NCBI GenBank assembly: GCA_030431255.1
Contig: JAUIJL010000004.1
Span: forward strand, 434,001-498,000
Direction of reading: 5' to 3'
Length of the DNA stretch: 64,000 bases
Source of the DNA: Thermoanaerobaculia bacterium
Lineage (GTDB): Bacteria > Acidobacteriota > Thermoanaerobaculia > Multivoradales > J023
The position numbers were made by a program, and so were the translations under genes. The notes below the pieces were generated by a model that was not told the origin of the DNA, searched no databases, and saw nothing but the letters and a program-made list of their open reading frames with translations. Positions 1-64,000 of this stretch are shown piece by piece (position 1 is the first letter of the stretch; each line of letters begins with the position of its first letter).

Positions 1-1045
1 CGGCTCCTTTGCGCCAAAAGCCGAACACTTCCATGTATACGGTTCGGCCGGTCTCGGCGTGGACGAAGACGAAATCCGGCACCAACACTCCCTCACCTCC
101 GAGGTCCACCAGCTCACCGTCGGTGGAGACGCTCCACGGGCTGTCGAGCTTCTCGAATTGCTCGGGAAACCACTCCAGCTCCTCGGGCTGCCATTGACCG
201 CTGAGCTTGGTGTGGGAGCGCAGGCCTTTTTCGGCGCTGAGGCGGAATTTGCACGGGCGACGCTTGGGGCCCCATTGCAGCGATGCCTCCAACGACCAAT
301 CGTCGAAGTGCAAGAGGGTGGGCAAGAACGACGCCATGCGCACGCCGTATTTGCCGCTCGCTTTGAACAGCGAGATCGGGCCGTCTAGCACGATCCGCCA
401 ACCGCCCTCGGGGGTGCGGTTGACCCGATGCATGAGCTGGAAGAATTTGATCTTGCGGAAAAGCTCGCGATGTTTTTTCGGTTGCTCCGACCCGACCTCG
501 ATCTCGAGCTCCGTGGCCCGCAAAAGCACCCCCTGGGCCAACGCGACGTTGTAGCGGCGCACCAACCACTCCGGGCCGCAGGGTCGCCACCGCGTCAGCA
601 CCTGCTCGGACTTGAGGTCCGCGTAGAGGCCTGCCTCCAGCTCGTCGCCCTCCACCTCCAACTTGGCAGCGGCCTCGGAGAGCACCGACTTGCGATCGAA
701 GGCGAAGGGACCCGCGTCTTCTTCGAGGGGTCGACGATAGGCCTCGGCGGCGGTGGCGAAGAGCACGTCGCGCAGCTCGTCCGCGGGTTTGACCGACGAT
801 GCCTCGAAGTCACAGCGATCGAAAAGCAGCTTGGCCAGCGCCCGATGCAGCATGAAATCCGTGTCGGCCCCCAAGATCTCACCCAGCTCGTCTTCCAGCT
901 CGTGACGGGCACGTCCTTCATAGGTCCTGAAGGCTTCGATCAAGCTTTCAGCCAAGGTCAGGATCTCGGGATCCCGATCACTGACGTACCAGGGCCGGAC
1001 CTCTTTTTTGATGATGCGGGCCCGCACCAAATCCGCGGTCAGCAC
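1..1045 (-). CDS. DUF790 / Bax1-like nuclease (3' end beyond window)
   Basis: The minus strand is open from a GTG at 1045 to the window edge (348 codons, no stop), so the C-terminus is missing. The start reads VLTADLVRARIIKKEVRP, which fits the DUF790 N-terminus; an in-frame TAG lies 30 bases upstream of the GTG and no ATG lies between. Other family-like blocks are RRYNVALAQGVLLRA, the GKYGVRMASFLPTLL segment and, near the edge, a nuclease-like VPDFVFV ... VYMEVFGFWRK region where the Asp and Glu could be metal ligands. In archaea this family (Bax1) is the nuclease partner of the XPB helicase in DNA repair. No XPB gene lies inside the window; a downstream partner would be beyond position 1. 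It follows the cyclic-nucleotide-sensor gene by 86 bases and probably shares its transcript. The family call is from memory of motifs, with moderate certainty. Confidence 0.72.
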   Translation of the reverse strand, partial: MLTADLVRARIIKKEVRPWYVSDRDPEILTLAESLIEAFRTYEGRARHELEDELGEILGADTDFMLHRALAKLLFDRCDFEASSVKPADELRDVLFATAAEAYRRPLEEDAGPFAFDRKSVLSEAAAKLEVEGDELEAGLYADLKSEQVLTRWRPCGPEWLVRRYNVALAQGVLLRATELEIEVGSEQPKKHRELFRKIKFFQLMHRVNRTPEGGWRIVLDGPISLFKASGKYGVRMASFLPTLLHFDDWSLEASLQWGPKRRPCKFRLSAEKGLRSHTKLSGQWQPEELEWFPEQFEKLDSPWSVSTDGELVDLGGEGVLVPDFVFVHAETGRTVYMEVFGFWRKGA

Positions 1046-1131
1046 GGCGGCTCGCAGCTCTGAGGTTGGGGATGGCGGATCATGAGCAGAAGACTACCGC
1101 ACTGCCATCGATCTTCAGCGAATAGACGAGC

Positions 1132-1938
1132 CTAAGAGAGCGCGTCCATCTTCTGAGCCATACGTTCCACCTGCTCGCGGATTTGGGGATGCAGGGTGGC
1201 CAAGCGCTCGAAAAGGGCGGGATCCATTTCCAACAGCTCGCAGGGCTCCGCGGCGGTCACCGTAAAGCGGCGGGGACCCCGTCGAAGGACCGAATCGATG
1301 CCGAAGAAATCGCCGCCGTGAAGCATGCGGATTTGGTGACAGCGTCCCTGATCGTCGGCTTGGTAAACCCGAGCCGAGCCGTTGGCCAGAACGTATAACC
1401 CGCCACCACGCTCTCCGGCGGAGTAGATGATCGCCCCTGGATGTTTGACCAACAACCGAAGCTCACCGAAGACCGACTCCAGCTCTTGCTCGGAAAGCTC
1501 GCTGAGCAAGGGGGACCAGTGAAAATCGTCCCGGCTTTCCGCTTCTTCAACCCAATCGGTGAGCACGATCTCGGAAGTGGTGAAGGCTGCACCCGTATCG
1601 CGATCCGCGGAGGAAGCGTCACCGCCGGCTCCCTTGAGCACCGCCAGTTGGTCGTCAACCGGCGTTTGGGGCGCCATGCGTCGCACCTTCTTGAGCAACG
1701 CCAGGCTGCGGGCCACAAACCCACCTTCCGCCAGCTCGTCCACCAGCTCCAAGAGCAGCTCTACGGCACGATCCACTTGATCGTCGAGCTCCAGGACTTC
1801 CGCGAGGCGCTGACGCAGATAAACGCTGGTGGGCTCGTCGGCGAGACGTTTTTCCAGCTCTCGGATTGCTTTCGGATAGTGGCCCTGGGCCACGGCATCT
1901 TCGACGGCATCCCGTCGACCACTCAAAAAATTCAACAT
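1132..1938 (-). CDS. TPR-like / cyclic-nucleotide-binding-domain protein
   Basis: A 268-aa soluble protein. Residues 10-110 look like a short helical repeat (RAVELLLELVDELAEGGF, then SLALLKKVRRMAPQTP). Residues about 150-255 form a Crp/CAP-type cyclic-nucleotide-binding domain: the strand GLYVLANGSARVYQ, a GGDFFGID turn equivalent to the phosphate-binding cassette, and a closing helical segment. There is no DNA-binding helix-turn-helix and no membrane segment, so it looks like a stand-alone sensor that works through protein contact. The cassette GGDFFGID...RRGPRRFTVTA resembles the family's GE..GE/RRTATVVA pattern, but ligand binding is not assured. The ATG has AGGAG about 9 bases upstream. 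It lies 39 bases after the transglutaminase gene and 86 before the DUF790 gene, so a three-gene operon is likely. Confidence 0.85.
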   Translation of the reverse strand: MLNFLSGRRDAVEDAVAQGHYPKAIRELEKRLADEPTSVYLRQRLAEVLELDDQVDRAVELLLELVDELAEGGFVARSLALLKKVRRMAPQTPVDDQLAVLKGAGGDASSADRDTGAAFTTSEIVLTDWVEEAESRDDFHWSPLLSELSEQELESVFGELRLLVKHPGAIIYSAGERGGGLYVLANGSARVYQADDQGRCHQIRMLHGGDFFGIDSVLRRGPRRFTVTAAEPCELLEMDPALFERLATLHPQIREQVERMAQKMDALS

Positions 1939-1977
1939 CGACCATCTCCTGCACCGGGGGCGTGGGCAGAGATTAGC

Positions 1978-3678
1978 TCAATCGGAATCATCCTCGTAAC
2001 CCAAATCTTCGATTCGGATGGCGACTCGACCGATCAACGGTCCGGTGGACGCCAAATCCACCAGAGCTGAGCTGCCGTCTTGTAGGGCGGAAACTCCTAG
2101 GGTGATGTGCGCCGCGTCGAAGACGACACCGCCCGGCAGGGTGGCGTCCAGGTCCACCCACCGGCCTTCCAGCCAGGCTTGGGTCCACATGTGGTAAGCG
2201 AATAAGCTCTCGTGGTCGGCAAAGGACTCCGCGTAGATCAGACCGGCCGCTACCCGCGACGGAATACCCTCGGCCCGCAGCAGAGCGGCCAACAACATGG
2301 CGTGCTCGGTGCAATCCCCGGCCCCGGTGGCGGCCGCTTCCGAAGCGGTCGCCAAAATGGAGTCGAGGTTCTTCTCGGTCAGATGTTTGCCGACGAAGGA
2401 TTGCAGAGCCTCGGCTCGCCCTTCCTGGGTGTTTGCGGCCCAGTCGTCGCTTTTCTGAAGTCGCTCCAAGAGGCGACGAATCTCGGGATCGTCGTGACGC
2501 AAATAATCCGTGGATTCGAGAAAAATAGCCGCATCGGCCAATGAGCCGCCGTTTCCGGAATGGGTCGACCCTGAGGCCGCCGGGCTCTCCAAATCGACCC
2601 AGACGCGGACGCCGCCGTCCACGGTCTCCGAACGCTGCACGGCGGTCTGGGGCAGCTCCGGCGCCTCTCCGTCAAGGCTCAGCAGATACTGAGCCCGTCG
2701 CAGATTCCGAGGCCGCTCAATCGCCCGATCGGGAAATACGAAGCTGGGCACCAAAAGCTCCGGCGCTTCGGCCTGGGCCGGGTCCGCTCCCAATACCGCC
2801 TGCTCGCTGCTCAGGACCACGGTCATCTCCGCGCCCATCATCGGCGTCACGCTGCGCAGCTGCACGCCGTCGGCATCGATGTCCACGATGGTTTGCACCG
2901 AGGGGGCGTAGCTCGGCGTATGACGCCACCGGCTGACCTCCCGAGCCTCGCCATTCATGACGATTTCGGCCCGATGCTCCACCAAGGTCCAGGTGGTGGT
3001 GATCGGTTGCAGACCCAAGGCGGGGTCCATGGATCGGACCTTGAACGAAATGGGCTCGTCGGTCGCGGGATCGAATCCCTTCAGGGCCTTGAGGCGGGCT
3101 TCGACCTCTTTAGCAGCGGCGAACGGGGTCAGCCATTGCCCTTCCGGTGGATCGACCCGACGCTCGCCGGCGCCGGTGGTCACCAACACGCCATCTTGCT
3201 CAAACGTGAAGGTGGTCTTGGTCGGCACGGAGCCGAGCCGTTGCTCCGAGATCGCAAGCAGGGGTCGATGGTCCAGGGTTTCCTCAAATCGCCCCTGCAT
3301 CTGCATGGTCTGGGCGGCACCACCCCGTTTCAGCTCGAGGCGTAGCTCGGTTTCGGTGATCAACCGATCCACTTGCTCGATTTCCCGGGTGACCATCCAA
3401 CCCGCCGGCGCATCCGCGATGAGCACTTGATACCAAAGCTCGTCTTGCTCTGGTGCGGCCTTCTCGAGCTCGGCGCTCGCCGACGTAGAGCCGGCCGCAG
3501 CGCTAGGGCCGGCCAGGGCGCCGGTCACCAAGGTAAAGCTCACCGCGGCGCTTAGGCTCACAACCCGGAAAAAGCAGGCCTTGAGAGCGGGTCGTTTCGG
3601 ATGGTCGGGGCGAGTCGACGGCTTGTCGGAATGGTGCTCGGGGCCGCCGGGAAATTTTTTTCTGCGATTCGGAAACAT
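1978..3678 (-). CDS. secreted transglutaminase-like domain protein
   Basis: 566 aa with a basic start (FPNRRKKFPGG), a hydrophobic stretch at about residues 35-60 (SLSAAVSFTLVTGALAG) and an Ala-rich cleavage region, so it is probably exported or membrane-anchored. The C-terminal part carries a transglutaminase core: Cys456 in GAGDCTEHAMLLAALLR, His496 in AYHMWTQAW and Asp511 in WVDLDAT, the usual Cys-His-Asp order. The middle 350 residues are beta-rich with no family I recognise. Bacterial proteins of this type act as cysteine proteases or peptidoglycan/protein crosslinkers; the substrate cannot be told. It is first in a probable operon with the cyclic-nucleotide-sensor and DUF790 genes. The start chosen is the ATG just after a weak purine-rich AAAGGGCAGAAG. 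Confidence 0.82.
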   Translation of the reverse strand: MFPNRRKKFPGGPEHHSDKPSTRPDHPKRPALKACFFRVVSLSAAVSFTLVTGALAGPSAAAGSTSASAELEKAAPEQDELWYQVLIADAPAGWMVTREIEQVDRLITETELRLELKRGGAAQTMQMQGRFEETLDHRPLLAISEQRLGSVPTKTTFTFEQDGVLVTTGAGERRVDPPEGQWLTPFAAAKEVEARLKALKGFDPATDEPISFKVRSMDPALGLQPITTTWTLVEHRAEIVMNGEAREVSRWRHTPSYAPSVQTIVDIDADGVQLRSVTPMMGAEMTVVLSSEQAVLGADPAQAEAPELLVPSFVFPDRAIERPRNLRRAQYLLSLDGEAPELPQTAVQRSETVDGGVRVWVDLESPAASGSTHSGNGGSLADAAIFLESTDYLRHDDPEIRRLLERLQKSDDWAANTQEGRAEALQSFVGKHLTEKNLDSILATASEAAATGAGDCTEHAMLLAALLRAEGIPSRVAAGLIYAESFADHESLFAYHMWTQAWLEGRWVDLDATLPGGVVFDAAHITLGVSALQDGSSALVDLASTGPLIGRVAIRIEDLGYEDDSD

Positions 3679-3727
3679 CTTCTGCCCTTTTGCCGTAGAT
3701 GATGGTGAGCTTCTTCTTCTCCATCAA

Positions 3728-3753
3728 CCCCTGAGATCCGGCAATCTCAGGGG
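3728..3753 (+). terminator. perfect 10-bp hairpin followed by T-tract (terminator-like)
   Basis: CCCCTGAGAT pairs with ATCTCAGGGG around a 6-base loop and is followed on the plus strand by TCTTTTA. The T-tract is on the plus strand, yet the genes on both sides (TonB receptor and transglutaminase) run on the minus strand. In the minus direction the stem ends in TTGATGG, without a U-run. It may still limit readthrough between the two minus genes, or stop antisense transcription. Confidence 0.5.
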
Positions 3754-3787
3754 TCTTTTATTTGCCCGGAATCAGGAAGGACGGAAT

Positions 3788-5962
3788 CTATCGCGACGGT
3801 CGCCAGGACACACCCACACCGACCGATCGCCCCGGCGCGGCCGAGGTCTTGTCGTCGGCGGAGGAAAAGTAGGTCTCGTCCAATAGATTCTTTGCCCGCA
3901 CCGTCAGGCTTACCGAGGTGGAGAGGTCGTAGGACAGGGACGCCGACACCACATTGGCCGAGGAAATTGCGACTTCCCCGCCACCCGGATCGTCCTTGGC
4001 AGCTCGATACTGCCACTGCACTTTGCCGCCGAATCGCTCGCCGGAATAACGCAATCCGAGCTGCAACCGATCCGGTGAGATGTCGGCCAGTGGATCGCCG
4101 GTTTCCGACTCGCCATCGATCACATGGCCGGAGGCTTCGAGCAACCACTGATCCGAGAGCTGGTAGAAGCCCTCGATCTCGAAACCTTCGATAGAGCCCG
4201 AGGTCAAATTCACGAAGGTGAGCACGTCGTCCTCGATTTCGATCCGCTCGATGTAGTCGTCGATTTCCAAATGGAATACCTGGGCGGCGAGGAAAGCCCG
4301 CTCACCGAACCAGCGCAGGCCCAGATCGACGTTGGTGGATCGTTCGGCCTCGAGGTCCGGATTGCCGACCGTGCCGCCACGACCCGTGGTTCCGGTAAAG
4401 AAGCGCTCACTAAGATTGGGAAAGCGTAGGCCCGTGCCCAAATTGGCGGTCAGCTCGAATCCCGAGCCCACCGGGCGGACGAAACCCAAGAACCCGGTCC
4501 ACGCGGTGTCGTCACGAGCGGGAGCGCTACCGTTTTGTTGCTCTTGCCAAGTCAGCCGAGCACCCGCCTGGAGCGACGCCGCACCCCACGACCATCGTAA
4601 GGAGCCGTAAGCCGAAAGCTCGTCTTGGCCGGCATCGTCGAGGGTCCTGAGAAGGGTGATTTCGTCGGCGGAGGCATCGTCTGAAAACCGCCGTTCGAGC
4701 TCGTCGGCGGTCACCCCACGACGGCCGAAATAGTCGGCCCCGGCGAGCACATGGGCGCCGCTGCCCAGATCCCACTCCCGCTGAGCGTTGGCGCCGAGGT
4801 CGAAGGCTTCGTTCTCCACCACGTTGAGACGGCTTCCGATCCTCAAGGTCTCGGTGATCAGGCTGTTGGGATGCACAAAGGCGTGAGCGGACCAACCCGC
4901 GTCGTCGCGCACGCCCACCTTGACCAGCAGATGCTCTTCTTCGGGATATTCGGTGATCCGGCTATCGGGGAAATCCGTGTTCGGCTTGCCGATGTCGTCA
5001 CCGAGCGACGGCATCACCAACACTTCCCAGGTGCGACCGGCGCGCTCCCAGGTCTTGCGCACCGCCGCGGAAATCTGAGTGAAATGGGTGTCTTGGGGCG
5101 AGCCGTCGCTGACGTCGTCGTTGCCGGCATCCCGACGGGCGATGCCGATCGACCAGCCGTCTTGTCCCCAGCCCACGGTCTGCACGTTCTCGTCACCGAA
5201 GCTATTCCAGGCCAGGTCCACCTCGAGCCGCTCGAATTCCTTGGGGAAGACTTGCACCACGCCGCCGAGGGCCCCTGATCCGTAATACGTAGAGGCCGGG
5301 CCGCGCAACACCTCGACCGCTCCCATCAAGGTGGGATCCACAAAGGAGGTCGCGACCCCGGCCCGCCGCTCACCGACGATTTGCATACCCGAGATCAGCG
5401 TCATGACCCGGTGACGGGACACGCCACGGACGGAATAGACCTGAAAAAGCCCGGGCTGGCCGTTCTCAGCAACGCCCGCAACCCCTTCTACCATCTCCGC
5501 CAACGAGCTAGGAGCATAGGCTTTGTCCTCGAGCCGAATTTCGGTCGAAGCCACGGTTTCGGGAGCAAAGGCATCCCCGGAAGAACGCCCGGCGGTGACA
5601 TCGATGCGCTCGAAAATCTCCTGTTTGGCGGTGAGCTGAATGTGGACCCCGCCCGATTCGGCTTCGCTGTCTGTCGTCGCTGGAACGGTGATCGACTCCG
5701 CCTGGAATCGGGGATGGGTCACCAACAGCAAACAAGGTCGCCGGCAGCCGTCGAGCGCGAACCGCCCCTTGGCGTCGGTATAGACCTCCAGGCCTTGATC
5801 GGGTGCCGATACCCGAGCCTGCTCAACGACTCGACCGTCCACGGTCTGAATTTGGCCGACGATCGCCTTCGCCGCCGACTCTGCCGGCGTCGCTTCCGCA
5901 CACAGCACAGCGGCCAACAGGAACCCGCAGACCCAGCTGTGCCGTCCCGCAAATCGACTCAT
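3788..5962 (-). CDS. TonB-dependent outer membrane receptor
   Basis: 724 aa. It starts with a signal peptide (MSRFAGRHSWVCGFLLAAVL, Ala-rich cleavage zone near 25-33), followed by a carboxypeptidase-regulatory-like beta domain (KAIVGQIQTVDGRVVEQARV; residues about 33-110), a plug domain (LRGPASTYYGSGALGGVVQV) and a long 22-strand-type barrel with many aromatic/charged alternations (NLGTGLRFPNLSERFF, AKNLLDETYFSSADDK). Such proteins import siderophores, vitamin B12, oligosaccharides or peptides across the outer membrane using TonB. The ligand is not evident. The frame stays open for 145 codons upstream, but the signal peptide and a GAAGGTGAAGAT ribosome site place the start at 5962. No TonB/ExbBD genes are nearby. 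Its 5' region carries an 18-bp palindrome that may be an operator. Confidence 0.93.
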   Translation of the reverse strand: MSRFAGRHSWVCGFLLAAVLCAEATPAESAAKAIVGQIQTVDGRVVEQARVSAPDQGLEVYTDAKGRFALDGCRRPCLLLVTHPRFQAESITVPATTDSEAESGGVHIQLTAKQEIFERIDVTAGRSSGDAFAPETVASTEIRLEDKAYAPSSLAEMVEGVAGVAENGQPGLFQVYSVRGVSRHRVMTLISGMQIVGERRAGVATSFVDPTLMGAVEVLRGPASTYYGSGALGGVVQVFPKEFERLEVDLAWNSFGDENVQTVGWGQDGWSIGIARRDAGNDDVSDGSPQDTHFTQISAAVRKTWERAGRTWEVLVMPSLGDDIGKPNTDFPDSRITEYPEEEHLLVKVGVRDDAGWSAHAFVHPNSLITETLRIGSRLNVVENEAFDLGANAQREWDLGSGAHVLAGADYFGRRGVTADELERRFSDDASADEITLLRTLDDAGQDELSAYGSLRWSWGAASLQAGARLTWQEQQNGSAPARDDTAWTGFLGFVRPVGSGFELTANLGTGLRFPNLSERFFTGTTGRGGTVGNPDLEAERSTNVDLGLRWFGERAFLAAQVFHLEIDDYIERIEIEDDVLTFVNLTSGSIEGFEIEGFYQLSDQWLLEASGHVIDGESETGDPLADISPDRLQLGLRYSGERFGGKVQWQYRAAKDDPGGGEVAISSANVVSASLSYDLSTSVSLTVRAKNLLDETYFSSADDKTSAAPGRSVGVGVSWRPSR

Positions 5963-6417
5963 ATCTTCACCTTCTGCATCTTCAATCTCGGTCTCGAATA
6001 TCGCTATCGGTGGGCCGATCGAGGAAGCCGATGGGAGGTGTCTCAACGGGGAATCGATCGTCGGTGCGGTCGGTTGAAGCTCCAGACCCTGGGAGCGAGG
6101 TCCCACGAGGTAGAGCCCACGAGTGAAGGCCCGTATCTCGCCGGCCAAGGATGTCAGATTCCGCAACAGTGCCCAAGGTCGGCGGGACGAGTGCCGGATT
6201 TTGCGGGAGCGTTGGACACCAATTCTCTTCTCAACCGACCGGTCGGTTGGTTTATATTTCTGTCGAAATCGTTCGTAATGTTCGCCGTAAGCTACCGCCC
6301 ATAAGTTGGTCGACAGCCTTGATGACCAGGCTAGGTCGGAAGAGCAAAGCGTTGAATAGACACAGCTTCTGAGGTCGAGCCTGTTTTGATATTTCATATT
6401 TCCTCCAGGAGCTTCTT
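5963..6417. other. 455-bp divergent intergenic region
   Basis: This gap separates the TonB-receptor gene (minus) from the small unknown gene at 6418 (plus). It holds a perfect 18-bp palindrome at 6232-6249 with a TATAAA hexamer beside it on the minus strand. Apart from the in-frame upstream extension of the receptor ORF, which I do not accept as coding, I see no gene in it. Confidence 0.7.
6232..6256 (-). promoter_or_regulatory. 18-bp perfect palindrome over a putative promoter start (candidate operator)
   Basis: CAACCGACCGGTCGGTTG (6232-6249) is its own reverse complement. On the minus strand a TATAAA (-10-like, 6256-6251) sits two bases upstream of it, so a transcript toward the TonB receptor would start inside the palindrome. 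The size and GC-rich symmetry resemble operators of TetR-family repressors. The regulator is not in the window, and the -35 (ATTACG) is poor. Confidence 0.5.
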
Positions 6418-6723
6418 ATGCCCGTTATCTCGACCGCAGCACCACCGATGCTGACCAACTTGTCACATCCTGCTTTGGGATCCACGCGCCTTCTGAAGCT
6501 CGGAAACATCAAGCTAGAGGTTCAAACCGAGGTCGAGCGCGGCGCCAGCCTAGTCACTTGTGTATTCGCCCGAGGACGGGTGATCGCTCGCCGAATCCTG
6601 CCGCTCCCTAAAATGACGACCGTGGACCTCCATATTCTCAACGCGGCCATCAAATCGGAGCAAAAAGAAATTGTCGGCGACGTGATCAATCGCATTCAGA
6701 AGCGGTGCCAATCCGTCGGCTGA
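6418..6723 (+). CDS. small protein of unknown function
   Basis: 101 aa, unrecognised. The ATG has a good ribosome site (CCAGGAG, 6 bases away). Residues 22-62 look like alternating beta strands (RLLKLGNIKLEVQTEVERG, LVTCVFARGRVIARRILPLP). Residues 70-98 look like one amphipathic helix (LHILNAAIKSEQKEIVGDVI). There is no signal peptide, membrane segment or Cys pair. It is transcribed divergently from the TonB receptor across a 455-base gap and converges on the helicase gene 30 bases away. A compact beta-sheet-plus-helix fold suggests a small binding or adaptor domain, but I assign no function. Confidence 0.7.
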   Translation: MPVISTAAPPMLTNLSHPALGSTRLLKLGNIKLEVQTEVERGASLVTCVFARGRVIARRILPLPKMTTVDLHILNAAIKSEQKEIVGDVINRIQKRCQSVG

Positions 6724-6753
6724 CGGTGGGAGGGAAGCGGGATCAGCCGTGAG

Positions 6754-8817
6754 TCAGCTGAAGTAGTCCTGGATTCTCTGCAGCTGCTCGTCGTCGTCGG
6801 GGCTGTCGCCGTCGCTCAGCTCCGGGAGATCTTGTCCGGGGGCGTAAACCTGCTCGTTCACCAACTTGCTGAAACCGTCGATGTCCAATAACAACGGGCT
6901 CACCTCCCCCACCTCGTAGGATTGGGATCGAGTCGTGATTTCCTCGGGTTTCATTAAATACAGCTGCTGGCGGGCGCGGGTCACCGCCACGTAGAGCAGG
7001 CGGCGCTCCTCTTCGTATTCGTCGTCGTTACCGAGGGCGTTATAAGACGGAAAACGCCCGGCGTTCAGCTGCAAGATGAAGACCGTATGCCACTCCAAGC
7101 CCTTGGCGGAATGGACGGTCGACAACGTGAGCAGCTCGTCCTCGTTGTCGTCTTGGGGCCGACCGCGGGAAAAGTCCGGCGGATCGATGGCAAGGTCGCT
7201 CAAGAAACGCTCGATATCGTCGTATCGCTCGCTGATCACCGACAGGGCTTCGAGATCTCTTTCCCGTTGAGCGGCATCGTCGAATTTTCGCGCCATCCAT
7301 ACGCCGTATTGCTTGACCACCCGCTCCATGCGGGCGGAAAGGTGAATCTGCACGTCACCCGCCGTCGGCAGCAGCTCGGAGAGGGCCTTCAAATCCGGAC
7401 CGTATTTCTTCGACGTCAGCTTGGGCTGCACCAGAACTTGAGGATCCCCACCCCGCTCGATCACGTGGGCGGCAATCGATCGGGCGGTTTTGGGCCCCAC
7501 CCCTTCGAAGAGCTGCAAGACCCGAAACCACGCCGCCGCGTCAAAAGGGTTCACCGCCAATTTGAGAATCGCGCACACATCCTTGACGTGGGCCGCTTCG
7601 ACGAAACGGATTCCACCGAATTTCCGAAACGGGATATTCCGGTTTTGCAGCTCCAGCTCCAGGGAGTTGCTGTGCCATGCCGCCCTGGAAAGCACCGCGA
7701 TTTGGGAAAGGGGCACCCCTTCCTCCCGCAGCTTGAGCACCTTCTTACAAACCAGCTCCGCTTGGGCAAAATCGTCCGGCACGCGCATGAAGACGGGTAG
7801 GTCGTCTCCGGGGATCTCGCTGAACAATTTTTTCTCGAACTTCTCTTTGGCGGGCTCCAGGACCGCGTTGCCCAAATTGAGGATGGGCCGGGTGCTTCGA
7901 TAGTTCTGCTCCAGGAGAATCGTCTGGCAGCCGGGAAAAATCTTGGGAAAATCCAAGATATTGCGAAAGCTCGCACCGCGAAAGGAGTAGATGCTCTGAG
8001 CGTCGTCGCCCACGACCAATATATTGCGATGCACCGATGCCAGTAGCGCGGAGATATGGGCCTGCAATCGATTGGTATCTTGGTATTCGTCCACCAATAC
8101 GTGACGATAGTGGCTGGCCAACGCTTTGCGGACATCACCGTGTTGCACCAACAAATCCCGCAAATGAACCAACAGATCGTCGTAATCCATGACGTTCTGC
8201 TCTTGTTTGCGGCGCTGGAAACGGCCCTGAAGATCGATGATGCCGTCGAGATCCTCGGTGAAGTGGGGCAGCTCTTGCTCGAGCAGATCGCGAATCGGCC
8301 GTTGGGTATTGACATGCTTGGACAACAGATTGACCAACGTGTCGGCACGGGGGAAACGGCGTTTAGATCGATCAAAGCCGGCTTCGGAGCGCAGCACGCC
8401 CATCAAGTCCACGGCGTCGGATCGATCGAGAATCGTAAAACGGTTATGAAAGTCCAACCGCTCGGCATATCGACGCAACACCAAGTTGGCAAAGGAATGG
8501 TAAGTGCCACCGGCGACCCGTCGGCAACGGTCGTCCAACAAACCGGCGGCGCGACGCAACATTTCCTGGGACGCGCGACGGGTGAAGGTCAGCAGAAGGA
8601 TCGATTCTGGACGCACTCCTTGACGCACCAAATGGGCGACCCGATGCACGAGGGCTCGGGTTTTGCCCGTGCCCGCACCGGCGATCACCAAATGGGGCCC
8701 GCCCTCTGATCTCACAGCCCGCAGCTGGGCTTCGTTCAGGGAGCTCTCCATGCGCTGATCGAAATCCGGATCCCTGGAGCCGGACTGGGAATCGCTTGTG
8801 GGCGTGTCGTTCGTCAT
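6754..8817 (-). CDS. UvrD/PcrA-type superfamily 1A DNA helicase
   Basis: 687 aa ATP-dependent 3'-5' DNA helicase of the UvrD/Rep/PcrA group. Visible motifs: Q-motif region LNEAQLRAVRS, Walker A GAGTGKT (47-53), Ia LTFTRRASQEML, Walker B/II VDEYQDTN, III VVGDDAQSIYSFRGA, IV LEQNYRST, V LSTVHSAKGLEW and VI LLYVAVTRARQQLYL. The order is complete. The C-terminus ends in an acidic tail and IQDYFS, without a long Tudor-like extension, so it is slightly shorter than typical UvrD (about 720). The roles of such enzymes are repair, replication-fork restart and removal of bound proteins. It is a single gene, convergent with the small gene at 6418, with 254 bp to the divergent PhnP-like gene. Confidence 0.94.
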   Translation of the reverse strand: MTNDTPTSDSQSGSRDPDFDQRMESSLNEAQLRAVRSEGGPHLVIAGAGTGKTRALVHRVAHLVRQGVRPESILLLTFTRRASQEMLRRAAGLLDDRCRRVAGGTYHSFANLVLRRYAERLDFHNRFTILDRSDAVDLMGVLRSEAGFDRSKRRFPRADTLVNLLSKHVNTQRPIRDLLEQELPHFTEDLDGIIDLQGRFQRRKQEQNVMDYDDLLVHLRDLLVQHGDVRKALASHYRHVLVDEYQDTNRLQAHISALLASVHRNILVVGDDAQSIYSFRGASFRNILDFPKIFPGCQTILLEQNYRSTRPILNLGNAVLEPAKEKFEKKLFSEIPGDDLPVFMRVPDDFAQAELVCKKVLKLREEGVPLSQIAVLSRAAWHSNSLELELQNRNIPFRKFGGIRFVEAAHVKDVCAILKLAVNPFDAAAWFRVLQLFEGVGPKTARSIAAHVIERGGDPQVLVQPKLTSKKYGPDLKALSELLPTAGDVQIHLSARMERVVKQYGVWMARKFDDAAQRERDLEALSVISERYDDIERFLSDLAIDPPDFSRGRPQDDNEDELLTLSTVHSAKGLEWHTVFILQLNAGRFPSYNALGNDDEYEEERRLLYVAVTRARQQLYLMKPEEITTRSQSYEVGEVSPLLLDIDGFSKLVNEQVYAPGQDLPELSDGDSPDDDEQLQRIQDYFS

Positions 8818-9071
8818 CTCTTCGACTCTACCGACTTTGCCGCCTGGATCCCACCCTGTTGATTTCTTGCCATGGCCTTCCCGGCCCTTTAGAAACCGGA
8901 AATTTCTATGGTAGACAGAAATGTGTCAAAATCTTTTGCATAGGTAGGCGAGCAGACTCCACCGATTCCTTTCACTTGCCCAACCTTTTCGAGTCGCCCG
9001 ACGCACCGTCCGCCGGACATGTCGGGTGTCGACTTTCAAGACTTGGACAATGACTTGGACGATCAGGTCCG

Positions 9072-9887
9072 ATGGGGTCCCAGGTGGCATCCGCTCCACT
9101 TCTCCGAAAAGCTCCTCCGCTGCGCATCACGATTCTCGGCTGCGGCACCTCCACTGGAGTGCCGGTGGTGGGCTGCGACTGCGCGGTGTGTGGCTCCGAG
9201 GACCCGAAAAACGATCGCATGCGGTCCGGTTTGCGGATCGCATTCGGCGATCCGGAGCGGGTGATCCTCATCGACACCTCGGCGGATTTCCGTCGTCAAT
9301 GCTTGCGCTTCGACATCCGCAGGGTGGATGCGGTGCTCTTCACCCACGCCCACGCCGACCACATTTTCGGACTCGACGATCTCCGGCCGTTTAATTTTCG
9401 TCAAAAGGCGGATATCGACTGCTTCGGCTCCCATCAAACCTTGGCCTCTGTCAAAAAAACCTTCGCTTATATTTTCGACGGTCAGGCGCCGGAAGGAGGC
9501 GGCAAGCCCCGGCTTCGGCTTCGCCCGGTGGACGCGACCTTCGAAGTCGCCGGCCTGTCGATCGAGCCGATACCCGTGCTTCACGGTTCCCTAGAGGTTT
9601 TCGCCTATCGCGTCGGCACCTTTGCCTACGTCACCGACACCCACGAGATCCCCGAAGCGAGCATGGCAAAGCTTGACGGAGTCGAGACCCTGATCCTCGA
9701 CGCCTTGCGCTATCGTCCTCATCCGACCCATTTCTCCGTCCAGCAGGCCATCCAGGTGGCGTCACGCATCGGCGCCCGTCGGACGGTCTTGACCCATCTC
9801 AATCACGAAGTCGATTACAACGCCCCGGAGGTCGAGCTACCTGCGGGAGTGGAGCTTGCATACGATGGCCTCTCATTCGACATCTGA
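9072..9887 (+). CDS. PhnP/metallo-beta-lactamase-fold hydrolase
   Basis: 271 aa MBL-fold metal-dependent hydrolase. The N-terminal LRITILGCGTSTGVPVVGCD with CDCAVC is the Cys-rich zinc site seen in PhnP-like phosphodiesterases. HAHADH at 92-97 is the HxHxDH metal motif, followed by YVTDTHEIP and LTHLNHEVDY, which hold further ligands. PhnP itself cleaves cyclic ribosyl phosphates, but close relatives without a phn operon are of uncertain substrate; no phn genes are present here. The start at 9072 leaves about 16 residues before the first strand; a later start is possible. The 3' end overlaps aroA by 23 bases, so the two are translationally linked with the sigma-54 regulator. Confidence 0.88.
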   Translation: MGSQVASAPLLRKAPPLRITILGCGTSTGVPVVGCDCAVCGSEDPKNDRMRSGLRIAFGDPERVILIDTSADFRRQCLRFDIRRVDAVLFTHAHADHIFGLDDLRPFNFRQKADIDCFGSHQTLASVKKTFAYIFDGQAPEGGGKPRLRLRPVDATFEVAGLSIEPIPVLHGSLEVFAYRVGTFAYVTDTHEIPEASMAKLDGVETLILDALRYRPHPTHFSVQQAIQVASRIGARRTVLTHLNHEVDYNAPEVELPAGVELAYDGLSFDI

Positions 9888-11274
9888 TCCTGTGGCTTCG
9901 GAAAAACCCGTGGCTTCAACAGACACCGTGGCTTCGACAGACACCGTGGCCACGGAAGACACATACGGCCCGGTGCCCACGGGCCGCACGGCGAGCGGCT
10001 CGATTCGCCTTCCGGGCTCGAAAAGCATCACCCAGCGGTATTTCACCCTCTCCTTGCTCGGCCGTCGGGCCCTGACCATTCGTGGCCCTCTGCTTTCGGA
10101 GGACACGCGTTTCTTTCTCGCCGCCATGGAGACCCTGGGTTTCCGGGTACGGATTGAAGAGGGCTCGGCAGCGGGGGTCGCCGTGCATCTCGAGCCGCCG
10201 GAGGCGAGCCGGCGAGAAGCACCGAAAACGGGAGACATTTGGTGCGGGGCCGGCGGCACCATGTTTCGGTTCATGACCGCCGCCTTGTCGGCGGTCCCAG
10301 GAACCTGGACCTTAGACGGCATCCCGCGGTTGCGGGAGCGACCCATCGCACCGTTGATCTCGGCCTTGCGTCAATTGGGGGCGCGCATCGACTGCCTGGA
10401 CCACGAAGGTCACGCGCCCATGCGCATCCACGGCGGCAGCTTGAGGGGCGGTGCCTGCACCCTCGACGCGGGTGCTTCGAGCCAATATCTTTCCGCTCTG
10501 CTGATGGCCGGTCTGGTGACCCCGGAGTCGACCCGCGTCACCGTCAGCTCCCTGACCTCCGAGCCCTACGTGCACCTGACCCTCGATGCGATCCGCGAGC
10601 TCGGCGGCGAGGTGCGGCAGGACGGACCGGAGTATCGCATCCACCGTGCTCGACCCACCGGCGACACGGTCACTGTTGAAGCGGATTTCTCCGCGGTCGC
10701 CTACCCGGCCGCCGCGGCGGCTTTAACCGGCGGCCAAGTGCTGATTCGCGACGTGCGCGAGACGTCCCGCCAAGGGGATCGCGGCTTTGTCGACGTGCTG
10801 GCTCGGATGGGCGCCGAGGTGGCATGGACCGATGCCGGTCTGAGGATCCGCGGTGGCGAGCTGAACGCGATCGAGGCGGATTTGGAATCCATGCCCGATC
10901 AAGTGCCGACTCTGGCGGCCCTCGCCCCCTTCGCCCGGGGCACCACCCGGATCGTCAATGTGCCCAATCTTCGGCTCAAGGAAAGCGACCGCCTAGCGGC
11001 CATGACTCAGGAGCTACAACGGGTCGGGGCCGAGGTCGAGGAGCTGCGAGACGGCTTGGTGATCCCCGGGATCTGGGCCGACCGAAACCCACCGAGCAGG
11101 CCGGTCCCGCCGAACAGGCCGGTCACCGTAGATACCCACGGCGACCACCGGATTGCCATGGCCATGGCATTGGTGGGCCTACGACGACCGGGTATTTCTT
11201 TGGCTGAGCCCCAGGTGGTGGCCAAGTCGTATCCCGAATTCTGGCGCGACTTCGAGGAGCTGATTCAACCGTGA
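9865..11274 (+). CDS. aroA: 3-phosphoshikimate 1-carboxyvinyltransferase (EPSP synthase)
   Basis: 469 aa. Makes EPSP from shikimate-3-phosphate and PEP, the sixth step of the shikimate pathway. Signatures: RLPGSKSITQR (Lys53), GAGGTMFRFMTAAL, LRERPIAPLISALRQLGA, DAGASSQYLSALLMAGL, RLKESDRLAAM and DTHGDHRIAMAMALVGL. ATG 9865 follows GGAG-TGGAG; a TTG at 9856 is the only other in-frame choice. The first 33 residues are not conserved and contain four six-residue repeats (VASEKP, VASTDT, VASTDT, VATEDT) from 18-bp units. A second 18-bp duplication encodes PPSRPV-PPNRPV in a C-terminal loop near residue 409. The TGA overlaps the GTG start of the sigma-54 regulator. Confidence 0.96.
   Translation: MASHSTSDPVASEKPVASTDTVASTDTVATEDTYGPVPTGRTASGSIRLPGSKSITQRYFTLSLLGRRALTIRGPLLSEDTRFFLAAMETLGFRVRIEEGSAAGVAVHLEPPEASRREAPKTGDIWCGAGGTMFRFMTAALSAVPGTWTLDGIPRLRERPIAPLISALRQLGARIDCLDHEGHAPMRIHGGSLRGGACTLDAGASSQYLSALLMAGLVTPESTRVTVSSLTSEPYVHLTLDAIRELGGEVRQDGPEYRIHRARPTGDTVTVEADFSAVAYPAAAAALTGGQVLIRDVRETSRQGDRGFVDVLARMGAEVAWTDAGLRIRGGELNAIEADLESMPDQVPTLAALAPFARGTTRIVNVPNLRLKESDRLAAMTQELQRVGAEVEELRDGLVIPGIWADRNPPSRPVPPNRPVTVDTHGDHRIAMAMALVGLRRPGISLAEPQVVAKSYPEFWRDFEELIQP
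9892..9963 (+). repeat. four 18-bp tandem units in aroA 5' end
   Basis: Units begin at 9892, 9910, 9928 and 9946, each starting GTGGC(T/C). Units 2 and 3 differ by one base, units 1 and 4 are more diverged. They encode hexapeptides VASEKP/VASTDT/VASTDT/VATEDT ahead of the EPSP synthase core. Confidence 0.9.
11089..11124 (+). repeat. 18-bp tandem duplication inside aroA
   Basis: CCACCGAGCAGGCCGGTC (11089-11106) is followed directly by a copy with two substitutions (11107-11124), in frame, giving PPSRPV-PPNRPV just before the DTHGDHR active-site block. Confidence 0.85.
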
Positions 11275-14200
11275 ACGAGACCGCCGCACCCCGACGCCTC
11301 CTGCACGTCTGCCTGAGATCCCTCGGCGTTCAGGGGTCTCTCCCCAACGGGAACGGCAGCGACGAATCCCAGCATCGAGGCACTCTGCTCAGCCAAGCCC
11401 GACTCAATGACCAACAGCGGCTGGCGGTGGTCTTTCAGGGCGCGGCCCTCATGGCCCATTTGGAGCACGGCGGTTTCTACCTCACCACCGGTGAAGCCGC
11501 ATCCGCCTGGGAAGATGCGACCATCGACCCGGCCGGGCGGCTGCAAGTCGGTGATGTTCATCCGGGAAGCGCCGCGGATCTTCCGCAGACCTTCATGCGG
11601 CAGCTCCTATTGATCGCGTTTCAGAGCGAAAACACTGTGGCCGGGCGGGGAACGGCCCGGCGCATTGCCCGACGGCTTCTGGAGCTCTGGCATCATCGGC
11701 TGACTCCCATCTCGCCGGATCTGGCGGTCATGGAATTGCTCAGCAGCGCCGAATATTTGTGGTCCCCGAGCTTTGCGGAAGCGCGGAAAGCATTGGTCGG
11801 CGAGCATCTCCGGGGCGAGGATCGACATCCTTGGGTGGTCGGCCCCGGCAGAGCCCGGCGCCTTTTTCTGCGCCGGGCCGCCGCTGAGGACGAGATCACC
11901 CGAGCCGGCCTCGAGTCCTTGGCCGCCTCGGGCTTCGCTCGGGAGCTTTGGGACGGGTTCGAAGACGACCCGGACGCCGACCCGTGGCAGCTCTATGAGC
12001 AAGGGAGGTGGCAGCACGCCGCGGCGTTGTGGCGACGGGCGAGCCGTCGAACCAAGGCCGAGACCTTGGCCTTCGCCCGGTGCTTGCGCGCCACCGGCCG
12101 GTCTTCCGAGGCCCTGGCTCTCCTGCAACGACGGCGCGACGTGGAGGGTTTGCTGCTCAAAGCCACCTGCCAGCTCGACTTGGAAGAGCGACCGGCAGCG
12201 GATAAAACCGTGCATTTGCTGCTGGAGCAAGATCTGGAAGACCTGCAGCTGGTGGCTGTCGCCGAGATTCATATTCGCTTGGCAGCGGCTCGCTATCAAC
12301 ACCAAGTGCTGCGCAAATGGATCGCCAAGATGCTCAGCTTGACCTCCCAGCCGGCCCGCTCCGGAGGCCTGGTGGTGGCCGCAGGAGCCGCTTTCGACGT
12401 CGGCGATTTCCCCGCCATGGGGCGATATTTGGACCAAACCGAGGATCCGGAGACCCTGCCGCCGGATCTGGCCGTGCAGTGGCATCAGCTCGAAGGGCTT
12501 CGCCGTTGGCAGGCCGGGGACGGTCCGGGCTCCGTCGAGCACCTGACCCGAGCCTTGTCCATGCATCGGCGCAAGCTGCATCTGATCACCGCGGCAAGGC
12601 TTTGGAACGATCTGGCGCTGGCCCGCGAAAGCACCGGCGATCTCGCCGGCGCGGAGCACGCTTGTCGCCACTCCCTGCGCCTCTTCGCACGGTGCGAGGG
12701 TCGGGCTCAAAACACCCTCGGGCTCTACAATTTGGCGGAGCTGCGGGTCCGCCAAGGCCTGCTGCGCGGAGTCGCCGATATCCTCGAGCGGTCCACCGCG
12801 GACAACCGACTGACCGGCAACAAGCGAGGCCTAGCCCACGACCTCGAGCTGTGGGCGCGCTATGAGCTTGCCCAAGGGCGACCCACGGCCGCGCTGGCCC
12901 GCTGTGCAGAAGCGCGACAGTCGGGCGAGGTCTGCAACCAGGCCAATTTGGATGTGCTGGCAGCCCGAGCCCACGGCTGGCTGGGTGAAACGCAGCAAGC
13001 GGAGGCCTGCCTGAATCGTCACGATCCCGAGGCCCTGGACATTCTCGACCCCGAGGAGCGTCCGGCCGCTTGGGCCCTGGCCGGTCGATTCGACGACGCC
13101 TGCCGACTGACCGAGGGCACCCCCTGGCAAGAGCCTTGGGCTTCTCTCGCCGCTGGATTGCACCCACCTTCGGTGTGTTGGGCTCAGCTCGACACCCTCG
13201 ATCCTTTTCGTTCGGCACGGCTGATTTTCGATTTGGAAACCTTGATGCCGGGGGTGGTCCCCCCTGCCCGATTACGTCGAGCCCTAGAGCTGCTGCGCAA
13301 ACGCAGGCTCGCCGGTTTTGTGGAGGTATTGGAGCAGCGGGCCACTTCTCCGTGGATGGCGATCACCGAATATCTCGGCCGAGACACGAGCCTCGGCGCC
13401 ATCGCCGAGCTGCTGCAAAACGCCGGCTACGGGGAAGCTAGCTTGAGTCTCGAAGATGGCGATCAAACCCGCGTGTTGGTGGCCGGCAAGACCGAGGCCC
13501 GCAACCCCCGAGCCACCCGGTATCGAGTCATGCTCGAATCCGGAGCGCTGACCCTCGAAGCCGACGAAGGGCGTCCAGATCCGGTGCTCGAGGCGCTATT
13601 CTCCTTGGTCGCCCGTGATCTCGGCCGAGGATCCGAGACCTCGAACGGCACCAGCCTGGCGGAGATGCTCGAGGCCGCAACGGCTGTGGGACAAGTCGCC
13701 GATGTGAACGACCCGAATGCCCACTCCGGCCACGGCGCCAAACCCGATCACAGCGGCATCATCGGTGAGAGCCCCGCGCTGCGAGACGCCCTCCGAAAAA
13801 TCGACCGCTTGGCCCGCGGCGACCTGCCGATCTTGATTCTCGGCGAAAGCGGCACGGGAAAGGAGCTGGCGGCTCGGCGGGCCCACCGGAGCAGCCTACG
13901 AAATAGCGGCCCATTCCTACCTCTGAACTGTGCCGCCATTTCAGAATCCTTAATTCAATCGACTCTCTTCGGCCATGTGCGTGGAGCCTTCACCGGCGCC
14001 GACCAAAACCGGGCGGGCATTTTCGAAAGCGCCCGGGGAGGAACGGTATTCCTCGATGAAATCGGTGACCTTCCGCTGGCGGTTCAGGGCAACCTGTTGC
14101 GGGTGCTTCAGGAAGGGGAAATCCGTAGGGTCGGCGATACCTTGGCCCGAAAAGTGGATGTGCGGATTGTTGCCGCGACCCATCGGGACCTCGCCAAGAT

Positions 14201-14687
14201 GGTCGACGAAGGCAGCTTTCGACAGGATCTGTATTTCCGTCTTCGGGTGGCCAAAGTGGTGCTGCCGGCCTTGAGGGATCGGGATTCAGATTTAATATTG
14301 TTGGCCGAATTCTTTGCCCTTCGCGAACGGGGAACACGCATCAGCGCATCGGCGCGAAAGGCTCTCAGCATCTATACATGGCCCGGTAATATTCGCGAGC
14401 TGGAAAGTGTCGTCCGGGTAGCGGCTACCTACAGTGATTTTGAGGTGATTCGTACCGAGCATTTAGCCGATGCGGGCATCCCGATCGACGAATCCATCTC
14501 CGAGGAACCCGCTTCCCCGGCTCCGGGTCCCAGCAAGGATTATCATCAACTTGTGGAAGAGTACCGCAAGGAACTGGTATCTACAGCTTTACAGCGCCAT
14601 GGAAAGAATCAGTCCGCGGCGGCGAGAGACCTCGGTATGACCCGCCAAGCACTTTCTTACTTGGCCCGAAAACTAGGTTTACTGTGA
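11271..14687 (+). CDS. sigma-54-dependent activator with TPR-like repeats and Fis-type HTH
   Basis: 1138 aa, GTG start overlapping the aroA stop (GTGA). Architecture: an unrecognised N-terminal region (1-230); helical TPR-like repeats about 235-620 (e.g. [40 protein letters not shown]); a GAF-like alpha/beta segment about 690-790; a sigma-54 AAA+ domain from about 829 with Walker A GESGTGKE (858-865), GAFTGA (905-910, the sigma-54 contact loop) and Walker [13 protein letters not shown]; and a C-terminal Fis-type HTH ([20 protein letters not shown]). There is no phospho-receiver domain, so activity is probably controlled by protein contact through the repeats or by a ligand of the GAF-like part. 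The intact GAFTGA predicts true RpoN activation. No recognisable -24/-12 promoter was seen in the gap after it. Targets are unknown; the tandem-HTH gene next door is a neighbour but has a sigma-70-like promoter. Confidence 0.93.
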
Positions 14688-14713
14688 TGGTTTTCGCCCT
14701 ATTTACAAAAAGC

Positions 14714-14742
14714 TTGACATTGCCCAATTCCTATCTAAAAAT
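14714..14742 (+). promoter_or_regulatory. sigma-70-like promoter for the tandem-HTH gene
   Basis: TTGACA at 14714-14719 is a consensus -35; with 17 bases of spacer the -10 would be AAAAAT (4 of 6). The leader to the ATG at 14964 would be about 215 bases, unusually long, and includes GTTGGTT...AACCAAC, a 7-bp stem around a large loop (about 14815-14850). Confidence 0.5.
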
Positions 14743-14963
14743 GCTAGGGTTGATGTTTCACTTGAGGCTTTCGGAAGGAGCACTCTAGAACGTTCCAATC
14801 AAGCGCAAAAGTAGGTTGGTTGAACGTGCACCACACCGTCCAAACCAACGCGCAAACATCCGCTAAATGCCGATGAAAGCTCTCGAACCGAGCCTTATCC
14901 CTTGAATCGATCCCCTAGACCAGATCGGTGCCCAATTCAGATCTAATCCTTTAGGAGACTCTA

Positions 14964-15689
14964 ATGGCTGATGAAGAAAAACTGTATACCTTGACTGAAG
15001 TCGCCAAGCTTACCGACATCTCAATGCCGACCCTGCAACGCTATAAAAAGTTGTTTCAAGATCGAATCCCATCCCGTGGAGCAGGGCGAACCCAGCGATA
15101 TCCGGAAGAGGCTTTGGACATTTTCCGAGAGCTCAAAAAAGAAAATATGAAAAAGCGGGGACGGCCGCGCAAGAACGCGTCCGCGGATTCCCGCCCGAAA
15201 CCCGCCGTACGCCGTCGGCCTGTGCCCCAAACACCTTTGCCGGCCAGCCACGATAGCGATCAAGGGCTCCTGACTCTTAAACAAATCGAAGAGCTGACCA
15301 ATATTTCTTACCCCACCCTGCTGCGCTACGTAAAAACGAGCCTCAAACGCATTCCCCATCGCGGAACCGGTCGAAAGCGCCGCTTCCTACCCGAGGCGGT
15401 CAATGTGTTCAGGACCCTACGAGAGGAAAGCCGCCGCGGGCGGAAGGGACCGGCGAAGGTCACCAGCGCCGCGACCACCACGATTCGGCCGCGGCCGGTG
15501 CCCGCGGCATCCACGGCTTCCGCCCCAGCCCCAGCGTCCGGTGGAGCCGGCGGTGGCGCTGAGATGGCCGAGCTCCTCCAGGCCATGCGAGAGCTGCAGA
15601 AATCTCACGCGCAGCTTCAACGCGACGTGGCACGGCTCGAAAAAGAGCTGAGCAAACCGATGAAAGTCATCCTTAAACGGGGCGGTTGA
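14964..15689 (+). CDS. tandem MerR-like HTH protein with AT-hook-like linker and coiled coil
   Basis: 241 aa. Two clear copies of one MerR-type helix-turn-helix: LYTLTEVAKLTDISMPTLQR (about 7-60) and LLTLKQIEELTNISYPTLLR (about 96-150). Both continue with RIP-RG-GR--R--PEA---FR-L, so the whole unit is duplicated. After copy 1 comes KKRGRPRKN, an AT-hook-like minor-groove motif; after copy 2 a basic stretch, then an Ala/Pro linker, and finally a coiled coil (LLQAMRELQKSHAQLQRDVA, about 205-230) suited to dimerisation. There is no ligand domain as in classical MerR regulators. The protein is thus built to hold four HTHs per dimer and may act as a DNA-organising factor or regulator with extended sites; this is inference. 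ATG follows TTTAGGAGAC. A strong promoter-like sequence lies 215 bases upstream. The preceding gene is the sigma-54 activator. Confidence 0.85.
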   Translation: MADEEKLYTLTEVAKLTDISMPTLQRYKKLFQDRIPSRGAGRTQRYPEEALDIFRELKKENMKKRGRPRKNASADSRPKPAVRRRPVPQTPLPASHDSDQGLLTLKQIEELTNISYPTLLRYVKTSLKRIPHRGTGRKRRFLPEAVNVFRTLREESRRGRKGPAKVTSAATTTIRPRPVPAASTASAPAPASGGAGGGAEMAELLQAMRELQKSHAQLQRDVARLEKELSKPMKVILKRGG

Positions 15690-15696
15690 CTCGGAC

Positions 15697-15755
15697 AGGT
15701 CTGATGGAGACCAGGTCTGATGGAGACCAGGTCTGATGGAGACCAGGTCTGACGG
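15697..15755. repeat. tandem 16-bp mini-hairpin array (3.7 units)
   Basis: AGGTCTGATGGAGACC is repeated at 15697, 15713 and 15729, followed by a partial copy at 15745. Each unit contains GGTCT...AGACC, a 5-bp stem with a 5-base loop, so neighbouring arms can also pair in alternative ways. It fills the gap between two convergent genes (tandem-HTH and thiL) and may act as a two-way transcription stop. Confidence 0.9.
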
Positions 15756-15788
15756 CAAAGGGGTCTGATGGCGGGGCGCCGGGACCGG

Positions 15789-16799
15789 TTATCCGTCGAG
15801 ATGCGGTCCCCGGTCTCGGGCCAGATGATCCCAACCGCTGGGGGGCAGCTCTCTGAGCTGCCCCCTTTGCCTCAGCATCACTCGGTGCCCTCGGCAGATC
15901 TCTCCAATCGGTCGAGCTCCCAGCTCGGACGGAGCTTCCTCTCGGGCCGGCAGGGTGAAGCACAGCACATAGTCCTCTCCACCGCCGAGCGCTGAGTGCA
16001 ACCAGGGCTCGTCCACCAGCGGCTCGAGCTCGGACCAGCCTGCCGGCTCCGGCAACGCATCCGCTTCGATCACCGCACCGATACCGCTCGCCCGGCACAG
16101 GCGATGCACGTCTTTTGCCAGACCGTCGGAAATATCGATGGCTGCGCCCTGCCGCCGCGTTGTTGCCAATCGACGGCCCAGCTCCAGCTGTGGCTCCGGA
16201 CGTAGATGCCGCATGACGCATTGTGCGGCGGTCGCTGAAGCCTCGGGGCCGAGGCGACCGAGGGCGGTCAAATCTACTCGATTCTCCCGCAAACAGGCCC
16301 CGAGCCGGATCAAAGCGAGGCCCACCGCCGACTCTCCCACGGAGCCCCCGAGCCAAAGCCGATGACCCGGCCGGGCACCGCCTCGCTCCAGGAAACGCCC
16401 ATCGGGAAATGGCTTGCCGATGAGCGTGAGGGCAGCGGTCACGGTCGGCTGGGTGGAAAGATCCCCACCGGAAAGCTCGACACGGTAGGCCTCACAGCCT
16501 TCTAAAAAGCCTTCGAAGAAACGCTTGAAGTCAAAGCTCGACGGCGCGGAGAGCGCCAGAAACGCATAGGCGGGCTCAGCTCCCATGGCCGCCAAATCCG
16601 ACAAATTGACCGCCAACAGTCGACGGGCCACTTGCGCGGGATCCGTGCCGGAAAAGAAATGAACGTTTTCGATTTGGCAGTCGACCGTGGTGACCCAGGG
16701 ACCCCCGGCCGGCAAGATCGCGGCATCGTCACCGATGCGCTCGCCTCCTTGACCCCGAGCTCGCCGCTTCAGCCAACGGATCAGATCGTCTTCGTTCAC
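15789..16799 (-). CDS. thiL: thiamine-monophosphate kinase
   Basis: 336 aa; phosphorylates thiamine monophosphate to the pyrophosphate cofactor with ATP. Recognised by the AIR-synthase/ThiL fold: GERIGDDAAILPAG (metal-binding Asp pair), TTVDCQIENVHFF, VNLSDLAAMGAEPAYAFLAL, GGDLSTQPTVTAALTLIG and AIDISDGLAKDVHRLC. The length is normal (about 325). The start codon overlaps the stop of lon by 4 bases (ATGA-type junction), so it is translated from the lon message. No thiamine riboswitch or other thi genes are near. Confidence 0.95.
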   Translation of the reverse strand: MNEDDLIRWLKRRARGQGGERIGDDAAILPAGGPWVTTVDCQIENVHFFSGTDPAQVARRLLAVNLSDLAAMGAEPAYAFLALSAPSSFDFKRFFEGFLEGCEAYRVELSGGDLSTQPTVTAALTLIGKPFPDGRFLERGGARPGHRLWLGGSVGESAVGLALIRLGACLRENRVDLTALGRLGPEASATAAQCVMRHLRPEPQLELGRRLATTRRQGAAIDISDGLAKDVHRLCRASGIGAVIEADALPEPAGWSELEPLVDEPWLHSALGGGEDYVLCFTLPAREEAPSELGARPIGEICRGHRVMLRQRGQLRELPPSGWDHLARDRGPHLDG

Positions 16800-19222
16800 C
16801 GGCTGTCGAGGTCATCTGCCGTGTCTTGCGAGGGTCGCAAGGCGAGGCTCAATACCTCGTCCATATGCGTCAAGGGATGGAAATCGACTTTGCCCTTCAG
16901 ACTTCGGGGCAGCTCTTTGAGATCTCTCTCGTTGGGCGCCGGAATGATGACCGTCTTGATGCCCGCAGCGTGGGCGGCCAGGGTCTTTTCCTTCAAGCCA
17001 CCGATCGGCAGGATGTCGCCCCTCAGGGTGATCTCACCGGTCATGGCCACCTCCCGGTCGACTGCCCGAGAAGACAATAGAGAGATCAAAGCCGTCGCGA
17101 TGGTGATTCCTGCGGACGGACCGTCCTTGGGAATGGAGCCCGCCGGCGCGTGGACGTGCACGTCGAGATCCCCGAGAGCGCGGCGCACGTGATCGCGGTC
17201 GGGCTCGGGAGCAGTCTCCCCGGAGCCCAGCTGCCACTCTTCCGGACAGCGGGCGAAGTAGCCACGCACATAGGTCCATGCCGCTTGCGCCGACTCGCGC
17301 ATCACATCCCCTAATCGACCGGTCAAATGCAGCTTGCCTTTGCCCGGCACGGCGGTCACCTCGATCACCATCAAATCGCCGCCGGTGGCGGTCCAAGCCA
17401 AACCCGTGGCCACGCCGATCCGGTGGCGATCCAGCAGTGTCTCGCTGAAATTCCGCTCGGGACCCAACATATTTTCGATGTGGGTGTCGCTCAGCCGGGA
17501 GGCGTAACGACGATTCTCAGCCACCCGCACCGCCACTTTGCGGCACACCGAGCCGATCTCTCGCTCGAAGCTACGCAAGCCGGCCTCGCGGGTATAACCA
17601 CGAATCAGCTTCTTCAGCCCTTTGTCGGTAATGTGGACTTGATCCCGTTCGAGACCGTTCTCACGCAGCTGTTTGGGCAGCAGGTGCCGACGGGCGATCG
17701 TGAGCTTTTCCTCTTCCGTATATCCGGACAGGCGGATCACTTCCATGCGATCTAGAAATGCCGGCTGAATCGGATCGAGCAGGTTGGCCGTGGTGATGAA
17801 CATCACCTTCGAAAGGTCGTAGGACACTCCGAGGTAGTGATCACGGAAGGCGTCGTTCTGCTCGGGATCGAGCACTTCCAACAAGGCCGAGCTCGGATCC
17901 CCGCGATAGTCGGCACCAATTTTGTCGATCTCGTCGAGCATGAATACCGGATTGCTGGTGCCCGCTTGGCTCAAGCCTTGTATCACCCGGCCGGGCAGGG
18001 CCCCGACGTAGGTCCGTCGATGGCCTCGAATCTCCGCCTCGTCTCTGACCCCGCCCAAGGAAATACGAATGAACTTGCGCCCAAGCGCTCGGGCAATGGA
18101 CCGGCCGAGGCTTGTCTTGCCCACCCCTGGCGGGCCGACGAAACACAGAATCGGTCCCTTGGCGTCTTGCCTCAGCCGACGCACGGCCAAGAATTCCAAG
18201 ATGCGCTCTTTCACCTTGAGCAAGCCGAAGTGGTCTTCGTCGAGAATCCGCCGAGCTCGCTGCAGGTCGAGATCGTCTTCGCTGAGCGTTCCCCAGGGAA
18301 GGCCGGTCAACCAATCCAGGTAGGCGCGGATCACCGGCACCTCGCCACTCTCCGGATGGGTGCGCTCGAGTCGCCGGAGCTGTTTTTCCAGCTCCTCTCG
18401 GGCCTCCTCGGGCACCGCTTTTTCTTCCGCCGATTGACGGTATTGGGCGATTTCCTCCGAGAGGTCTTCGAGATCTCCCAGCTCTTCCTGTATCGCCTTC
18501 ATCTGCTGGCGCAGGAAGTATTCCCGATGGCTGCGGTCGATCTCGCCCTGGGCTTGGATGGAAATCTGGTGTTGCATCTGCAACAGCTCAAGCTCCCTCG
18601 CCAGCAGCTCGCTGACCTTCTGCAAGCGCTCGTGAGGGTGGATCGTCTCCAAAATCGTCTGGGCGTCGGAAAGGTGAAGCTCCAGATTCGAGGCGGCCAA
18701 ATCCGCCAATCGGCCCGGGTCGTCCAGATTGGCGGCCAGCACCATCACCTCCGGAGAGAAGCCTTTACCCAGGTGCAGGGCCTTTTCGAGCTGATCCCGG
18801 GCGCTGCGCACCAAAGCCTCGCTCTCAAGCTCCGAGGTCTCTGAGTCGACCTCGGGCACCTCTACCTCGGACACTCGCCCCTTGAGGAACGGTTCCTCCT
18901 GGCTCAAGGAAAGCAACCGCGCTCGACCGATGCCCTGAACCAAGACCCGCATCCTGCCGTCGGGCAGCTTGAGCATCCGCATGATCAAACCGACGGTGCC
19001 GAGGGTGTGGAGGTGCTCCAAAGACACGTCCGGAACCTCGGCGTCTTTGCGCGCCACCATCATCACCAAGCGATGCTCGGCCAAAGCTCGGTCGATGGCT
19101 TGCACCCCGCGGTCCGGCTCCACCGAGAGGGGGACGATCACATAGGGGAAGACCACCGTTTCCTTGAGCGGAAGGACGGGAAGGACGTCGGGAAATTCTG
19201 CGGGATGCTGCAGCTCGTTCAA
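16796..19222 (-). CDS. lon: ATP-dependent Lon protease
   Basis: 808 aa, normal length. N-terminal substrate-binding LAN domain (PVLPLKETVVFPYVIVPLSV), long helical region (about 190-290), AAA+ with Walker A GPPGVGKTSLGRSIA and Walker B VFMLDEIDKIG, and a protease domain with Ser703 (PKDGPSAGI) and Lys746 (GGLKEK), spaced 43 residues as in E. coli Lon. It degrades misfolded and regulatory proteins in the cytosol. The start is a TTG at 19220-19222; no ATG is in frame near it. It is preceded by a 111-bp gap with a tandem hairpin repeat after nrdR and overlaps thiL by 4 bases. No heat-shock promoter was recognised. Confidence 0.97.
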   Translation of the reverse strand: MNELQHPAEFPDVLPVLPLKETVVFPYVIVPLSVEPDRGVQAIDRALAEHRLVMMVARKDAEVPDVSLEHLHTLGTVGLIMRMLKLPDGRMRVLVQGIGRARLLSLSQEEPFLKGRVSEVEVPEVDSETSELESEALVRSARDQLEKALHLGKGFSPEVMVLAANLDDPGRLADLAASNLELHLSDAQTILETIHPHERLQKVSELLARELELLQMQHQISIQAQGEIDRSHREYFLRQQMKAIQEELGDLEDLSEEIAQYRQSAEEKAVPEEAREELEKQLRRLERTHPESGEVPVIRAYLDWLTGLPWGTLSEDDLDLQRARRILDEDHFGLLKVKERILEFLAVRRLRQDAKGPILCFVGPPGVGKTSLGRSIARALGRKFIRISLGGVRDEAEIRGHRRTYVGALPGRVIQGLSQAGTSNPVFMLDEIDKIGADYRGDPSSALLEVLDPEQNDAFRDHYLGVSYDLSKVMFITTANLLDPIQPAFLDRMEVIRLSGYTEEEKLTIARRHLLPKQLRENGLERDQVHITDKGLKKLIRGYTREAGLRSFEREIGSVCRKVAVRVAENRRYASRLSDTHIENMLGPERNFSETLLDRHRIGVATGLAWTATGGDLMVIEVTAVPGKGKLHLTGRLGDVMRESAQAAWTYVRGYFARCPEEWQLGSGETAPEPDRDHVRRALGDLDVHVHAPAGSIPKDGPSAGITIATALISLLSSRAVDREVAMTGEITLRGDILPIGGLKEKTLAAHAAGIKTVIIPAPNERDLKELPRSLKGKVDFHPLTHMDEVLSLALRPSQDTADDLDSR

Positions 19223-19289
19223 CGCATCTTCTTCGGTTGGAAATCTTGGGGGGACGCCCCAGAGTCGGGTCGCTTGAGGGGACAGTTTT

Positions 19290-19345
19290 AGCTGGACGGT
19301 CTCCCCAGCTTCAGCTGGACGGTTCTTCCAGCTCTAGCTGGACGG
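19290..19345. repeat. tandem 23-bp units with AGCTGG/CCAGCT hairpins
   Basis: AGCTGGACGG recurs at 19290, 19313 and 19336 (period 23). In the first two units AGCTGG is matched by CCAGCT 15 bases on, giving 6-bp stems. The third unit lies over the 3' end of nrdR, so part of the array is coding. It sits in the nrdR-lon gap on the minus strand. Confidence 0.88.
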
Positions 19346-19828
19346 ATCTTCCGTCGGCTCCGACTCTTCGGACGGGGGTTTATTCAGCAAGCTTTGGATC
19401 TCTTCGACAAACGAGCCGATATCCTCAAAGCGACGATACACCGAAGCGAATCGGACGTACGCCACCGGATCCAAGTCGCGCAGCTGCTCCATCACGATCA
19501 AGCCGATCTCCTGGGTCGAGATCTCCCGCTCTTCCCGCTGGTGTAACCGCTGCTCGATCTGCTCTACCAGCGCCTCCTGCTTACGAGCGGGAATCGGCCG
19601 TTTCTCACTGGCCTTGAGCAGACCCGCCAACAGCTTCTGGCGGTTGAACTCTTCTCGACGACCGTCGACCTTTACCACCAAATAAGGGATCGCTTCGATT
19701 TGCTCGTAGGAAGTGAAACGGCGACCGCATGCCAAACACTCCCGCCGTCGGCGGATGGTGGCACCGTCCCGGCTTTCCCGGGAATCGACCACTCGGTCGT
19801 CATTAGTTGAGCAAAAAGGGCATTTCAT
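19334..19828 (-). CDS. nrdR: NrdR transcriptional repressor of ribonucleotide reductase
   Basis: 164 aa. Zinc ribbon Cys3-Cys6/Cys31-Cys34 (MKCPFCSTNDD ... CLACGRRF) followed by an ATP-cone domain (VKVDGRREEFNRQKLLAGLL ... YVRFASVYRRFEDIGSF). NrdR senses ATP/dATP and represses nrd genes at NrdR boxes. No nrd gene or evident NrdR box is in the window. The last ten residues (EESEPTEDPSS region) are not conserved and overlap the 23-bp repeat array. It lies between the MglA-type gene (49 bases upstream) and lon, on the same strand. Confidence 0.96.
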   Translation of the reverse strand: MKCPFCSTNDDRVVDSRESRDGATIRRRRECLACGRRFTSYEQIEAIPYLVVKVDGRREEFNRQKLLAGLLKASEKRPIPARKQEALVEQIEQRLHQREEREISTQEIGLIVMEQLRDLDPVAYVRFASVYRRFEDIGSFVEEIQSLLNKPPSEESEPTEDPSS

Positions 19829-19877
19829 GGGATCGCAATCGGAAGGGCTTCTATCGAACGAGCGGTGGCCCCGGGCC

Positions 19878-21359
19878 TCAGGATGAGCTCAATGCGATTT
19901 TGAGGTTGAGTAGCACTTGCTCCAAGGAGCCGTCCGAATCGAGCTCGACGTGAAATTCTTTGGCCTGGTCTAGGAGCCTGTGCTCCGCGTCTTCCAGCTG
20001 CACGGTCAAAGCGAACCGCTTGGCCCGGCTCAAATCTCCGGGAGACAGGCTGAGCTGCAAGCTCTTGCGAATCTCCTGCCGACCGTTGACCGCTTCGGAG
20101 CCTTTGGACTTCGACTTCAACGTCTGCTTGCGCAGCTTCTCGAGCTCCGCCAGGGCATCGATGCCGAAACCTGATTTGCTGCCCTTGGGCTTCTTCTTGG
20201 TCCCGAGCTGGTTGGTGCCCGCCATCGCCGCGGCAGGCGCGGGAGCCGGGGTTGCAGGCGCTGGGGCCGGAGCAGCAGGCCGAGGCGTCACCGGCTCGGC
20301 GGTGGACGTCTCGGGCTCCTTCTGTGCCGGAGCCGGCTCCGCCTCCAGGGGCTCAGGAGCAGGCTCAGGCTCGGCTTCGGAAATCGGCACCGGCTCCAAG
20401 TCCAGCTCCAGGGGCGGCCCCAGGTCTGGAGAGGTGAAGATCGGCGATTCGGTAGAAGCGCTTTCGGCCTGTGCGGGAGAGGAGGCGGCCGGCTCAGGGG
20501 CGGCCGGCTCGGGAGCAGCCGGAGCCACCGGGGCCGCGGCAGGCGGCGAAGGAGCTTTAGGAGGCTCAAGCCGGGTCGCCACCGGCCCGGTCAATTCCTC
20601 ACTCTCGGGCAAGCTGTTGAGACCCGAGGGCGCTTCTGGGGGAGCCGGCACCTTTTTGGGCGGCGCAGGCGCCACGGGACGGACCGGCGGGCTCGGGGCC
20701 TTCGCCGGGGCCGGAGCGGGGGCAGCCGCCGCTCGTTTGGCACCGCCGGCCGGCTCGGAGCGGCCCTTGGTCAAACGCTTCTTGAGCGCCAACAGGGTGG
20801 CTTTGGAAATCGTCTTGAGGGTTTCGAAGACACCGTCACCGTTGAGGGCCGACGCTTCTTGCCATTGCCAGCGACCCTCAGGATTGAGCGCTTGGCTCAT
20901 CTCGTCGGTGCTCATGATGTTGGGAAGATCCCGCTTGTTGTATTGCAACACCAAGGGGATCGTGTCCAACGAAAGGCCCATTTCGGCGAGATTCTCTTCC
21001 AGATTTTGGAAGGACTCTATGTTGGCCTGGAGCATCGGCTTCTGGGAATCGGCGACGAACACCACACCATCGACGCCCTTGAGCACCAATTTGCGCGTGG
21101 TGTTGTAGAACACTTGGCCCGGAACCGTGTAGAGCTGAATACGGGTCGAGAAACCGGCGATCGAGCCCACGTCGATGGGAAGCAGATCGAAGAAAAGGGT
21201 TCGATCCGTTTCGGTGGCCAGCGAAACCATCTCACCCCGAGAATCGTTGGACGTGTGCTCAAAGATCCACTGAAGGTTGGTGGTCTTACCGCATAGACCG
21301 GGGCCGTAGTAGACGACCTTCGCGGCCATTTGCATTGTGCTGTAATTGAAAAAAACCAT
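19878..21359 (-). CDS. MglA-type small GTPase with long Ala/Pro/Glu-rich linker and C-terminal domain
   Basis: 493 aa. Residues 1-195 are an MglA-family Ras-like GTPase: P-loop GPGLCGKTT (19-27), switch II TVPGQ (80-82 = PGQ instead of DxxG, a hallmark of MglA), NKRD (141-144) and a G5-like EASALNGDGV. Residues about 200-395 are a low-complexity Ala/Pro/Glu linker (e.g. APEPAAPEPAASSPAQAESA), probably disordered. Residues about 400-493 hold basic KLRKQTLKSKSKG, then a predicted helical/beta domain ending VLLNLKIALSSS that I do not recognise. MglA sets cell polarity and motility in Myxococcus with the GAP MglB (roadblock fold); no MglB is adjacent. A typical MglA is about 195 aa, so the extension of 300 residues is the odd feature. 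Confidence 0.9.
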   Translation of the reverse strand: MVFFNYSTMQMAAKVVYYGPGLCGKTTNLQWIFEHTSNDSRGEMVSLATETDRTLFFDLLPIDVGSIAGFSTRIQLYTVPGQVFYNTTRKLVLKGVDGVVFVADSQKPMLQANIESFQNLEENLAEMGLSLDTIPLVLQYNKRDLPNIMSTDEMSQALNPEGRWQWQEASALNGDGVFETLKTISKATLLALKKRLTKGRSEPAGGAKRAAAAPAPAPAKAPSPPVRPVAPAPPKKVPAPPEAPSGLNSLPESEELTGPVATRLEPPKAPSPPAAAPVAPAAPEPAAPEPAASSPAQAESASTESPIFTSPDLGPPLELDLEPVPISEAEPEPAPEPLEAEPAPAQKEPETSTAEPVTPRPAAPAPAPATPAPAPAAAMAGTNQLGTKKKPKGSKSGFGIDALAELEKLRKQTLKSKSKGSEAVNGRQEIRKSLQLSLSPGDLSRAKRFALTVQLEDAEHRLLDQAKEFHVELDSDGSLEQVLLNLKIALSSS

Positions 21360-21460
21360 CGACGACCGATCCTCGTGAGGGATGGAGAAGCTTAGCAGCT
21401 GGCCAAAATGGGGTCAACGACACCACCGCAGGGTGCACTGAGGCCGACTTCGCTGGGATT

Positions 21461-22555
21461 CTACTCCGTTTTTCGTTCAGCTGGTGGAGGGATTTTTGTC
21501 GGACCGCGGTCCTCGACACCGGCCTTGGTCGTGTCACCCTCCACGCCTTCACCGGCGGCGCCTTCCGGAGGCACCCAACCACATCGCCGAAGGGTTTCGT
21601 GTTGCAACCGCTCGACCAACGGCAACAAATGGGGCGCCGTCGCCGCCAAGATCTCCTTCTGACGCCCCAACGTCACCAGGTCTCCCCGGGCGGCGGGCCC
21701 GGTGATTTTGCTCGCCACGGACACATCCTTTTCAGCCGCTGCTTGCTCAACGGCCGCTAAGGCACCCCGGGTCAACGCAAGATTTGCTTGGAGCAGCTCC
21801 GTGGGTAAATTTGCGACCCCCAGCAGCTCCTCAACCACCGAAAGCAGGGTTGCCACCCCGCCGGCGGCCAGCGTCGCCGCAAGATGATAAACCGCTCTCT
21901 GATCACCGGTCACGATCACCGAATAGGCGGCCCAGGACGCGACCAACCTCTGCGCTGAATCCCGAGCCTCGGGATCCCCATCGATACCGAACCACACACC
22001 ATGGAGCGATTCGAGCTCAGAGCCGCTCGCCCGCGCCGAGTCGGCGAATGCTTTCAAGGGATGCATCGAGCCGACACGACAGCCTACGGAACGCAGCGGC
22101 GCCAGGATCTCGGCATCGAATTGTCCGGCTACATGCAACGCCACGGGTGCTTGTGGACGCCGAGACAGCAGCTCGGCCACCTGCCGAAGCGCGGGGTCTG
22201 AAACCGTGATCAACAACAAGTCGAGATCCTCGGTGCTCAGCTCGCTCGACGGGCACCAGACCGCTTCACCGCCGGCTCCACGTGCCGCTTCTACCAACCC
22301 TTGAAGCCGCGGGCTGTCGTCCCGCAAGCCGGAGATCCGTTTCAAGATCCCGCCCGACTCGATCAAACAACGGCCGAGGGTGGCGCCGACCCGCCCCGGA
22401 CCGACCAAGGCAAAGCGCAAATTCAACGGTGCCTCAGGACTTTTCCGGGTGCCGGAAAGCTCGATGGGCAGGCCGTCGCCGGGCTGCACATTTTCGGCCT
22501 GCCCGGCTTCCGAGCCCGGACCCTTGGAGCTCCCCGCTCCCGATTGGTTTTGCAT
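21461..22555 (-). CDS. Rossmann-like / DUF2520 domain protein
   Basis: 364 aa. After a 40-residue poorly conserved start comes an NAD(P)-binding-type Rossmann fold (LRFALVGPGRVGATLGRCL; GxGxxG-like) and then the DUF2520 helical domain (VGSMHPLKAFADS; YHLAATLAAGGVATLLSVVE; KITGPAARGDLVTL). Proteins of this family resemble 6-phosphogluconate/ketopantoate-type dehydrogenases, but their reaction is not established. ATG 22555 was chosen over an in-frame TTG at 22573. It heads the minus-strand set that continues with the MglA-type gene and is divergent from hrcA. Confidence 0.87.
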   Translation of the reverse strand: MQNQSGAGSSKGPGSEAGQAENVQPGDGLPIELSGTRKSPEAPLNLRFALVGPGRVGATLGRCLIESGGILKRISGLRDDSPRLQGLVEAARGAGGEAVWCPSSELSTEDLDLLLITVSDPALRQVAELLSRRPQAPVALHVAGQFDAEILAPLRSVGCRVGSMHPLKAFADSARASGSELESLHGVWFGIDGDPEARDSAQRLVASWAAYSVIVTGDQRAVYHLAATLAAGGVATLLSVVEELLGVANLPTELLQANLALTRGALAAVEQAAAEKDVSVASKITGPAARGDLVTLGRQKEILAATAPHLLPLVERLQHETLRRCGWVPPEGAAGEGVEGDTTKAGVEDRGPTKIPPPAERKTE

Positions 22556-22642
22556 GATAGGGCTACGATACAATAAGCGGCTCCCGAGCCCCAGTCGGCG
22601 GCGAAGGGGCCGGAACGGACAGCATTCAGACCGGCACGAGCA

Positions 22643-23737
22643 ATGATGGTCAAGAAAACGGCAAAAAAGCAGACGTCACCCGCGGGCGCGGAGCATCGGC
22701 TCAACCCAAGAGACCGGGAAATCCTCAAGGACATCATTCACACGCATATGTCCAGCGGGGAGCCGGTCAGCTCCCGTGCCGTTTCCAAACACGACCAGCA
22801 CGGCCTGTCGGCAGCGACCATCCGCAACGTCATGGCCGACCTGGAAGAGCTCGGCCTGCTCCGCCAGCCCCATACCTCCGCGGGACGGGTACCCACCGAA
22901 AAAGCCTATCGGCTCTACATCGAAAGCTTGATGCGGGCCCGCAAAGTGCCGGTGAAAGAGCAACGCTACATCGATCAAACCATCGCACGAGCCGCCGACG
23001 GGGACCGCAAGGTGGACGTGGTCGGTCAGTTGCTCTCGGAGCTGTCGAGCCAAATCGGGGTCGTGCTGACCCCAGCGGTCAACGACATCGTATTGCGCTC
23101 GGCCGACTTCGTGCCCATGGGCAAGCACCAGGTGCTCTGTGTGTTCGTGTCCGAGTCCGGCTTTGTCGACAACGTGGTGGTCGAGATCGAGGAAGAGATC
23201 GCTCGCCGGGATTTGGTTCGCTTTTCGAATTTCATCACCGACAGCTTCGCGGGTCGCAAGCTGCCCAACATCCGCGAGCAATTGCTCCAGGAAATGGTCG
23301 AGGCGCGTAGCGATGTCGATCAATGGCTGAGCCGGGCTCTCGAGGTGGCCAAGGAAGCTTTCGGAAAAACCGAGGAACGGGGAGTGTTGGTCAAGGGAGC
23401 GAATACCCTTCTCGGGCAACCGGAGCTGAAAGATCTGGATCGAGTGCAGAAAATGCTCGATACTTTCGCTGACAACGCAAGGCTGGCCCACCTGCTGAGC
23501 CTGTGCTTGGAGACCACCGACAGCGTCCGTGTCTTCATGGGCTCGGACAGCGAGGTCACTTCCGAGCTGGATTTCAGCTTGGTGGCCGTTCCCTACGGCA
23601 CCGAGAGCTCGACGCTGGGCAGCCTGGGGGTCTTCGGCCCGTCGCGGATGGAATATCCTCGGCTGGTGCCCTTGGTCCGCTATCTCGGTGAAACCCTCAG
23701 CAAGTCACTTACGGCGGTGGAGCAAGAGTCTCGCTAA
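22643..23737 (+). CDS. hrcA: heat-inducible transcription repressor HrcA
   Basis: 364 aa. N-terminal winged helix (RDREILKDIIHTHMSSGEPV, SAATIRNVMADLEELGLL, PHTSAGRVPTEKAYRLYI) followed by the HrcA effector domain (ILRSADFVPMG-type core, EKAYR to RVFMGSDSEV, LGVFGPSRMEYPRLVPLVRY). HrcA normally represses the groE/dnaK genes through CIRCE (TTAGCACTC-N9-GAGTGCTAA). I searched the gaps before hrcA, grpE and dnaK by eye and found no CIRCE. It is first of hrcA-grpE-dnaK-dnaJ; grpE begins 45 bases after it. Confidence 0.96.
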   Translation: MMVKKTAKKQTSPAGAEHRLNPRDREILKDIIHTHMSSGEPVSSRAVSKHDQHGLSAATIRNVMADLEELGLLRQPHTSAGRVPTEKAYRLYIESLMRARKVPVKEQRYIDQTIARAADGDRKVDVVGQLLSELSSQIGVVLTPAVNDIVLRSADFVPMGKHQVLCVFVSESGFVDNVVVEIEEEIARRDLVRFSNFITDSFAGRKLPNIREQLLQEMVEARSDVDQWLSRALEVAKEAFGKTEERGVLVKGANTLLGQPELKDLDRVQKMLDTFADNARLAHLLSLCLETTDSVRVFMGSDSEVTSELDFSLVAVPYGTESSTLGSLGVFGPSRMEYPRLVPLVRYLGETLSKSLTAVEQESR

Positions 23738-23782
23738 ACGCCGATTGATGCAGATAAGAACTCGATGGGAGCTCGCACGATC

Positions 23783-24550
23783 ATGGAGCCGAACAAAGCT
23801 AAAAAAGGCCCCGGATCCGAGGATTCCGGTACCTATGAGCTCGACTTGAACCAGGACTCCGAGTCCCGAGTCGACGATTTGATGCGCGATGCCCTGGCGG
23901 CGGTCGAAGCCGTAGAAGAAAAAAAGCTCAAGAAGAAGATTTCCCGAGAGGATTCCAGCTTGGATACCGATATGGCAGGAGAGAAGGAGGGCACCGCGGC
24001 CGCGACCGTGGAGGCCCTGGAGCCCGAAGTGATTCTCGAAGACGAAGAGAGCGGCGATGGGCCCGAGCAGGCCGACGCGGAAAAGGAAGAGCTGCGCAAC
24101 CGATTGATGCGCACCCTGGCCGACTTCGACAACTACCGCAAACGCTCCGAGAAAGAGAAGGAGGCCCAGAAGCGCTACGCGGTTTCCGACACCCTCAAAG
24201 ACTTCCTTCCCGTGGCCGACAACCTGGAACGGGCGTTGGCGTCCGCCGGCAGTGTCGACGAGCTCAAGAAAGGGGTCGACATGATCCTCCGCCAGCTCGG
24301 GGAGACCATGAAGCGCTGGGGAGTGGTGCCGGTCAAGGCGGTGGGCGAGCCCTTCGACCCTGCCGTCCATGAGGCCGTAGCCAGGGAGGATTCTTCGGAG
24401 ATCGATGTGCCGACGGTGACCGGTGAGCTCCAGCGGGGATATATGATCCACGACCGCCTGCTCCGTCCAGCCATGGTCAGCGTCGCCATGCCGGCGGCAA
24501 AGCCGAAATCGCAAGACGACACTGAAGAAAGCTCTGACGAGGACGCCTGA
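23783..24550 (+). CDS. grpE: GrpE nucleotide exchange factor
   Basis: 255 aa. Promotes ADP release from DnaK. The conserved core is the long helix NRLMRTLADFDNYRKRSEKE, then NLERALASAG and the beta-domain FDPAVHEAVAREDSSEIDV with LQRGYMIHDRLLRPAMVSV. The first 105 residues are acidic and variable, longer than in E. coli (197 aa in total). ATG 23783 follows GGGAG; an ATG 18 bases earlier is a second option. A 254-base gap separates it from dnaK. Confidence 0.95.
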   Translation: MEPNKAKKGPGSEDSGTYELDLNQDSESRVDDLMRDALAAVEAVEEKKLKKKISREDSSLDTDMAGEKEGTAAATVEALEPEVILEDEESGDGPEQADAEKEELRNRLMRTLADFDNYRKRSEKEKEAQKRYAVSDTLKDFLPVADNLERALASAGSVDELKKGVDMILRQLGETMKRWGVVPVKAVGEPFDPAVHEAVAREDSSEIDVPTVTGELQRGYMIHDRLLRPAMVSVAMPAAKPKSQDDTEESSDEDA

Positions 24551-24695
24551 TCCGAATCACCGCAGAGCATCCGAGTCACCGATTCGGGCTGATTTGCGGT
24601 AGATTAAATCTCTTGTCGCGTATGAGTTGACGCCGAGTCGCGAAAAAGTTCGTTCCACAGCCAAGACGCGTCCCCTGATCGGCGTGCAAAGACGC

Positions 24696-24701
24696 TACAA
24701 T
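24696..24701 (+). promoter_or_regulatory. possible -10 element before dnaK
   Basis: TACAAT, five of six bases of the sigma-70 -10 consensus, lies 104 bases before the dnaK start in a 254-base gap. No matching -35 is visible at 16-18 bases, and no heat-shock sigma-32-type pair was found, so this is a weak call. Confidence 0.25.
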
Positions 24702-24804
24702 ATTTTCGTTCTGTGGTCGGCTTTTGTGTCTACCCATGGCTCCGCGTGCTGAGCGCGGGCGTTGAAGCCGACGCTGAGAGATGAATTAAGGGAAATCCTG
24801 CGAC

Positions 24805-26625
24805 GTGTCCAAGATCATCGGAATTGACCTCGGAACTACCAATAGCTGTATTGCGGTAGTCGAGGCTCTGGCACCCAAGGTGCTGGCCAACCGCGAAGGA
24901 AGCCGAACGACCCCGTCGATCGTTGCTTTCGCGGAGGACGATGATCGCCTCGTGGGCCAGATCGCCAAACGGCAGGCGGTGACGAACCCTCAAAACACCG
25001 TCTTCGCCGTCAAACGCCTGATCGGTCGAAAATTCGAAGACCAAGAGGTTCAACGGGCCCAAGAGGTGTTGCCCTACGCTCTGGCCAAAGCGCCCAACGG
25101 AGACGTGCGGGTCAAAATCGACGACCGGGAATATTCGCCCCAGGAGATCTCGGCATTCATCCTGACCGAGATCAAGAACTTCGCCCAAGACGTGCTCGGC
25201 GAAGAGGTGGCGGAGGCGATCATCACGGTTCCCGCCTACTTCGACGACTCCCAGCGTCAAGCGACCAAAGACGCGGGCAAGATCGCCGGCCTCGAGGTGC
25301 GGCGCATCATCAACGAGCCGACCGCCGCCGCCTTGGCCTACGGCTTTGAGCGCGAGCACTCAGATCAAGTGATCGCGGTCTACGACTTGGGCGGTGGCAC
25401 CTTCGATATTTCCATCCTGGAGCTGTCCGCCGGCATGTTCGAGGTGCGCGGCACCTCCGGTGACAGCTACTTGGGCGGCGAGGACTTCGACCAACGGATC
25501 ATGGATTGGCTGATCCAAGAATTTCTCGAGGAAACCGGCATCGATTTGCGCAACGACCGCATGGCTCTGCAACGGCTGAAGGAAGCCGGCGAGCGAGCGA
25601 AATGCGAGCTGTCGACCGCCGAGGAAGCCCAAATCAATCTGCCGTTCATCTCCGCCGACGACAGCGGCCCACGCCACCTTTCCCGGACCTTGAGCCGGGA
25701 TCACTTCGAGAGCTTGGTCAAAGAGCTGGTGGATCGCACCGAGGGCCCGTGCCTGGAAGCGCTCGAAGCCGCCGGACTCGACGCTTCGGAAATCGACGAG
25801 GTCCTGTTGGTGGGCGGGCAAACCCGGTCGCCGATCGTCATGCGGCACGTGGAGCGCATCTTCGGCAAACCCCCGAATCGGGAGATCAATCCCGACGAGG
25901 TGGTGGCCATCGGCGCGGGTATTCAAGGGGGCATTCTCGACGGCGAGATTAAAGACGTGGTGCTGCTCGACGTCACGCCCCTATCTCTCGGTGTCGAGAC
26001 CCATGGCGGCCTCTTCACCCCGTTGATCGGTCGCAACTCGACGATTCCCACCAAGAACTCCCAGATCTTCACCACCGTGGTCGACAACCAGGACAAGGTG
26101 GAGATTCACTGTCTCCAAGGCGAGCGGGAGATCTCCGCGGAGAACCGATCCTTGGGCCGATTCGAGCTGGTGGGAATACCTCCGGCCCCTCGAGGTGTTC
26201 CACAGATCGAGGTGACCTTCGCGATCGACTCCAACGGCATCGTCAACGTATCGGCCCGTGATGTCGCCACGAATCAACAACAGGGTATCCAGGTCAATGC
26301 CTCCAGCGGTTTGAGCACCGAGGAAATCGACCGTCTGGTGGAAGAAGCCCAAGAATTCGCCCAAGACGACGCCAAGAAGAGAGAGCTTCGACGGGTTAAG
26401 AATCGGCTGGAAGGGCTCGTTTACTCCAATGAGAGAGTCTTCGAGCAATTCCAAGAAATGCTGAACGAGAAAGAGCGAAAGAAGATCCACCAGTCTTTCC
26501 TGAGAGCCCGATTGGCCCTCAATGAAGACGAGCGGGCGGACCTCGAAGCCGCGATCTTCGATCTGAATACCGTCTCTCAGAAGCTGTCCCAGATCATGCT
26601 CGAGCACGCCGGATCGGACGGCTGA
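24805..26625 (+). CDS. dnaK: molecular chaperone DnaK (Hsp70)
   Basis: 606 aa, GTG start with AAGGGAAA upstream. ATPase domain: [36 protein letters not shown]-type block at about 140-160, [18 protein letters not shown] and [13 protein letters not shown]; then the substrate domain ([20 protein letters not shown]). It is about 30 residues shorter than most DnaK proteins and ends in a short acid-poor tail (MLEHAGSDG) without the usual EEVD-like or DDK-rich end. Works with DnaJ and GrpE, which flank it here. The divergence in the switch helix ([20 protein letters not shown]) is normal. Confidence 0.97.
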
Positions 26626-26772
26626 CCTCTAGGACGGTCGATTCCTCAGACGGCTGATTTCTTTTTCAGATCCATCGAGTCGCCACGGTTTCGGCATCAC
26701 GAAAAATGATCGAGGCACCGAAAGCCGGCCAAGCCGTGACGATCTCGGCCAGAAGGACGACGACTATCTGCC

Positions 26773-27885
26773 ATGAGTAAAAGAGACTATTACGAGGTGC
26801 TCGGTGTCGAGCGAACCGCCTCGGATTCAGATATCAAATCCGCCTACCGAAAGCTGGCGGTGAAATACCATCCCGACCGCAACCAGGACAATCCCGAGGC
26901 CGAAGACAAATTCAAAGAGGCGGCCGAGGCCTATGCGGTCTTGTCCGACACGGATAAACGCGCCCGCTACGACCGCTTCGGCCACCAAGAAGGCCCTCAG
27001 GGATTCAGTGGCTTCGACCCATCGGTCTTCGGCGACTTTTCCGACATCCTCGGGGACCTCTTCGGATTCGGCGGCGGTCGGCGGCGGGGTGGCGGATCCC
27101 AAGGCATTCCGGGATCGGACCTGCGATACGACCTCAACATCACCTTTGAGGAAGCCGCTTTCGGCACCAGCCGGACGATCAAATTTCCTCGGCTCGAAGC
27201 GTGCGACGACTGCAGCGGCAGCGGCAGTGCCGATGGCAAGCTTCAGGTCTGCACCGTCTGCGGCGGCAGTGGCCGGGTCCGTTTTTCTCAGGGCTTCTTC
27301 AGCGTCGCCCGCACTTGCCCCGAATGCCAAGGTGGCGGCAAGAAGGTCACCAATCCTTGTAAAACCTGTCGCGGCGAGGGTCGCCAGGCTCGGGAGCGGG
27401 AGCTCGAGGTGACGATTCCGGCGGGCGTGGACACCGGCATGCGCTTGCGCCTTCGGGGCGAAGGCGAGCACGGCATGCGAGGCGGGCCCAAGGGCGATCT
27501 CGATGTCGTGATTCTGGTCGATGAGCACGAACGCTTCCAACGGGACGAAACGGACGTCCACGAGATCCTGGACCTCGGCTATGTTCAGCTCGTTCTCGGC
27601 GCCAAAGTGGAGATCGAGACCCTCCACGGCACCGAGACTCTCAAGATTCCCGCCGGCACCCAGCCCGGCCACGAGTTCCGCTTGAGAGGGCAGGGCATTA
27701 CCCATTTGAACAGCGATCGCAAGGGCGACCACGTGGCCCATGTCCGCCTGAAAGTGCCGAAACCCAGGGATCTCGACAGCGATCAGCTCGCCTTGCTCCA
27801 CAAGCTGGCGGAGCTCGAAGGCAGCGAGGTCCAACACGAGGCCAAAGGCGTGTTCGAAAAAGTGAAGAACCTTTTTCAGGTCTGA
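26773..27885 (+). CDS. dnaJ: DnaJ co-chaperone
   Basis: 370 aa. J domain ([20 protein letters not shown] with HPD in KYHPDRN), a Gly/Phe-rich linker ([20 protein letters not shown]), four zinc-binding CxxCxGxG-like repeats ([32 protein letters not shown]) and the C-terminal substrate domain ([20 protein letters not shown]). Stimulates DnaK ATPase and delivers clients. It begins 147 bases after dnaK and ends 10 bases before prmA. Confidence 0.97.
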
Positions 27886-27895
27886 CGGAAGCCCC

Positions 27896-28741
27896 GTGGA
27901 TTACCGTCATTGCACCTATCGGCTTCCGGCGAGCCGTGAGGACCACGTGGCGGCGACCCTCTGGCGCCTCGGCGCTTTGGGTTTTGAGGTCAAAGAGGAT
28001 CCGAGCCCGGGTTTCATTCGGCTCGAAGCGTACTTCCCCAGGGATCCCGAAACCGCCGGCGCGGTCGACGCTTGGCGCGAGACCGACGTCGAGCGAATCC
28101 ACGATTCCCGCCTCGAGGAGCAGGATTGGTTGGCGGACTATCGGGCCAAAAGCCGCCCCTTCGCCGTCGGCGAGCGGTTTTTCGTCGTCCAGGGAGAGCC
28201 CGACGAAACCCTTCCCGAGGCGCCGGACGGCCGGATCCTCCTCCGGGCTCCGGCCCAAAACGCCTTCGGCACCGGTAGTCACGAATCCACTCGCCTCGCC
28301 TTGAGGTGGCTCGAAACCCTCGATCTCTCGGGAAAACGCCTGCTCGATGTGGGCTCCGGGAGCGGCATCCTCGCCTTTGCGGCTCTCAAGCTCGGTGCCG
28401 CCTCGGTGGTGGGTTTTGATCTCGATCCGCCGTCGGTCGCCACCGCGACGCTCAACGCCCGGCGCAACAGATGCTCGCCGTCTTTTTTCGCCGGTGTCGC
28501 CGGCAGCTTGGCGGACGCCCCCGCCTTCGACCTGCTGATGGTCAACGTGCTTCCGGAGCGCATCTTCGGGGACTACCCCCGATTGATCCGCTGCCTACGA
28601 CCCGGTGGGCAAGTGATCAGCTCCGGCAATCTGATCAGCCGCCGCGACGAGCTGGTGAGCTCCTTCGCTCGTCTCGGCCTACGCCTCACCGGCCAATTGG
28701 ACGAAGGGGAGTGGACCTCCTTCTTGCTCGACCTGGCCTGA
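27896..28741 (+). CDS. prmA: ribosomal protein L11 methyltransferase
   Basis: 281 aa, GTG start. SAM-dependent methyltransferase of the PrmA family: N-terminal alpha/beta domain, RAPAQNAFGTGSHESTRLAL (family hallmark before the SAM site), motif I LLDVGSGSGILAFAALKLGA, and MVNVLPERI (NILxxxL-type, normally NPxx-like). It trimethylates L11 amino groups. It starts 10 bases after dnaJ and ends 11 bases before rsmE, so the two rRNA/ribosome modifiers ride on the chaperone transcript, as in many bacteria. Confidence 0.93.
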   Translation: MDYRHCTYRLPASREDHVAATLWRLGALGFEVKEDPSPGFIRLEAYFPRDPETAGAVDAWRETDVERIHDSRLEEQDWLADYRAKSRPFAVGERFFVVQGEPDETLPEAPDGRILLRAPAQNAFGTGSHESTRLALRWLETLDLSGKRLLDVGSGSGILAFAALKLGAASVVGFDLDPPSVATATLNARRNRCSPSFFAGVAGSLADAPAFDLLMVNVLPERIFGDYPRLIRCLRPGGQVISSGNLISRRDELVSSFARLGLRLTGQLDEGEWTSFLLDLA

Positions 28742-28752
28742 CCAGCCCACCC

Positions 28753-29514
28753 ATGTCGTCTGATCCCACCCCGAGCCTCGCGACTTATTTGGCTTCTCCA
28801 GAAGCCCTCCACGAGCCGAGCCTCGAGATTCGGGACCAAGCCTACAAACACCTTTTCCGTTCTCGACGGATGGCCGTCGGAGACTCGATTCGGTTGGTCG
28901 ACGGCGAGGGCGTCGCGCGATCCGGTGTCGTGGTGGAAATCGACCGCAAACACGCCCGAGTCGACATCGGCGGCGAGCTGCCCAGCCACGAGCCGGAGCA
29001 TCGTCTTCACCTGAAGGTCGGCGCCCTGAGACCGGAGCGGGCGGATTGGCTGGTGGAAAAGACCACTGAGCTCGGGGTCTTTTCAATCACCTTCATCACC
29101 ACCGAGCGAACCCCCCGACAATACGGCAAGGGGCGGCTCGACCGGCTCCAGCGGGTCGCGGCGGCGGCCGTGGAACAATGTGGGAGGTCGCGCTTGCCGC
29201 GGCTCAGCGGAGTAACGCCCTGGCGAGATGCCCTGCAAGAGCCGACGCTCGGCGATGCGTTCGTCCTGGACCCCGACGGTCCACCGGCCTCCGCCGCATT
29301 CCAGCAGGCCCTCCAAGGGGCTGGATCGAGCGGCGACACGACCCTTTGGATCGGCCCCGAGGGTGGCTTCAGCGACGACGAGCTTCGCCGGTTGACCGAT
29401 GATCTGCGGATCGCACCCGTGGGTTTGAGCTGCCCGATCCTGCGTGTGGAAACCGCGGCGGTCGCCGCCACCGCCCTCTGCCTCTTAACCCGCCGTCCTC
29501 CATCCCAGAGCTGA
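28753..29514 (+). CDS. rsmE: 16S rRNA m3U1498 methyltransferase
   Basis: 253 aa SPOUT-class enzyme. Visible: N-terminal PUA-like strand region with HLFRSRRMAVGDSIRLVDGE, then KTTELGVFSITFITTERTP, VEQCGRSRLP and the knotted SAM site WIGPEGGFSDDEL with ILRVETAAVAATALCL. ATG 28753 was chosen because the family starts just ahead of the RNA-binding domain; the frame is open further upstream inside prmA. Confidence 0.93.
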   Translation: MSSDPTPSLATYLASPEALHEPSLEIRDQAYKHLFRSRRMAVGDSIRLVDGEGVARSGVVVEIDRKHARVDIGGELPSHEPEHRLHLKVGALRPERADWLVEKTTELGVFSITFITTERTPRQYGKGRLDRLQRVAAAAVEQCGRSRLPRLSGVTPWRDALQEPTLGDAFVLDPDGPPASAAFQQALQGAGSSGDTTLWIGPEGGFSDDELRRLTDDLRIAPVGLSCPILRVETAAVAATALCLLTRRPPSQS

Positions 29515-29547
29515 CCTTTCCTTAGAGATACCGATCCGGGAGCCCGA

Positions 29548-31590
29548 ATGCCCACAAAAACCCATCCACAGATCGTCCGACGCACCGCCAACGACGGGCG
29601 GGTCGTGCTGGAAGATATCCCCGAGATTCCCTCTCGCTTCGGCGATTTGCTGCGGCCCTTCCACAACATCCGCAGCGCGACCCTCCAGGATTTTTCCGGT
29701 GACGGCCGGAGCCTGTACATCACCACCCGTTTCGCCGACACCCAGCAGCTGCACCGCATCGATGCCCCGGGAGGTGCCCGGCACCAGCTGACCTTCTTCA
29801 AGGAGCCGGTCCAAGAGGTCTGCCGACGCCCCGGAGCTGAGCACGATTGCTTGGCCTTTTTGATGGATCGGGGCGGGGACGAGTCCTACCAGATCCATCT
29901 CTACTTCCCGGGCACCGGCGAGCTTCGAGCCTTGACCGACGATCAAGGCCGGAATGCTTCCCTGCTGTGGAGCCCCGACGGCAAATGGCTGGCCTGCCGG
30001 AGCACGCGAAGCGATCTCCAATCCAACGATATTTGGCTAGTGGATCCCGAGGATCCGACCGTGGAGCGAAAGTGGGTCGACGCACCCCAGGGGACTTGGC
30101 TCTCCCCGGCCGCCTGGAGCCCCGATGGCCGATGGCTAGCCGTTCAGATCTATCGGTCGGTCACCGATCGCGCCACCGGCATGCTCGACGTCGAGTCCGG
30201 AGATTTTCGAATCGTCGCGGGCGAAGGAAGCGCGGCCGGCCCAGGCGCGGCCGGCCCAGGCGCGGCCGGCCCAGGCGTTTACGACCCGCTAGCCTTCTCC
30301 GCCGACGGCAAGGCCCTCTTCATCCGCACCGACCATGACGGCGACTTCAATCGCCTCGCCCGCCTGAATTTGGACCCGGATGCGAGCAGCGGTGCTCTCG
30401 ACATCGTGACCGATGATCTACCCTGGGATATCTCCGGCTTCGCGCTCTCCGGAGATCGCGCCGCTTTCGTCGCCAATCGGCACGGATATGGAGATCTCTA
30501 CCTCTTCGACCCGCAGTCGGCTGCCTTTTCTTGGGTGGATCAGCTGCCCAAGGGGTTGGTGTCTCATCTTCGATTCTCCCCGGACGGCCGGCGCTTGGGA
30601 TTCACCCTCGACCACTCCACCGGCCCCGGTGACGTCTGGACCCTGGATTTGGAAACGGGAGCGGACCTCCAAGCCACGATCCAGCGTTGGACCCGGAGCG
30701 AGGTCGGTGGCTTGCCCGCTTCGACCTTCGTCGAGCCGGAGCTCATCCACTACCCGACTTTCGACACCCTAGAAGAAAGCACGCTAGACGACGACTCGGA
30801 GGAGAGAAGCTTCATGGACGGTGCCACGACCGCCCGTCGCCGACGCACGATCCCGGCCTTTGTCTACCGGCCCACCACCGAGGGCCCCCATCCCGTGGTC
30901 CTACGCATCCACGGTGGGCCCGAGTCCCAATACCGCCCTGGATTCAACGGCTCCGTGCAGGCATGGGTCGACCGCCTCGGGCTGGCGGTGATCGCCCCCA
31001 ATGTCCGAGGCTCTTCAGGTTACGGCGCCCGCTATCTCAAGCTGGACAACGGAAAGTTGCGAGAAGACTCGGTCAAAGATATCGGTGCCCTTTTGGATTG
31101 GATCGAGCTGCAGGACGATCTCGACTCGGAGCGGGTGGCGGTTTACGGCGGCAGCTACGGTGGCTATATGGTGCTGGCCAGCCTGATCCACTTCGGCGAT
31201 CGGCTGCGCTGCGGGGTCGACTTGGTCGGCATCAGCAACTTCGTCACCTTCTTGGAGAACACCAAGGCCTATCGCCGGGATCTTCGACGGGTGGAATACG
31301 GCGACGAGCGGGATCCCGGCATGAGAGCGTTCCTGGACCAGATCAGCCCCACTCGACATGCCGCGCGCATCATCTCCCCGCTCTTCGTCGCCCAGGGACA
31401 CAACGACCCTCGAGTTCCCTATTCAGAGGCGGAGCAAATCGTGCGCGACGTGCGAAAAACCGGCCAAGTCGTTTGGTTTATGGACGCTCTCGACGAAGGT
31501 CACGGCTTCCGCAAGAAGGACAACCGCGATCTCTTCGACCAGGCCGTGGTCGCCTTCCTGACCCAGCATCTTTCCTTGGACGGGATCTAG
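29548..31590 (+). CDS. S9-family (prolyl-oligopeptidase-type) serine peptidase
   Basis: 680 aa. N-terminal beta-propeller (about 30-400; blades such as LLWSPDGKWLACRSTRSD, AWSPDGRWLAVQIYRS) and a C-terminal alpha/beta hydrolase with Ser536 (YGGSYGGYM), Asp620 (GHNDPRVP) and His652 (DEGHGF). Enzymes of this family cut short peptides. There is no signal peptide, so it is probably cytosolic. Residues 229-243 are three perfect AAGPG repeats from 15-bp units within a propeller loop. Its TAG stop shares the palindrome CTAG with the stop of the convergent PP2C gene. Confidence 0.93.
   Translation: MPTKTHPQIVRRTANDGRVVLEDIPEIPSRFGDLLRPFHNIRSATLQDFSGDGRSLYITTRFADTQQLHRIDAPGGARHQLTFFKEPVQEVCRRPGAEHDCLAFLMDRGGDESYQIHLYFPGTGELRALTDDQGRNASLLWSPDGKWLACRSTRSDLQSNDIWLVDPEDPTVERKWVDAPQGTWLSPAAWSPDGRWLAVQIYRSVTDRATGMLDVESGDFRIVAGEGSAAGPGAAGPGAAGPGVYDPLAFSADGKALFIRTDHDGDFNRLARLNLDPDASSGALDIVTDDLPWDISGFALSGDRAAFVANRHGYGDLYLFDPQSAAFSWVDQLPKGLVSHLRFSPDGRRLGFTLDHSTGPGDVWTLDLETGADLQATIQRWTRSEVGGLPASTFVEPELIHYPTFDTLEESTLDDDSEERSFMDGATTARRRRTIPAFVYRPTTEGPHPVVLRIHGGPESQYRPGFNGSVQAWVDRLGLAVIAPNVRGSSGYGARYLKLDNGKLREDSVKDIGALLDWIELQDDLDSERVAVYGGSYGGYMVLASLIHFGDRLRCGVDLVGISNFVTFLENTKAYRRDLRRVEYGDERDPGMRAFLDQISPTRHAARIISPLFVAQGHNDPRVPYSEAEQIVRDVRKTGQVVWFMDALDEGHGFRKKDNRDLFDQAVVAFLTQHLSLDGI
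30232..30276 (+). repeat. three perfect 15-bp tandem repeats inside the S9 peptidase
   Basis: GCGGCCGGCCCAGGC occurs three times without a mismatch at 30232, 30247 and 30262, in frame, encoding AAGPG x3. The perfect identity implies a recent expansion or slippage. Confidence 0.95.
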
Positions 31591-32687
31591 TCGCGACCTT
31601 GAGAGCTCAAGGCTTGGGTCGGCTCGGCGGCTTGGTCGGATATCCGGGCCAGGTCGGAGCCGTGGGAGCTCTGGACCAAATAACCCGCCAACAGGCCCAG
31701 CGCCAGGGCCAGCAACGCTGCCGTCAACCAAGTCTTCCATCCGGTCGAGCCGGGCTCCGCATCTTCCGCCGAGCCGAAGAGCTCGTCGCGAGTCGGCTTG
31801 GGGATATCGACCTCGGTATCCCCGTCATAAAACTCCTCATCACCGTCGATGATGATCCGGCTGGTGGTGTGATCCTCGAATTCCTTGGTCTGCTCAGGGC
31901 CTTCCGAACGGCACAACCCCACGACAGCGGTGATGTTGTCGGAGCCGTCTTGATCGTTGGCGCGGCGCACCAAGGCTTCCGCCAAGGGCTGCGGCTCGGG
32001 GCAGACCGTGGTCAGGTCGAGCATCTCCTCGTCCGTCAATCCACCGGTCAAGCCGTCTGAGCACAGCACGAAGAGATCACCATCTCGCAAGTCGAGCGTG
32101 GTGATATCCACCTCGGGGGGCAAAGAATCCCCCAACGATCGGGTGAGGATATTTCGCTGGGGATGGGAACGGGCGGCCTCGGAGGTCAGCACCCCGGCGT
32201 CGACCTGACGTTGCACCCAGGAATGGTCCGAGGTCACCTGCTGGATAGTGTGATTGCGGACCAGATAACACCGGCTGTCACCGACGTGGGCGAGCACCAT
32301 GTGTTTCGAGGTCATGGCCGCCATGACCACCGTGCTGCCGAGGCCACGAATCGAAGGGTCGTTCTGGCCGAGCTGGTAGATCTCGTTCGACACCGCGCGA
32401 ACGGCATGGGTCAGCGCCGCTTGGAGCGCGCGATCCCCGGAGAACTCCGGCCAAGATGAGTAGGTGCCGGTGGCGAACCAATGGCGTAGCCGCTCGGCGG
32501 TTAATTGACTGGCTCGGTCTCCCGCCCGCTCTCCCCCCATCCCGTCAGCGACCAGCATCAAGCCGGAAAGCTGAGACGGATTGCCCTCGCCCGGAAACGG
32601 CACGAATACCGCGTAGCTATCTTCATTTCGACGACGCTGGCGTCCCACATCCGTGGAAAAGCCAACCTCCAGACTGAATCGGGCCAT
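31587..32687 (-). CDS. PP2C-family Ser/Thr protein phosphatase with C-terminal membrane anchor
   Basis: 366 aa. PPM/PP2C motifs: RRRNEDSY (18-25), VADGMGG (metal-binding Asp48/Gly49), VLAHVGDSRCYL, FVLCSDGLTGGL and GSDNITAVV. The C-terminus has one hydrophobic segment (TWLTAALLALALGLLAGYLV) near residue 325-345 and a short exterior tail, so the catalytic domain faces the cytosol. It would reverse Hanks-type kinase phosphorylation; the window's kinase is 13 kb away. ATG 32687 has GGAGG 10 bases upstream. It converges with the S9 gene, sharing the stop bases. Confidence 0.93.
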   Translation of the reverse strand: MARFSLEVGFSTDVGRQRRRNEDSYAVFVPFPGEGNPSQLSGLMLVADGMGGERAGDRASQLTAERLRHWFATGTYSSWPEFSGDRALQAALTHAVRAVSNEIYQLGQNDPSIRGLGSTVVMAAMTSKHMVLAHVGDSRCYLVRNHTIQQVTSDHSWVQRQVDAGVLTSEAARSHPQRNILTRSLGDSLPPEVDITTLDLRDGDLFVLCSDGLTGGLTDEEMLDLTTVCPEPQPLAEALVRRANDQDGSDNITAVVGLCRSEGPEQTKEFEDHTTSRIIIDGDEEFYDGDTEVDIPKPTRDELFGSAEDAEPGSTGWKTWLTAALLALALGLLAGYLVQSSHGSDLARISDQAAEPTQALSSQGRD

Positions 32688-32939
32688 TCGAACCAACCTC
32701 CGCGTCGACCACGGCTGAGACCAGCAATCTGTGCTGCCCAGAACCACTGACCAAAATCAAATTGGCGCCGGTGGTCATCCGCTGCGGTCACCTGTCGACA
32801 TCCGCTGAGAACGGCTCACGAATCGGATGTCCGACGAGCAACCCACCAAGCAGCTAGAAGAGAATAGACCGGAATTTTGTCGGCAAGCCAGTGGGCAAGT
32901 CAAGCGAGGGTTCTTAAGCGCGCTGAGCCGGCGGCAAGC

Positions 32940-33707
32940 TCAGTCGTCTGCGGGCACGTCCACCCGGCCTTTGACGTCGCGATGTCGAACGTCCCCGGAG
33001 CCGTCCCTGGCGACGATGAAGTCGCCGCCGACGCGACCCGCGAAGATGTCTCCAGAGCCGTCACGGTCCACTGTCACGGAACCGCTGACCGACTTCATCG
33101 AGAGATCGCCGGAGCCGTCCTCGGAAATCCGAACGGACCCGTCGATCTCGCTCAGCCGAGCATCCCCGGAGCCATCCTCGATCTCGACATTGCCGTGATG
33201 GGTGCTGATCCGGATATCGCCGGAGCCGTCATCGATTCGCAGATCCCCGCTGGTCTCACGCAGAGAGAGATCGCCGGAGCCGTCTTTGATGCTCGCCAGC
33301 CTGACGCCCTCCGCGGAGACGTCGCCGCTGGAATCCTGAACCTCCATCTCAACGCTCGACGGCACTCGAATCTCCAGATCCATGCTCGCCCGGCTATTCC
33401 ACCCCCTGGTCTCGGGCATGTCGGTCTCAATGTGTAGAGTCGAGCCGGATCGACGGGTCTCGAGCTGGATGCCGTCCAGCAGCTTGGCGCTGGATGCGCA
33501 GGCCACACCGATGGCTGAAAGACGGTTGGCCTCATCGCCTCTCTCTAGCCGAAGATCACCGGCACGGGCTGAAACGACCACACGCTCGATGCCATCGAGG
33601 CTCTCCGAGGCCCGTCGATCGGCCTTATGATCACAGTTGTCCCAAGCCGTAACCGGCACGGGAGCCAAAAGAAGCAAGAGCAAAACACGAGATGCAGTCC
33701 GTTTCAT
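32940..33707 (-). CDS. secreted DUF4097-like beta-repeat protein
   Basis: 255 aa with a signal peptide (MKRTASRVLLLLLLAPVPVT). From about residue 135 it is a ladder of short strands: DGSGD appears five times at 18-19-residue spacing, each followed at about +11 by a half-motif (SGD, HGN, DGS, SGS, GGD). This pattern matches the DUF4097/adhesin-like right-handed beta-helix. Asp-rich turns might bind calcium. Two Cys near the N-terminus of the mature protein and one pair (NCDH, VACAS) may form a disulfide. It lies 46 bases after the tiny membrane-protein gene with GGAGAATTCA before its ATG, so both are one unit. Confidence 0.82.
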   Translation of the reverse strand: MKRTASRVLLLLLLAPVPVTAWDNCDHKADRRASESLDGIERVVVSARAGDLRLERGDEANRLSAIGVACASSAKLLDGIQLETRRSGSTLHIETDMPETRGWNSRASMDLEIRVPSSVEMEVQDSSGDVSAEGVRLASIKDGSGDLSLRETSGDLRIDDGSGDIRISTHHGNVEIEDGSGDARLSEIDGSVRISEDGSGDLSMKSVSGSVTVDRDGSGDIFAGRVGGDFIVARDGSGDVRHRDVKGRVDVPADD

Positions 33708-33753
33708 TGAATTCTCCAGGGTAAGCTCTAAACACCGAGATCAGCGGGACGAG

Positions 33754-33951
33754 CTAGGCACGTGCCCCGCCCAACAATCGCGCGGGTAGAAATAAGATCG
33801 CTTTCAACAGCTCGAAGACGCCGTCCACCGCAATGCCTACCAGTCGAAACGGCAATAGTAGGAGCCATACGATCGGGTAGAGCACCAAGGCCAACAGAGC
33901 GATCGGCCAGCAAAGGACGAAAAGCAGGCACCAAAGCAAAAATTTCATCAT
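33754..33951 (-). CDS. small two-helix membrane protein
   Basis: 65 aa, almost all hydrophobic: one segment at 4-25 (LLWCLLFVLCWPIALLALVL) and a second at about 28-50, ending LPARLLGGARA. No family recognised. It has the best ribosome site of the window, AGGAGGTGA with 7 bases to the ATG, so strong expression is expected. It is first in a unit with the DUF4097-like gene and divergent from the PilZ gene; a role in anchoring or sensing for its partner is only a guess. Confidence 0.8.
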   Translation of the reverse strand: MMKFLLWCLLFVLCWPIALLALVLYPIVWLLLLPFRLVGIAVDGVFELLKAILFLPARLLGGARA

Positions 33952-33955
33952 GGTG

Positions 33956-33964
33956 TCACCTCCT
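33956..33964 (-). promoter_or_regulatory. near-perfect Shine-Dalgarno for the small membrane protein
   Basis: AGGAGGTGA on the minus strand is fully complementary to the 3' end of 16S rRNA and sits 7 bases before ATG 33951. It supports this very short ORF as a true gene. Confidence 0.85.
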
Positions 33965-34125
33965 ACAACGCACTACGAAGCTCGATCTTTTTTTGTTTCG
34001 GGCGAAAACCGTGAAATTTCACCCCGAATGTGCAACCCGGAAAAAGAGCTTCGGCACAGACCCCATGGAATCTGGTAAACTGATTGGCCCGGAATCGGAC
34101 CCGACAACAGCAAGAGACTTCGCTC

Positions 34126-34866
34126 ATGCCTCAATTAGCAAGCACTTCCACTAGGATGCGACTCTCATCGCCGGTTTCTCACCGAAAAATCCTAGCTGTG
34201 GGTTTCAGCTCGGCTGAATTCAACCGCCTGGCGCCACTCTTGGAGCGCTCCAGCTTCGAGCTGGACCGTTTTCCCGACCCCACGGGCGCCCTCGATCTAT
34301 TGGCTCCCATACCGTTCCACATGATTTTGGTGCGATATCCCTTGCCGAAAATGGCCATGGCGGACTTCCTGGATCGAATTCGGCACCCCACGACCCGATC
34401 ACGAAAATCCTCTCTGGTGATTCTCGCGGATCGTCCGCAAGTGGATGAAGCAGAGCAATTCCTGCTGAAGGGGGCCAATCGAGTCATCGAGATGGAGCCC
34501 CAAGCAGCCGAGCTGGAGACCGTTTTCGCCGATTTGCTGCACATCGCTCCGCGCCGCTCAGCCCGATTCTTCGCCCGACTTCAGGCTCGGCTCGACGGTG
34601 CACCGAGCTCCGTGCTCGGGGTCGTGCGCAACACCTCCGCCACCGGGCTCTTGGTGGAGACGGACCAGCTCCTAGGGCGTGGAACGGAAGTCGGCTTTGA
34701 GCTGACCCTACCCGGCAGCCGCCTGCCGATTCGCGGCCGAGCCCAGATCGTCCGACACGCAAGCTACGAGAAAGAGCATCTGAAAGGCGTCGGCATGCGC
34801 ATCCTCTCCTTCAACGGCTCCGCCGGCGACGAATACCAGGAATTCATCCGGCAACAAGTCCACTAA
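34126..34866 (+). CDS. receiver-like / PilZ domain protein
   Basis: 246 aa. Residues 20-130 resemble a CheY-like fold (KILAVGFSSAEFNRLAPLLE ... FHMILVRYPLPKMAMADFLD) but the phospho-acceptor position reads VRYPLP, with no Asp, so it is likely a pseudo-receiver. Residues about 140-245 are a PilZ domain with RRSAR (RxxxR) and NTSATG (NxSxxG), the c-di-GMP-binding residues. It may read out c-di-GMP made by the diguanylate cyclase at 44551. ATG 34126 was preferred to a TTG 42 bases upstream. Convergent with the SNF2 helicase. Confidence 0.87.
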   Translation: MPQLASTSTRMRLSSPVSHRKILAVGFSSAEFNRLAPLLERSSFELDRFPDPTGALDLLAPIPFHMILVRYPLPKMAMADFLDRIRHPTTRSRKSSLVILADRPQVDEAEQFLLKGANRVIEMEPQAAELETVFADLLHIAPRRSARFFARLQARLDGAPSSVLGVVRNTSATGLLVETDQLLGRGTEVGFELTLPGSRLPIRGRAQIVRHASYEKEHLKGVGMRILSFNGSAGDEYQEFIRQQVH

Positions 34867-34924
34867 GCTGGAAGAACATGCCCGCCGGGGTCCAAAGTCG
34901 AGGCTTCGTCGGCGGCCCGTGATC

Positions 34925-37888
34925 TCAGATCTCCTGGAGCAGCTCCAGCAGCTCCTCGCGGCTGAACAGCTTCGACACACGCGCATCGTCCTCGCGCACG
35001 ACCTCGTCCAGCAGATCACGCTTGGCTTCGATCATGCCGGCGATCTTCTCTTCCAGGGTGCCTTCCGTCACCAATTTGAAGACTTGCACCACCCGTTTCT
35101 GCCCCATCCGGTGCACTCGATCGGTGGCCTGATCCTCCCGGGCCGCGTTCCACCAACGGTCGTAGTGGATCACCACCGAGCCTCCGACCAAATCGATGCC
35201 CGTGCCGCCCGCCTTGAGGCTGCCCAGGAATACTCGACACTTCGGGTCGGTGTTGAAACGCTCGATGAGGCTGCCTCGGTCTTTGGCGGCCGTGGAGCCC
35301 ACCAGCCTGACGTGATCGATCTCCTGGGCGGCCAAGTGGCGGGACATCATTTCGAGCATGTCCAAGTATTGGCTGAACACCACGACCTTCTGACCGGCGT
35401 CCAGGCTCTCTCGCAAGATCTCGCAGTAAAGGTCCCATTTGCCCGAGCTGTGGCCCTCGTAATCCAAGTCTCCCTCTACCAATGCGGGATGGTCGCAGAT
35501 CTGCTTGAGCAGATCGAGCAAGGCGAAGACATGGAGATACGGCAAGACCTCCCCTTGATCCTCCAATTGGGCGATGAGCTTCTTGCCCCGGCCCTGGATG
35601 GCCTGCCGGTAGAGACCCACCTGTTCCGGGCTGAGCTCACAGGAGCGGAGATCTTCGATCTTTTCCGGTAGCTCGTCGAGCACGGAGCTCTTCAACCGAC
35701 GCATCACGAAGGGGTGGATCAGGCGCCGGAGCCGGTCCAACAAACGGCGATCCTGGCGATACCCAGTTTCGGTGCCATGGCTTTCCAAGCCCTTGAACAG
35801 GGCCTCGTCTTCAGCGAAATAGCCCGGCATCACCAAATTGAACAGGTTCTTCAACTCTTCCAGGGAATTCTCGATCGGCGTGCCCGTCAGGCCGATTTTG
35901 ATCGGCACGTTCAGCTGCAAGGCCGCCGCGTAGGACCGCGTTTGCCGATTCTTCAAATATTGGATTTCGTCGAAAATCACCGCCGACCACGGCACTTTTC
36001 CGAGCTTCTCAGCGTCGTTGCGCAACACTCCGTAGGAGGTCAGGATCACATGCCGACGATCGAGCCGGTAGCCCAGGCTTCGCTCGGTGCCATGGTAGAT
36101 GCGGGGCTGGAGCGCAGGTGCGAAGCGGCGCAGCTTGTCGCGCCAATGGCTCATGACACTCGTCGGGCTGACCACGAGGAAGGGCCCCTTCGATCGATCT
36201 TCGTCAGCCAAGCAAGCCATTAAGGCCATGCTTTGATGGGTCTTCCCCAGCCCCATATCGTCGCACAGCAATCCACCGAGCTGCTGCTCTCCGAGGAATC
36301 TCAGCCAATCGACACCGGCCCGCTGATAGTCCCGCAGCTCCGACCGAAATCCCTCGGGCGCTCGGTACGGAGCCGGCGGCTGTCGATCGAGCAACCGTCG
36401 CAGCCACTCACTCTTGCTCTGTTGGGCTACCACCTGCAAGGGTTGCTCGGCCCGGGCCTGAAAGCGCAGCAGATCCCCTACCGACATGGGAATGCGCTGG
36501 TCGTCGGGCTGGTCGCCGTTTTCATCGTCGACCAGCTTGTCTTCCAACCGTGTCAGATCTTCGAAAACCGCCGACTTGAGATCGATCCAACCGTTGCCGG
36601 TTTCCAAATAGGGCGCTCCCTTGCGCCTCGCCCGCAGGATATCGGCCAGGGTGACGGTTTCGTCACCAAAGCCGTATTTCACCGACAGCCAATACCAGCT
36701 GGGCCGACCATCCACCGGCGTCCCATCCACCTCGACCCGGTCGTAGGTTTTGTGGATTTTGAGCCCACGCAAGGGCTCCTCCAGCACCAGCGTGCCGTCC
36801 TGAATGGCCTCGCCGTAGTCGTCGAGAAAGCTCGCAACTTGGCTGCGGGCCAGTTTCATGGCTTTCGGCGCCGCGTATTTGCGCTGCTTTCGATCCTTTT
36901 CCAGCTCGGCGAGCAGACCGAGCTCACGGACGTAGACCAGATTGCCGTATTGGAATTTTTTGAGCTCTTCGCGGTCGAGGTATTTCTCTTCCCCGGACTG
37001 CTGCAAGAGACGGATCACCGGCCGTACCCGCAGGTCCAGCTCGGTTTCATGGCTGACGCGGAAGAGCGAGCGCAAGGGCACGGGATGGATTTGAAGATCT
37101 TCTTGTTCCGGATAGTGCCGCGACAACAGCTTGAGCACCGCGGCCACCCGCTGACGGGGAAGGGTGATCTTGAAGGTCTCCCTCGAATCACCGAGGCGGT
37201 GGGTCAGGGTGAAGTCGCCGCTGCTCTTGGCCACCGCCGGATGGAAGGTACCGAGGGCCTGCCCTTGCTCGTCCATCAGCTCTCGGACGCAGTGATAGGC
37301 CCAGCGGCTCCAGAAGCTGCCGTCCCATGCCTGGCGTTGGCTACGCATGCCGGCCTTTTCGAAGGCCCGTTCCTGGTCGGTCATCTGGAATAGCCGCAAG
37401 CGGTCGATCACCGCCGAACGGTTGACGTACATTTCACCCTGGGGCACCTTACCGGTCCGCTCCAGGAAAGCCCTGGCCACGGGCGAGGTGTCCAACAAAC
37501 GCAATACCTCGAACCCCCGGGTATCCAGGAAACGAATCGCCGTCGAGCCCGAGCCGGTCTCGACCTGCTGAACCCGAACGTCCTCGCAGGCTAATTGGGA
37601 TCCAGCGTAAATCGCCTTGGCGAGCTGGAACCATACCGTGCTCTCGAAGTGCTGCTGCCACCCCCTTGGGAACACCCTCTGGAAATCCCGGGCTCCTCGC
37701 CCGAGAGCCCGCAAGGCCTCGCAGGTCTTCTGACGTCGAGAACCCTTGCACTCCTCACAGGTGCACGACCTTAGCGGCCCGCTGTCTTGGGAATGGATCC
37801 AAATTGCGGATCCTTTGGGCGTCGAGCCGGGGACCGGCAGCAGACCGATACCGTCGCGAAAGAATTCGTAATCGTTGAGAACGGACAT
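34925..37888 (-). CDS. SNF2-family helicase/ATPase
   Basis: 987 aa. C-terminal half holds the SWI2/SNF2 core: LLCDDMGLGKTHQSMALMAC (Walker A), VVSPTSVMSHW, IFDEIQYLKNRQTRSY (DEIQ box), LTGTPIENSLEELKNLFNLV, then helicase C with FSQYLDMLEM, FLGSLKAGGTGIDLVGG and ATDRVHRMGQ. The N-terminus has a Cys cluster CTCEEC...C at about residues 41-56 that may bind zinc (SWIM-like but lacking a clear His). Bacterial members such as RapA-like or HepA-like proteins remodel RNA polymerase or DNA complexes. Function here is unknown. A single gene with 125 bp to the next minus gene. Confidence 0.93.
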   Translation of the reverse strand: MSVLNDYEFFRDGIGLLPVPGSTPKGSAIWIHSQDSGPLRSCTCEECKGSRRQKTCEALRALGRGARDFQRVFPRGWQQHFESTVWFQLAKAIYAGSQLACEDVRVQQVETGSGSTAIRFLDTRGFEVLRLLDTSPVARAFLERTGKVPQGEMYVNRSAVIDRLRLFQMTDQERAFEKAGMRSQRQAWDGSFWSRWAYHCVRELMDEQGQALGTFHPAVAKSSGDFTLTHRLGDSRETFKITLPRQRVAAVLKLLSRHYPEQEDLQIHPVPLRSLFRVSHETELDLRVRPVIRLLQQSGEEKYLDREELKKFQYGNLVYVRELGLLAELEKDRKQRKYAAPKAMKLARSQVASFLDDYGEAIQDGTLVLEEPLRGLKIHKTYDRVEVDGTPVDGRPSWYWLSVKYGFGDETVTLADILRARRKGAPYLETGNGWIDLKSAVFEDLTRLEDKLVDDENGDQPDDQRIPMSVGDLLRFQARAEQPLQVVAQQSKSEWLRRLLDRQPPAPYRAPEGFRSELRDYQRAGVDWLRFLGEQQLGGLLCDDMGLGKTHQSMALMACLADEDRSKGPFLVVSPTSVMSHWRDKLRRFAPALQPRIYHGTERSLGYRLDRRHVILTSYGVLRNDAEKLGKVPWSAVIFDEIQYLKNRQTRSYAAALQLNVPIKIGLTGTPIENSLEELKNLFNLVMPGYFAEDEALFKGLESHGTETGYRQDRRLLDRLRRLIHPFVMRRLKSSVLDELPEKIEDLRSCELSPEQVGLYRQAIQGRGKKLIAQLEDQGEVLPYLHVFALLDLLKQICDHPALVEGDLDYEGHSSGKWDLYCEILRESLDAGQKVVVFSQYLDMLEMMSRHLAAQEIDHVRLVGSTAAKDRGSLIERFNTDPKCRVFLGSLKAGGTGIDLVGGSVVIHYDRWWNAAREDQATDRVHRMGQKRVVQVFKLVTEGTLEEKIAGMIEAKRDLLDEVVREDDARVSKLFSREELLELLQEI

Positions 37889-38013
37889 GGCTCAGCTGAA
37901 TAGGGTCTATCGAAAGCTTCGGAGAGCGGATACTAACCCATGGCCTCAGCGGCGCATAGGTCATCCACGGAGCCGAGATTCAGCGAGAGAAGGGGTTGGA
38001 CCGGCCGATGGCC

Positions 38014-40041
38014 TTAGAAGCTGACCGAGAATCCACCGGTGAGCTTGCGGTAAGTCTGGTCGTCGGCGGTCAAGGCGTAGGGAGTCGCCCCCCGGCTGAG
38101 CTCCATATTCAGGTTCACCGCCCATTTCGAGGCCAGATCCGCCAGCACGTTCAGATCTTGAGTGAGCATCAGCTGGAGCCGTTGCAGCTCGACCCTGGCC
38201 GGAGTTTCCGCCTCCAGCTGGAGTGGATTGAACGCCTGCTCAAGGTGGTGGAACGCCACAAACACACCGGTCGAGGTTTGTTGGAACTGCGTGTTGAGCG
38301 AGGTCACCAAATAGCGGACCTCATTCTCGTAGGAGGACTCGTTGGTGGCGTAGAAAATGCCTCCACCACCCGAAGCGAAATTCGACTCCAATCGAGCGAG
38401 GACCTTCGGGCTGATCCGACGCACCAAGCTCAGCTGTAGCTCGGGGAGCTGGTCGCCTTTGACCATGAAAACGCTTTCGAGCCGGTCGAAGAAATCGGGG
38501 CTGAAATAGAGTCTCAGGGTCTCCGAGAACTCCCGATGGATGGCACCGATGGCCAAGGTATCTTCGCCGTCCGTGTGCTCCAGGGTCACCTCGTAACAGG
38601 CTTCACCCACTTCCCGACACGAGCCGGTGTCCCCGAAGAACGCGCTTTGGTAGCCGCGATAAAAGTAGTCGTCTTCTTGCTGCTCTACCCGCTTGCTGAT
38701 CGAGGTCTCGGCGCTCCATTTATCGCCGAATCTCACGACCACGCCACCGTGGGGCACGAGGGAGAGGCTGCCGTCGCGGATGGAGGAATAGAGACCGTAT
38801 TCCACAAAAATCTTGGGTTGGAGCTGGGAGCCGGCGGAGGTAAAGAGCCCGAGGCTTTCGTCCGCGGTCTCGAATCCGGCCAGAGAACGCTGCCGATACA
38901 CCAGCCCGGCTTCCACCGAGGTGCGATCCGTCAGCCGACCGGAATAGGCCCCTTCCAGGCCCCAGGTCTGGGAATCGCCCACCGCGTACATGGGCTGGAG
39001 GACGCTGCCGAAGAAGAAATTCGATTCCTCGACAAAGCTCGCGGAGACCCTGGCCGAGCTCTGGGAACCGGTGCGCCCCGTCCAATCGACCTGATAACGA
39101 TCCAGATCGACCGGATCCGCCAGCCGGGTCGTCAGGCGGCTGTTCGAGGTCGCGAATCGCAACCGTTGGTCGGCGGTGGCGTCGAGCTGCACGGCAACGG
39201 ATTTCACCATTCCGTCGACGGAGGTGGAGCTATCGGTAGGAGTCAGCTGACGGAAGAGTCCGTCGATGCCCACTCCCATGCTGCCGACCGCGGCCCTCAG
39301 GCCCAGCTCGGCGGCGGTCAGTTGGGCGTCGCCGAAGCTGGGGCCCAAGTTCTCGACGCCCGAAAAAGCGTGCATCTCCGCCTCGAACACGGCCGCGTTT
39401 TCGATCGAAACGCCCATGTCCGCCACCGCTTGTTGTCGGAGCTCGAGATGATCGATCTGGCGCAGAACATCCATCGGCACCCGCCCGCGGACCGTCCAGA
39501 AATCCGCGGCAGGGGCGACATCGTTCGACCTCGATTCGCTGGACTGTAGCTCCAGCTCCACGTATTGGTGGTCGTTCGGACGACGCCTCAGAAGCAGCTC
39601 GACGGCCGGTTTGAATCCCGGTTTGAAAGCCACCAGCTTGTACATGCCGGCGGGCAAGCCTTCAAAAAGAAACCGCCCCAGAGCGTCGGTCGTGACCTTG
39701 ATCAGCTCGCTGGAAGCGACCTCGTAGGCGTAGATCGTGATCGGGCTCAGGGTGCCTTCATCCGCAGAGCCTTCGGCCTCCACGGATCGCTTGACCTTGG
39801 AAACCTCAGAGCCGCTACGGCTCGCGGCGGCCCCTCGCTGGTAGACCCGTCCTTCGACACCGCTTTTCCCTTCAACCCGCTCCTCAACAGCCTGCCGTGC
39901 GGACCCATTGCCCAAAGCGTTGACCAAGCCGTGGGTGGGCTCCTCGGCTCGAATCCCTTCCGACGGCAACGAGTCGGCAAAAGCAGACGGTGCCGTCAGA
40001 AGCAGCAGACAGAGGATGGCGTGTTGGGGTGTCTTCATCAT
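38014..40041 (-). CDS. outer membrane beta-barrel protein with carboxypeptidase-regulatory-like domain
   Basis: 675 aa. Signal peptide (MMKTPQHAILCLLLLTAPSA). Residues about 95-165 form a carboxypeptidase-regulatory-like beta domain (TTDALGRFLFEGLPAGMYKL). The rest is rich in alternating strands (YGLYSSIRDGSLSLVPHGGV, LARLESNFASGGGGIFYATN) and the protein ends in TGGFSVSF, with a terminal Phe as in BAM substrates. No TonB plug motif is clear, so it is not called a TonB receptor. Two starts, 40041 or 40038, are possible. There is a 565-bp gap upstream. Confidence 0.7.
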   Translation of the reverse strand: MMKTPQHAILCLLLLTAPSAFADSLPSEGIRAEEPTHGLVNALGNGSARQAVEERVEGKSGVEGRVYQRGAAASRSGSEVSKVKRSVEAEGSADEGTLSPITIYAYEVASSELIKVTTDALGRFLFEGLPAGMYKLVAFKPGFKPAVELLLRRRPNDHQYVELELQSSESRSNDVAPAADFWTVRGRVPMDVLRQIDHLELRQQAVADMGVSIENAAVFEAEMHAFSGVENLGPSFGDAQLTAAELGLRAAVGSMGVGIDGLFRQLTPTDSSTSVDGMVKSVAVQLDATADQRLRFATSNSRLTTRLADPVDLDRYQVDWTGRTGSQSSARVSASFVEESNFFFGSVLQPMYAVGDSQTWGLEGAYSGRLTDRTSVEAGLVYRQRSLAGFETADESLGLFTSAGSQLQPKIFVEYGLYSSIRDGSLSLVPHGGVVVRFGDKWSAETSISKRVEQQEDDYFYRGYQSAFFGDTGSCREVGEACYEVTLEHTDGEDTLAIGAIHREFSETLRLYFSPDFFDRLESVFMVKGDQLPELQLSLVRRISPKVLARLESNFASGGGGIFYATNESSYENEVRYLVTSLNTQFQQTSTGVFVAFHHLEQAFNPLQLEAETPARVELQRLQLMLTQDLNVLADLASKWAVNLNMELSRGATPYALTADDQTYRKLTGGFSVSF

Positions 40042-40606
40042 TTCTATTGGGTGTACCCGTAGTCGACTCGATCTTCCACTTCGCGATCGGGAGCCGATTC
40101 GATCCACGATACGCGACTTGTGTAGGTTTGAGGTGGCTTTTTGGCTAAGTCGCACCGGATTAGGGATTAACCGTCAATTAGCCCTCAGCTGCGGCCCATC
40201 AACCTCTGTGGACGTTGGTTTCGCGGCATTCGCCGAGATCGAGATCCTGCGAGCGTCGCTATCTTAGCAGAAAGAGTCATGCTGGGAGCTCACCTTCCCG
40301 ATTCGCGCCGGCCTGCCCCAGCTCTCTACTCAGCTAGATCTTCCTCTATCAGCGAAGCAAATATTGGGCCAATGCCACAGCGAGGCAGGCCGATGCCACA
40401 ACGGCATGAAGCACTCGACGACACGGCGGATTCACGCCTGCCCGACGGCTCGCTGCGCATTTGGTGAGCATTTCGGGAGGTCCGAGGCCGCTCGCCGGCA
40501 TGGCAAAGCCGAGGCCAATCACTTGAATGAGTCTTTTTTGATCCACTGTGTTTCATTAAAGCTACAATCTACGCTAAATGCCCTCGACAATGGGATTCAG
40601 CCCGTC
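40042..40606. other. 565-bp intergenic region, no supported gene
   Basis: Between the outer-membrane protein gene and comF. It contains only short, poorly supported ORFs, for example a 65-codon GTG ORF on minus (40349-40546) whose end is hydrophobic (VVASACLAVALAQYLLR), and small repeats with ATGCC...GGCAT at about 40414-40428. No ribosome site supports them. A short membrane peptide cannot be excluded. Confidence 0.5.
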
Positions 40607-41500
40607 TCAGAGCTCGAATAGCTCTTCAGGTTGTGGCGTCCGAGCTACAGCCAAAGCGAAAATCTGCGTAGCTCCCCCGTTTTTCAGGGCGCCGGCAGCA
40701 GCCTCCAGAGTCGCCCCGGTGGTGATTACATCGTCCACCAGCAGAATGCGCCGTCCTTGAGGTCGTGCTTTTCTTCGCAGGCGGAAGGCGGAAGCGAGGT
40801 TGGCTCGGCGCTCCGTCTCGTTCAAAAGACTCTGCGCGGAGGTCCTTCGCGCTCGACGCAACCAGCGTTCTCGCGCGAGGCCCAATCGCCGGCTCAGACC
40901 GACCGCCAAGAGCTCCGCCTGATCGTATCCCCGAGCCCAACGGCGGCTCCAATGGAGCGGCACCGGAACGATTGCGTCCACCACCGGCAAGCGATCATGC
41001 ACATGATCCAGAGCCGACGCGGCCATCTTGTCGGCCAGGTAGTCCAGACCGCGAAATTTCATCGCGGTGACCGCCGTGCTGATCGGCGAGGCATACACCC
41101 AAGACCACAACACCCCGTCGAGCGACGAGGGCATACCTGCTCGTTGCCGGTCCACGCAGCGTGAGCACTGCCCGAATCCGAGGTTTCCGTCATCCTCGAC
41201 CGCCTCCCCACCGCCGAGCCGACAGCTTTCAGAGGCGCCTCCCGTGAGCGGACCGCCACAAGAGCGACAGAGCTCCAGGGGTGAGAAGGTCAAGTGACCT
41301 CGGCAAGGGAGGCAGAGATAGTCGTTGGCGGACCCTCGCTCCGACGGCCGGATCTCCCCGTCACAATGGACACAGCACCACGGAAAGAGGAGGTCCAAGC
41401 CGCGGGCTCCCAGAGTCCGCCAACGGGCCACGGTTGACGGATCGGCGGGCTGGTTCCTCGGCACATCTGTGACGTCCAATGGCAGTGTTTCGTATGACAT
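40607..41500 (-). CDS. comF: ComF-family phosphoribosyltransferase-like protein
   Basis: 297 aa. N-terminal double zinc-binding Cys region (PWCCVHCDGEI, YLCLPCRGHL, CRSCGG) and a type I PRTase domain with ILLVDDVITTGATLEA (PRPP loop). ComF proteins are linked to DNA uptake in competent bacteria and are widespread elsewhere. Residue numbering starts at the ATG at 41500 because CTCCT on plus (AGGAG on minus, 41508-41512) is 7 bases ahead; an earlier in-frame start at 41596 lacks a site. Confidence 0.9.
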   Translation of the reverse strand: MSYETLPLDVTDVPRNQPADPSTVARWRTLGARGLDLLFPWCCVHCDGEIRPSERGSANDYLCLPCRGHLTFSPLELCRSCGGPLTGGASESCRLGGGEAVEDDGNLGFGQCSRCVDRQRAGMPSSLDGVLWSWVYASPISTAVTAMKFRGLDYLADKMAASALDHVHDRLPVVDAIVPVPLHWSRRWARGYDQAELLAVGLSRRLGLARERWLRRARRTSAQSLLNETERRANLASAFRLRRKARPQGRRILLVDDVITTGATLEAAAGALKNGGATQIFALAVARTPQPEELFEL

Positions 41501-41653
41501 GACAGCGCTCCTATGCTCGGCTTGCTCGATCGATTCGGCGAGATCGAAGGCCTCGAAGAAGGCCTTTACATATGGAGACGTAAAAAGAGCGTCCAATTCT
41601 GCGACAATACGAAGATTCCGGGCGAACGATATCGGCCCACTCTCACTGATCTC

Positions 41654-41660
41654 GAAGGAG
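41654..41660 (+). promoter_or_regulatory. ribosome site fixing a TTG start
   Basis: GAAGGAG lies 8 bases before a TTG at 41669, in frame with a clear signal peptide (LRHFRTVFLVTVVLATLLW). The open frame upstream encodes no such peptide, so TTG is the probable start of the small barrel gene. Confidence 0.75.
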
Positions 41661-41668
41661 ACCTACCC

Positions 41669-42196
41669 TTGCGGCATTTTCGGACTGTTTTTCTAGTGAC
41701 GGTGGTTCTCGCCACGCTTCTATGGCCGGGCGTTGAAGCCGAAGCCCAAGACAACGGCATCACAGTCGGCATTTTTGCCGGCGTGGGCGGATCTCCCGAT
41801 TCCGACGGATACGACGGCAGCGGCTTTCAGCTTTTGGCGGCCATGGATCTCAGCCGCAATACCTTGACCGGCCTGAGGATCGGTGAGCTGACCACCGAAT
41901 TTGAGCTGGACAACGGGATCATCGAGGAGAACGACCTTTCGTACCTCACCTTGGGCACCGAGTACCGGCGCGATGCCGACTACTACACCTCGGGCCTGCT
42001 GATCGGTCTCGGTTATTACCGCCTCGAAGGGCCTTTCACCGACGAAGACAGCCTCGGCCTGACCCTGGGAGTCACCGGCGATTTCAGAATCAATTCGCGA
42101 TTCAGTGTCGTGGTGGAGCTTTCCGGCCACTATGCGGACTTCGACCGAGCGCAGATCTTCTTGCTCGGCCACGCCGGTCTGGCCTTCAGATTCTAG
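41669..42196 (+). CDS. small outer-membrane-barrel-like secreted protein
   Basis: 175 aa from a TTG start. Signal peptide with an LLWPGVEAEA cleavage region, then alternating strands: GITVGIFAGVGGSPDSDGYD, LAAMDLSRNTLTGLRIGELT, YTSGLLIGLGYYRLEGPF and a terminal LGHAGLAFRF with final Phe. The size suits an 8-stranded barrel like OmpA/OmpW-type proteins, but no family is identified. Divergent from comF (168 bases apart) and convergent with the thioredoxin-like gene. Confidence 0.75.
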   Translation: MRHFRTVFLVTVVLATLLWPGVEAEAQDNGITVGIFAGVGGSPDSDGYDGSGFQLLAAMDLSRNTLTGLRIGELTTEFELDNGIIEENDLSYLTLGTEYRRDADYYTSGLLIGLGYYRLEGPFTDEDSLGLTLGVTGDFRINSRFSVVVELSGHYADFDRAQIFLLGHAGLAFRF

Positions 42197-42206
42197 CTAC
42201 CTCTTT

Positions 42207-42236
42207 CAAGGGCTTCAGCTTTCCAAGGGCTTCAGC
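42207..42236. repeat. 17-bp tandem duplication between convergent genes
   Basis: CAAGGGCTTCAGC occurs at 42207 and 42224, inside a 17-base unit repeated twice. It fills the short gap between the small-barrel and thioredoxin-like genes. Confidence 0.75.
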
Positions 42237-42247
42237 GGCGATCGGTC

Positions 42248-42853
42248 TCAACTGGTCGCCGTTTTTGACGCTTCGGCAGCCTCCTCCGCTTCCTCGCGAA
42301 TAGCCAACCCGAGGGCGTCCTCGATTTGCCGACGAATCGCCGGATCATCCCAATTGACGGCGCCGATATAGCTATCGATCCATCGGCCTCGAACCACCAG
42401 GTGGGTTTCCGGCAATTTCTGGGTTCCGTAGCTGCGAGCGACTTTCCAATCGGGATCGAAGAGCCCAGGCCCGGAATCGCCTAAGAACTCGCTCACTTTC
42501 TGTGTGTCGTCGGCCACCGCCACCATCACCAGCTTGAAGCGCGGATTGTCCGCATAGTCGGCCGCCAGGCGTTGAATCGCCGGCGTCTCGGTAATACACG
42601 GCGGGCACCAAGTCGACCAGAAATGGATCAGGGTCACGGCAGCGGTTTGGGAAGCGAGGGGAACGACCCGACCGCTCACGTCCACCAAGTTACCCATGGG
42701 AGCGGTATCGTCTTCCTCGTGGGGCCAAAGCAACAGACCGATAACGACCACCGCGACGACCATGAACGCCCAATGAGCCTCGCGACCTAAACCAGGCCTC
42801 AGGTCGCCCAACGGCATAGAATTCAGCGTTCCGTGTGCACTTTCGCTTTCCAT
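42248..42853 (-). CDS. membrane-anchored thioredoxin-like (TlpA/ResA-type) protein
   Basis: 201 aa. One membrane segment (residues about 29-43, AFMVVAVVVIGLLLW), then an extracytoplasmic thioredoxin fold with WCPPC (Cys83/Cys86), VAVADDTQKV and LPETHLVVRGRW (cis-Pro region LPET). TlpA/ResA proteins reduce cytochrome c or other envelope proteins; the target is unknown. The last 20 residues are Ala/Glu-rich. No cytochrome maturation gene is beside it. Confidence 0.9.
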   Translation of the reverse strand: MESESAHGTLNSMPLGDLRPGLGREAHWAFMVVAVVVIGLLLWPHEEDDTAPMGNLVDVSGRVVPLASQTAAVTLIHFWSTWCPPCITETPAIQRLAADYADNPRFKLVMVAVADDTQKVSEFLGDSGPGLFDPDWKVARSYGTQKLPETHLVVRGRWIDSYIGAVNWDDPAIRRQIEDALGLAIREEAEEAAEASKTATS

Positions 42854-43001
42854 TCCTGTACTCTCGCTTTAAACGTCCTAAACTAAAGATGGGACCGGTC
42901 GCCGCGCCGGTGTCCGATCCTACACGGAGCGGCGCCGGATGGCAGCCACATTGGCGGAAGACACGGCAGCGCCGACGATAAGCTGGAAGCATAGAGGTTT
43001 C

Positions 43002-44267
43002 ATGACCACCGACTTTGAAGATCGCGATCCATTTGCCGGCCAACCCAAGACCCTGATCGTCGGGGTGCGGCTCGGCGCGACCCCGGAGCACGTGGTCGAC
43101 GATCACCTCGACGAGCTCGACGCGTTGGCCGGCGCCGCGGGAGCGGAGGTGTTGGGACGGGAGGTTCAACGGCGCCAAGCTCTGGATCCTGCCCTATTCA
43201 TCGGACGCGGGAAAGCCGAAGAAATCGGCGAGCTGGTGCGTGAGTCCGAGCTCGATTTGGTGCTCTTCGACGACGACCTCACCGCCGGGCAGGTGAAAAA
43301 TCTGGAAAAAATCGTCGAATGCGCGGTCATGGATCGCAGCGCCCTGATCCTGGAGATCTTCCATCAGCGGGCTCGCAGCGGCGAAGCCCGTGCCCAGGTC
43401 GAGCTGGCTCGCTTACGCTACCTCTTGCCGCGCCTCACCCGCCGCTGGAGCCACCTCTCCCGTCAAGCCGGCGGCATCGGCGTGCGCGGCGGTGAGGGCG
43501 AGAGCCAGCTCGAGGCGGATCGCCGCATGTTGAGACGCCGCATTCAACGATTGGAAAAAGATCTGGTGCGCATCGAGCGCACCCGCAACCTCCAACGTCG
43601 AGGACGGCAGCAGGTCCGGGAGATCGCCCTGGCCGGTTATACCAACGCCGGCAAATCCACCCTCTTCAATCAGCTGACCGGCGCCGACACCTTGGTGAAA
43701 AACCAGGTTTTCGCCACCCTCGACTCCAAATTGCGCAAGGGCCATCTAGGGGGCGGCAGAACCGCGGTCTTTGCCGACACCGTGGGTTTCGTCCGCAAGC
43801 TACCCCACCACCTCGTCGCTTCTTTCCGCAGCACCTTGGGCGAGGTCTTAGAAGCGGATGTGGTGCTGCACGTGGTCGACCGGAGCCATCCAGCCTGGAT
43901 GGAGCAGCAATCCGTGGGCGACGAGGTCTTGCGCGATCTCGGGGTCGAGGTCGAAAAGATCATCTTGGTGCATAACAAGATCGATCGAGTGGAGACCAAC
44001 CCTCGAGAAGATCAGAATCAAGATCACGACGCGGATCAAGATCAAGATCACGGCACGGATCGTCCCAACGGCTCGAGCCATGAGGCTCTCAGGATCTCCG
44101 CGATCACCGGACACGGCATCGAGGAGCTGAAGAAAGAGCTCGGAATCCGCCTTTTCGGCAAAGACGGACGCATCGCTCCGTGGATGCGAGCGCCCGAGCT
44201 CGATGAGGATTCCGAGCCGGCCGTGCCGGCCGAAACCGCTGAACCCCAGCTCGGACAGGGCCAATGA
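43002..44267 (+). CDS. hflX: GTPase HflX
   Basis: 421 aa. N-terminal nucleotide-binding domain (FIGRGKAEEIGELVRESELD), linker with LPRLTRRWSHLSRQAGGIGV and GEGESQLEADRRML (family hallmarks), then a G domain with GYTNAGKST (about 211-219), DTVGFVRKLPHHLV and NKID. HflX splits stalled ribosomes under heat stress. ATG 43002 follows AGAGG; the frame is open from 42939. Between NKID and the G5 loop there is a 24-bp duplication encoding DQNQDHDA-DQDQDHGT, an acidic/His-rich insert not found in usual HflX. Confidence 0.94.
   Translation: MTTDFEDRDPFAGQPKTLIVGVRLGATPEHVVDDHLDELDALAGAAGAEVLGREVQRRQALDPALFIGRGKAEEIGELVRESELDLVLFDDDLTAGQVKNLEKIVECAVMDRSALILEIFHQRARSGEARAQVELARLRYLLPRLTRRWSHLSRQAGGIGVRGGEGESQLEADRRMLRRRIQRLEKDLVRIERTRNLQRRGRQQVREIALAGYTNAGKSTLFNQLTGADTLVKNQVFATLDSKLRKGHLGGGRTAVFADTVGFVRKLPHHLVASFRSTLGEVLEADVVLHVVDRSHPAWMEQQSVGDEVLRDLGVEVEKIILVHNKIDRVETNPREDQNQDHDADQDQDHGTDRPNGSSHEALRISAITGHGIEELKKELGIRLFGKDGRIAPWMRAPELDEDSEPAVPAETAEPQLGQGQ
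44010..44057 (+). repeat. 24-bp tandem duplication in hflX
   Basis: Two consecutive 24-base units (44010-44033 and 44034-44057) differ at four positions and encode eight residues each (DQNQDHDA / DQDQDHGT) in the loop between the G4 and G5 motifs. Confidence 0.85.
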
Positions 44268-44288
44268 AAATTTCCTGCGCCCGATCCA

Positions 44289-44318
44289 TTGACAGCCGGT
44301 TTTTCGTATGTGTACACT
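44289..44318 (+). promoter_or_regulatory. promoter of tRNA-Ala
   Basis: TTGACA (44289-44294), 18 bases, TACACT (44313-44318; 4 of 6). The predicted start near 44325 is about 11 bases before the mature tRNA 5' end. Confidence 0.7.
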
Positions 44319-44335
44319 CCGCCTCCCAAGCTCGT

Positions 44336-44411
<76 letters not shown>

Positions 44412-44448
44412 ATCTGTTCCCTTCCTCCTGTTACCCAAGCAGGGGGCG

Positions 44449-44497
44449 AAAAGCTCCGAGGCCGGATCGACGATCCAGCTCCCTCGGAGCTTTTTCC
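44449..44497 (+). terminator. intrinsic terminator after tRNA-Ala
   Basis: AAAAGCTCCGAGG pairs with CCTCGGAGCTTTT (13 bp including the A/T end), with a nested GGATCG/CGATCC stem inside the loop, followed by a T-run. The A-run on the far side could let it work in both directions. Confidence 0.9.
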
Positions 44498-44550
44498 GTT
44501 TCAAGATCCATGAATTCAGGGCGACTCATCGATCAACCCAGGGATTGACT

Positions 44551-45789
44551 ATGGCGAATCCTCGCAACCCCACCATCCGCAAGGTCAAGCCTTCGCAGCG
44601 AATGCAGCGGATGCGCAAAGCCCTGAAGAGGCTGTGGACCCCCCCGGACCCGGATCTGGTGGACGCGGGTCTCAGGGGCGAATGGATGATCGCCGGCATT
44701 CGGCTGCTGATCGTGCTCGTGATCATGGCTCTGCCCCTGCACCAATTCCTTCAGTCGCCGACCGAGCAGAGCGGACAGGTGGTGCTGTGGGTGGCGGTGG
44801 CCGCCCTTGCAGAAGCGTTGGTGATCTATTCGGCGGTCATGCGCAGCTGGGGACGGGGCTGGATCGGATTCTTCAGCGGCATCTTGGATGTCTCCCTAGT
44901 GACCTTGAGCCTGTGGCTGTTTCTACGCTTGGACCGCCCCCTCGACGGGATCAACGACCTGGTGATTTTCCCCGTCTATCTGCTGGCGATCGGTGCCACC
45001 AGCCTGCGTTACGACTGGCGTATCAGCATACTCGCCGGCGTCACGGCTATCTTGCAATACGCCGCTTTGGTCCGGTACGCGGTTTGGGGCTGGGATCTCG
45101 ACAATCCCACACTGCAACCGATCCTGAGCCAAAACTTCAGCTGGGCTCTGCAGGGCGGACGCTTGATCCTGCTGGCCATGGCGACCGCCTTGGCCACCGC
45201 CCTGATCGTGCGTGCCCAAGAGCAGCGGAGCTTGTCGAACCGTGACCGCTTGACCAACCTGGCCAATCGCGGATTCTTCGATGAAAGCTTGACCCGCATC
45301 GGGGCCTTGGCCTCCCGCTCCGGTGAGCCCGTCGCCGTCGCCATGATCGACGTCGACCACTTCAAAAAATTCAACGATTCCTACGGCCACCTCGCCGGTG
45401 ACGTGGCCCTGTGCAAAGTAGCGGCCATTCTCGGGGAATCTTTCCGCACCACCGACTTGGTCGCTCGCTACGGCGGCGAGGAATTCGCTGGTCTATTCCC
45501 CGGCATGAGCCTCGAAGACGCCACCCGCCGCATGGAGCAGCTGCGGCAGACCATCGAGAAAACGAAGATTCAGGTCGACAGCTCGCGCACCGCCCAAGTG
45601 ACGGTCAGCGTCGGCATCGCGGTCTGGCCCCAAGACGGTGTCAATCTCTCCGAGGCCTTGGCCCTGGCGGACCTGAGGCTCTACCAAGCCAAGAATACCG
45701 GCCGAAACCGCATCGTCACCTCCGCGGACAGCGGTTATGGGGACCTTTCCGCCCATCCCGCGGCCTCCGGCCCCCGCATCGTGCCTTAA
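44551..45789 (+). CDS. diguanylate cyclase (GGDEF) with N-terminal membrane domain
   Basis: 412 aa. About six membrane segments in residues 45-225 (e.g. IRLLIVLVIMALPLHQF, VVLWVAVAALAEALVIYSA), probably a sensory membrane domain, followed by a GGDEF domain: SNRDRLTNLANRGFFDESL, MIDVDHFKKFNDSYGHLAGD and catalytic GGEEF (308-312). RTTD (299-302) is an RxxD inhibitory site five residues before GGEEF, so product inhibition by c-di-GMP is expected. ATG 44551; the frame is open from within the tRNA region, which is not coding. Convergent with the kinase gene. Confidence 0.94.
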   Translation: MANPRNPTIRKVKPSQRMQRMRKALKRLWTPPDPDLVDAGLRGEWMIAGIRLLIVLVIMALPLHQFLQSPTEQSGQVVLWVAVAALAEALVIYSAVMRSWGRGWIGFFSGILDVSLVTLSLWLFLRLDRPLDGINDLVIFPVYLLAIGATSLRYDWRISILAGVTAILQYAALVRYAVWGWDLDNPTLQPILSQNFSWALQGGRLILLAMATALATALIVRAQEQRSLSNRDRLTNLANRGFFDESLTRIGALASRSGEPVAVAMIDVDHFKKFNDSYGHLAGDVALCKVAAILGESFRTTDLVARYGGEEFAGLFPGMSLEDATRRMEQLRQTIEKTKIQVDSSRTAQVTVSVGIAVWPQDGVNLSEALALADLRLYQAKNTGRNRIVTSADSGYGDLSAHPAASGPRIVP

Positions 45790-45838
45790 CGGCCTGTGGT
45801 CATCCCTACGTCAGAAGCAATCGGTTTCATTGCGCAGG

Positions 45839-45857
45839 GGCGAATCTTGTATTCGCC
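45839..45857. repeat. REP-like hairpin between convergent genes
   Basis: GGCGAAT-CTTGT-ATTCGCC, a 7-bp perfect stem preceded by CAGG, in the 84-bp gap between the diguanylate cyclase and kinase genes. Similar GGGGCGAAT hairpins are scattered repeats in many bacterial genomes. Here it is a single copy and may end transcription from both sides. Confidence 0.55.
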
Positions 45858-45873
45858 TACTTAAGGGGGGCGC

Positions 45874-48870
45874 CTAAAGGCCATCCAACAATCGACGGAT
45901 TTCTTGGAAGTCACGGCTGGTGGGCCCTAGCTGGGCTTCGAGGGTCGAGGCGGCCGGCTCCAACAACGAGCGGGCGTCTGAAGCTCGACCTCGCTCGGCG
46001 AAACAACGGGCAATGCGCGCTTTGGCGTTGGCGGTATACCAGGAGTCGTCCTCTTGCCAGCTTCGAGCCAGCTCGAGCGCTTCGTCGAGTCGCGACGGAT
46101 CATCCGTGTCGCAGGCTTGCACACTCAAGACCTCGGCCAAGTCCAAGGGCACCACCTCTCTGGTCGATTCGAGGGGCCCCACCACCCGATCGGCGATCAA
46201 GACTCGGATACTGGGGTCACCCAAGGCGTTCATCCAGGTCACCGCGACCCGAGCGAGGGTCTGGGTCAGAGGGTGGTCTTCGGGCAAGAGCTGATCCTGG
46301 AGCTCGAAGAGCCGAAGAAGGTCGGCTTCGAGCCTCTCATCGCCGACCACCTCACCTTGGACCACCGTATAAGCCTGCGCCCCCAAGCGCGACTCGAGAG
46401 ACTCCGCCGCTCGGACAATCGGCTCGAAATCGGGGCCGAAGGCACCTCCGGCGAACGGCCAGGTGATCGGCCAGTGGGATCTGGCACAGACCCGAGCCAA
46501 TCCGAGACGATAGCTCTCACCCTCTCGGTGCTTGGCGGGATTCTGGGTGCCCCAGGCGTCGTAGAGCCGGATCACACGGCCGTAGGAATCGATGGGAAAG
46601 AAAGTCGCTTCGTCCTCGGAAATGGCGAGGAGGGTTCGGTGGCTTTCCACCAGCAACGGCTCGGCTTGCTCGAATTTGCCTTGTGCCGTCAAATTCTCCC
46701 CCAACATCGAGCGGGCAAAGGCCAGCTGAAAGCTGCCCTCCGGAAAGGTTTCGGCCAGCTCGTCGACCGCCTCTTTCAACCGGATCTCGGCGTCCGCGGG
46801 ACGTCCGTTGCGGGCCAACACCCCAGCCAGCTGACCGATCACCTCGCCGGTATCCGCGTGCCCCGGGGCCAGCTCCCGCCGCCGGATCTGCAATGCATGC
46901 TCCAACAACCCCTCCGACAAGGCTTCGTGGGGCGTGTACCAAAGGGAAAAGGCCCCGTCCATGCAGGTGTCCGCCACAACCGGCCATAACAGGTGTCCCG
47001 GGGGCAGGACCCGATTCGCGTGCTCGATGGCGTCGTCCAAAAGCTCGACGGCTCGCTCGAAGGGCTCCGGGTCCGGCGAGTGACCACCAGTCCTCATGGC
47101 GTCGATGAATCGATCCAAACGCTGGGCCAGCTCCGGTCGGCTACGGGCGATCAACCGATGGGCGGTCTTCCGGGCGGCCTGGGCGAGCTCAAAGGCGTCG
47201 GGTCGCTCCAAACGAAACAGCACGTGGGTCAAGGTCCACAAGACGTCGTAGCGCTCTTTCAGACTCCCGTCGTCGAGCTGATCATCGGGAATCACCGCCG
47301 GGCCCATCAAGTCCATGGATCGACGCAGGTGGAGCTCGGCCCGGGGCAGCTCGGCCAAGCTCTCGTAGGCTTGGCCGAGGGTGGCGTGCACCCGGCCCTC
47401 CGCCAAGGGTTGTCCAACGAAGAACTCCGGCACTTGGGCCGACGCTCGATCGAGCAGGGCGCGGACCGATAGGGCGGGATCGAGGGCCACCTCCGGATCC
47501 GCCAGGGTCAACGTGCGGACCAAAAAGTCCGTCACCCGGCGGGCGCGATCCGCTTCCAGCTGAGCAGCGTCCCGTTGCAACGAGGCCTCCCACAAACCAA
47601 CGCCGGTGCCGACGATGCCGCCGAGCAAGGTCAGCAGCAAAAGCACGCCGGCGGCGACGGCCGCGCGGTAGCGCACGAGCAGCTTCTTCAATCGATAAGA
47701 GCGGCTGGGCGGACCCGCGGACACCGGCTCGTCGTCGAGATGGCGTCGCAGATCCGCGGCCAGCTCGCTCACCGCCGGATAGCGACGACCCCGCTCTTTT
47801 TCTAAGGCCTTCATGGCGATCCAATCGAGATCACCCCTGAGCCGCTTGCTGAGCTCGGAGGCCTCGACTCGGCGACGTCGGGCGACCTCCACCGCATCCG
47901 CCGAGGTGGACACCCGGGTGGACGGACGCGGCGGTCGTTCCTCGCGCAAAATCCGCTGGATCTCCGCCAATCCCACCCGCGCCAGCTCCTCCCGCTCGAA
48001 CGGTGTGGAGCCCGTCAACAGCTCATAGAGCACCACCCCCAGGCTGTAGACATCGGCCCGTGTGTCGATATCCAGGGCAGAGCTCTCCGCCTGCTCGGGG
48101 CTCATGTAAGCCGGCGTGCCGACAAACCGATGGTAAGCGGTGAAGAGGGTCTTGTCGGTGAGCCGGCCGTGCATGGCCTTGGCGACTCCGAAGTCGATCA
48201 CCTTCGGGGCCGGGCCATCTTGGACCGACACCAGAATATTCGTCGGTTTGAGATCACGGTGCACCACACCCTTTTGGTGGGCGTGCTGAACCGCGTGGCA
48301 GACGTCCAAGAAAAGCTCAAGACGCTGCCTGGGATCCAGGCTCTCGCGGTCACAGTAGTCGGTGATCGGCAGGCCGCGCACCAGCTCCATGACGAAATAG
48401 GGACGGCCTCTTTCCGTCATGCCGCCGTCCAAGACCTTGGCGATGCCCGGATGATCCATCATCGCCAGGGCCTGACGCTCCGCCTCGAATCGGGCCACCA
48501 CCTCGCGGGTGTCCATGCCCACCTTGATGACCTTGAGGGCCACTTGGCGGCGCACGGGCTCGAGCTGCTCGGCCCGATAGACCAACCCGAACCCACCCTC
48601 ACCGATGGCTTCCAGAAGCTTGTAACGACCCACCGTGGAGCCGACCCAATCTCTTGGGTCGGCCGACTCCAAGGAGGGGCCCGAGCCTGCCATGGGATTC
48701 AAAGTCGGCCGCTCCAACGTTCCGCCGCGGTCCAAGTCCGCCAACATAGCCGACAGCCGCAGGCGCATCTCGGGCTCCGGAGACTGGGCGTCGAGGAAAG
48801 CGTCACGCTCCGACTCCGGCAAATCCGCCGCGGCCTGAAAAAGCTCTTCGAGACGTCTTAGATCGGGCAT
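45874..48870 (-). CDS. large Hanks-type Ser/Thr protein kinase with membrane segment and TPR-like region
   Basis: 998 aa. Kinase domain about 82-350: G-loop GEGGFG (90-95), VALKV (catalytic Lys), GVVHRDLKPTNILVS, VIDFGVAKAM (DFG), YMSPEQA. A membrane segment at about 385-415 (AVAAGVLLLLTLLGGIVGTGV) and a long helical repeat region (420-998) on the outer side. This arrangement is common in Acidobacteriota and Planctomycetes, usually next to an ECF-like sigma gene, as here: the sigma gene lies 34 bases upstream. It has GAGGTG before ATG 48870. Substrate unknown. Confidence 0.93.
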   Translation of the reverse strand: MPDLRRLEELFQAAADLPESERDAFLDAQSPEPEMRLRLSAMLADLDRGGTLERPTLNPMAGSGPSLESADPRDWVGSTVGRYKLLEAIGEGGFGLVYRAEQLEPVRRQVALKVIKVGMDTREVVARFEAERQALAMMDHPGIAKVLDGGMTERGRPYFVMELVRGLPITDYCDRESLDPRQRLELFLDVCHAVQHAHQKGVVHRDLKPTNILVSVQDGPAPKVIDFGVAKAMHGRLTDKTLFTAYHRFVGTPAYMSPEQAESSALDIDTRADVYSLGVVLYELLTGSTPFEREELARVGLAEIQRILREERPPRPSTRVSTSADAVEVARRRRVEASELSKRLRGDLDWIAMKALEKERGRRYPAVSELAADLRRHLDDEPVSAGPPSRSYRLKKLLVRYRAAVAAGVLLLLTLLGGIVGTGVGLWEASLQRDAAQLEADRARRVTDFLVRTLTLADPEVALDPALSVRALLDRASAQVPEFFVGQPLAEGRVHATLGQAYESLAELPRAELHLRRSMDLMGPAVIPDDQLDDGSLKERYDVLWTLTHVLFRLERPDAFELAQAARKTAHRLIARSRPELAQRLDRFIDAMRTGGHSPDPEPFERAVELLDDAIEHANRVLPPGHLLWPVVADTCMDGAFSLWYTPHEALSEGLLEHALQIRRRELAPGHADTGEVIGQLAGVLARNGRPADAEIRLKEAVDELAETFPEGSFQLAFARSMLGENLTAQGKFEQAEPLLVESHRTLLAISEDEATFFPIDSYGRVIRLYDAWGTQNPAKHREGESYRLGLARVCARSHWPITWPFAGGAFGPDFEPIVRAAESLESRLGAQAYTVVQGEVVGDERLEADLLRLFELQDQLLPEDHPLTQTLARVAVTWMNALGDPSIRVLIADRVVGPLESTREVVPLDLAEVLSVQACDTDDPSRLDEALELARSWQEDDSWYTANAKARIARCFAERGRASDARSLLEPAASTLEAQLGPTSRDFQEIRRLLDGL

Positions 48871-48904
48871 GGCACCTCGGCCCCAGCCCGTCGACACGTG
48901 CTGC

Positions 48905-49486
48905 TCATCGATGGCCGGCCGGATCCTGAGAGGCCAGCTCCGTTCGCAGCCACGATTTGATGAAACGCCATTCCCGCTCGACGGTGCCCACGGACACATC
49001 CAGCGCCTGGGCGGTTTCGGCGGTGGTCAGACCCGCGAAATAGCGCAGGTTGACGATCTTGCCCTTGCGCGGATCCTCGGCCTCCAACCGTTGGACCGCT
49101 TCGTCCACCGCCAGCACCCTTTCGTCCGGTGGCTCGACCCACGGATCCACCTCGTCGAGCCCGAGCCTTTGTTGGTCGCCGCCGTGGCGAAATCGAGCTT
49201 TGCGGCGGGCCTGCTCCACCAGGATTCGGCGCATCGCCAACGCCGCCGCGCCGAAGAAATGACCCCGGCCGTTCCAACCCGGATCGTCATGCCCCACCAA
49301 GCGCAAAAACGCTTCATGGACCAACGCCGTGGCTTGCAACGTCTGACCCGGCCTCTCGTTGGCCATGCGAGCCCTGGCCAAGGCCCGCAGCTCCTCGTAG
49401 ACCACGGGAAGCAGCTCCTCCGCCGCCAGCTCACCGGCGGCAGCGGCGTTCAGCATGCGGGTCAAATCCTCAGGAATCTCGGTCAT
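48905..49486 (-). CDS. ECF-type sigma factor (Acidobacteria/Planctomycetes-type family)
   Basis: 193 aa. Region 2: LPVVYEELRALARARM, ATALVHEAFLRLVG and HFFGAAALAMRRILVEQARR. Region 4 HTH: IVNLRYFAGLTTAETAQALD, VGTVEREWRFIKSWL. It resembles the sigma-70-like family often paired with a Ser/Thr kinase gene. No anti-sigma gene is visible; the kinase may be the controller. Starts within the end of glgB (17-base overlap); ATG 49486 was chosen by the family start, as the frame is open upstream. Confidence 0.9.
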   Translation of the reverse strand: MTEIPEDLTRMLNAAAAGELAAEELLPVVYEELRALARARMANERPGQTLQATALVHEAFLRLVGHDDPGWNGRGHFFGAAALAMRRILVEQARRKARFRHGGDQQRLGLDEVDPWVEPPDERVLAVDEAVQRLEAEDPRKGKIVNLRYFAGLTTAETAQALDVSVGTVEREWRFIKSWLRTELASQDPAGHR

Positions 49487-52211
49487 GCCCTTTCTTCCGC
49501 TTCTTGGTGCTCGCCTTGGCTTTGGCAGCTTTCGGCTTTCTTCGCGGTCGAGCCTCGGCATCGGCCCGGCTCGGCCCCGGCTCGTGGCCGAGGATCATCG
49601 CCGAAAGGGGAGGCAAGGTCAGCGTCAGCCGCTGCGCGCAATCGTCGAGGGGCTCGTCCTCGGTGACCCAGGCATCAGCGCGCGGAAAGTCGCTACCCCC
49701 AAAACGGGCGTCGTCGCTGGAAAGCAAAACGCGATAAGTGCCCGACATGGGAGCGCCCACGGAGTAGGTCTCGTGGGGCACGGGAGTCAGATTGAGCACC
49801 ACCAACAGATGCTCTCCCAAACGAGCACCGACCTTTTCATCTCTGACCTTTCCATCACCAGCGTCATCGGCCTTTTGATCGCTCGGCTTGCTTCGGCTCT
49901 CATCGTCCGGGCTCGTGCCCGCAGAGCTTTTATCGTCCAAAGAAAGCTCAACCGGTAGCGGATCGGCCCAGCGGACGAAGCAGAAGATCGACATGTCGCG
50001 ATCGTGGCAGGCGACCCATTGGAAACCGTCCTTCTGATGGTCCAGCAGCCAAAGGCTGGGGGCGTCGAGGTAGAGCTTGCCCAGCTCGCCGACGAAGTCG
50101 TGAAATTTCCGATGCTCCGGTTTTTCGAGCAGCTGCCATTCCAAGCTCGCCCCATGGTTCCATTCCCGGGGCGAGGCGAGCTCGCTCCCCATGAACAAGA
50201 GAACCTTGCCCGGGCGGGCGTATTGGTAGGTCAAGAGAGCTCTCAGGTTGGCGAATTTGCGCCAGGAGTCGCCGGGCATTCGACGATAGAGTGAGCCTTT
50301 GCCGTGCACGACCTCGTCGTGGGAAAGCGGATTGACGAAGGCCTCGCTATATTCGTAGACCATGGCGAACGTCAGCTTGTCGTGATGGTGAGGCCGGAAA
50401 AAGGGATCGATGCCGAAGTAGTCCAGGGTGTCGTGCATCCAACCCATATTCCATTTCAGGGTGAAGCCCAAACCGCCCTCGGCGACCGAACGGGTGATGC
50501 CCGGCCATGCCGTCGATTCCTCGGCCACCGTGAACCGACCGGGAAAATGCTCTTCGACCTGCCGATTGACGTCCTGGAGCAGGGCGATGGCCGCCAGGTT
50601 CTCTCGACCTCCGTGCTCGTTGGGCAGCCATTGATCCGCCTCGCGGCTGTAATCCAAGTAGAGCATGGAGGCCACCGCGTCCACCCGCAGGCCGTCCACA
50701 TGCAGCTCTTCCAGCCAGTACAGGGCGTTGGCCAATAGAAAATTCCGAACCTCGAAGCGACCGTAGTTGAAGATGTAGGTGCCCCAATCCGGATGCTCAC
50801 CGCGCCGGGGATCCTCGTGCTCATAGAGGGCCGTGCCATCGAACCGACCCAGACCGTGGGCATCTTTGACGAAGTGCGCGGGCACCCAATCGACGATCAC
50901 CCCCATGCCGTGACGATGGCAATAATCGACGAAGAAGCGGAAGTCGTCCGGCGTGCCGTAGCGGGAGGTGGGGGCGAAATAACCGGTGATTTGATAACCC
51001 CAGGAGCCGTCGAAGGGGTGCTCCGCCACGGGCAGCAGCTCCAGGTAGTTGAAGCCCAGGGAACGAGCGTGCTCCACCAACTTGGGAGCCAGATCCCGAT
51101 AGGTCACGGGCTGCTCGGCATCGTGATCCTTGAGCCACGAGCCTAGGTGTACCTCGTAGACGGCCATGGGCTCGCGCCGCACGTCCCGCCCCGGGTGGGC
51201 CGCCATCCATTCGTCATCCTGCCAGGCATAGGTGGATTCGAAGGTCCGTGACGCGGTCTGCGGCGGCACCTCGGCCCAGCGAGCCATGGGATCGGCCCGC
51301 AGCCAACGATTGCCGTGGGGGTCGAGAATCTCGAATTTATAGATCTCACCGGAGATCATTCCGGGAACGAAGATCTCCCACATGCCCGACGAGCCGAGCC
51401 GTCGCATGGCGTGAACCCGGCCGTCCCAACCGTTGAAATCCCCCACGACCCCCACTCTTTTGGCATTGGGAGCCCACACGGTGAACGACCAACCCGCTAC
51501 GCCGCTATGGCTCCAAGGACGAGCCCCCAAGCACTCCCAGAGCAGCAGATGGGTGCCCTCGCTGAAGTAGTAGAGGTCGTCGTCGGTGACGGAGACGGGA
51601 AACCGATAGGCATCCTCCTGCTCCCAAGTCTCCGCGGCGGTCTCCGCCTCTGCAGCCGTCTCGGCAACAGGGCCGGGCTCAGGGGAGCTGCCGGCCTCGC
51701 TCTCCGGCTGCTGCGACGAAAACCCATCGGTGACGTCGTGATGATCGCTCGCTCCGGAGCCCACACGACGAAAACGGACGCGGTATGGGGCGTCGGGATC
51801 CCCTCCTTCGAGCCAGGCAGCGAAGAGCCCGGGGCCGATCTCGACGGCCTCCAGCTCGGAGCCCGATGACCCCGCCAGAATCCACGCCGCGGACGCCTTG
51901 GGATGGAAGACCCTGATCACCACGCCAGGACGGCCCTCGAGCTCGGCGTCATGGGGGCCCAAGAACACATGAGGGTCACCGTGATCGCCGCGGGTGATCG
52001 AAAATCGATGCCCGGGCTCACCCACGAGCACGGATTCCAGCTTTTCGTCCAGCCGGCAAGCCGGTGGCGTCTTCCTGAGCTTCACTTCCGAGCTCGGCTC
52101 ACTGCCGGCGGATCCATCGCCAGTGGCTTCGCTAGGGGTCGATGGCTCAGAAGCCGCCGATTCTTCAAGCGCCGCTGATTCGTCAAGGGCCGCCGATTCT
52201 TCAAGCGCCAT
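49470..52211 (-). CDS. glgB: 1,4-alpha-glucan branching enzyme
   Basis: 913 aa, longer than usual (730). It forms alpha-1,6 branches in glycogen. Domains: an N-terminal extension (1-110) with 18-bp repeats; an N1/CBM48-like region (WSFTVWAPNAKRVGVVGDFN); and the GH13 barrel with DGLRVDAVASMLYLDYSR (nucleophile Asp511) and VAEESTAW (acid/base Glu564), 53 residues apart as in E. coli. A low-complexity Ser/Asp/Lys insert lies near residue 760-790 and the tail is basic (RPRRKPKAAKAKASTKKR). It overlaps bpt (11 bases) and the sigma gene (17 bases), giving one operon with both. No other glg gene is present. Confidence 0.95.
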   Translation of the reverse strand: MALEESAALDESAALEESAASEPSTPSEATGDGSAGSEPSSEVKLRKTPPACRLDEKLESVLVGEPGHRFSITRGDHGDPHVFLGPHDAELEGRPGVVIRVFHPKASAAWILAGSSGSELEAVEIGPGLFAAWLEGGDPDAPYRVRFRRVGSGASDHHDVTDGFSSQQPESEAGSSPEPGPVAETAAEAETAAETWEQEDAYRFPVSVTDDDLYYFSEGTHLLLWECLGARPWSHSGVAGWSFTVWAPNAKRVGVVGDFNGWDGRVHAMRRLGSSGMWEIFVPGMISGEIYKFEILDPHGNRWLRADPMARWAEVPPQTASRTFESTYAWQDDEWMAAHPGRDVRREPMAVYEVHLGSWLKDHDAEQPVTYRDLAPKLVEHARSLGFNYLELLPVAEHPFDGSWGYQITGYFAPTSRYGTPDDFRFFVDYCHRHGMGVIVDWVPAHFVKDAHGLGRFDGTALYEHEDPRRGEHPDWGTYIFNYGRFEVRNFLLANALYWLEELHVDGLRVDAVASMLYLDYSREADQWLPNEHGGRENLAAIALLQDVNRQVEEHFPGRFTVAEESTAWPGITRSVAEGGLGFTLKWNMGWMHDTLDYFGIDPFFRPHHHDKLTFAMVYEYSEAFVNPLSHDEVVHGKGSLYRRMPGDSWRKFANLRALLTYQYARPGKVLLFMGSELASPREWNHGASLEWQLLEKPEHRKFHDFVGELGKLYLDAPSLWLLDHQKDGFQWVACHDRDMSIFCFVRWADPLPVELSLDDKSSAGTSPDDESRSKPSDQKADDAGDGKVRDEKVGARLGEHLLVVLNLTPVPHETYSVGAPMSGTYRVLLSSDDARFGGSDFPRADAWVTEDEPLDDCAQRLTLTLPPLSAMILGHEPGPSRADAEARPRRKPKAAKAKASTKKRKKGHDRDS
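52155..52208 (-). repeat. three 18-bp tandem repeats at glgB 5' end
   Basis: Directly after the ATG, three 18-base units encode ALEESA-ALDESA-ALEESA; the first and third are identical and the second differs at three positions. The same unit size as in aroA. Confidence 0.92.
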
Positions 52212-52977
52212 AGTCCGGGCTTCCTAAGGTCGAGCGGGTGGTTGGGCGAGGGGTGGGATGCTCGACAGCGGGTGGTCTCCACCGGGCCTCCTCGTCAAAA
52301 CCCGGGCGACCGTCGAGCAGCTCGTGGGGTCGATAGCGGGATTTGTATCGCATGCTGACGTTGGGCTCGACCCAATACCCCAGGTAGACATACGGGATCC
52401 CCCGACGTCGCGCCAGCTCAATCTGCATCAGCACCGAGAAGACGCCGATGCCCCTCACGCGCTCGTCGGGTCTGTAGTAGCAATATACGGCCGACAGAGC
52501 CTCGGGCAAGATGTCCACGAGGGCCACGCCCAAAAGCCGGTCGTCTTTCATGTACAAGAGCTCGAATCCGAAGTCGTTCTTACCTTCGACGAAGGTCTGG
52601 AAGTAATGCCCCGCGGAGATGGTCTTGTCGCTCCAGCTGCGACGAAGGGCCATGTCCCGATGGTATTGCTCGTAGAGCTCCAAATGGGTGGCGCTCATGG
52701 AGACCGGCTGCAACAACACCTTGATGTCCTGATTCTTCTTCCAGGTCCTTTTCATGGATCGGGAAGGTGCGAAGCGCTCGACTTCCAGCCGCAAGCTGCG
52801 ACATTCCAGGCAGTCCGCGCAAATCGGACGGAAGAATGTGCAGCCGAACCGCCGCCAACCCCGCTGGAGCAACCTTTGATATTCCGCAGCCGAACAATCC
52901 TCGATCAACCGATAATCGGTTTTTGCGGTCATTCCCGGAATATAAGGACACTCGTGATCATGGACCACTTCGAACAT
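52201..52977 (-). CDS. bpt: aspartate/glutamate leucyltransferase (N-end rule)
   Basis: 258 aa. Transfers Leu from Leu-tRNA to proteins with N-terminal Asp/Glu, tagging them for ClpS/ClpAP. Recognised by the ATE/Bpt N-terminal block (CPYIPGMTAKTDYRLIEDCS; YQRLLQRGWRRFGCTFFRPI; CADCLECRSLRL) and the C-terminal GNAT-like block (VYCYYRPDERVRGIGVFSVL, PYVYLGYWVEPNVSMRYKSR). The Cys pairs are normal. The last 20 residues are variable. It is the first gene of the bpt-glgB-sigma-kinase run and starts at 52977. Confidence 0.93.
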   Translation of the reverse strand: MFEVVHDHECPYIPGMTAKTDYRLIEDCSAAEYQRLLQRGWRRFGCTFFRPICADCLECRSLRLEVERFAPSRSMKRTWKKNQDIKVLLQPVSMSATHLELYEQYHRDMALRRSWSDKTISAGHYFQTFVEGKNDFGFELLYMKDDRLLGVALVDILPEALSAVYCYYRPDERVRGIGVFSVLMQIELARRRGIPYVYLGYWVEPNVSMRYKSRYRPHELLDGRPGFDEEARWRPPAVEHPTPRPTTRSTLGSPDYGA

Positions 52978-53104
52978 GCGTCCATGCTATCGGATCCGGA
53001 CGATGGAGAAGCATGGTTTTCGGACCGTTCACGTTTGATAGGGTCTCAGCCATCGGCCCTTTGCTCTAAGCTCCGCGTTTGCTGAATCGGATCGCAATCT
53101 CGTC

Positions 53105-53110
53105 GAGGAG
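53105..53110 (+). promoter_or_regulatory. ribosome site for a GTG start
   Basis: GAGGAG lies 7 bases before GTG 53118; it decides between this start and an earlier in-frame TTG at 53079 that has no site. Confidence 0.7.
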
Positions 53111-53117
53111 ACCATCG

Positions 53118-55217
53118 GTGAAAGATCAGGGTTGGATGGATCGAGTTGGTGTGTGGACCATCGGCTCCGCGGCCTTCGGCATTGCCGAGGTGCTCACGGC
53201 CGCCGATCCGCTCGGATCCGAGCCCGCGCTGTTGCTGCTCTCGGCGATCGGGCTTTACGCCTTGGTAGGCGCCGTCGGCGGAACGATTTGGCATCTGCTG
53301 CGCCGCGCCTTGGAAGGGTCCGGCCTGCCCCGTGCCCTTCAATCCGCCCTCGACGACCGGATCTTGGCCTTGGCTCCGGTCGCGCTGCTGCTGCTGCCCA
53401 AAGTCCTCATCGCTTGTCGTGCCGAGGCCGCCACCTCCGCGGCGGTGATCGTCGCGAGCTTGGCCGTCGGCCTGCTCTTGCTGCGCTTGCAATCGGGCGA
53501 ACGCGAAGGCTCGTCACCTCGATGCCTGAGCCTCTACGGGGTCAGCGCCCTGGCTTTTTGGACCGTGGCCTGCCGGCTCAAAGACCTGGCTCGCATCGCC
53601 GAGGAAAAAACCACCGACGTCGCCCTCGACCCAGCCACCGCCACCTTCTTCGCCTTCACCATCGGCATGACGGCTCTCACCGTGGTGCTCTCCGAGCGCC
53701 TGGGCCGACGTCGCGTGGCTTGGGTTGCCGGCGCGCTTCTGCTTTCGATTTCGGTGTTTAGGCTCTTCCAAGCCCCTGCCTATGATCTCGACGTGCAGCC
53801 GGCGGACGAAAGGCTGGGTCGTGGAACCCCGGTTTTCGTTTTGGTGCTCGATACCACCCGAGCCGACCATATGTCCGTCTACGGCTATCCTCGGCCGACG
53901 ACCCCCGAGCTGGAGAAGCTGGCCGAGCACGCAATGGTCTTTGATCGGGCCACCAGCACCTCCTCTTGGACCCTGCCCGCCCACGCCAGCCTATTCACCG
54001 GCCTGCATCCCCTCGCCCATGGCGCCCTGCGTCTGCCGGGTCTCGACGACGATGCCCAATCCCTCTCCCATCAAGGCATCCATCGGCCCGCCTACCCCTT
54101 GCCCGAAGACGCCGAGACCTTGGCCGAGCAGCTTTCGGAATCGGGCTACGCCACCGGTGCCATCGTCGCCAATTACGCTTATATGGATCCCGCATTCCAA
54201 GTGCACCAGGGCTTCGACGACTACTTCGCGGTGCGCAACACGCCGGTGGAGCCGCGCATCCTCAAGGTTCTGCATCGTCGTGTCCACGCGCTGCCCGGAG
54301 TGGCCCGCTATTGGCAGGTCTATCGCGATGCCGGACGCATCAACGAGCTCGCCGGCCGCTGGTTGAAGTCCCAACCCACCCATCGATTCTTTCTCTTCTT
54401 GAATTACATGGAAGCCCACCTTCCCTGGGGACCTCACCAGCCCGGACTCCACTACGAGCGTTTCGCGGCGGAGCCGGTGCTCCCCCAAAGACCGGGCAAC
54501 AGCCCCCAGCCCGAGGATCGATTCCGCAAGCGCATCGATCTCTACGATTCGAATATCGCCTCCATGGACGCCGAGCTCGGCAAATTCTTCGATCGGCTGC
54601 GTGAGATGCGACTCTTCGACCGCTCGTTGATCATCGTCACCGCCGACCACGGGGAATCCTTCGGCGAGAACGCCTTCGACGGCCACGGCAAATCCCTGAA
54701 CGAAGCGGAAATCTGGATACCGTTGATCATCAAATACCCCGGCTCGAAGCACGTCGGTCGGGACTCGCGGCGGGTCCAGCTGGTGGATATCCCGCCCACG
54801 GTATCGGCGATCCTCGGTCGTCCCTTCCACAACGCCGTAGACGGCAGGGCCATCACCTTCAACGAGTCTCCGTCCGACGGCGAAGATACCCCGGCCTCCG
54901 AAAGCTTCATCCTCGCCGAGCTGTACACCGATCCCCGGGAGCCCGCAGAGGTCTTCCATGGATATCGGGCCGCGCTCTACCGGGATCGGCTCAAGTTGGT
55001 GGTTCGCTCCGACGGTCAGGCCCAGCTCTTCTCCGAGCAAGACGGATTGGAGCGGCCGATCGACACTCCCGCGGAGCTGCAACCCTGGGTCGACGAGCAG
55101 ACCGCCTACATCCTGGATCGCTACCATCTGCTCGAAAAAGCTGCCAAGTCTCGACAATCCGAGGTCGAGCTCGATCCCGAGGTGGCTGCCGGCTTGGAAG
55201 CCTTGGGCTATATCTGA
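53118..55217 (+). CDS. membrane-bound sulfatase-like (alkaline phosphatase superfamily) enzyme
   Basis: 699 aa, GTG start behind GAGGAG (53105-53110). Residues 1-215 have about seven hydrophobic segments (PALLLLSAIGLYALVGAVGG, ILALAPVALLLLPKVLIA, VAWVAGALLLSISVF). The periplasmic C-terminal part carries FVLVLDTTRADHMSVYGYPR (Asp245 and neighbours bind metal), SSWTLPAHASLFTG and VTADHGESFGE. In the C/S-x-P-x-R consensus the nucleophile is Cys or Ser; here it is Thr285, so formylglycine maturation is unlikely and the enzyme is probably a phosphotransferase or hydrolase, not a classic sulfatase. The substrate is unknown. Followed by a secreted protein gene 3 bases on. Confidence 0.87.
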   Translation: MKDQGWMDRVGVWTIGSAAFGIAEVLTAADPLGSEPALLLLSAIGLYALVGAVGGTIWHLLRRALEGSGLPRALQSALDDRILALAPVALLLLPKVLIACRAEAATSAAVIVASLAVGLLLLRLQSGEREGSSPRCLSLYGVSALAFWTVACRLKDLARIAEEKTTDVALDPATATFFAFTIGMTALTVVLSERLGRRRVAWVAGALLLSISVFRLFQAPAYDLDVQPADERLGRGTPVFVLVLDTTRADHMSVYGYPRPTTPELEKLAEHAMVFDRATSTSSWTLPAHASLFTGLHPLAHGALRLPGLDDDAQSLSHQGIHRPAYPLPEDAETLAEQLSESGYATGAIVANYAYMDPAFQVHQGFDDYFAVRNTPVEPRILKVLHRRVHALPGVARYWQVYRDAGRINELAGRWLKSQPTHRFFLFLNYMEAHLPWGPHQPGLHYERFAAEPVLPQRPGNSPQPEDRFRKRIDLYDSNIASMDAELGKFFDRLREMRLFDRSLIIVTADHGESFGENAFDGHGKSLNEAEIWIPLIIKYPGSKHVGRDSRRVQLVDIPPTVSAILGRPFHNAVDGRAITFNESPSDGEDTPASESFILAELYTDPREPAEVFHGYRAALYRDRLKLVVRSDGQAQLFSEQDGLERPIDTPAELQPWVDEQTAYILDRYHLLEKAAKSRQSEVELDPEVAAGLEALGYI

Positions 55218-55220
55218 GCC

Positions 55221-56141
55221 ATGATCCAGTTGCTCAGACCCCTCGCGCTCGCCTTTTTGTCACTCACCCTGGCCGGCCTGCCGGGCGCGGTGTCGGCGCA
55301 AGTCGATCCCATCCCCGAGCCGGGGCTGAAACCTCCCACCGAGCAGCCGGCGGAGCTTCCGGTGGCGGTCGTGCTGACACCCTTTCGGGCTTCGGACGGA
55401 AAGTCGGCCGTGCACGCCTGGCTCGAAATCCCCGCCGACGCGCTGGCTCAGGCTTCGGCAAAGGGTGAGCCGATCCGCATGACCGTCGGGGTCGACGCTT
55501 TGGATGCGGAAGGCCGGTCCCAAGCGAGCTTCAACCATGCCGTCGAGCTCGTCGATGAGCCAGCAGAACAAGCCCGTGAATCGGGCCTCAAGCTCCACGG
55601 TCGTCTGGAGCTCGCTCCGGCGACCTACCGGCTCCATCTGCGCGTCCACGACGGCTCGGGCGAGCCCCGGGTCGATCGCAAGCTGGCTTTCGAGGTCAAA
55701 TCCTTCGAGCCCGCCCAGGCGGCCGTTTTGCCGCCTCTCTTCATCGACGACGAGGGGGACTCGGTAGTCCTCCGCCGGCCCGAGCAAGACTCGGTCCTGG
55801 ATCCTTTCCTCACCGCGACCGACGAAGCCTTTGTGCCCAAGGTGGTGCCGGTGCTCGAGGAGGGTCCGTCGCGAGCTCGCATCACCCTGGTCGGCTATCA
55901 CCTCAAAAAGGATCAGAGCTTGCTCGACGCTCGACTGCTCAACGCCGACGGCTCCCTCTTGGGAAAAGATCGCTTGGGATTGGTCAGCCAGAGCGAAACC
56001 GCCCCCGACGGTTTGGATCGATTCGATTTCAGCCTACAAACCGAAGGTCTGCCACCCGGCGACTACCAATTGGAAGTCTCCATTCAAGACTTCGAATTCG
56101 GCCGCACCGACCAAACCCTGATGCCATTCGTGATCGAGTAA
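55221..56141 (+). CDS. secreted protein of unknown function
   Basis: 306 aa with a signal peptide (LLRPLALAFLSLTLAGLPGA, cleavage near AVSAQ) and a Pro-rich stretch after it. The body looks like two or three beta-sandwich domains (LPVAVVLTPFRASDGKSAVH, YRLHLRVHDGSGEPRVDRKL, GDYQLEVSIQDFEFGRTDQT). No family recognised. It starts 3 bases after the sulfatase-like gene and should be its partner in expression; a substrate-binding or carrier role is only inference. Confidence 0.8.
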   Translation: MIQLLRPLALAFLSLTLAGLPGAVSAQVDPIPEPGLKPPTEQPAELPVAVVLTPFRASDGKSAVHAWLEIPADALAQASAKGEPIRMTVGVDALDAEGRSQASFNHAVELVDEPAEQARESGLKLHGRLELAPATYRLHLRVHDGSGEPRVDRKLAFEVKSFEPAQAAVLPPLFIDDEGDSVVLRRPEQDSVLDPFLTATDEAFVPKVVPVLEEGPSRARITLVGYHLKKDQSLLDARLLNADGSLLGKDRLGLVSQSETAPDGLDRFDFSLQTEGLPPGDYQLEVSIQDFEFGRTDQTLMPFVIE

Positions 56142-56168
56142 AGATCCGCTCGACCCGCAAAGCAAAAG

Positions 56169-56414
56169 CTAGGGATTCGGCGATCTTCCCGCAGCTGCGA
56201 CTTCAAGCCGCTCGGCTAGCCACATTTTGATGATGGACTGCCGAGTCACTCCTATTCTGCCCGCCTCTTTGTCGAGGCTTTCGATCATCCAGACGGGAAA
56301 ATCTACATTGACCCTTTTCTGTGCAACACGAGGACGTCGTGCCTTGGATAGATCGAGGTGCTCGGAAACGTCTTGGCCCGAATCAAACTTCTGATCAAAG
56401 GATTTGGCTTTCAT
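56169..56414 (-). CDS. brnA: BrnA-type antitoxin
   Basis: 81 aa with a ribbon-helix-helix DNA-binding C-terminus (VNVDFPVWMIESLDKEAGRI, RQSIIKMWLAERLE). BrnA neutralises BrnT and with it represses the operon. Its start overlaps the brnT end by 20 bases. Confidence 0.87.
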   Translation of the reverse strand: MKAKSFDQKFDSGQDVSEHLDLSKARRPRVAQKRVNVDFPVWMIESLDKEAGRIGVTRQSIIKMWLAERLEVAAAGRSPNP

Positions 56415-56661
56415 AGAGCCTCACTTCTTCTCGACGTGAACGACGTACTGAGATGATGCGAATTGCACGTTCTCGATAAGTAATTACAGCTGACCAGTGC
56501 TTGCCAAAGATGGCACCGACTACCAGATAGCGCGGCTCATCTTCCGTGCGGGCTGGAATTTCTATCAAGTCCGGGTCATCCCACAGCGCTTGTGCCTCGA
56601 CAAAGTCGATACCGTGCTTTTCACGATTAGAACGACTCTTTGCATCATCGAACTCGAACAT
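56395..56661 (-). CDS. brnT: BrnT-type ribonuclease toxin
   Basis: 88 aa of the BrnT/RelE-fold toxin family: EFDDAKSRSNREKHGIDFVE, LWDDPDLIEI, YLVVGAIFGKHWSAVITYRE and IISVRRSRREEVRLYES. BrnT cleaves RNA and is released under stress. It precedes brnA (toxin first, the family's order). No ribosome site lies before its ATG, and the promoter below places the transcript start only about 3 bases upstream, so it is probably leaderless. Confidence 0.9.
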   Translation of the reverse strand: MFEFDDAKSRSNREKHGIDFVEAQALWDDPDLIEIPARTEDEPRYLVVGAIFGKHWSAVITYRERAIRIISVRRSRREEVRLYESQIL

Positions 56662-56670
56662 GATATGAAA

Positions 56671-56700
56671 ATTATACCTTTAATGCCACCAAAGAGTGAA
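56671..56700 (-). promoter_or_regulatory. brnTA promoter
   Basis: On the minus strand: TTCACT (-35, 4 of 6), 18 bases, TATAAT (-10, perfect; plus 56671-56676). Its -10 ends 9 bases before the brnT ATG, which implies a leader of about 2-4 bases. The gap is also AT-rich compared with its surroundings. Confidence 0.75.
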
Positions 56701-56755
56701 TGTTCGGCAACCATAATCAGTAGCCAGCTACTTCAACGAAATGGCTAGGTTGCGC

Positions 56756-57535
56756 TCAAGGTGGGTGACCAGCTAGCAGGTCAACGACTTTCGCTTCCCG
56801 GCGCAGCTCATCGGTCCAGATCTTGATCTCACGGTTCAGGGCCTGCTCGTGCAGAAGATTCCGGATACCTTCTTCCACCTCTTCGAAAGGCGGTAGCCGG
56901 CTGCCCTGACGATCCATTTCGTCCTTGAGAGTGGTGTCGTAGTAGGCGCGGACCTCGTCTTGGTCGACGAAGATACGCGCGCCGATCCGCTCTTCCACGT
57001 GCACCAGAACCCTCAGCTGACGACGCAGCAGCTCGCGCAGGCTGTCACGGTCCAGCTCCGACGCCGCCAGCCTTTGATCGAGCTGATCGGCACCGCCGAG
57101 CCTCGTCTCCACCGCCTTCAGGCTCTCTTCCACCCGAGCGCTGGAAATGGCCGCGTCACCGTAACGTTCCACCTCGTGCAGCCGCAAACGGCGATCGATC
57201 AGTCGGTCCAGAAGCTCGCGATCGGACTCGGCGGCTTGTGGCTGCTGCTCTTGACCCGCTTCCCCCACCTGCACGGCCCGGTCTCCCATGCCGGTCAGCA
57301 AGCGGGCTCGACGCAGATCCGACAAGAAGATCGGATCGTCGTCGACCACCGCCACCAAGCGGTCGACCAGCTGCCAGCCGTCTTGCCCGCCTTCCCGCCA
57401 TCCTTCTTGCACTGCCGGTGGCTCGACCGCGGCCGTCTCTTGAGCAGAATCCACTTCCCGGCCCGTGACCACGAGACCGGCAAAGAGCGCGGTGAGCCAG
57501 AGGAATCTTCGGAGCATGGGCAGCATTCGGGGCAT
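56756..57535 (-). CDS. SurA-N-like periplasmic protein lacking a parvulin domain
   Basis: 259 aa. Signal peptide (LRRFLWLTALFAGLVVTGR), then a SurA N-terminal-like helical domain: LVDRLVAVVDDDPIFLSDLR, ELLDRLIDRRLRLHEVERYG, RDSLRELLRRQLRVLVHVEE and RIFVDQDEVRAYYDTTLKDE. The PPIase (parvulin) domains of SurA are missing, so it would act by binding clients rather than isomerising prolines. ATG 57535 was chosen; a longer start (57595) adds 20 residues before the signal peptide. Divergent from rsmI. Confidence 0.78.
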   Translation of the reverse strand: MPRMLPMLRRFLWLTALFAGLVVTGREVDSAQETAAVEPPAVQEGWREGGQDGWQLVDRLVAVVDDDPIFLSDLRRARLLTGMGDRAVQVGEAGQEQQPQAAESDRELLDRLIDRRLRLHEVERYGDAAISSARVEESLKAVETRLGGADQLDQRLAASELDRDSLRELLRRQLRVLVHVEERIGARIFVDQDEVRAYYDTTLKDEMDRQGSRLPPFEEVEEGIRNLLHEQALNREIKIWTDELRREAKVVDLLAGHPP

Positions 57536-57636
57536 AGAAGTCTCTGAGTATCGAATAGACGTCGGTCCAAGATCAGCGGCTTGGAAGGTGCTCATCGGCG
57601 TGCACAGACCCTCCGGGCAAATGCTAGCATCGCCCC

Positions 57637-58386
57637 ATGGACGCCGCTGAAGACCAAGCTTCCGAACATCAGGTCATGGACACCGACACCGACCCCGGCG
57701 AGGGCAAAGTCGTGGTGGTGGCCACGCCGATCGGTAATCTCGACGACCTCTCACCCCGGGCCCGTCGAGCCCTGGAGAGCGCCGATATCATCGCCTGTGA
57801 GGATACCCGGCGCACCGGCCGCCTGCTGGCCCATTTGGGCCTGAAGAAGCGCATGATGTCCATGCACGACCACAATGAGCGGCGGCGCCTGCCTCAATTG
57901 ATCGACGCCCTCTACCAAGGATTGGTGGTGGCGGTGGTCAGCGATGCCGGCACACCCCTGGTGAACGATCCAGGATTCCTGCTGGTGCGAGAGGCCGCCG
58001 AGAACGACATCCGGGTCGAGCCGGTGCCAGGACCGTCGGCCATTTTGGCGGCCTTGGTGGCTTCGGCCTTGCCGCCCTATCCATTCACATTCGCGGGTTT
58101 TGCCCCAAATCGGGTCAAGCGACGGCGCCAGTTTTACAAAAACATGGGTGAGCTCGGACACACCTTCGTGCTCTTCGAATCGCCCCATCGACTGATCACC
58201 AGCTTGGCGGACGCGCGCGCCGAAATCGGCGATCGGCCCGCGGCGGTCTGCCGCGAGCTGACAAAGATGCACGAAGAGGTCCTGCGCGGCGACCTCGGCT
58301 CCTTGCACCAGGAGCTTTCCGCCCGCCCCTCGTTGAAGGGCGAATTCGTCATCGTCGTCGGCCCGGAGCCGAAGAAGAAACGTTGA
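57637..58386 (+). CDS. rsmI: 16S rRNA 2'-O-ribose C1402 methyltransferase
   Basis: 249 aa tetrapyrrole-methylase-fold enzyme. GKVVVVATPIGNLDDLSPRA, IIACEDTRRTGRLLAHLGLK, VAVVSDAGTPLVNDPGFLLV (SAM site) and RVEPVPGPSAILAALVASAL with FAGFAP. It methylates the P-site region of 16S rRNA together with RsmH. The start may be 57637 or 57676, where AGG precedes ATG; the first 13 residues are not conserved. The TGA overlaps the next ATG (TGATG). Confidence 0.94.
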   Translation: MDAAEDQASEHQVMDTDTDPGEGKVVVVATPIGNLDDLSPRARRALESADIIACEDTRRTGRLLAHLGLKKRMMSMHDHNERRRLPQLIDALYQGLVVAVVSDAGTPLVNDPGFLLVREAAENDIRVEPVPGPSAILAALVASALPPYPFTFAGFAPNRVKRRRQFYKNMGELGHTFVLFESPHRLITSLADARAEIGDRPAAVCRELTKMHEEVLRGDLGSLHQELSARPSLKGEFVIVVGPEPKKKR

Positions 58387-59225
58387 TGGAATCCAGATCG
58401 CCTCAACAACCCGTCCGCTCCGAGAAAAACGGTCCCGTCACCACCGTGATCTTGGATCGCCCCCACGCCCGCAACGCCATCGACCGAGCTAGCGCGGACG
58501 CCTTGGCCCAAGCTTTCCGCGACTTCGAAGCCGACCCAGAAGCCCGGGTTGCGGTGCTTTACGGCGAAGGCGGACATTTCTGCGCCGGGGCCGACCTCAA
58601 GGCCTTTGCCGCCGGCAACGGCAATCGGGTGGCGGCCGATGGAGACGGCCCCCTGGGCCCCACCCGTATGCGGCTCAACAAGCCGGTGGTGGCGGCGGTG
58701 GCCGGTTATGCGGTGGCCGGAGGTTTGGAGCTGGCGCTTTGGTGCGATTTACGGGTGGCGGAGGAAAGCGCCGTCTTCGGCGTCTTCTGCCGACGTTTCG
58801 GTGTCCCCTTGGTGGACGGTGGCACCGTTCGGCTACCCGATTTGATCGGCTTGTCTCGAGCCCTCGACATGATCCTCACCGGCCGCCCGGTGGCGGCGGA
58901 CGAGGCTCTGAGCTTTGGCCTGGTCAACCGAGTCGTTGCCGACGGCGAATCCCGCGACGCTGCCGAGGCTTTAGCGCTGGAGCTGGCGTCTTTCCCCCAA
59001 ATCTGTATGCTCAACGACCGCCGCAACGCCTACGATTCTCGCGGACAAGCATTTTCGGCGGCCATGGCTTCGGAGCTGGAGCTGGGCCTACGAACCCTGG
59101 CGACCGGCGAAGCCTTGGAAGGCGCCGGACGTTTTCGCTCCGGCGAAGGCCGGCACGGTATTTTCGAGGGAGATCGGGTCGAGGACGACCCGGGCGTAGA
59201 CGATCTGGACCAGACCGGGGACTGA
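58386..59225 (+). CDS. enoyl-CoA hydratase/isomerase family protein
   Basis: 279 aa crotonase. ILDRPHARNAIDRASADALA, GEGGHFCAGADLKAF (oxyanion hole), VAGYAVAGGLELALWCDLRV and FGVFCRRFGVPLVDGGTVRL, where the second catalytic Glu region is replaced by VDGG, as in the EchA-like side branch of the family. The substrate is unknown. ATG overlaps the rsmI stop. It ends 12 bases before the ABC-F gene. Confidence 0.9.
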   Translation: MESRSPQQPVRSEKNGPVTTVILDRPHARNAIDRASADALAQAFRDFEADPEARVAVLYGEGGHFCAGADLKAFAAGNGNRVAADGDGPLGPTRMRLNKPVVAAVAGYAVAGGLELALWCDLRVAEESAVFGVFCRRFGVPLVDGGTVRLPDLIGLSRALDMILTGRPVAADEALSFGLVNRVVADGESRDAAEALALELASFPQICMLNDRRNAYDSRGQAFSAAMASELELGLRTLATGEALEGAGRFRSGEGRHGIFEGDRVEDDPGVDDLDQTGD

Positions 59226-59237
59226 GGACAGCGCTTC

Positions 59238-61190
59238 ATGGCTTTGATGAGCATTCGCGACGTGACTTTGTCCTGGGGGGGACCTCCCCTCCTGGAGAAC
59301 GTCTCATTTCATATCGAGCAAGGGGAAAGAATCGCCCTGGTGGGTCGCAACGGCTGTGGTAAGTCGACCCTGATGAAATTGCTCGCCGGTGACCACACCC
59401 CCGACAGCGGGGAGATCGCGTTACAAACAGGCCGCCGGATTTCCCGCCTGCCCCAAGAAGTGCCCCACCATATTGAGGGAGACGTCTTCGACGTGGTCGC
59501 CGGCGGCGTACAAGAGCTGGGCTCCCTGCTCGCGGAATATCACCACCTCAGCCACGATTTAGCCGAGAGCAACGGCGCCCAAACCGAAACCGTGCTCGGC
59601 CGTTTGGAACAGGTCCAGCATCAGCTCGAAGCGGCCGGCGGATGGCACCTGCACCAGCGAGTGGAAACGGTGGTCTCGCGGTTGCGGTTGCCCGACGGCG
59701 ATCGCTTCGAGACCCTGTCCGGAGGGCTCAAACGTCGGGTCTTGCTGGCCCGAGCCCTGGTGTCCGAGCCGGATGTCCTGTTGCTCGACGAGCCCACCAA
59801 TCACCTGGATATCGAGGCCATCGAGTGGCTCGAAGATCTACTGCTGAACCTGCCGAGCGCCCTGGTCTTCGTCACCCACGATCGGGCTTTCCTGAAGAAA
59901 ATCGCCGATCGAATTCTCGAGGTGGATCGCGGCCGGCTGAGCGATTGGCCGGGGGATTACAACCGCTACCTCCAACGCAAGGAAGAGCAGCTCAAGGTCG
60001 AAGCCGAGCACTGGGACCGTTTCAACAAAAAGCTGGCCCAAGAAGAAGCCTGGATTCGCCAGGGCATCAAGGCTCGGCGCACCCGCAACGAGGGTCGGGT
60101 CAGGGCGTTGGAAAAGCTGCGATCCGAAGCCCAGGCCCGCCGACGGGTCCAGGGACGAGCCCAAGCCCGTCTCGACGAGGCGGAGGCTTCCGGCAAGCGG
60201 GTGATCGAGCTGAAAAACGTCTCCTTCGCCTATCCCGCCGACGAGGAGAGCCAAATCCCGGCTTCCCCGGCGATCGTCAGGGACTTCTCGACCATCATCT
60301 GCCGCGGTGACAAGGTCGGCATCTTGGGGCCCAACGGCTCCGGCAAAACCACCCTGCTGAAGTTGCTGCTCGGCGATCTCAAAGCCGATAGCGGCAAAGT
60401 CCAACACGGCACGCGGTTGGAAATCGCCTACTTCGATCAACACCGCGAGCAGCTCGACGAAAACGCCTCGGTGGCGGACAACGTGGCCGAAGGGGCCGAC
60501 AAAATCACCGTCAACGGCAAAACCCGTCATGTCATCGGCTATTTAGAGAGCTTTCTTTTTCCTCCCGCCCAAACCCGCAGCCCGGTGAAATCGTTGTCCG
60601 GCGGCGAGCGCAATCGCCTGCTCTTAGCCCGGCTCTTCACCCGGCCGTTCAATGTCTTGGTCATGGACGAGCCGACCAATGATTTGGACGTGGAGACGCT
60701 GGAGCTGCTGGAAGCCCGATTGGTGGAATTCGGCGGCACCTTGTTGTTGGTCAGCCACGACCGCGACTTTCTCGACAATGTGGTCACCAGCAGCTTGGTG
60801 ATGGAAGGCGCGGGCAGGGTCGGCGAGTACGCCGGAGGTTACTCCGATTGGCTGGTCCAGCGACCGGAGGTCGACAGCCCACCCAAGAAGGTGAAGAAAA
60901 GCGAAACCGAGAAGAGCCGCCGATCCGATTCCAAAGCCAAGGACTCCTCCGCCGGCGGAAAACGAAAGCTAACCTACAAAGAAAAACGGGATCTCGAGGA
61001 GCTACCGGGCCGCATCGAGAGCTTGGAGCAGGAGCAGGGCGAGCTCCAGGCCAAGCTGGCGGATCCGGAGCTCTACAAACGGGGAGACAGCGACGAGATT
61101 CAAAACGCGAAAGGACGCCTCGAGGAGGTCGAGTCCGAGCTCGAAGCCGCTTACGATCGCTGGGCCGAGCTCGAGGAGATCGGAGACTGA
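59238..61190 (+). CDS. ABC-F ATPase (Uup-like)
   Basis: 650 aa, two ABC ATPase domains with no membrane part. Domain 1: GRNGCGKST, signature LSGGLKRRVLLARAL, LLLDEPTNHLDIEAIEWL; domain 2: GPNGSGKTT, LSGGERNRLLLARLF, VMDEPTNDLDVETLELL. The C-terminal coiled coil (KRDLEELPGRIESLEQEQGE, about 565-645) is typical of Uup. ABC-F proteins act on ribosomes or recombination intermediates. Stop overlaps the start of the methyltransferase gene (TGATG). Confidence 0.93.
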   Translation: MALMSIRDVTLSWGGPPLLENVSFHIEQGERIALVGRNGCGKSTLMKLLAGDHTPDSGEIALQTGRRISRLPQEVPHHIEGDVFDVVAGGVQELGSLLAEYHHLSHDLAESNGAQTETVLGRLEQVQHQLEAAGGWHLHQRVETVVSRLRLPDGDRFETLSGGLKRRVLLARALVSEPDVLLLDEPTNHLDIEAIEWLEDLLLNLPSALVFVTHDRAFLKKIADRILEVDRGRLSDWPGDYNRYLQRKEEQLKVEAEHWDRFNKKLAQEEAWIRQGIKARRTRNEGRVRALEKLRSEAQARRRVQGRAQARLDEAEASGKRVIELKNVSFAYPADEESQIPASPAIVRDFSTIICRGDKVGILGPNGSGKTTLLKLLLGDLKADSGKVQHGTRLEIAYFDQHREQLDENASVADNVAEGADKITVNGKTRHVIGYLESFLFPPAQTRSPVKSLSGGERNRLLLARLFTRPFNVLVMDEPTNDLDVETLELLEARLVEFGGTLLLVSHDRDFLDNVVTSSLVMEGAGRVGEYAGGYSDWLVQRPEVDSPPKKVKKSETEKSRRSDSKAKDSSAGGKRKLTYKEKRDLEELPGRIESLEQEQGELQAKLADPELYKRGDSDEIQNAKGRLEEVESELEAAYDRWAELEEIGD

Positions 61191-61966
61191 TGGAGCCGAG
61201 CCGTCGACCGAGCCCGCTCGTCAATGGGCTGCGCAGCTTGCGCGCCAGGGCCGGAGCCGCCCGAGAGCTGGTTTCAGACCGGAAGCTTTTTCGTGCCTGG
61301 CTCAAACATCGGGTCGTCCATCGCTTACGACCGCCCAGCCATGCCGCGGGCCTGCGTCTGCACATCGGCTGTGGCAAGGAGAGCCTGGACGGCTGGTGCA
61401 ATATCGATCTGCTGCCCTTGCCCCACGTCGACCTCTGCCTCGACGTCAGCCGAGGATTGCCCTTTCACGGCGCCACCCACATCTTTGCCGAGCACTTCCT
61501 GGAGCATCTCGAGGTGCTCGACGCCCTGGCTTTTCTGCACGGCTGCCACGGCAGCTTGGCCGAGGGCGGCTGGATCCGCCTCTCGACCCCCAACCTGGAT
61601 TGGGTTTGGACCCATCTCTATTCCGCCGATCCGATGACCGGCCAATCGGATCGAGTCGACCGGCGGGTGGACAAAGCCGTGCACATCAATCGCGCTTTCT
61701 ACGGCTGGCAACATCGATTCATCTGGAACCGTGAGCTGCTCAGCGAAGCCTTGACCGCAGCGGGATTCGATGGAGTGCGTGAGTGTGAATACAGCAAAAG
61801 CGAGCTCGACGACTTCCGGGGCATCGAGCGCCACGAGCTCTACGACGATACTCCGGAGCTGCCCCACGTGCTGATCTTCGAGGCGTGTAAAGGTCCTTCG
61901 CGGCCCGAGGCCTATCAGCAGCTCTTCGACATGCTGCACCATGAAATCGAGCGCTGCCGCTATTGA
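61190..61966 (+). CDS. SAM-dependent methyltransferase (type 11-like)
   Basis: 258 aa. Rossmann methyltransferase signs: LRLHIGCGKESLDGWCNIDL, VDLCLDVSRGLPFHG, HFLEHLEVLDALAFLHGCHG (post-I) and GGWIRLSTPNLDWVW. Relatives often sit in surface-polysaccharide gene sets; none is seen here. ATG overlaps the ABC-F stop; the frame is open into the ABC-F gene, which I do not take as coding. Confidence 0.85.
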   Translation: MEPSRRPSPLVNGLRSLRARAGAARELVSDRKLFRAWLKHRVVHRLRPPSHAAGLRLHIGCGKESLDGWCNIDLLPLPHVDLCLDVSRGLPFHGATHIFAEHFLEHLEVLDALAFLHGCHGSLAEGGWIRLSTPNLDWVWTHLYSADPMTGQSDRVDRRVDKAVHINRAFYGWQHRFIWNRELLSEALTAAGFDGVRECEYSKSELDDFRGIERHELYDDTPELPHVLIFEACKGPSRPEAYQQLFDMLHHEIERCRY

Positions 61967-61988
61967 GCGACGACGAGGAGACCGACCC

Positions 61989-62663
61989 ATGCGCCCCGAT
62001 GCTCCGATTCGAGGAGTGATCTTCGATTTAGACGGCACCTTGCTCGACACCGTGGAGGATATCGGCCACGCCGCCAATGAGGCTTTGGGGTCCAAGGGCT
62101 TGCCCATCCACCCCATCCCCTCCTACCTGGACTTCGTAGGCCACGGATCCCTGGAGCTGATGAGGAGGGCGGCCGCGAACCCGGTCCACGGCGAGACCGA
62201 GGAGACGGTCGTGATCGAGCTCGAAGCAGCTTTTCAAGCCGCCTACGAGAGCCATTGGTCGCGCGCCACCCGCCCCTATCCGGGCATCGAGGAGCTGCTC
62301 GACTCGATCGCTGAAAAAGGGCTACCCATGGCGGTCCTTTCCAACAAACCCCACCGCTTCACCCTCAAATGCGTCGAGTCCTTGCTGCACCGCTGGACGT
62401 TCTCTCCGATCTTCGGCCAACGGGTAGACGTCGCCAAGAAACCCGACCCCACAGCCGCCTTGGATATCGCCGAAACCTGGGGCCTAGCGGCGTCGAGCCT
62501 GGCCATGGTCGGCGACACCACCATCGACCTGGAGACCGGCAACAACGCGGGCATGCGAGCCATCGGCGTCACCTGGGGCTTCCACCCTCGGGACAAGCTC
62601 ATGGCCTATGCACGTCCTCTGGCCGACTCCGCCGATGAGCTGCGGGGCCTGCTCGGTCTTTGA
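61989..62663 (+). CDS. HAD-family phosphatase (phosphoglycolate-phosphatase-like)
   Basis: 224 aa. FDLDGTLLDTVEDI (nucleophile Asp; motif I), PYPGIEELLDSIAEKGLPMA, VLSNKPHRF (motif II), VAKKPDPTAAL (motif III Lys) and MVGDTTIDLETGNNAGM (motif IV). It resembles Gph, which removes phosphoglycolate after DNA repair; the exact substrate is not certain. ATG follows GAGGAG; an in-frame ATG at 61941 overlaps the previous gene. Confidence 0.92.
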   Translation: MRPDAPIRGVIFDLDGTLLDTVEDIGHAANEALGSKGLPIHPIPSYLDFVGHGSLELMRRAAANPVHGETEETVVIELEAAFQAAYESHWSRATRPYPGIEELLDSIAEKGLPMAVLSNKPHRFTLKCVESLLHRWTFSPIFGQRVDVAKKPDPTAALDIAETWGLAASSLAMVGDTTIDLETGNNAGMRAIGVTWGFHPRDKLMAYARPLADSADELRGLLGL

Positions 62664-62826
62664 GCCCCGCCTTTCCGGCCTCTGCATCTGAGCTCGCGGC
62701 CTCCCTCTCCGATCCGGTATCATGAGGCCTCACATCCGGAGAGGCCGCCCGGATCCGGCGTTCTTTCTTTGACTTCTTCTTTCTCCCGCCGCCGAGCCCG
62801 GCTCGATGGCTGGGATGAGGGCTTCT

Positions 62827-64000
62827 ATGCGCATCCAGTACCACGAATTCGAAAGCCTCGAACACCTGCTGGCCAACCGTCTGCTGCCGGGCGGCGCACG
62901 CCATCCCATTCGTTTCGTGGTCTTCGGCGGTACCGGCGCGGTGGGTGGAGCCGCGGTCATGGAGCTCTGCCGGTTGATCCTGATGTCCGCTTCCGTCGGT
63001 CGAGCCCTCAAGGGTGAGATCTACGCCACGGGTCTCGGCAGCAAAGAGATCTCCAAATTCGTCAGCCGGATGTATATGGCCCTCGGCGACCAAATCGACA
63101 TCGAAAAGATTGAGCCCCTGAAACACTACCGGCTCGACCACCGCATTGATCTTCGCTTCTCTACCTTGCGCTTGGATCTGCCCGAGGATTTGGCCGAGCA
63201 CGTGGCCAAGGAAATGCCCGAGAACGGCGACGCCGAGCACCTCTGTGACATCTTCGATCAATACTTCCGCGATCAACCCTGCCCGTTCCTGAGATTCGTC
63301 GAAGACCTCGAAGGCGAGATGTTGCACGCGGTGGTGGTGGCCATTCCCTTGCCCAGCGTCGCCACCTACACCATGGGCTCCATCGACCGCTTGGTCAAGA
63401 CCCACGGTTTTGACCCCTTGGTGGCCAAGCGCATCAAGAAGAGCTATCTCAACACCTTCATTCGCGGCCTAGCGGTGATCCAACAAAAGCAGGCTCGCCA
63501 TGTGGTGATGGCCCACACCACCGCCGTCGGTGGCATGTACCGGGTCGACGAAGGCATCCCCGAGATTCGTCTGGGCTTCGCCCACAGCTCGTTGGGCAAG
63601 AAGCTGGTGGAGAAAAAATACTTCGCCGACGAGCTGACCCAGCTCTTTGTCGACCACGGTTTCGACGTCCTGGTCACCGCCGCGGCGATCGGCATCGACG
63701 CGGTGGATTTTCGGTGTCGCTTACCCTCGGATCGAGCCGTCACTCGACATCTGCGGGATTGCGCCGACCGCGCGAGCCACGAAACCCTACCGATCGAGGA
63801 TCTCGCTTCCGGCGTGATTCACCTCTATCCGTATCGCAACGTCCCGCTGATCCCCGCGGTCGACGGCGAAGCGACGCCCAATGACCGGGAATCGCTCGAC
63901 CAGATCACCGGTAGCTCTCAGGACGCCGAGGGCTCGGATGTGGCGGATCCGATCACAGCGAATGCGGCCGAGGATTCCGCGGATCCAGCCCAAACGGAAC
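62827..64000 (+). CDS. Rossmann-fold protein of unknown function (3' end beyond window)
   Basis: Open through the window end (391 codons). It begins near RIQYHEFESLEHLLANRLLP followed by IRFVVFGGTGAVGGAAVMEL, a GGTGxxG dinucleotide-binding motif, then IYATGLGSKEISKFVSRMYM and VVMAHTTAVGGMYRVDEGI. The last 40 residues are acidic and low-complexity. It could be an NAD(P)-dependent oxidoreductase or epimerase-like protein, but I recognise no family. Three in-frame ATGs (62806, 62815, 62827) are possible; 62827 has GAGGG before it. Confidence 0.75.
   Translation, partial: MRIQYHEFESLEHLLANRLLPGGARHPIRFVVFGGTGAVGGAAVMELCRLILMSASVGRALKGEIYATGLGSKEISKFVSRMYMALGDQIDIEKIEPLKHYRLDHRIDLRFSTLRLDLPEDLAEHVAKEMPENGDAEHLCDIFDQYFRDQPCPFLRFVEDLEGEMLHAVVVAIPLPSVATYTMGSIDRLVKTHGFDPLVAKRIKKSYLNTFIRGLAVIQQKQARHVVMAHTTAVGGMYRVDEGIPEIRLGFAHSSLGKKLVEKKYFADELTQLFVDHGFDVLVTAAAIGIDAVDFRCRLPSDRAVTRHLRDCADRASHETLPIEDLASGVIHLYPYRNVPLIPAVDGEATPNDRESLDQITGSSQDAEGSDVADPITANAAEDSADPAQTE

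Follow-up and report, generated by a model that had tools for sequence, protein, structure and literature searches.

What does a protein with two MerR-type DNA-binding domains in one chain do, and is its position beside a giant σ54 activator more than a matter of address? The question is raised by an open reading frame of 241 codons (14964–15689, + strand), with an AGGAG 5' of its ATG (14953–14957), in the window, a stretch of 64,000 nucleotides from a Thermoanaerobaculia bacterium. A first-pass annotation had described its product as an internally duplicated MerR-like helix-turn-helix (HTH) protein, and the duplication is borne out. The two copies are homologous, far above chance: residues 4–70 and 99–165 form a gapless alignment with a BLOSUM62 local score of 147, compared with a mean of 27 (sd 5) and a maximum of 52 in 2000 shuffles. 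In Pfam, the whole protein matches HTH_17 (48.4 bits, cut-off 27) and MerR_1 (34.2 bits, cut-off 21.6), each in two stretches, and the halves scanned separately score near these cut-offs (24.4 and 26.4 for HTH_17, 21.9 and 19.6 for MerR_1). The fold of the second copy had been set as a test of the annotation. AlphaFold2, given the window's protein together with 27 relatives taken from named records (28 sequences), predicts a winged HTH (wHTH) for both copies, with pLDDT of about 97. Pfam, a hidden Markov model (HMM) of the unit, AlphaFold2 and the comparison of contact residues place unit 1 at residues 6–60 (14979–15143, + strand) and unit 2 at residues 101–155 (15264–15428, + strand).

Between the units runs a basic linker with a KRGRPRK core (residues 61–100; 15144–15263, + strand), delimited by Pfam, by its charge and by AlphaFold2, where it is mostly of low confidence. 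'AT-hook-like', the term of the first-pass annotation, is the right word for it, because the core is present yet the AT-hook profile PF02178 scores 13.9 bits, below its cut-off of 17.4. The RGRP core occurs somewhere in the protein in 24 of the 28 two-unit members of the family and in none of the 14 members with three or four units. The linkers of family members consist of 20–47% Lys and Arg, and the predicted pI, 10.9 for the window's protein, lies between 10.5 and 11.9 in 41 of the 42 members. At the C-terminal end, AlphaFold2 and the heptad registers predict a coiled-coil helix (residues 198–230; 15555–15653, + strand): it is modelled as one helix with pLDDT of about 95, and the best of its seven registers has hydrophobic residues at 8 of the 9 a/d positions, the other registers having at most 5. 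By eye, the C-terminal end of most aligned members is similar to this helix. The coiled coil of the earlier description is thus retained as a prediction, one that would make an oligomer multivalent. The linkers are modelled at low confidence, and the arrangement of the domains is not predicted, because the pTM is 0.38 and the pLDDT of the inter-unit linker of about 40 residues is near 50.

BldC of Streptomyces, the founder of the BldC family of MerR-like proteins, served as the yardstick for DNA contacts; its sequence was checked against PDB 6ama, and the roles of its contact residues were taken from passages of PMC5859096. The counts cover 42 first and 57 later units (99 in all). The equivalent of BldC W31 is Tyr and that of R48 is Arg in all 99 units, and at the R30 position every later unit has Arg, as do 37 first units, the other 5 having Lys. 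At the R47 position the units part: Gln is found in 40/42 first units and Arg in 54/57 later units, an order-wide asymmetry which indicates, as far as aligned residues can, that the units have kept different wings. In the window's protein, the residues corresponding to R30, R48 and, as Tyr, W31 are kept by both units, R47 being confined to later units. The His46 wing contact of BldC is not kept, this position being mostly Lys, Arg or Thr in unit 1 and mostly Lys in later units. Judged by these residues, both copies look able to bind DNA and neither looks decayed. A simple pattern for a basic G-R/K arm within 16 residues after the unit is matched after 32/42 first and 55/57 later units; by eye, several of the units without a match come close to the pattern, and one such case is masked.

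Foldseek returns MerR-type wHTHs (CarH, BldC, RacA, BmrR, SoxR) and TraN, all with E values above 0.001, and a second structural comparison gives modest Z scores of about 7–8. When solved structures were searched with a profile of the unit alignment, only weak HTH matches appeared and BldC was absent, BldC having come from the fold search. The first-ranked Foldseek match for the wHTH is CarH (5c8e, E 0.013). CarH and CarA are B12-binding light sensors with one wHTH, whereas Pfam detects no B12-binding domain in the tandem protein. The DNA-binding domain of RacA from Bacillus is also alike (5i44, Z 7.8, rmsd 2.6, 61 aligned residues); RacA has one wHTH per chain, a coiled coil and a chromosome-organising role. 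Its DNA-bound form is described as a symmetric dimer in PMC5859096. BldC itself shares the wHTH fold (Foldseek 6ama, E 0.041, 30% identity over 53 columns), and is described in the passages available as a protein of 68 residues with one wHTH and no coiled coil that oligomerises head-to-tail on direct repeats (PMC5859096), whereas the units here are covalently joined in tandem, with basic linkers and a predicted coiled-coil helix. TraN, from the enterococcal conjugative plasmid pIP501, likewise has two MerR/excisionase-like wHTHs in one chain and accounts for the best-ranked Foldseek matches that span both units (ranks 2, 4, 5 and 9; 151–154 columns); its domains match and their arrangement does not, because the rmsd is near 20. 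In the passages available (PMC4981023, PMC10877727) TraN, with 14.4 kDa, forms a compact internal dimer, and no coiled coil is described; the TraN-like plan has a central barrel, an arrangement on which the low-confidence linker of the model gives no prediction. TraN is plasmid-borne, whereas the tandem protein is chromosomal and no plasmid relative of it was found. The HspR fused homodimer (NF047377), by name an internally duplicated MerR-type regulator, is a precedent for tandem fusion, and the window's protein, with 14.6 bits against a cut-off of 300, is not a member. No curated NCBIfam cut-off is passed by the protein, and in Pfam only the general HTH_17 and MerR_1 models match. Each ingredient is therefore known from precedents, namely MerR-type wHTHs, BldC filaments, the TraN chain and the fused HspR. 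What appears to be new, and was not found in searches of the open-access literature, is the combination read from these sequences: two to four multiplied units with basic linkers between them and a predicted coiled coil at the end.

In its own genome (10.19 Mb) the window's protein matches a single place, itself. At E 1e-10, 53 of the 148 genomes of the class match, all from the window's order, where they make up 53 of 72 genomes including one fragment (G048); none of the 76 genomes in the rest of the class does. The gene can be lost, since 19 of the 72 order genomes have no match and one of the 53 matches is a fragment. A draw of 396 genomes from the phylum gave 22 matches, 20 from the window's order and two (L118, L119) from another family, the last two being a differing protein with one clear unit. 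In L118 (601–1623) the unit is accompanied by a C-terminal HARE-HTH domain (Pfam), and the protein of L119 (6909–7946) resembles it by eye. Among named records, a scan with the window's protein alone found nothing and an alignment query gave 27 loci in metagenome bins. The titles of these bins read Acidobacteriota/Acidobacteria, Thermoanaerobaculia, Thermoanaerobaculum or Holophagales, apart from one 'uncultured bacterium' and one labelled Deltaproteobacteria. Plasmids, phages and viral contigs, the last searched by peptide patterns, yielded no relatives. Searches of the open-access literature found no study of this family. The protein belongs to an unnamed family, best explained as chromosomal and vertically inherited. 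The first-pass annotation had called for a database search of the two-HTH architecture; this family, its synteny and its three- and four-copy versions had escaped it.

The number of units varies within the family. Counted with the unit HMM in 42 members (the window's protein and 41 relatives; of the 53 matching order genomes, 10 without a fetched sequence and the fragment lie outside the count), it is two in 28 proteins, three in 13 and four in one, three being a minimum at one locus interrupted by a masked stretch. The 14 members with three or four units are all from genus g7, in which no locus examined has fewer than three. In a midpoint-rooted tree of units (54 columns), the 42 first units separate completely from the 57 later ones, a split with weak support (73/29). 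The second units of g7 form one group (99/86) and its third and fourth units another (98/84), the two groups being sisters (91/44), and in the four-unit protein unit 3 pairs most closely with unit 4 (99/75). The simplest reading of this tree is that the duplication is old, occurring before the order diversified, and that the distal unit was later re-duplicated. The four-unit protein (L066, 7150–8790) also bears a long acidic repeat, rich in Pro, Glu and Ala, that separates the last unit from the C-terminal end; the protein is the one member whose pI, 8.7, lies outside the range of the other 41. Single-unit relatives exist elsewhere in some genomes. Those of L043 (8001–8342, a frame of 114 residues with a GRPRK arm) and L044 (7355–8071) have one unit with a basic G-R arm after it, and lack the neighbourhood described below; they are possible look-alikes of the ancestor.

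In the window, the gene order is aroA, the σ54 activator, the tandem wHTH gene, a convergent thiL, lon, nrdR and a small-GTPase gene, all names except that of the activator having been given by eye, and this block from aroA to the GTPase gene recurs in most relatives. The activator (11271–14687, + strand; ORF, Pfam and synteny) is a protein of 1138 residues with AAA+ and Fis-type HTH domains, in which GAFTGA is present by eye. The closest syntenic neighbour, by the ORF list, synteny and distances, is the thiL-like gene (15789–16799, − strand), followed in the conserved block by the lon-like gene (16796–19222, − strand; ORF list and synteny). Of the 41 relatives, 38 have a thiL match beside the tandem wHTH gene; among these 38 loci with both genes, the gap is −73 to 179 bp in 37. 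Of the three relatives with no thiL match, L068 is at a contig end, and L035 and L048, of the same genus, have none in more than 7 kb on that side. The fate of the slot was followed in genomes of family f3 that have both flanks in one stretch; L107, L108, L110 and L111 (f9, f2), which also lack the gene and have incomplete or distant flanks, were left out. In four f3 genomes without the tandem wHTH gene (L104, L105, L109, L121), the place between activator and thiL is held by a GAF-domain gene, and in L104 a remnant still matches the C-terminal end of the family (it scores 96, and the best of 2000 shuffles 43). In L106, another genome of f3 and the fifth considered, there is no thiL within about 4 kb.

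Upstream, a putative σ70-type promoter, TTGACA-17-AAAAAT, matches the consensus at 10 of 12 positions (14714–14742, + strand; pattern match) and ends 221 bp 5' of the ATG, which agrees with the leader of about 215 nucleotides and the consensus −35 of the earlier description, provided that this promoter is the one used. Within 250 bp upstream, matches of 10 or 11 of 12 occur in 21 of 26 two-unit relatives, a count that leaves out the two-unit locus L065, with less than 250 bp upstream, and the single-unit loci L043–L047. The second hexamer is GATAAT in 11 and AATAAT in 6 of these 21. In the upstream regions of six neighbouring genes, a match of 10 was found in 1 of 173; many of these control regions are coding, and the fairer controls, nrdR and the GTPase gene, gave 1 of 49. 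A match of at least 10 is lacking in 5 of the 26 two-unit relatives, and none of the 14 three- and four-unit loci scores above 9; in the genus of the latter the clearest conserved upstream block is a TTCTGCTAT-like box, perhaps an extended −10. As pattern matches go, then, a strong promoter recurs across most of the order. The perfect-consensus pattern occurs once in the genome, at another place. Of the strong and post-transcriptional regulation proposed earlier, the promoter half is supported and the leader half is not. The leader has no Rfam match up to E 1 and folds no better than its shuffles (z-score 0.03), so that a role as a riboregulator was rejected, and the distance from the −10 to the extrapolated start ranges from 48 to 209 bp in the 21 promoter-bearing relatives.

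The leader also contains an 18-bp direct repeat, located by a genome pattern search. Copy A (TGCCCAATTCCTATCTAA; 14721–14738, + strand) begins at the second base of the promoter spacer, fills the rest of the spacer and extends over two bases into the −10 hexamer; copy B (TGCCCAATTCAGATCTAA; 14929–14946, + strand) lies 208 bp away, just 5' of the ribosome-binding site, and is identical at 16 of 18 positions. The best score over 15 shuffles was 13. The repeat may be an operator, or it may have arisen by chance or by local duplication. It was absent from the leaders of 20 relatives examined, where no conserved direct repeat was seen, and 18-mer repeats at least as good occur in 2 of these 20 leaders, one of them by eye in coding sequence; for these reasons it is a lead and not a result.

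How, then, might the protein work? One explanation makes the tandem protein a partner of the σ54 activator, for which it would bend the DNA between enhancer and promoter. IHF bends DNA at other σ54 promoters, and by analogy with it such a role could be imagined for a gene that comes next on the same strand in a block common to many relatives. This explanation is nevertheless improbable: across the 35 loci with both genes, the activator match and the first unit lie between 152 and 3083 bp apart, with more than 1 kb in 14, and the activator persists in the four f3 genomes that have no tandem wHTH gene, although in L121 only its AAA+/C-terminal part matches. The giant activator does adjoin the gene, as was first noted, and it is a neighbour, not a tight partner. 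A somewhat better case, still an unlikely one, can be made for a site-specific factor with a small and mainly autoregulatory regulon, a TraN-like chain sitting on a long composite operator while its coiled coil loops together the two 18-bp copies. The pattern TGCCCAATTCNNATCTAA, allowing two mismatches, occurs exactly twice in the 10.19 Mb genome, both times in this leader and once between −35 and −10, and because of this uniqueness a dedicated operator fits better than a general packager. TraN, itself MerR-like with two wHTHs, binds a 34-bp site and regulates its own promoter in the passages available of PMC10877727. This explanation is weakened by the relatives' leaders, from which the repeat is missing and among which equal or better ones occur, so that the window's repeat may be chance or a local duplication, and it leaves the retention of the gene across the order and the multiplication of its units unexplained.

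Two further explanations start from the domain matches and carry very little probability. A mobile-element origin as excisionase or recombination directionality factor would account for the HTH_17 match, for a score of 26.1 bits with the excise model TIGR01764, below its cut-off of 28.8, and for the similarity to PHROG 66, 'excisionase and transcriptional regulator' (E 2.2e-11). The gene is present in one copy in the window's genome, in a conserved chromosomal neighbourhood of housekeeping genes, and no relative turned up in plasmids, phages or, by peptide patterns, viral contigs; on these grounds a mobile origin was rejected. The MerR_1 match and the MerR-type folds would equally suit a classical MerR sensor-regulator with an effector domain too diverged to recognise. 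Past unit 2, however, the model shows nothing beyond a stretch of low confidence and a single helix, and Pfam finds no effector domain, so the protein departs from the classical plan of one wHTH, a dimerisation helix and a C-terminal effector domain, as had been pointed out from its two genuine wHTHs, while keeping the MerR-type wHTH itself.

The reading preferred here, to which slightly less than an even chance is given, is that of a strongly expressed, multivalent architectural DNA-binding regulator, chromosomal, vertically inherited and perhaps autoregulated through the 18-bp repeat, for which DNA binding, oligomer state and function are inferred. In the manner of BldC, each wHTH unit would insert its recognition helix into a major groove and reach with its Arg-rich wing into the minor groove next to it, and the basic arm that usually follows the unit could add minor-groove or backbone contacts. 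If units 1 and 2 read different half-sites, one chain would grip a composite site, and a chain with two half-sites, basic arms and a coiled coil might bind cooperatively. Joined by the C-terminal coiled coil, a dimer or larger oligomer would hold at least four sites, and could bend, coat or bridge DNA; its own promoter may be repressed through the repeat. Bridging or the occupation of long tandem sites, as the first-pass annotation suggested, is plausible on this architecture; the abundance and the many chromosomal sites expected of a nucleoid-associated protein are presumed from proxies, namely pI, promoter and unit number. An architectural role fits better than a one-promoter switch because of the high charge, the strong promoter and the growth in unit number; two, three or four units are expected if valence matters. 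The wHTH folds of both units, the residues kept at several BldC contact positions, the predicted coiled-coil helix, the single genome copy and the conserved neighbourhood are also counted in favour of the architectural reading. Counted against it are the gene losses, the HU/IHF of every order genome, the unique 18-bp repeat, the lack of a His46 equivalent and the acidic repeat and pI of the four-unit protein, as well as the promoter missing from three- and four-unit and some two-unit loci, the coding sequence in many promoter controls and the Foldseek E values.

A bolder form of the architectural reading, which is possible but more doubtful, would make the family an order-specific nucleoid-structuring class in which valence evolves by tandem multiplication of BldC-type wHTHs on histone-tail-like basic linkers. 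Oligomerising through its coiled coil, such a 'covalent BldC filament' would bridge or coat the chromosomal DNA. A replacement of HU by the tandem protein is ruled out, since HU/IHF-type proteins are found in all 72 genomes of the order. If the architectural reading were right, a lineage of the Acidobacteriota, a phylum common in soils, would possess a home-made DNA-organising protein whose DNA-reading heads were multiplied by duplication. The orthologues with two, three and four units offer a natural series in which valence can be set against affinity, bridging and gene silencing, and the family connects the single-domain BldC filaments with tandem proteins such as TraN.

Two short tandem repeats lie close to the gene. 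A 16-bp repeat, CAGGTCTGATGGAGAC, is present in 3.6 copies (15696–15752) right after the stop codon of the tandem wHTH gene; it is absent elsewhere in the genome with up to one mismatch, and its interpretation as a binding-site array finds no support. A 23-bp repeat, CAGCTTTAGCTGGACGGTTCTCC, in 2.9 copies (19283–19349), is located between the lon-like and nrdR-like genes and reaches the end of the latter.
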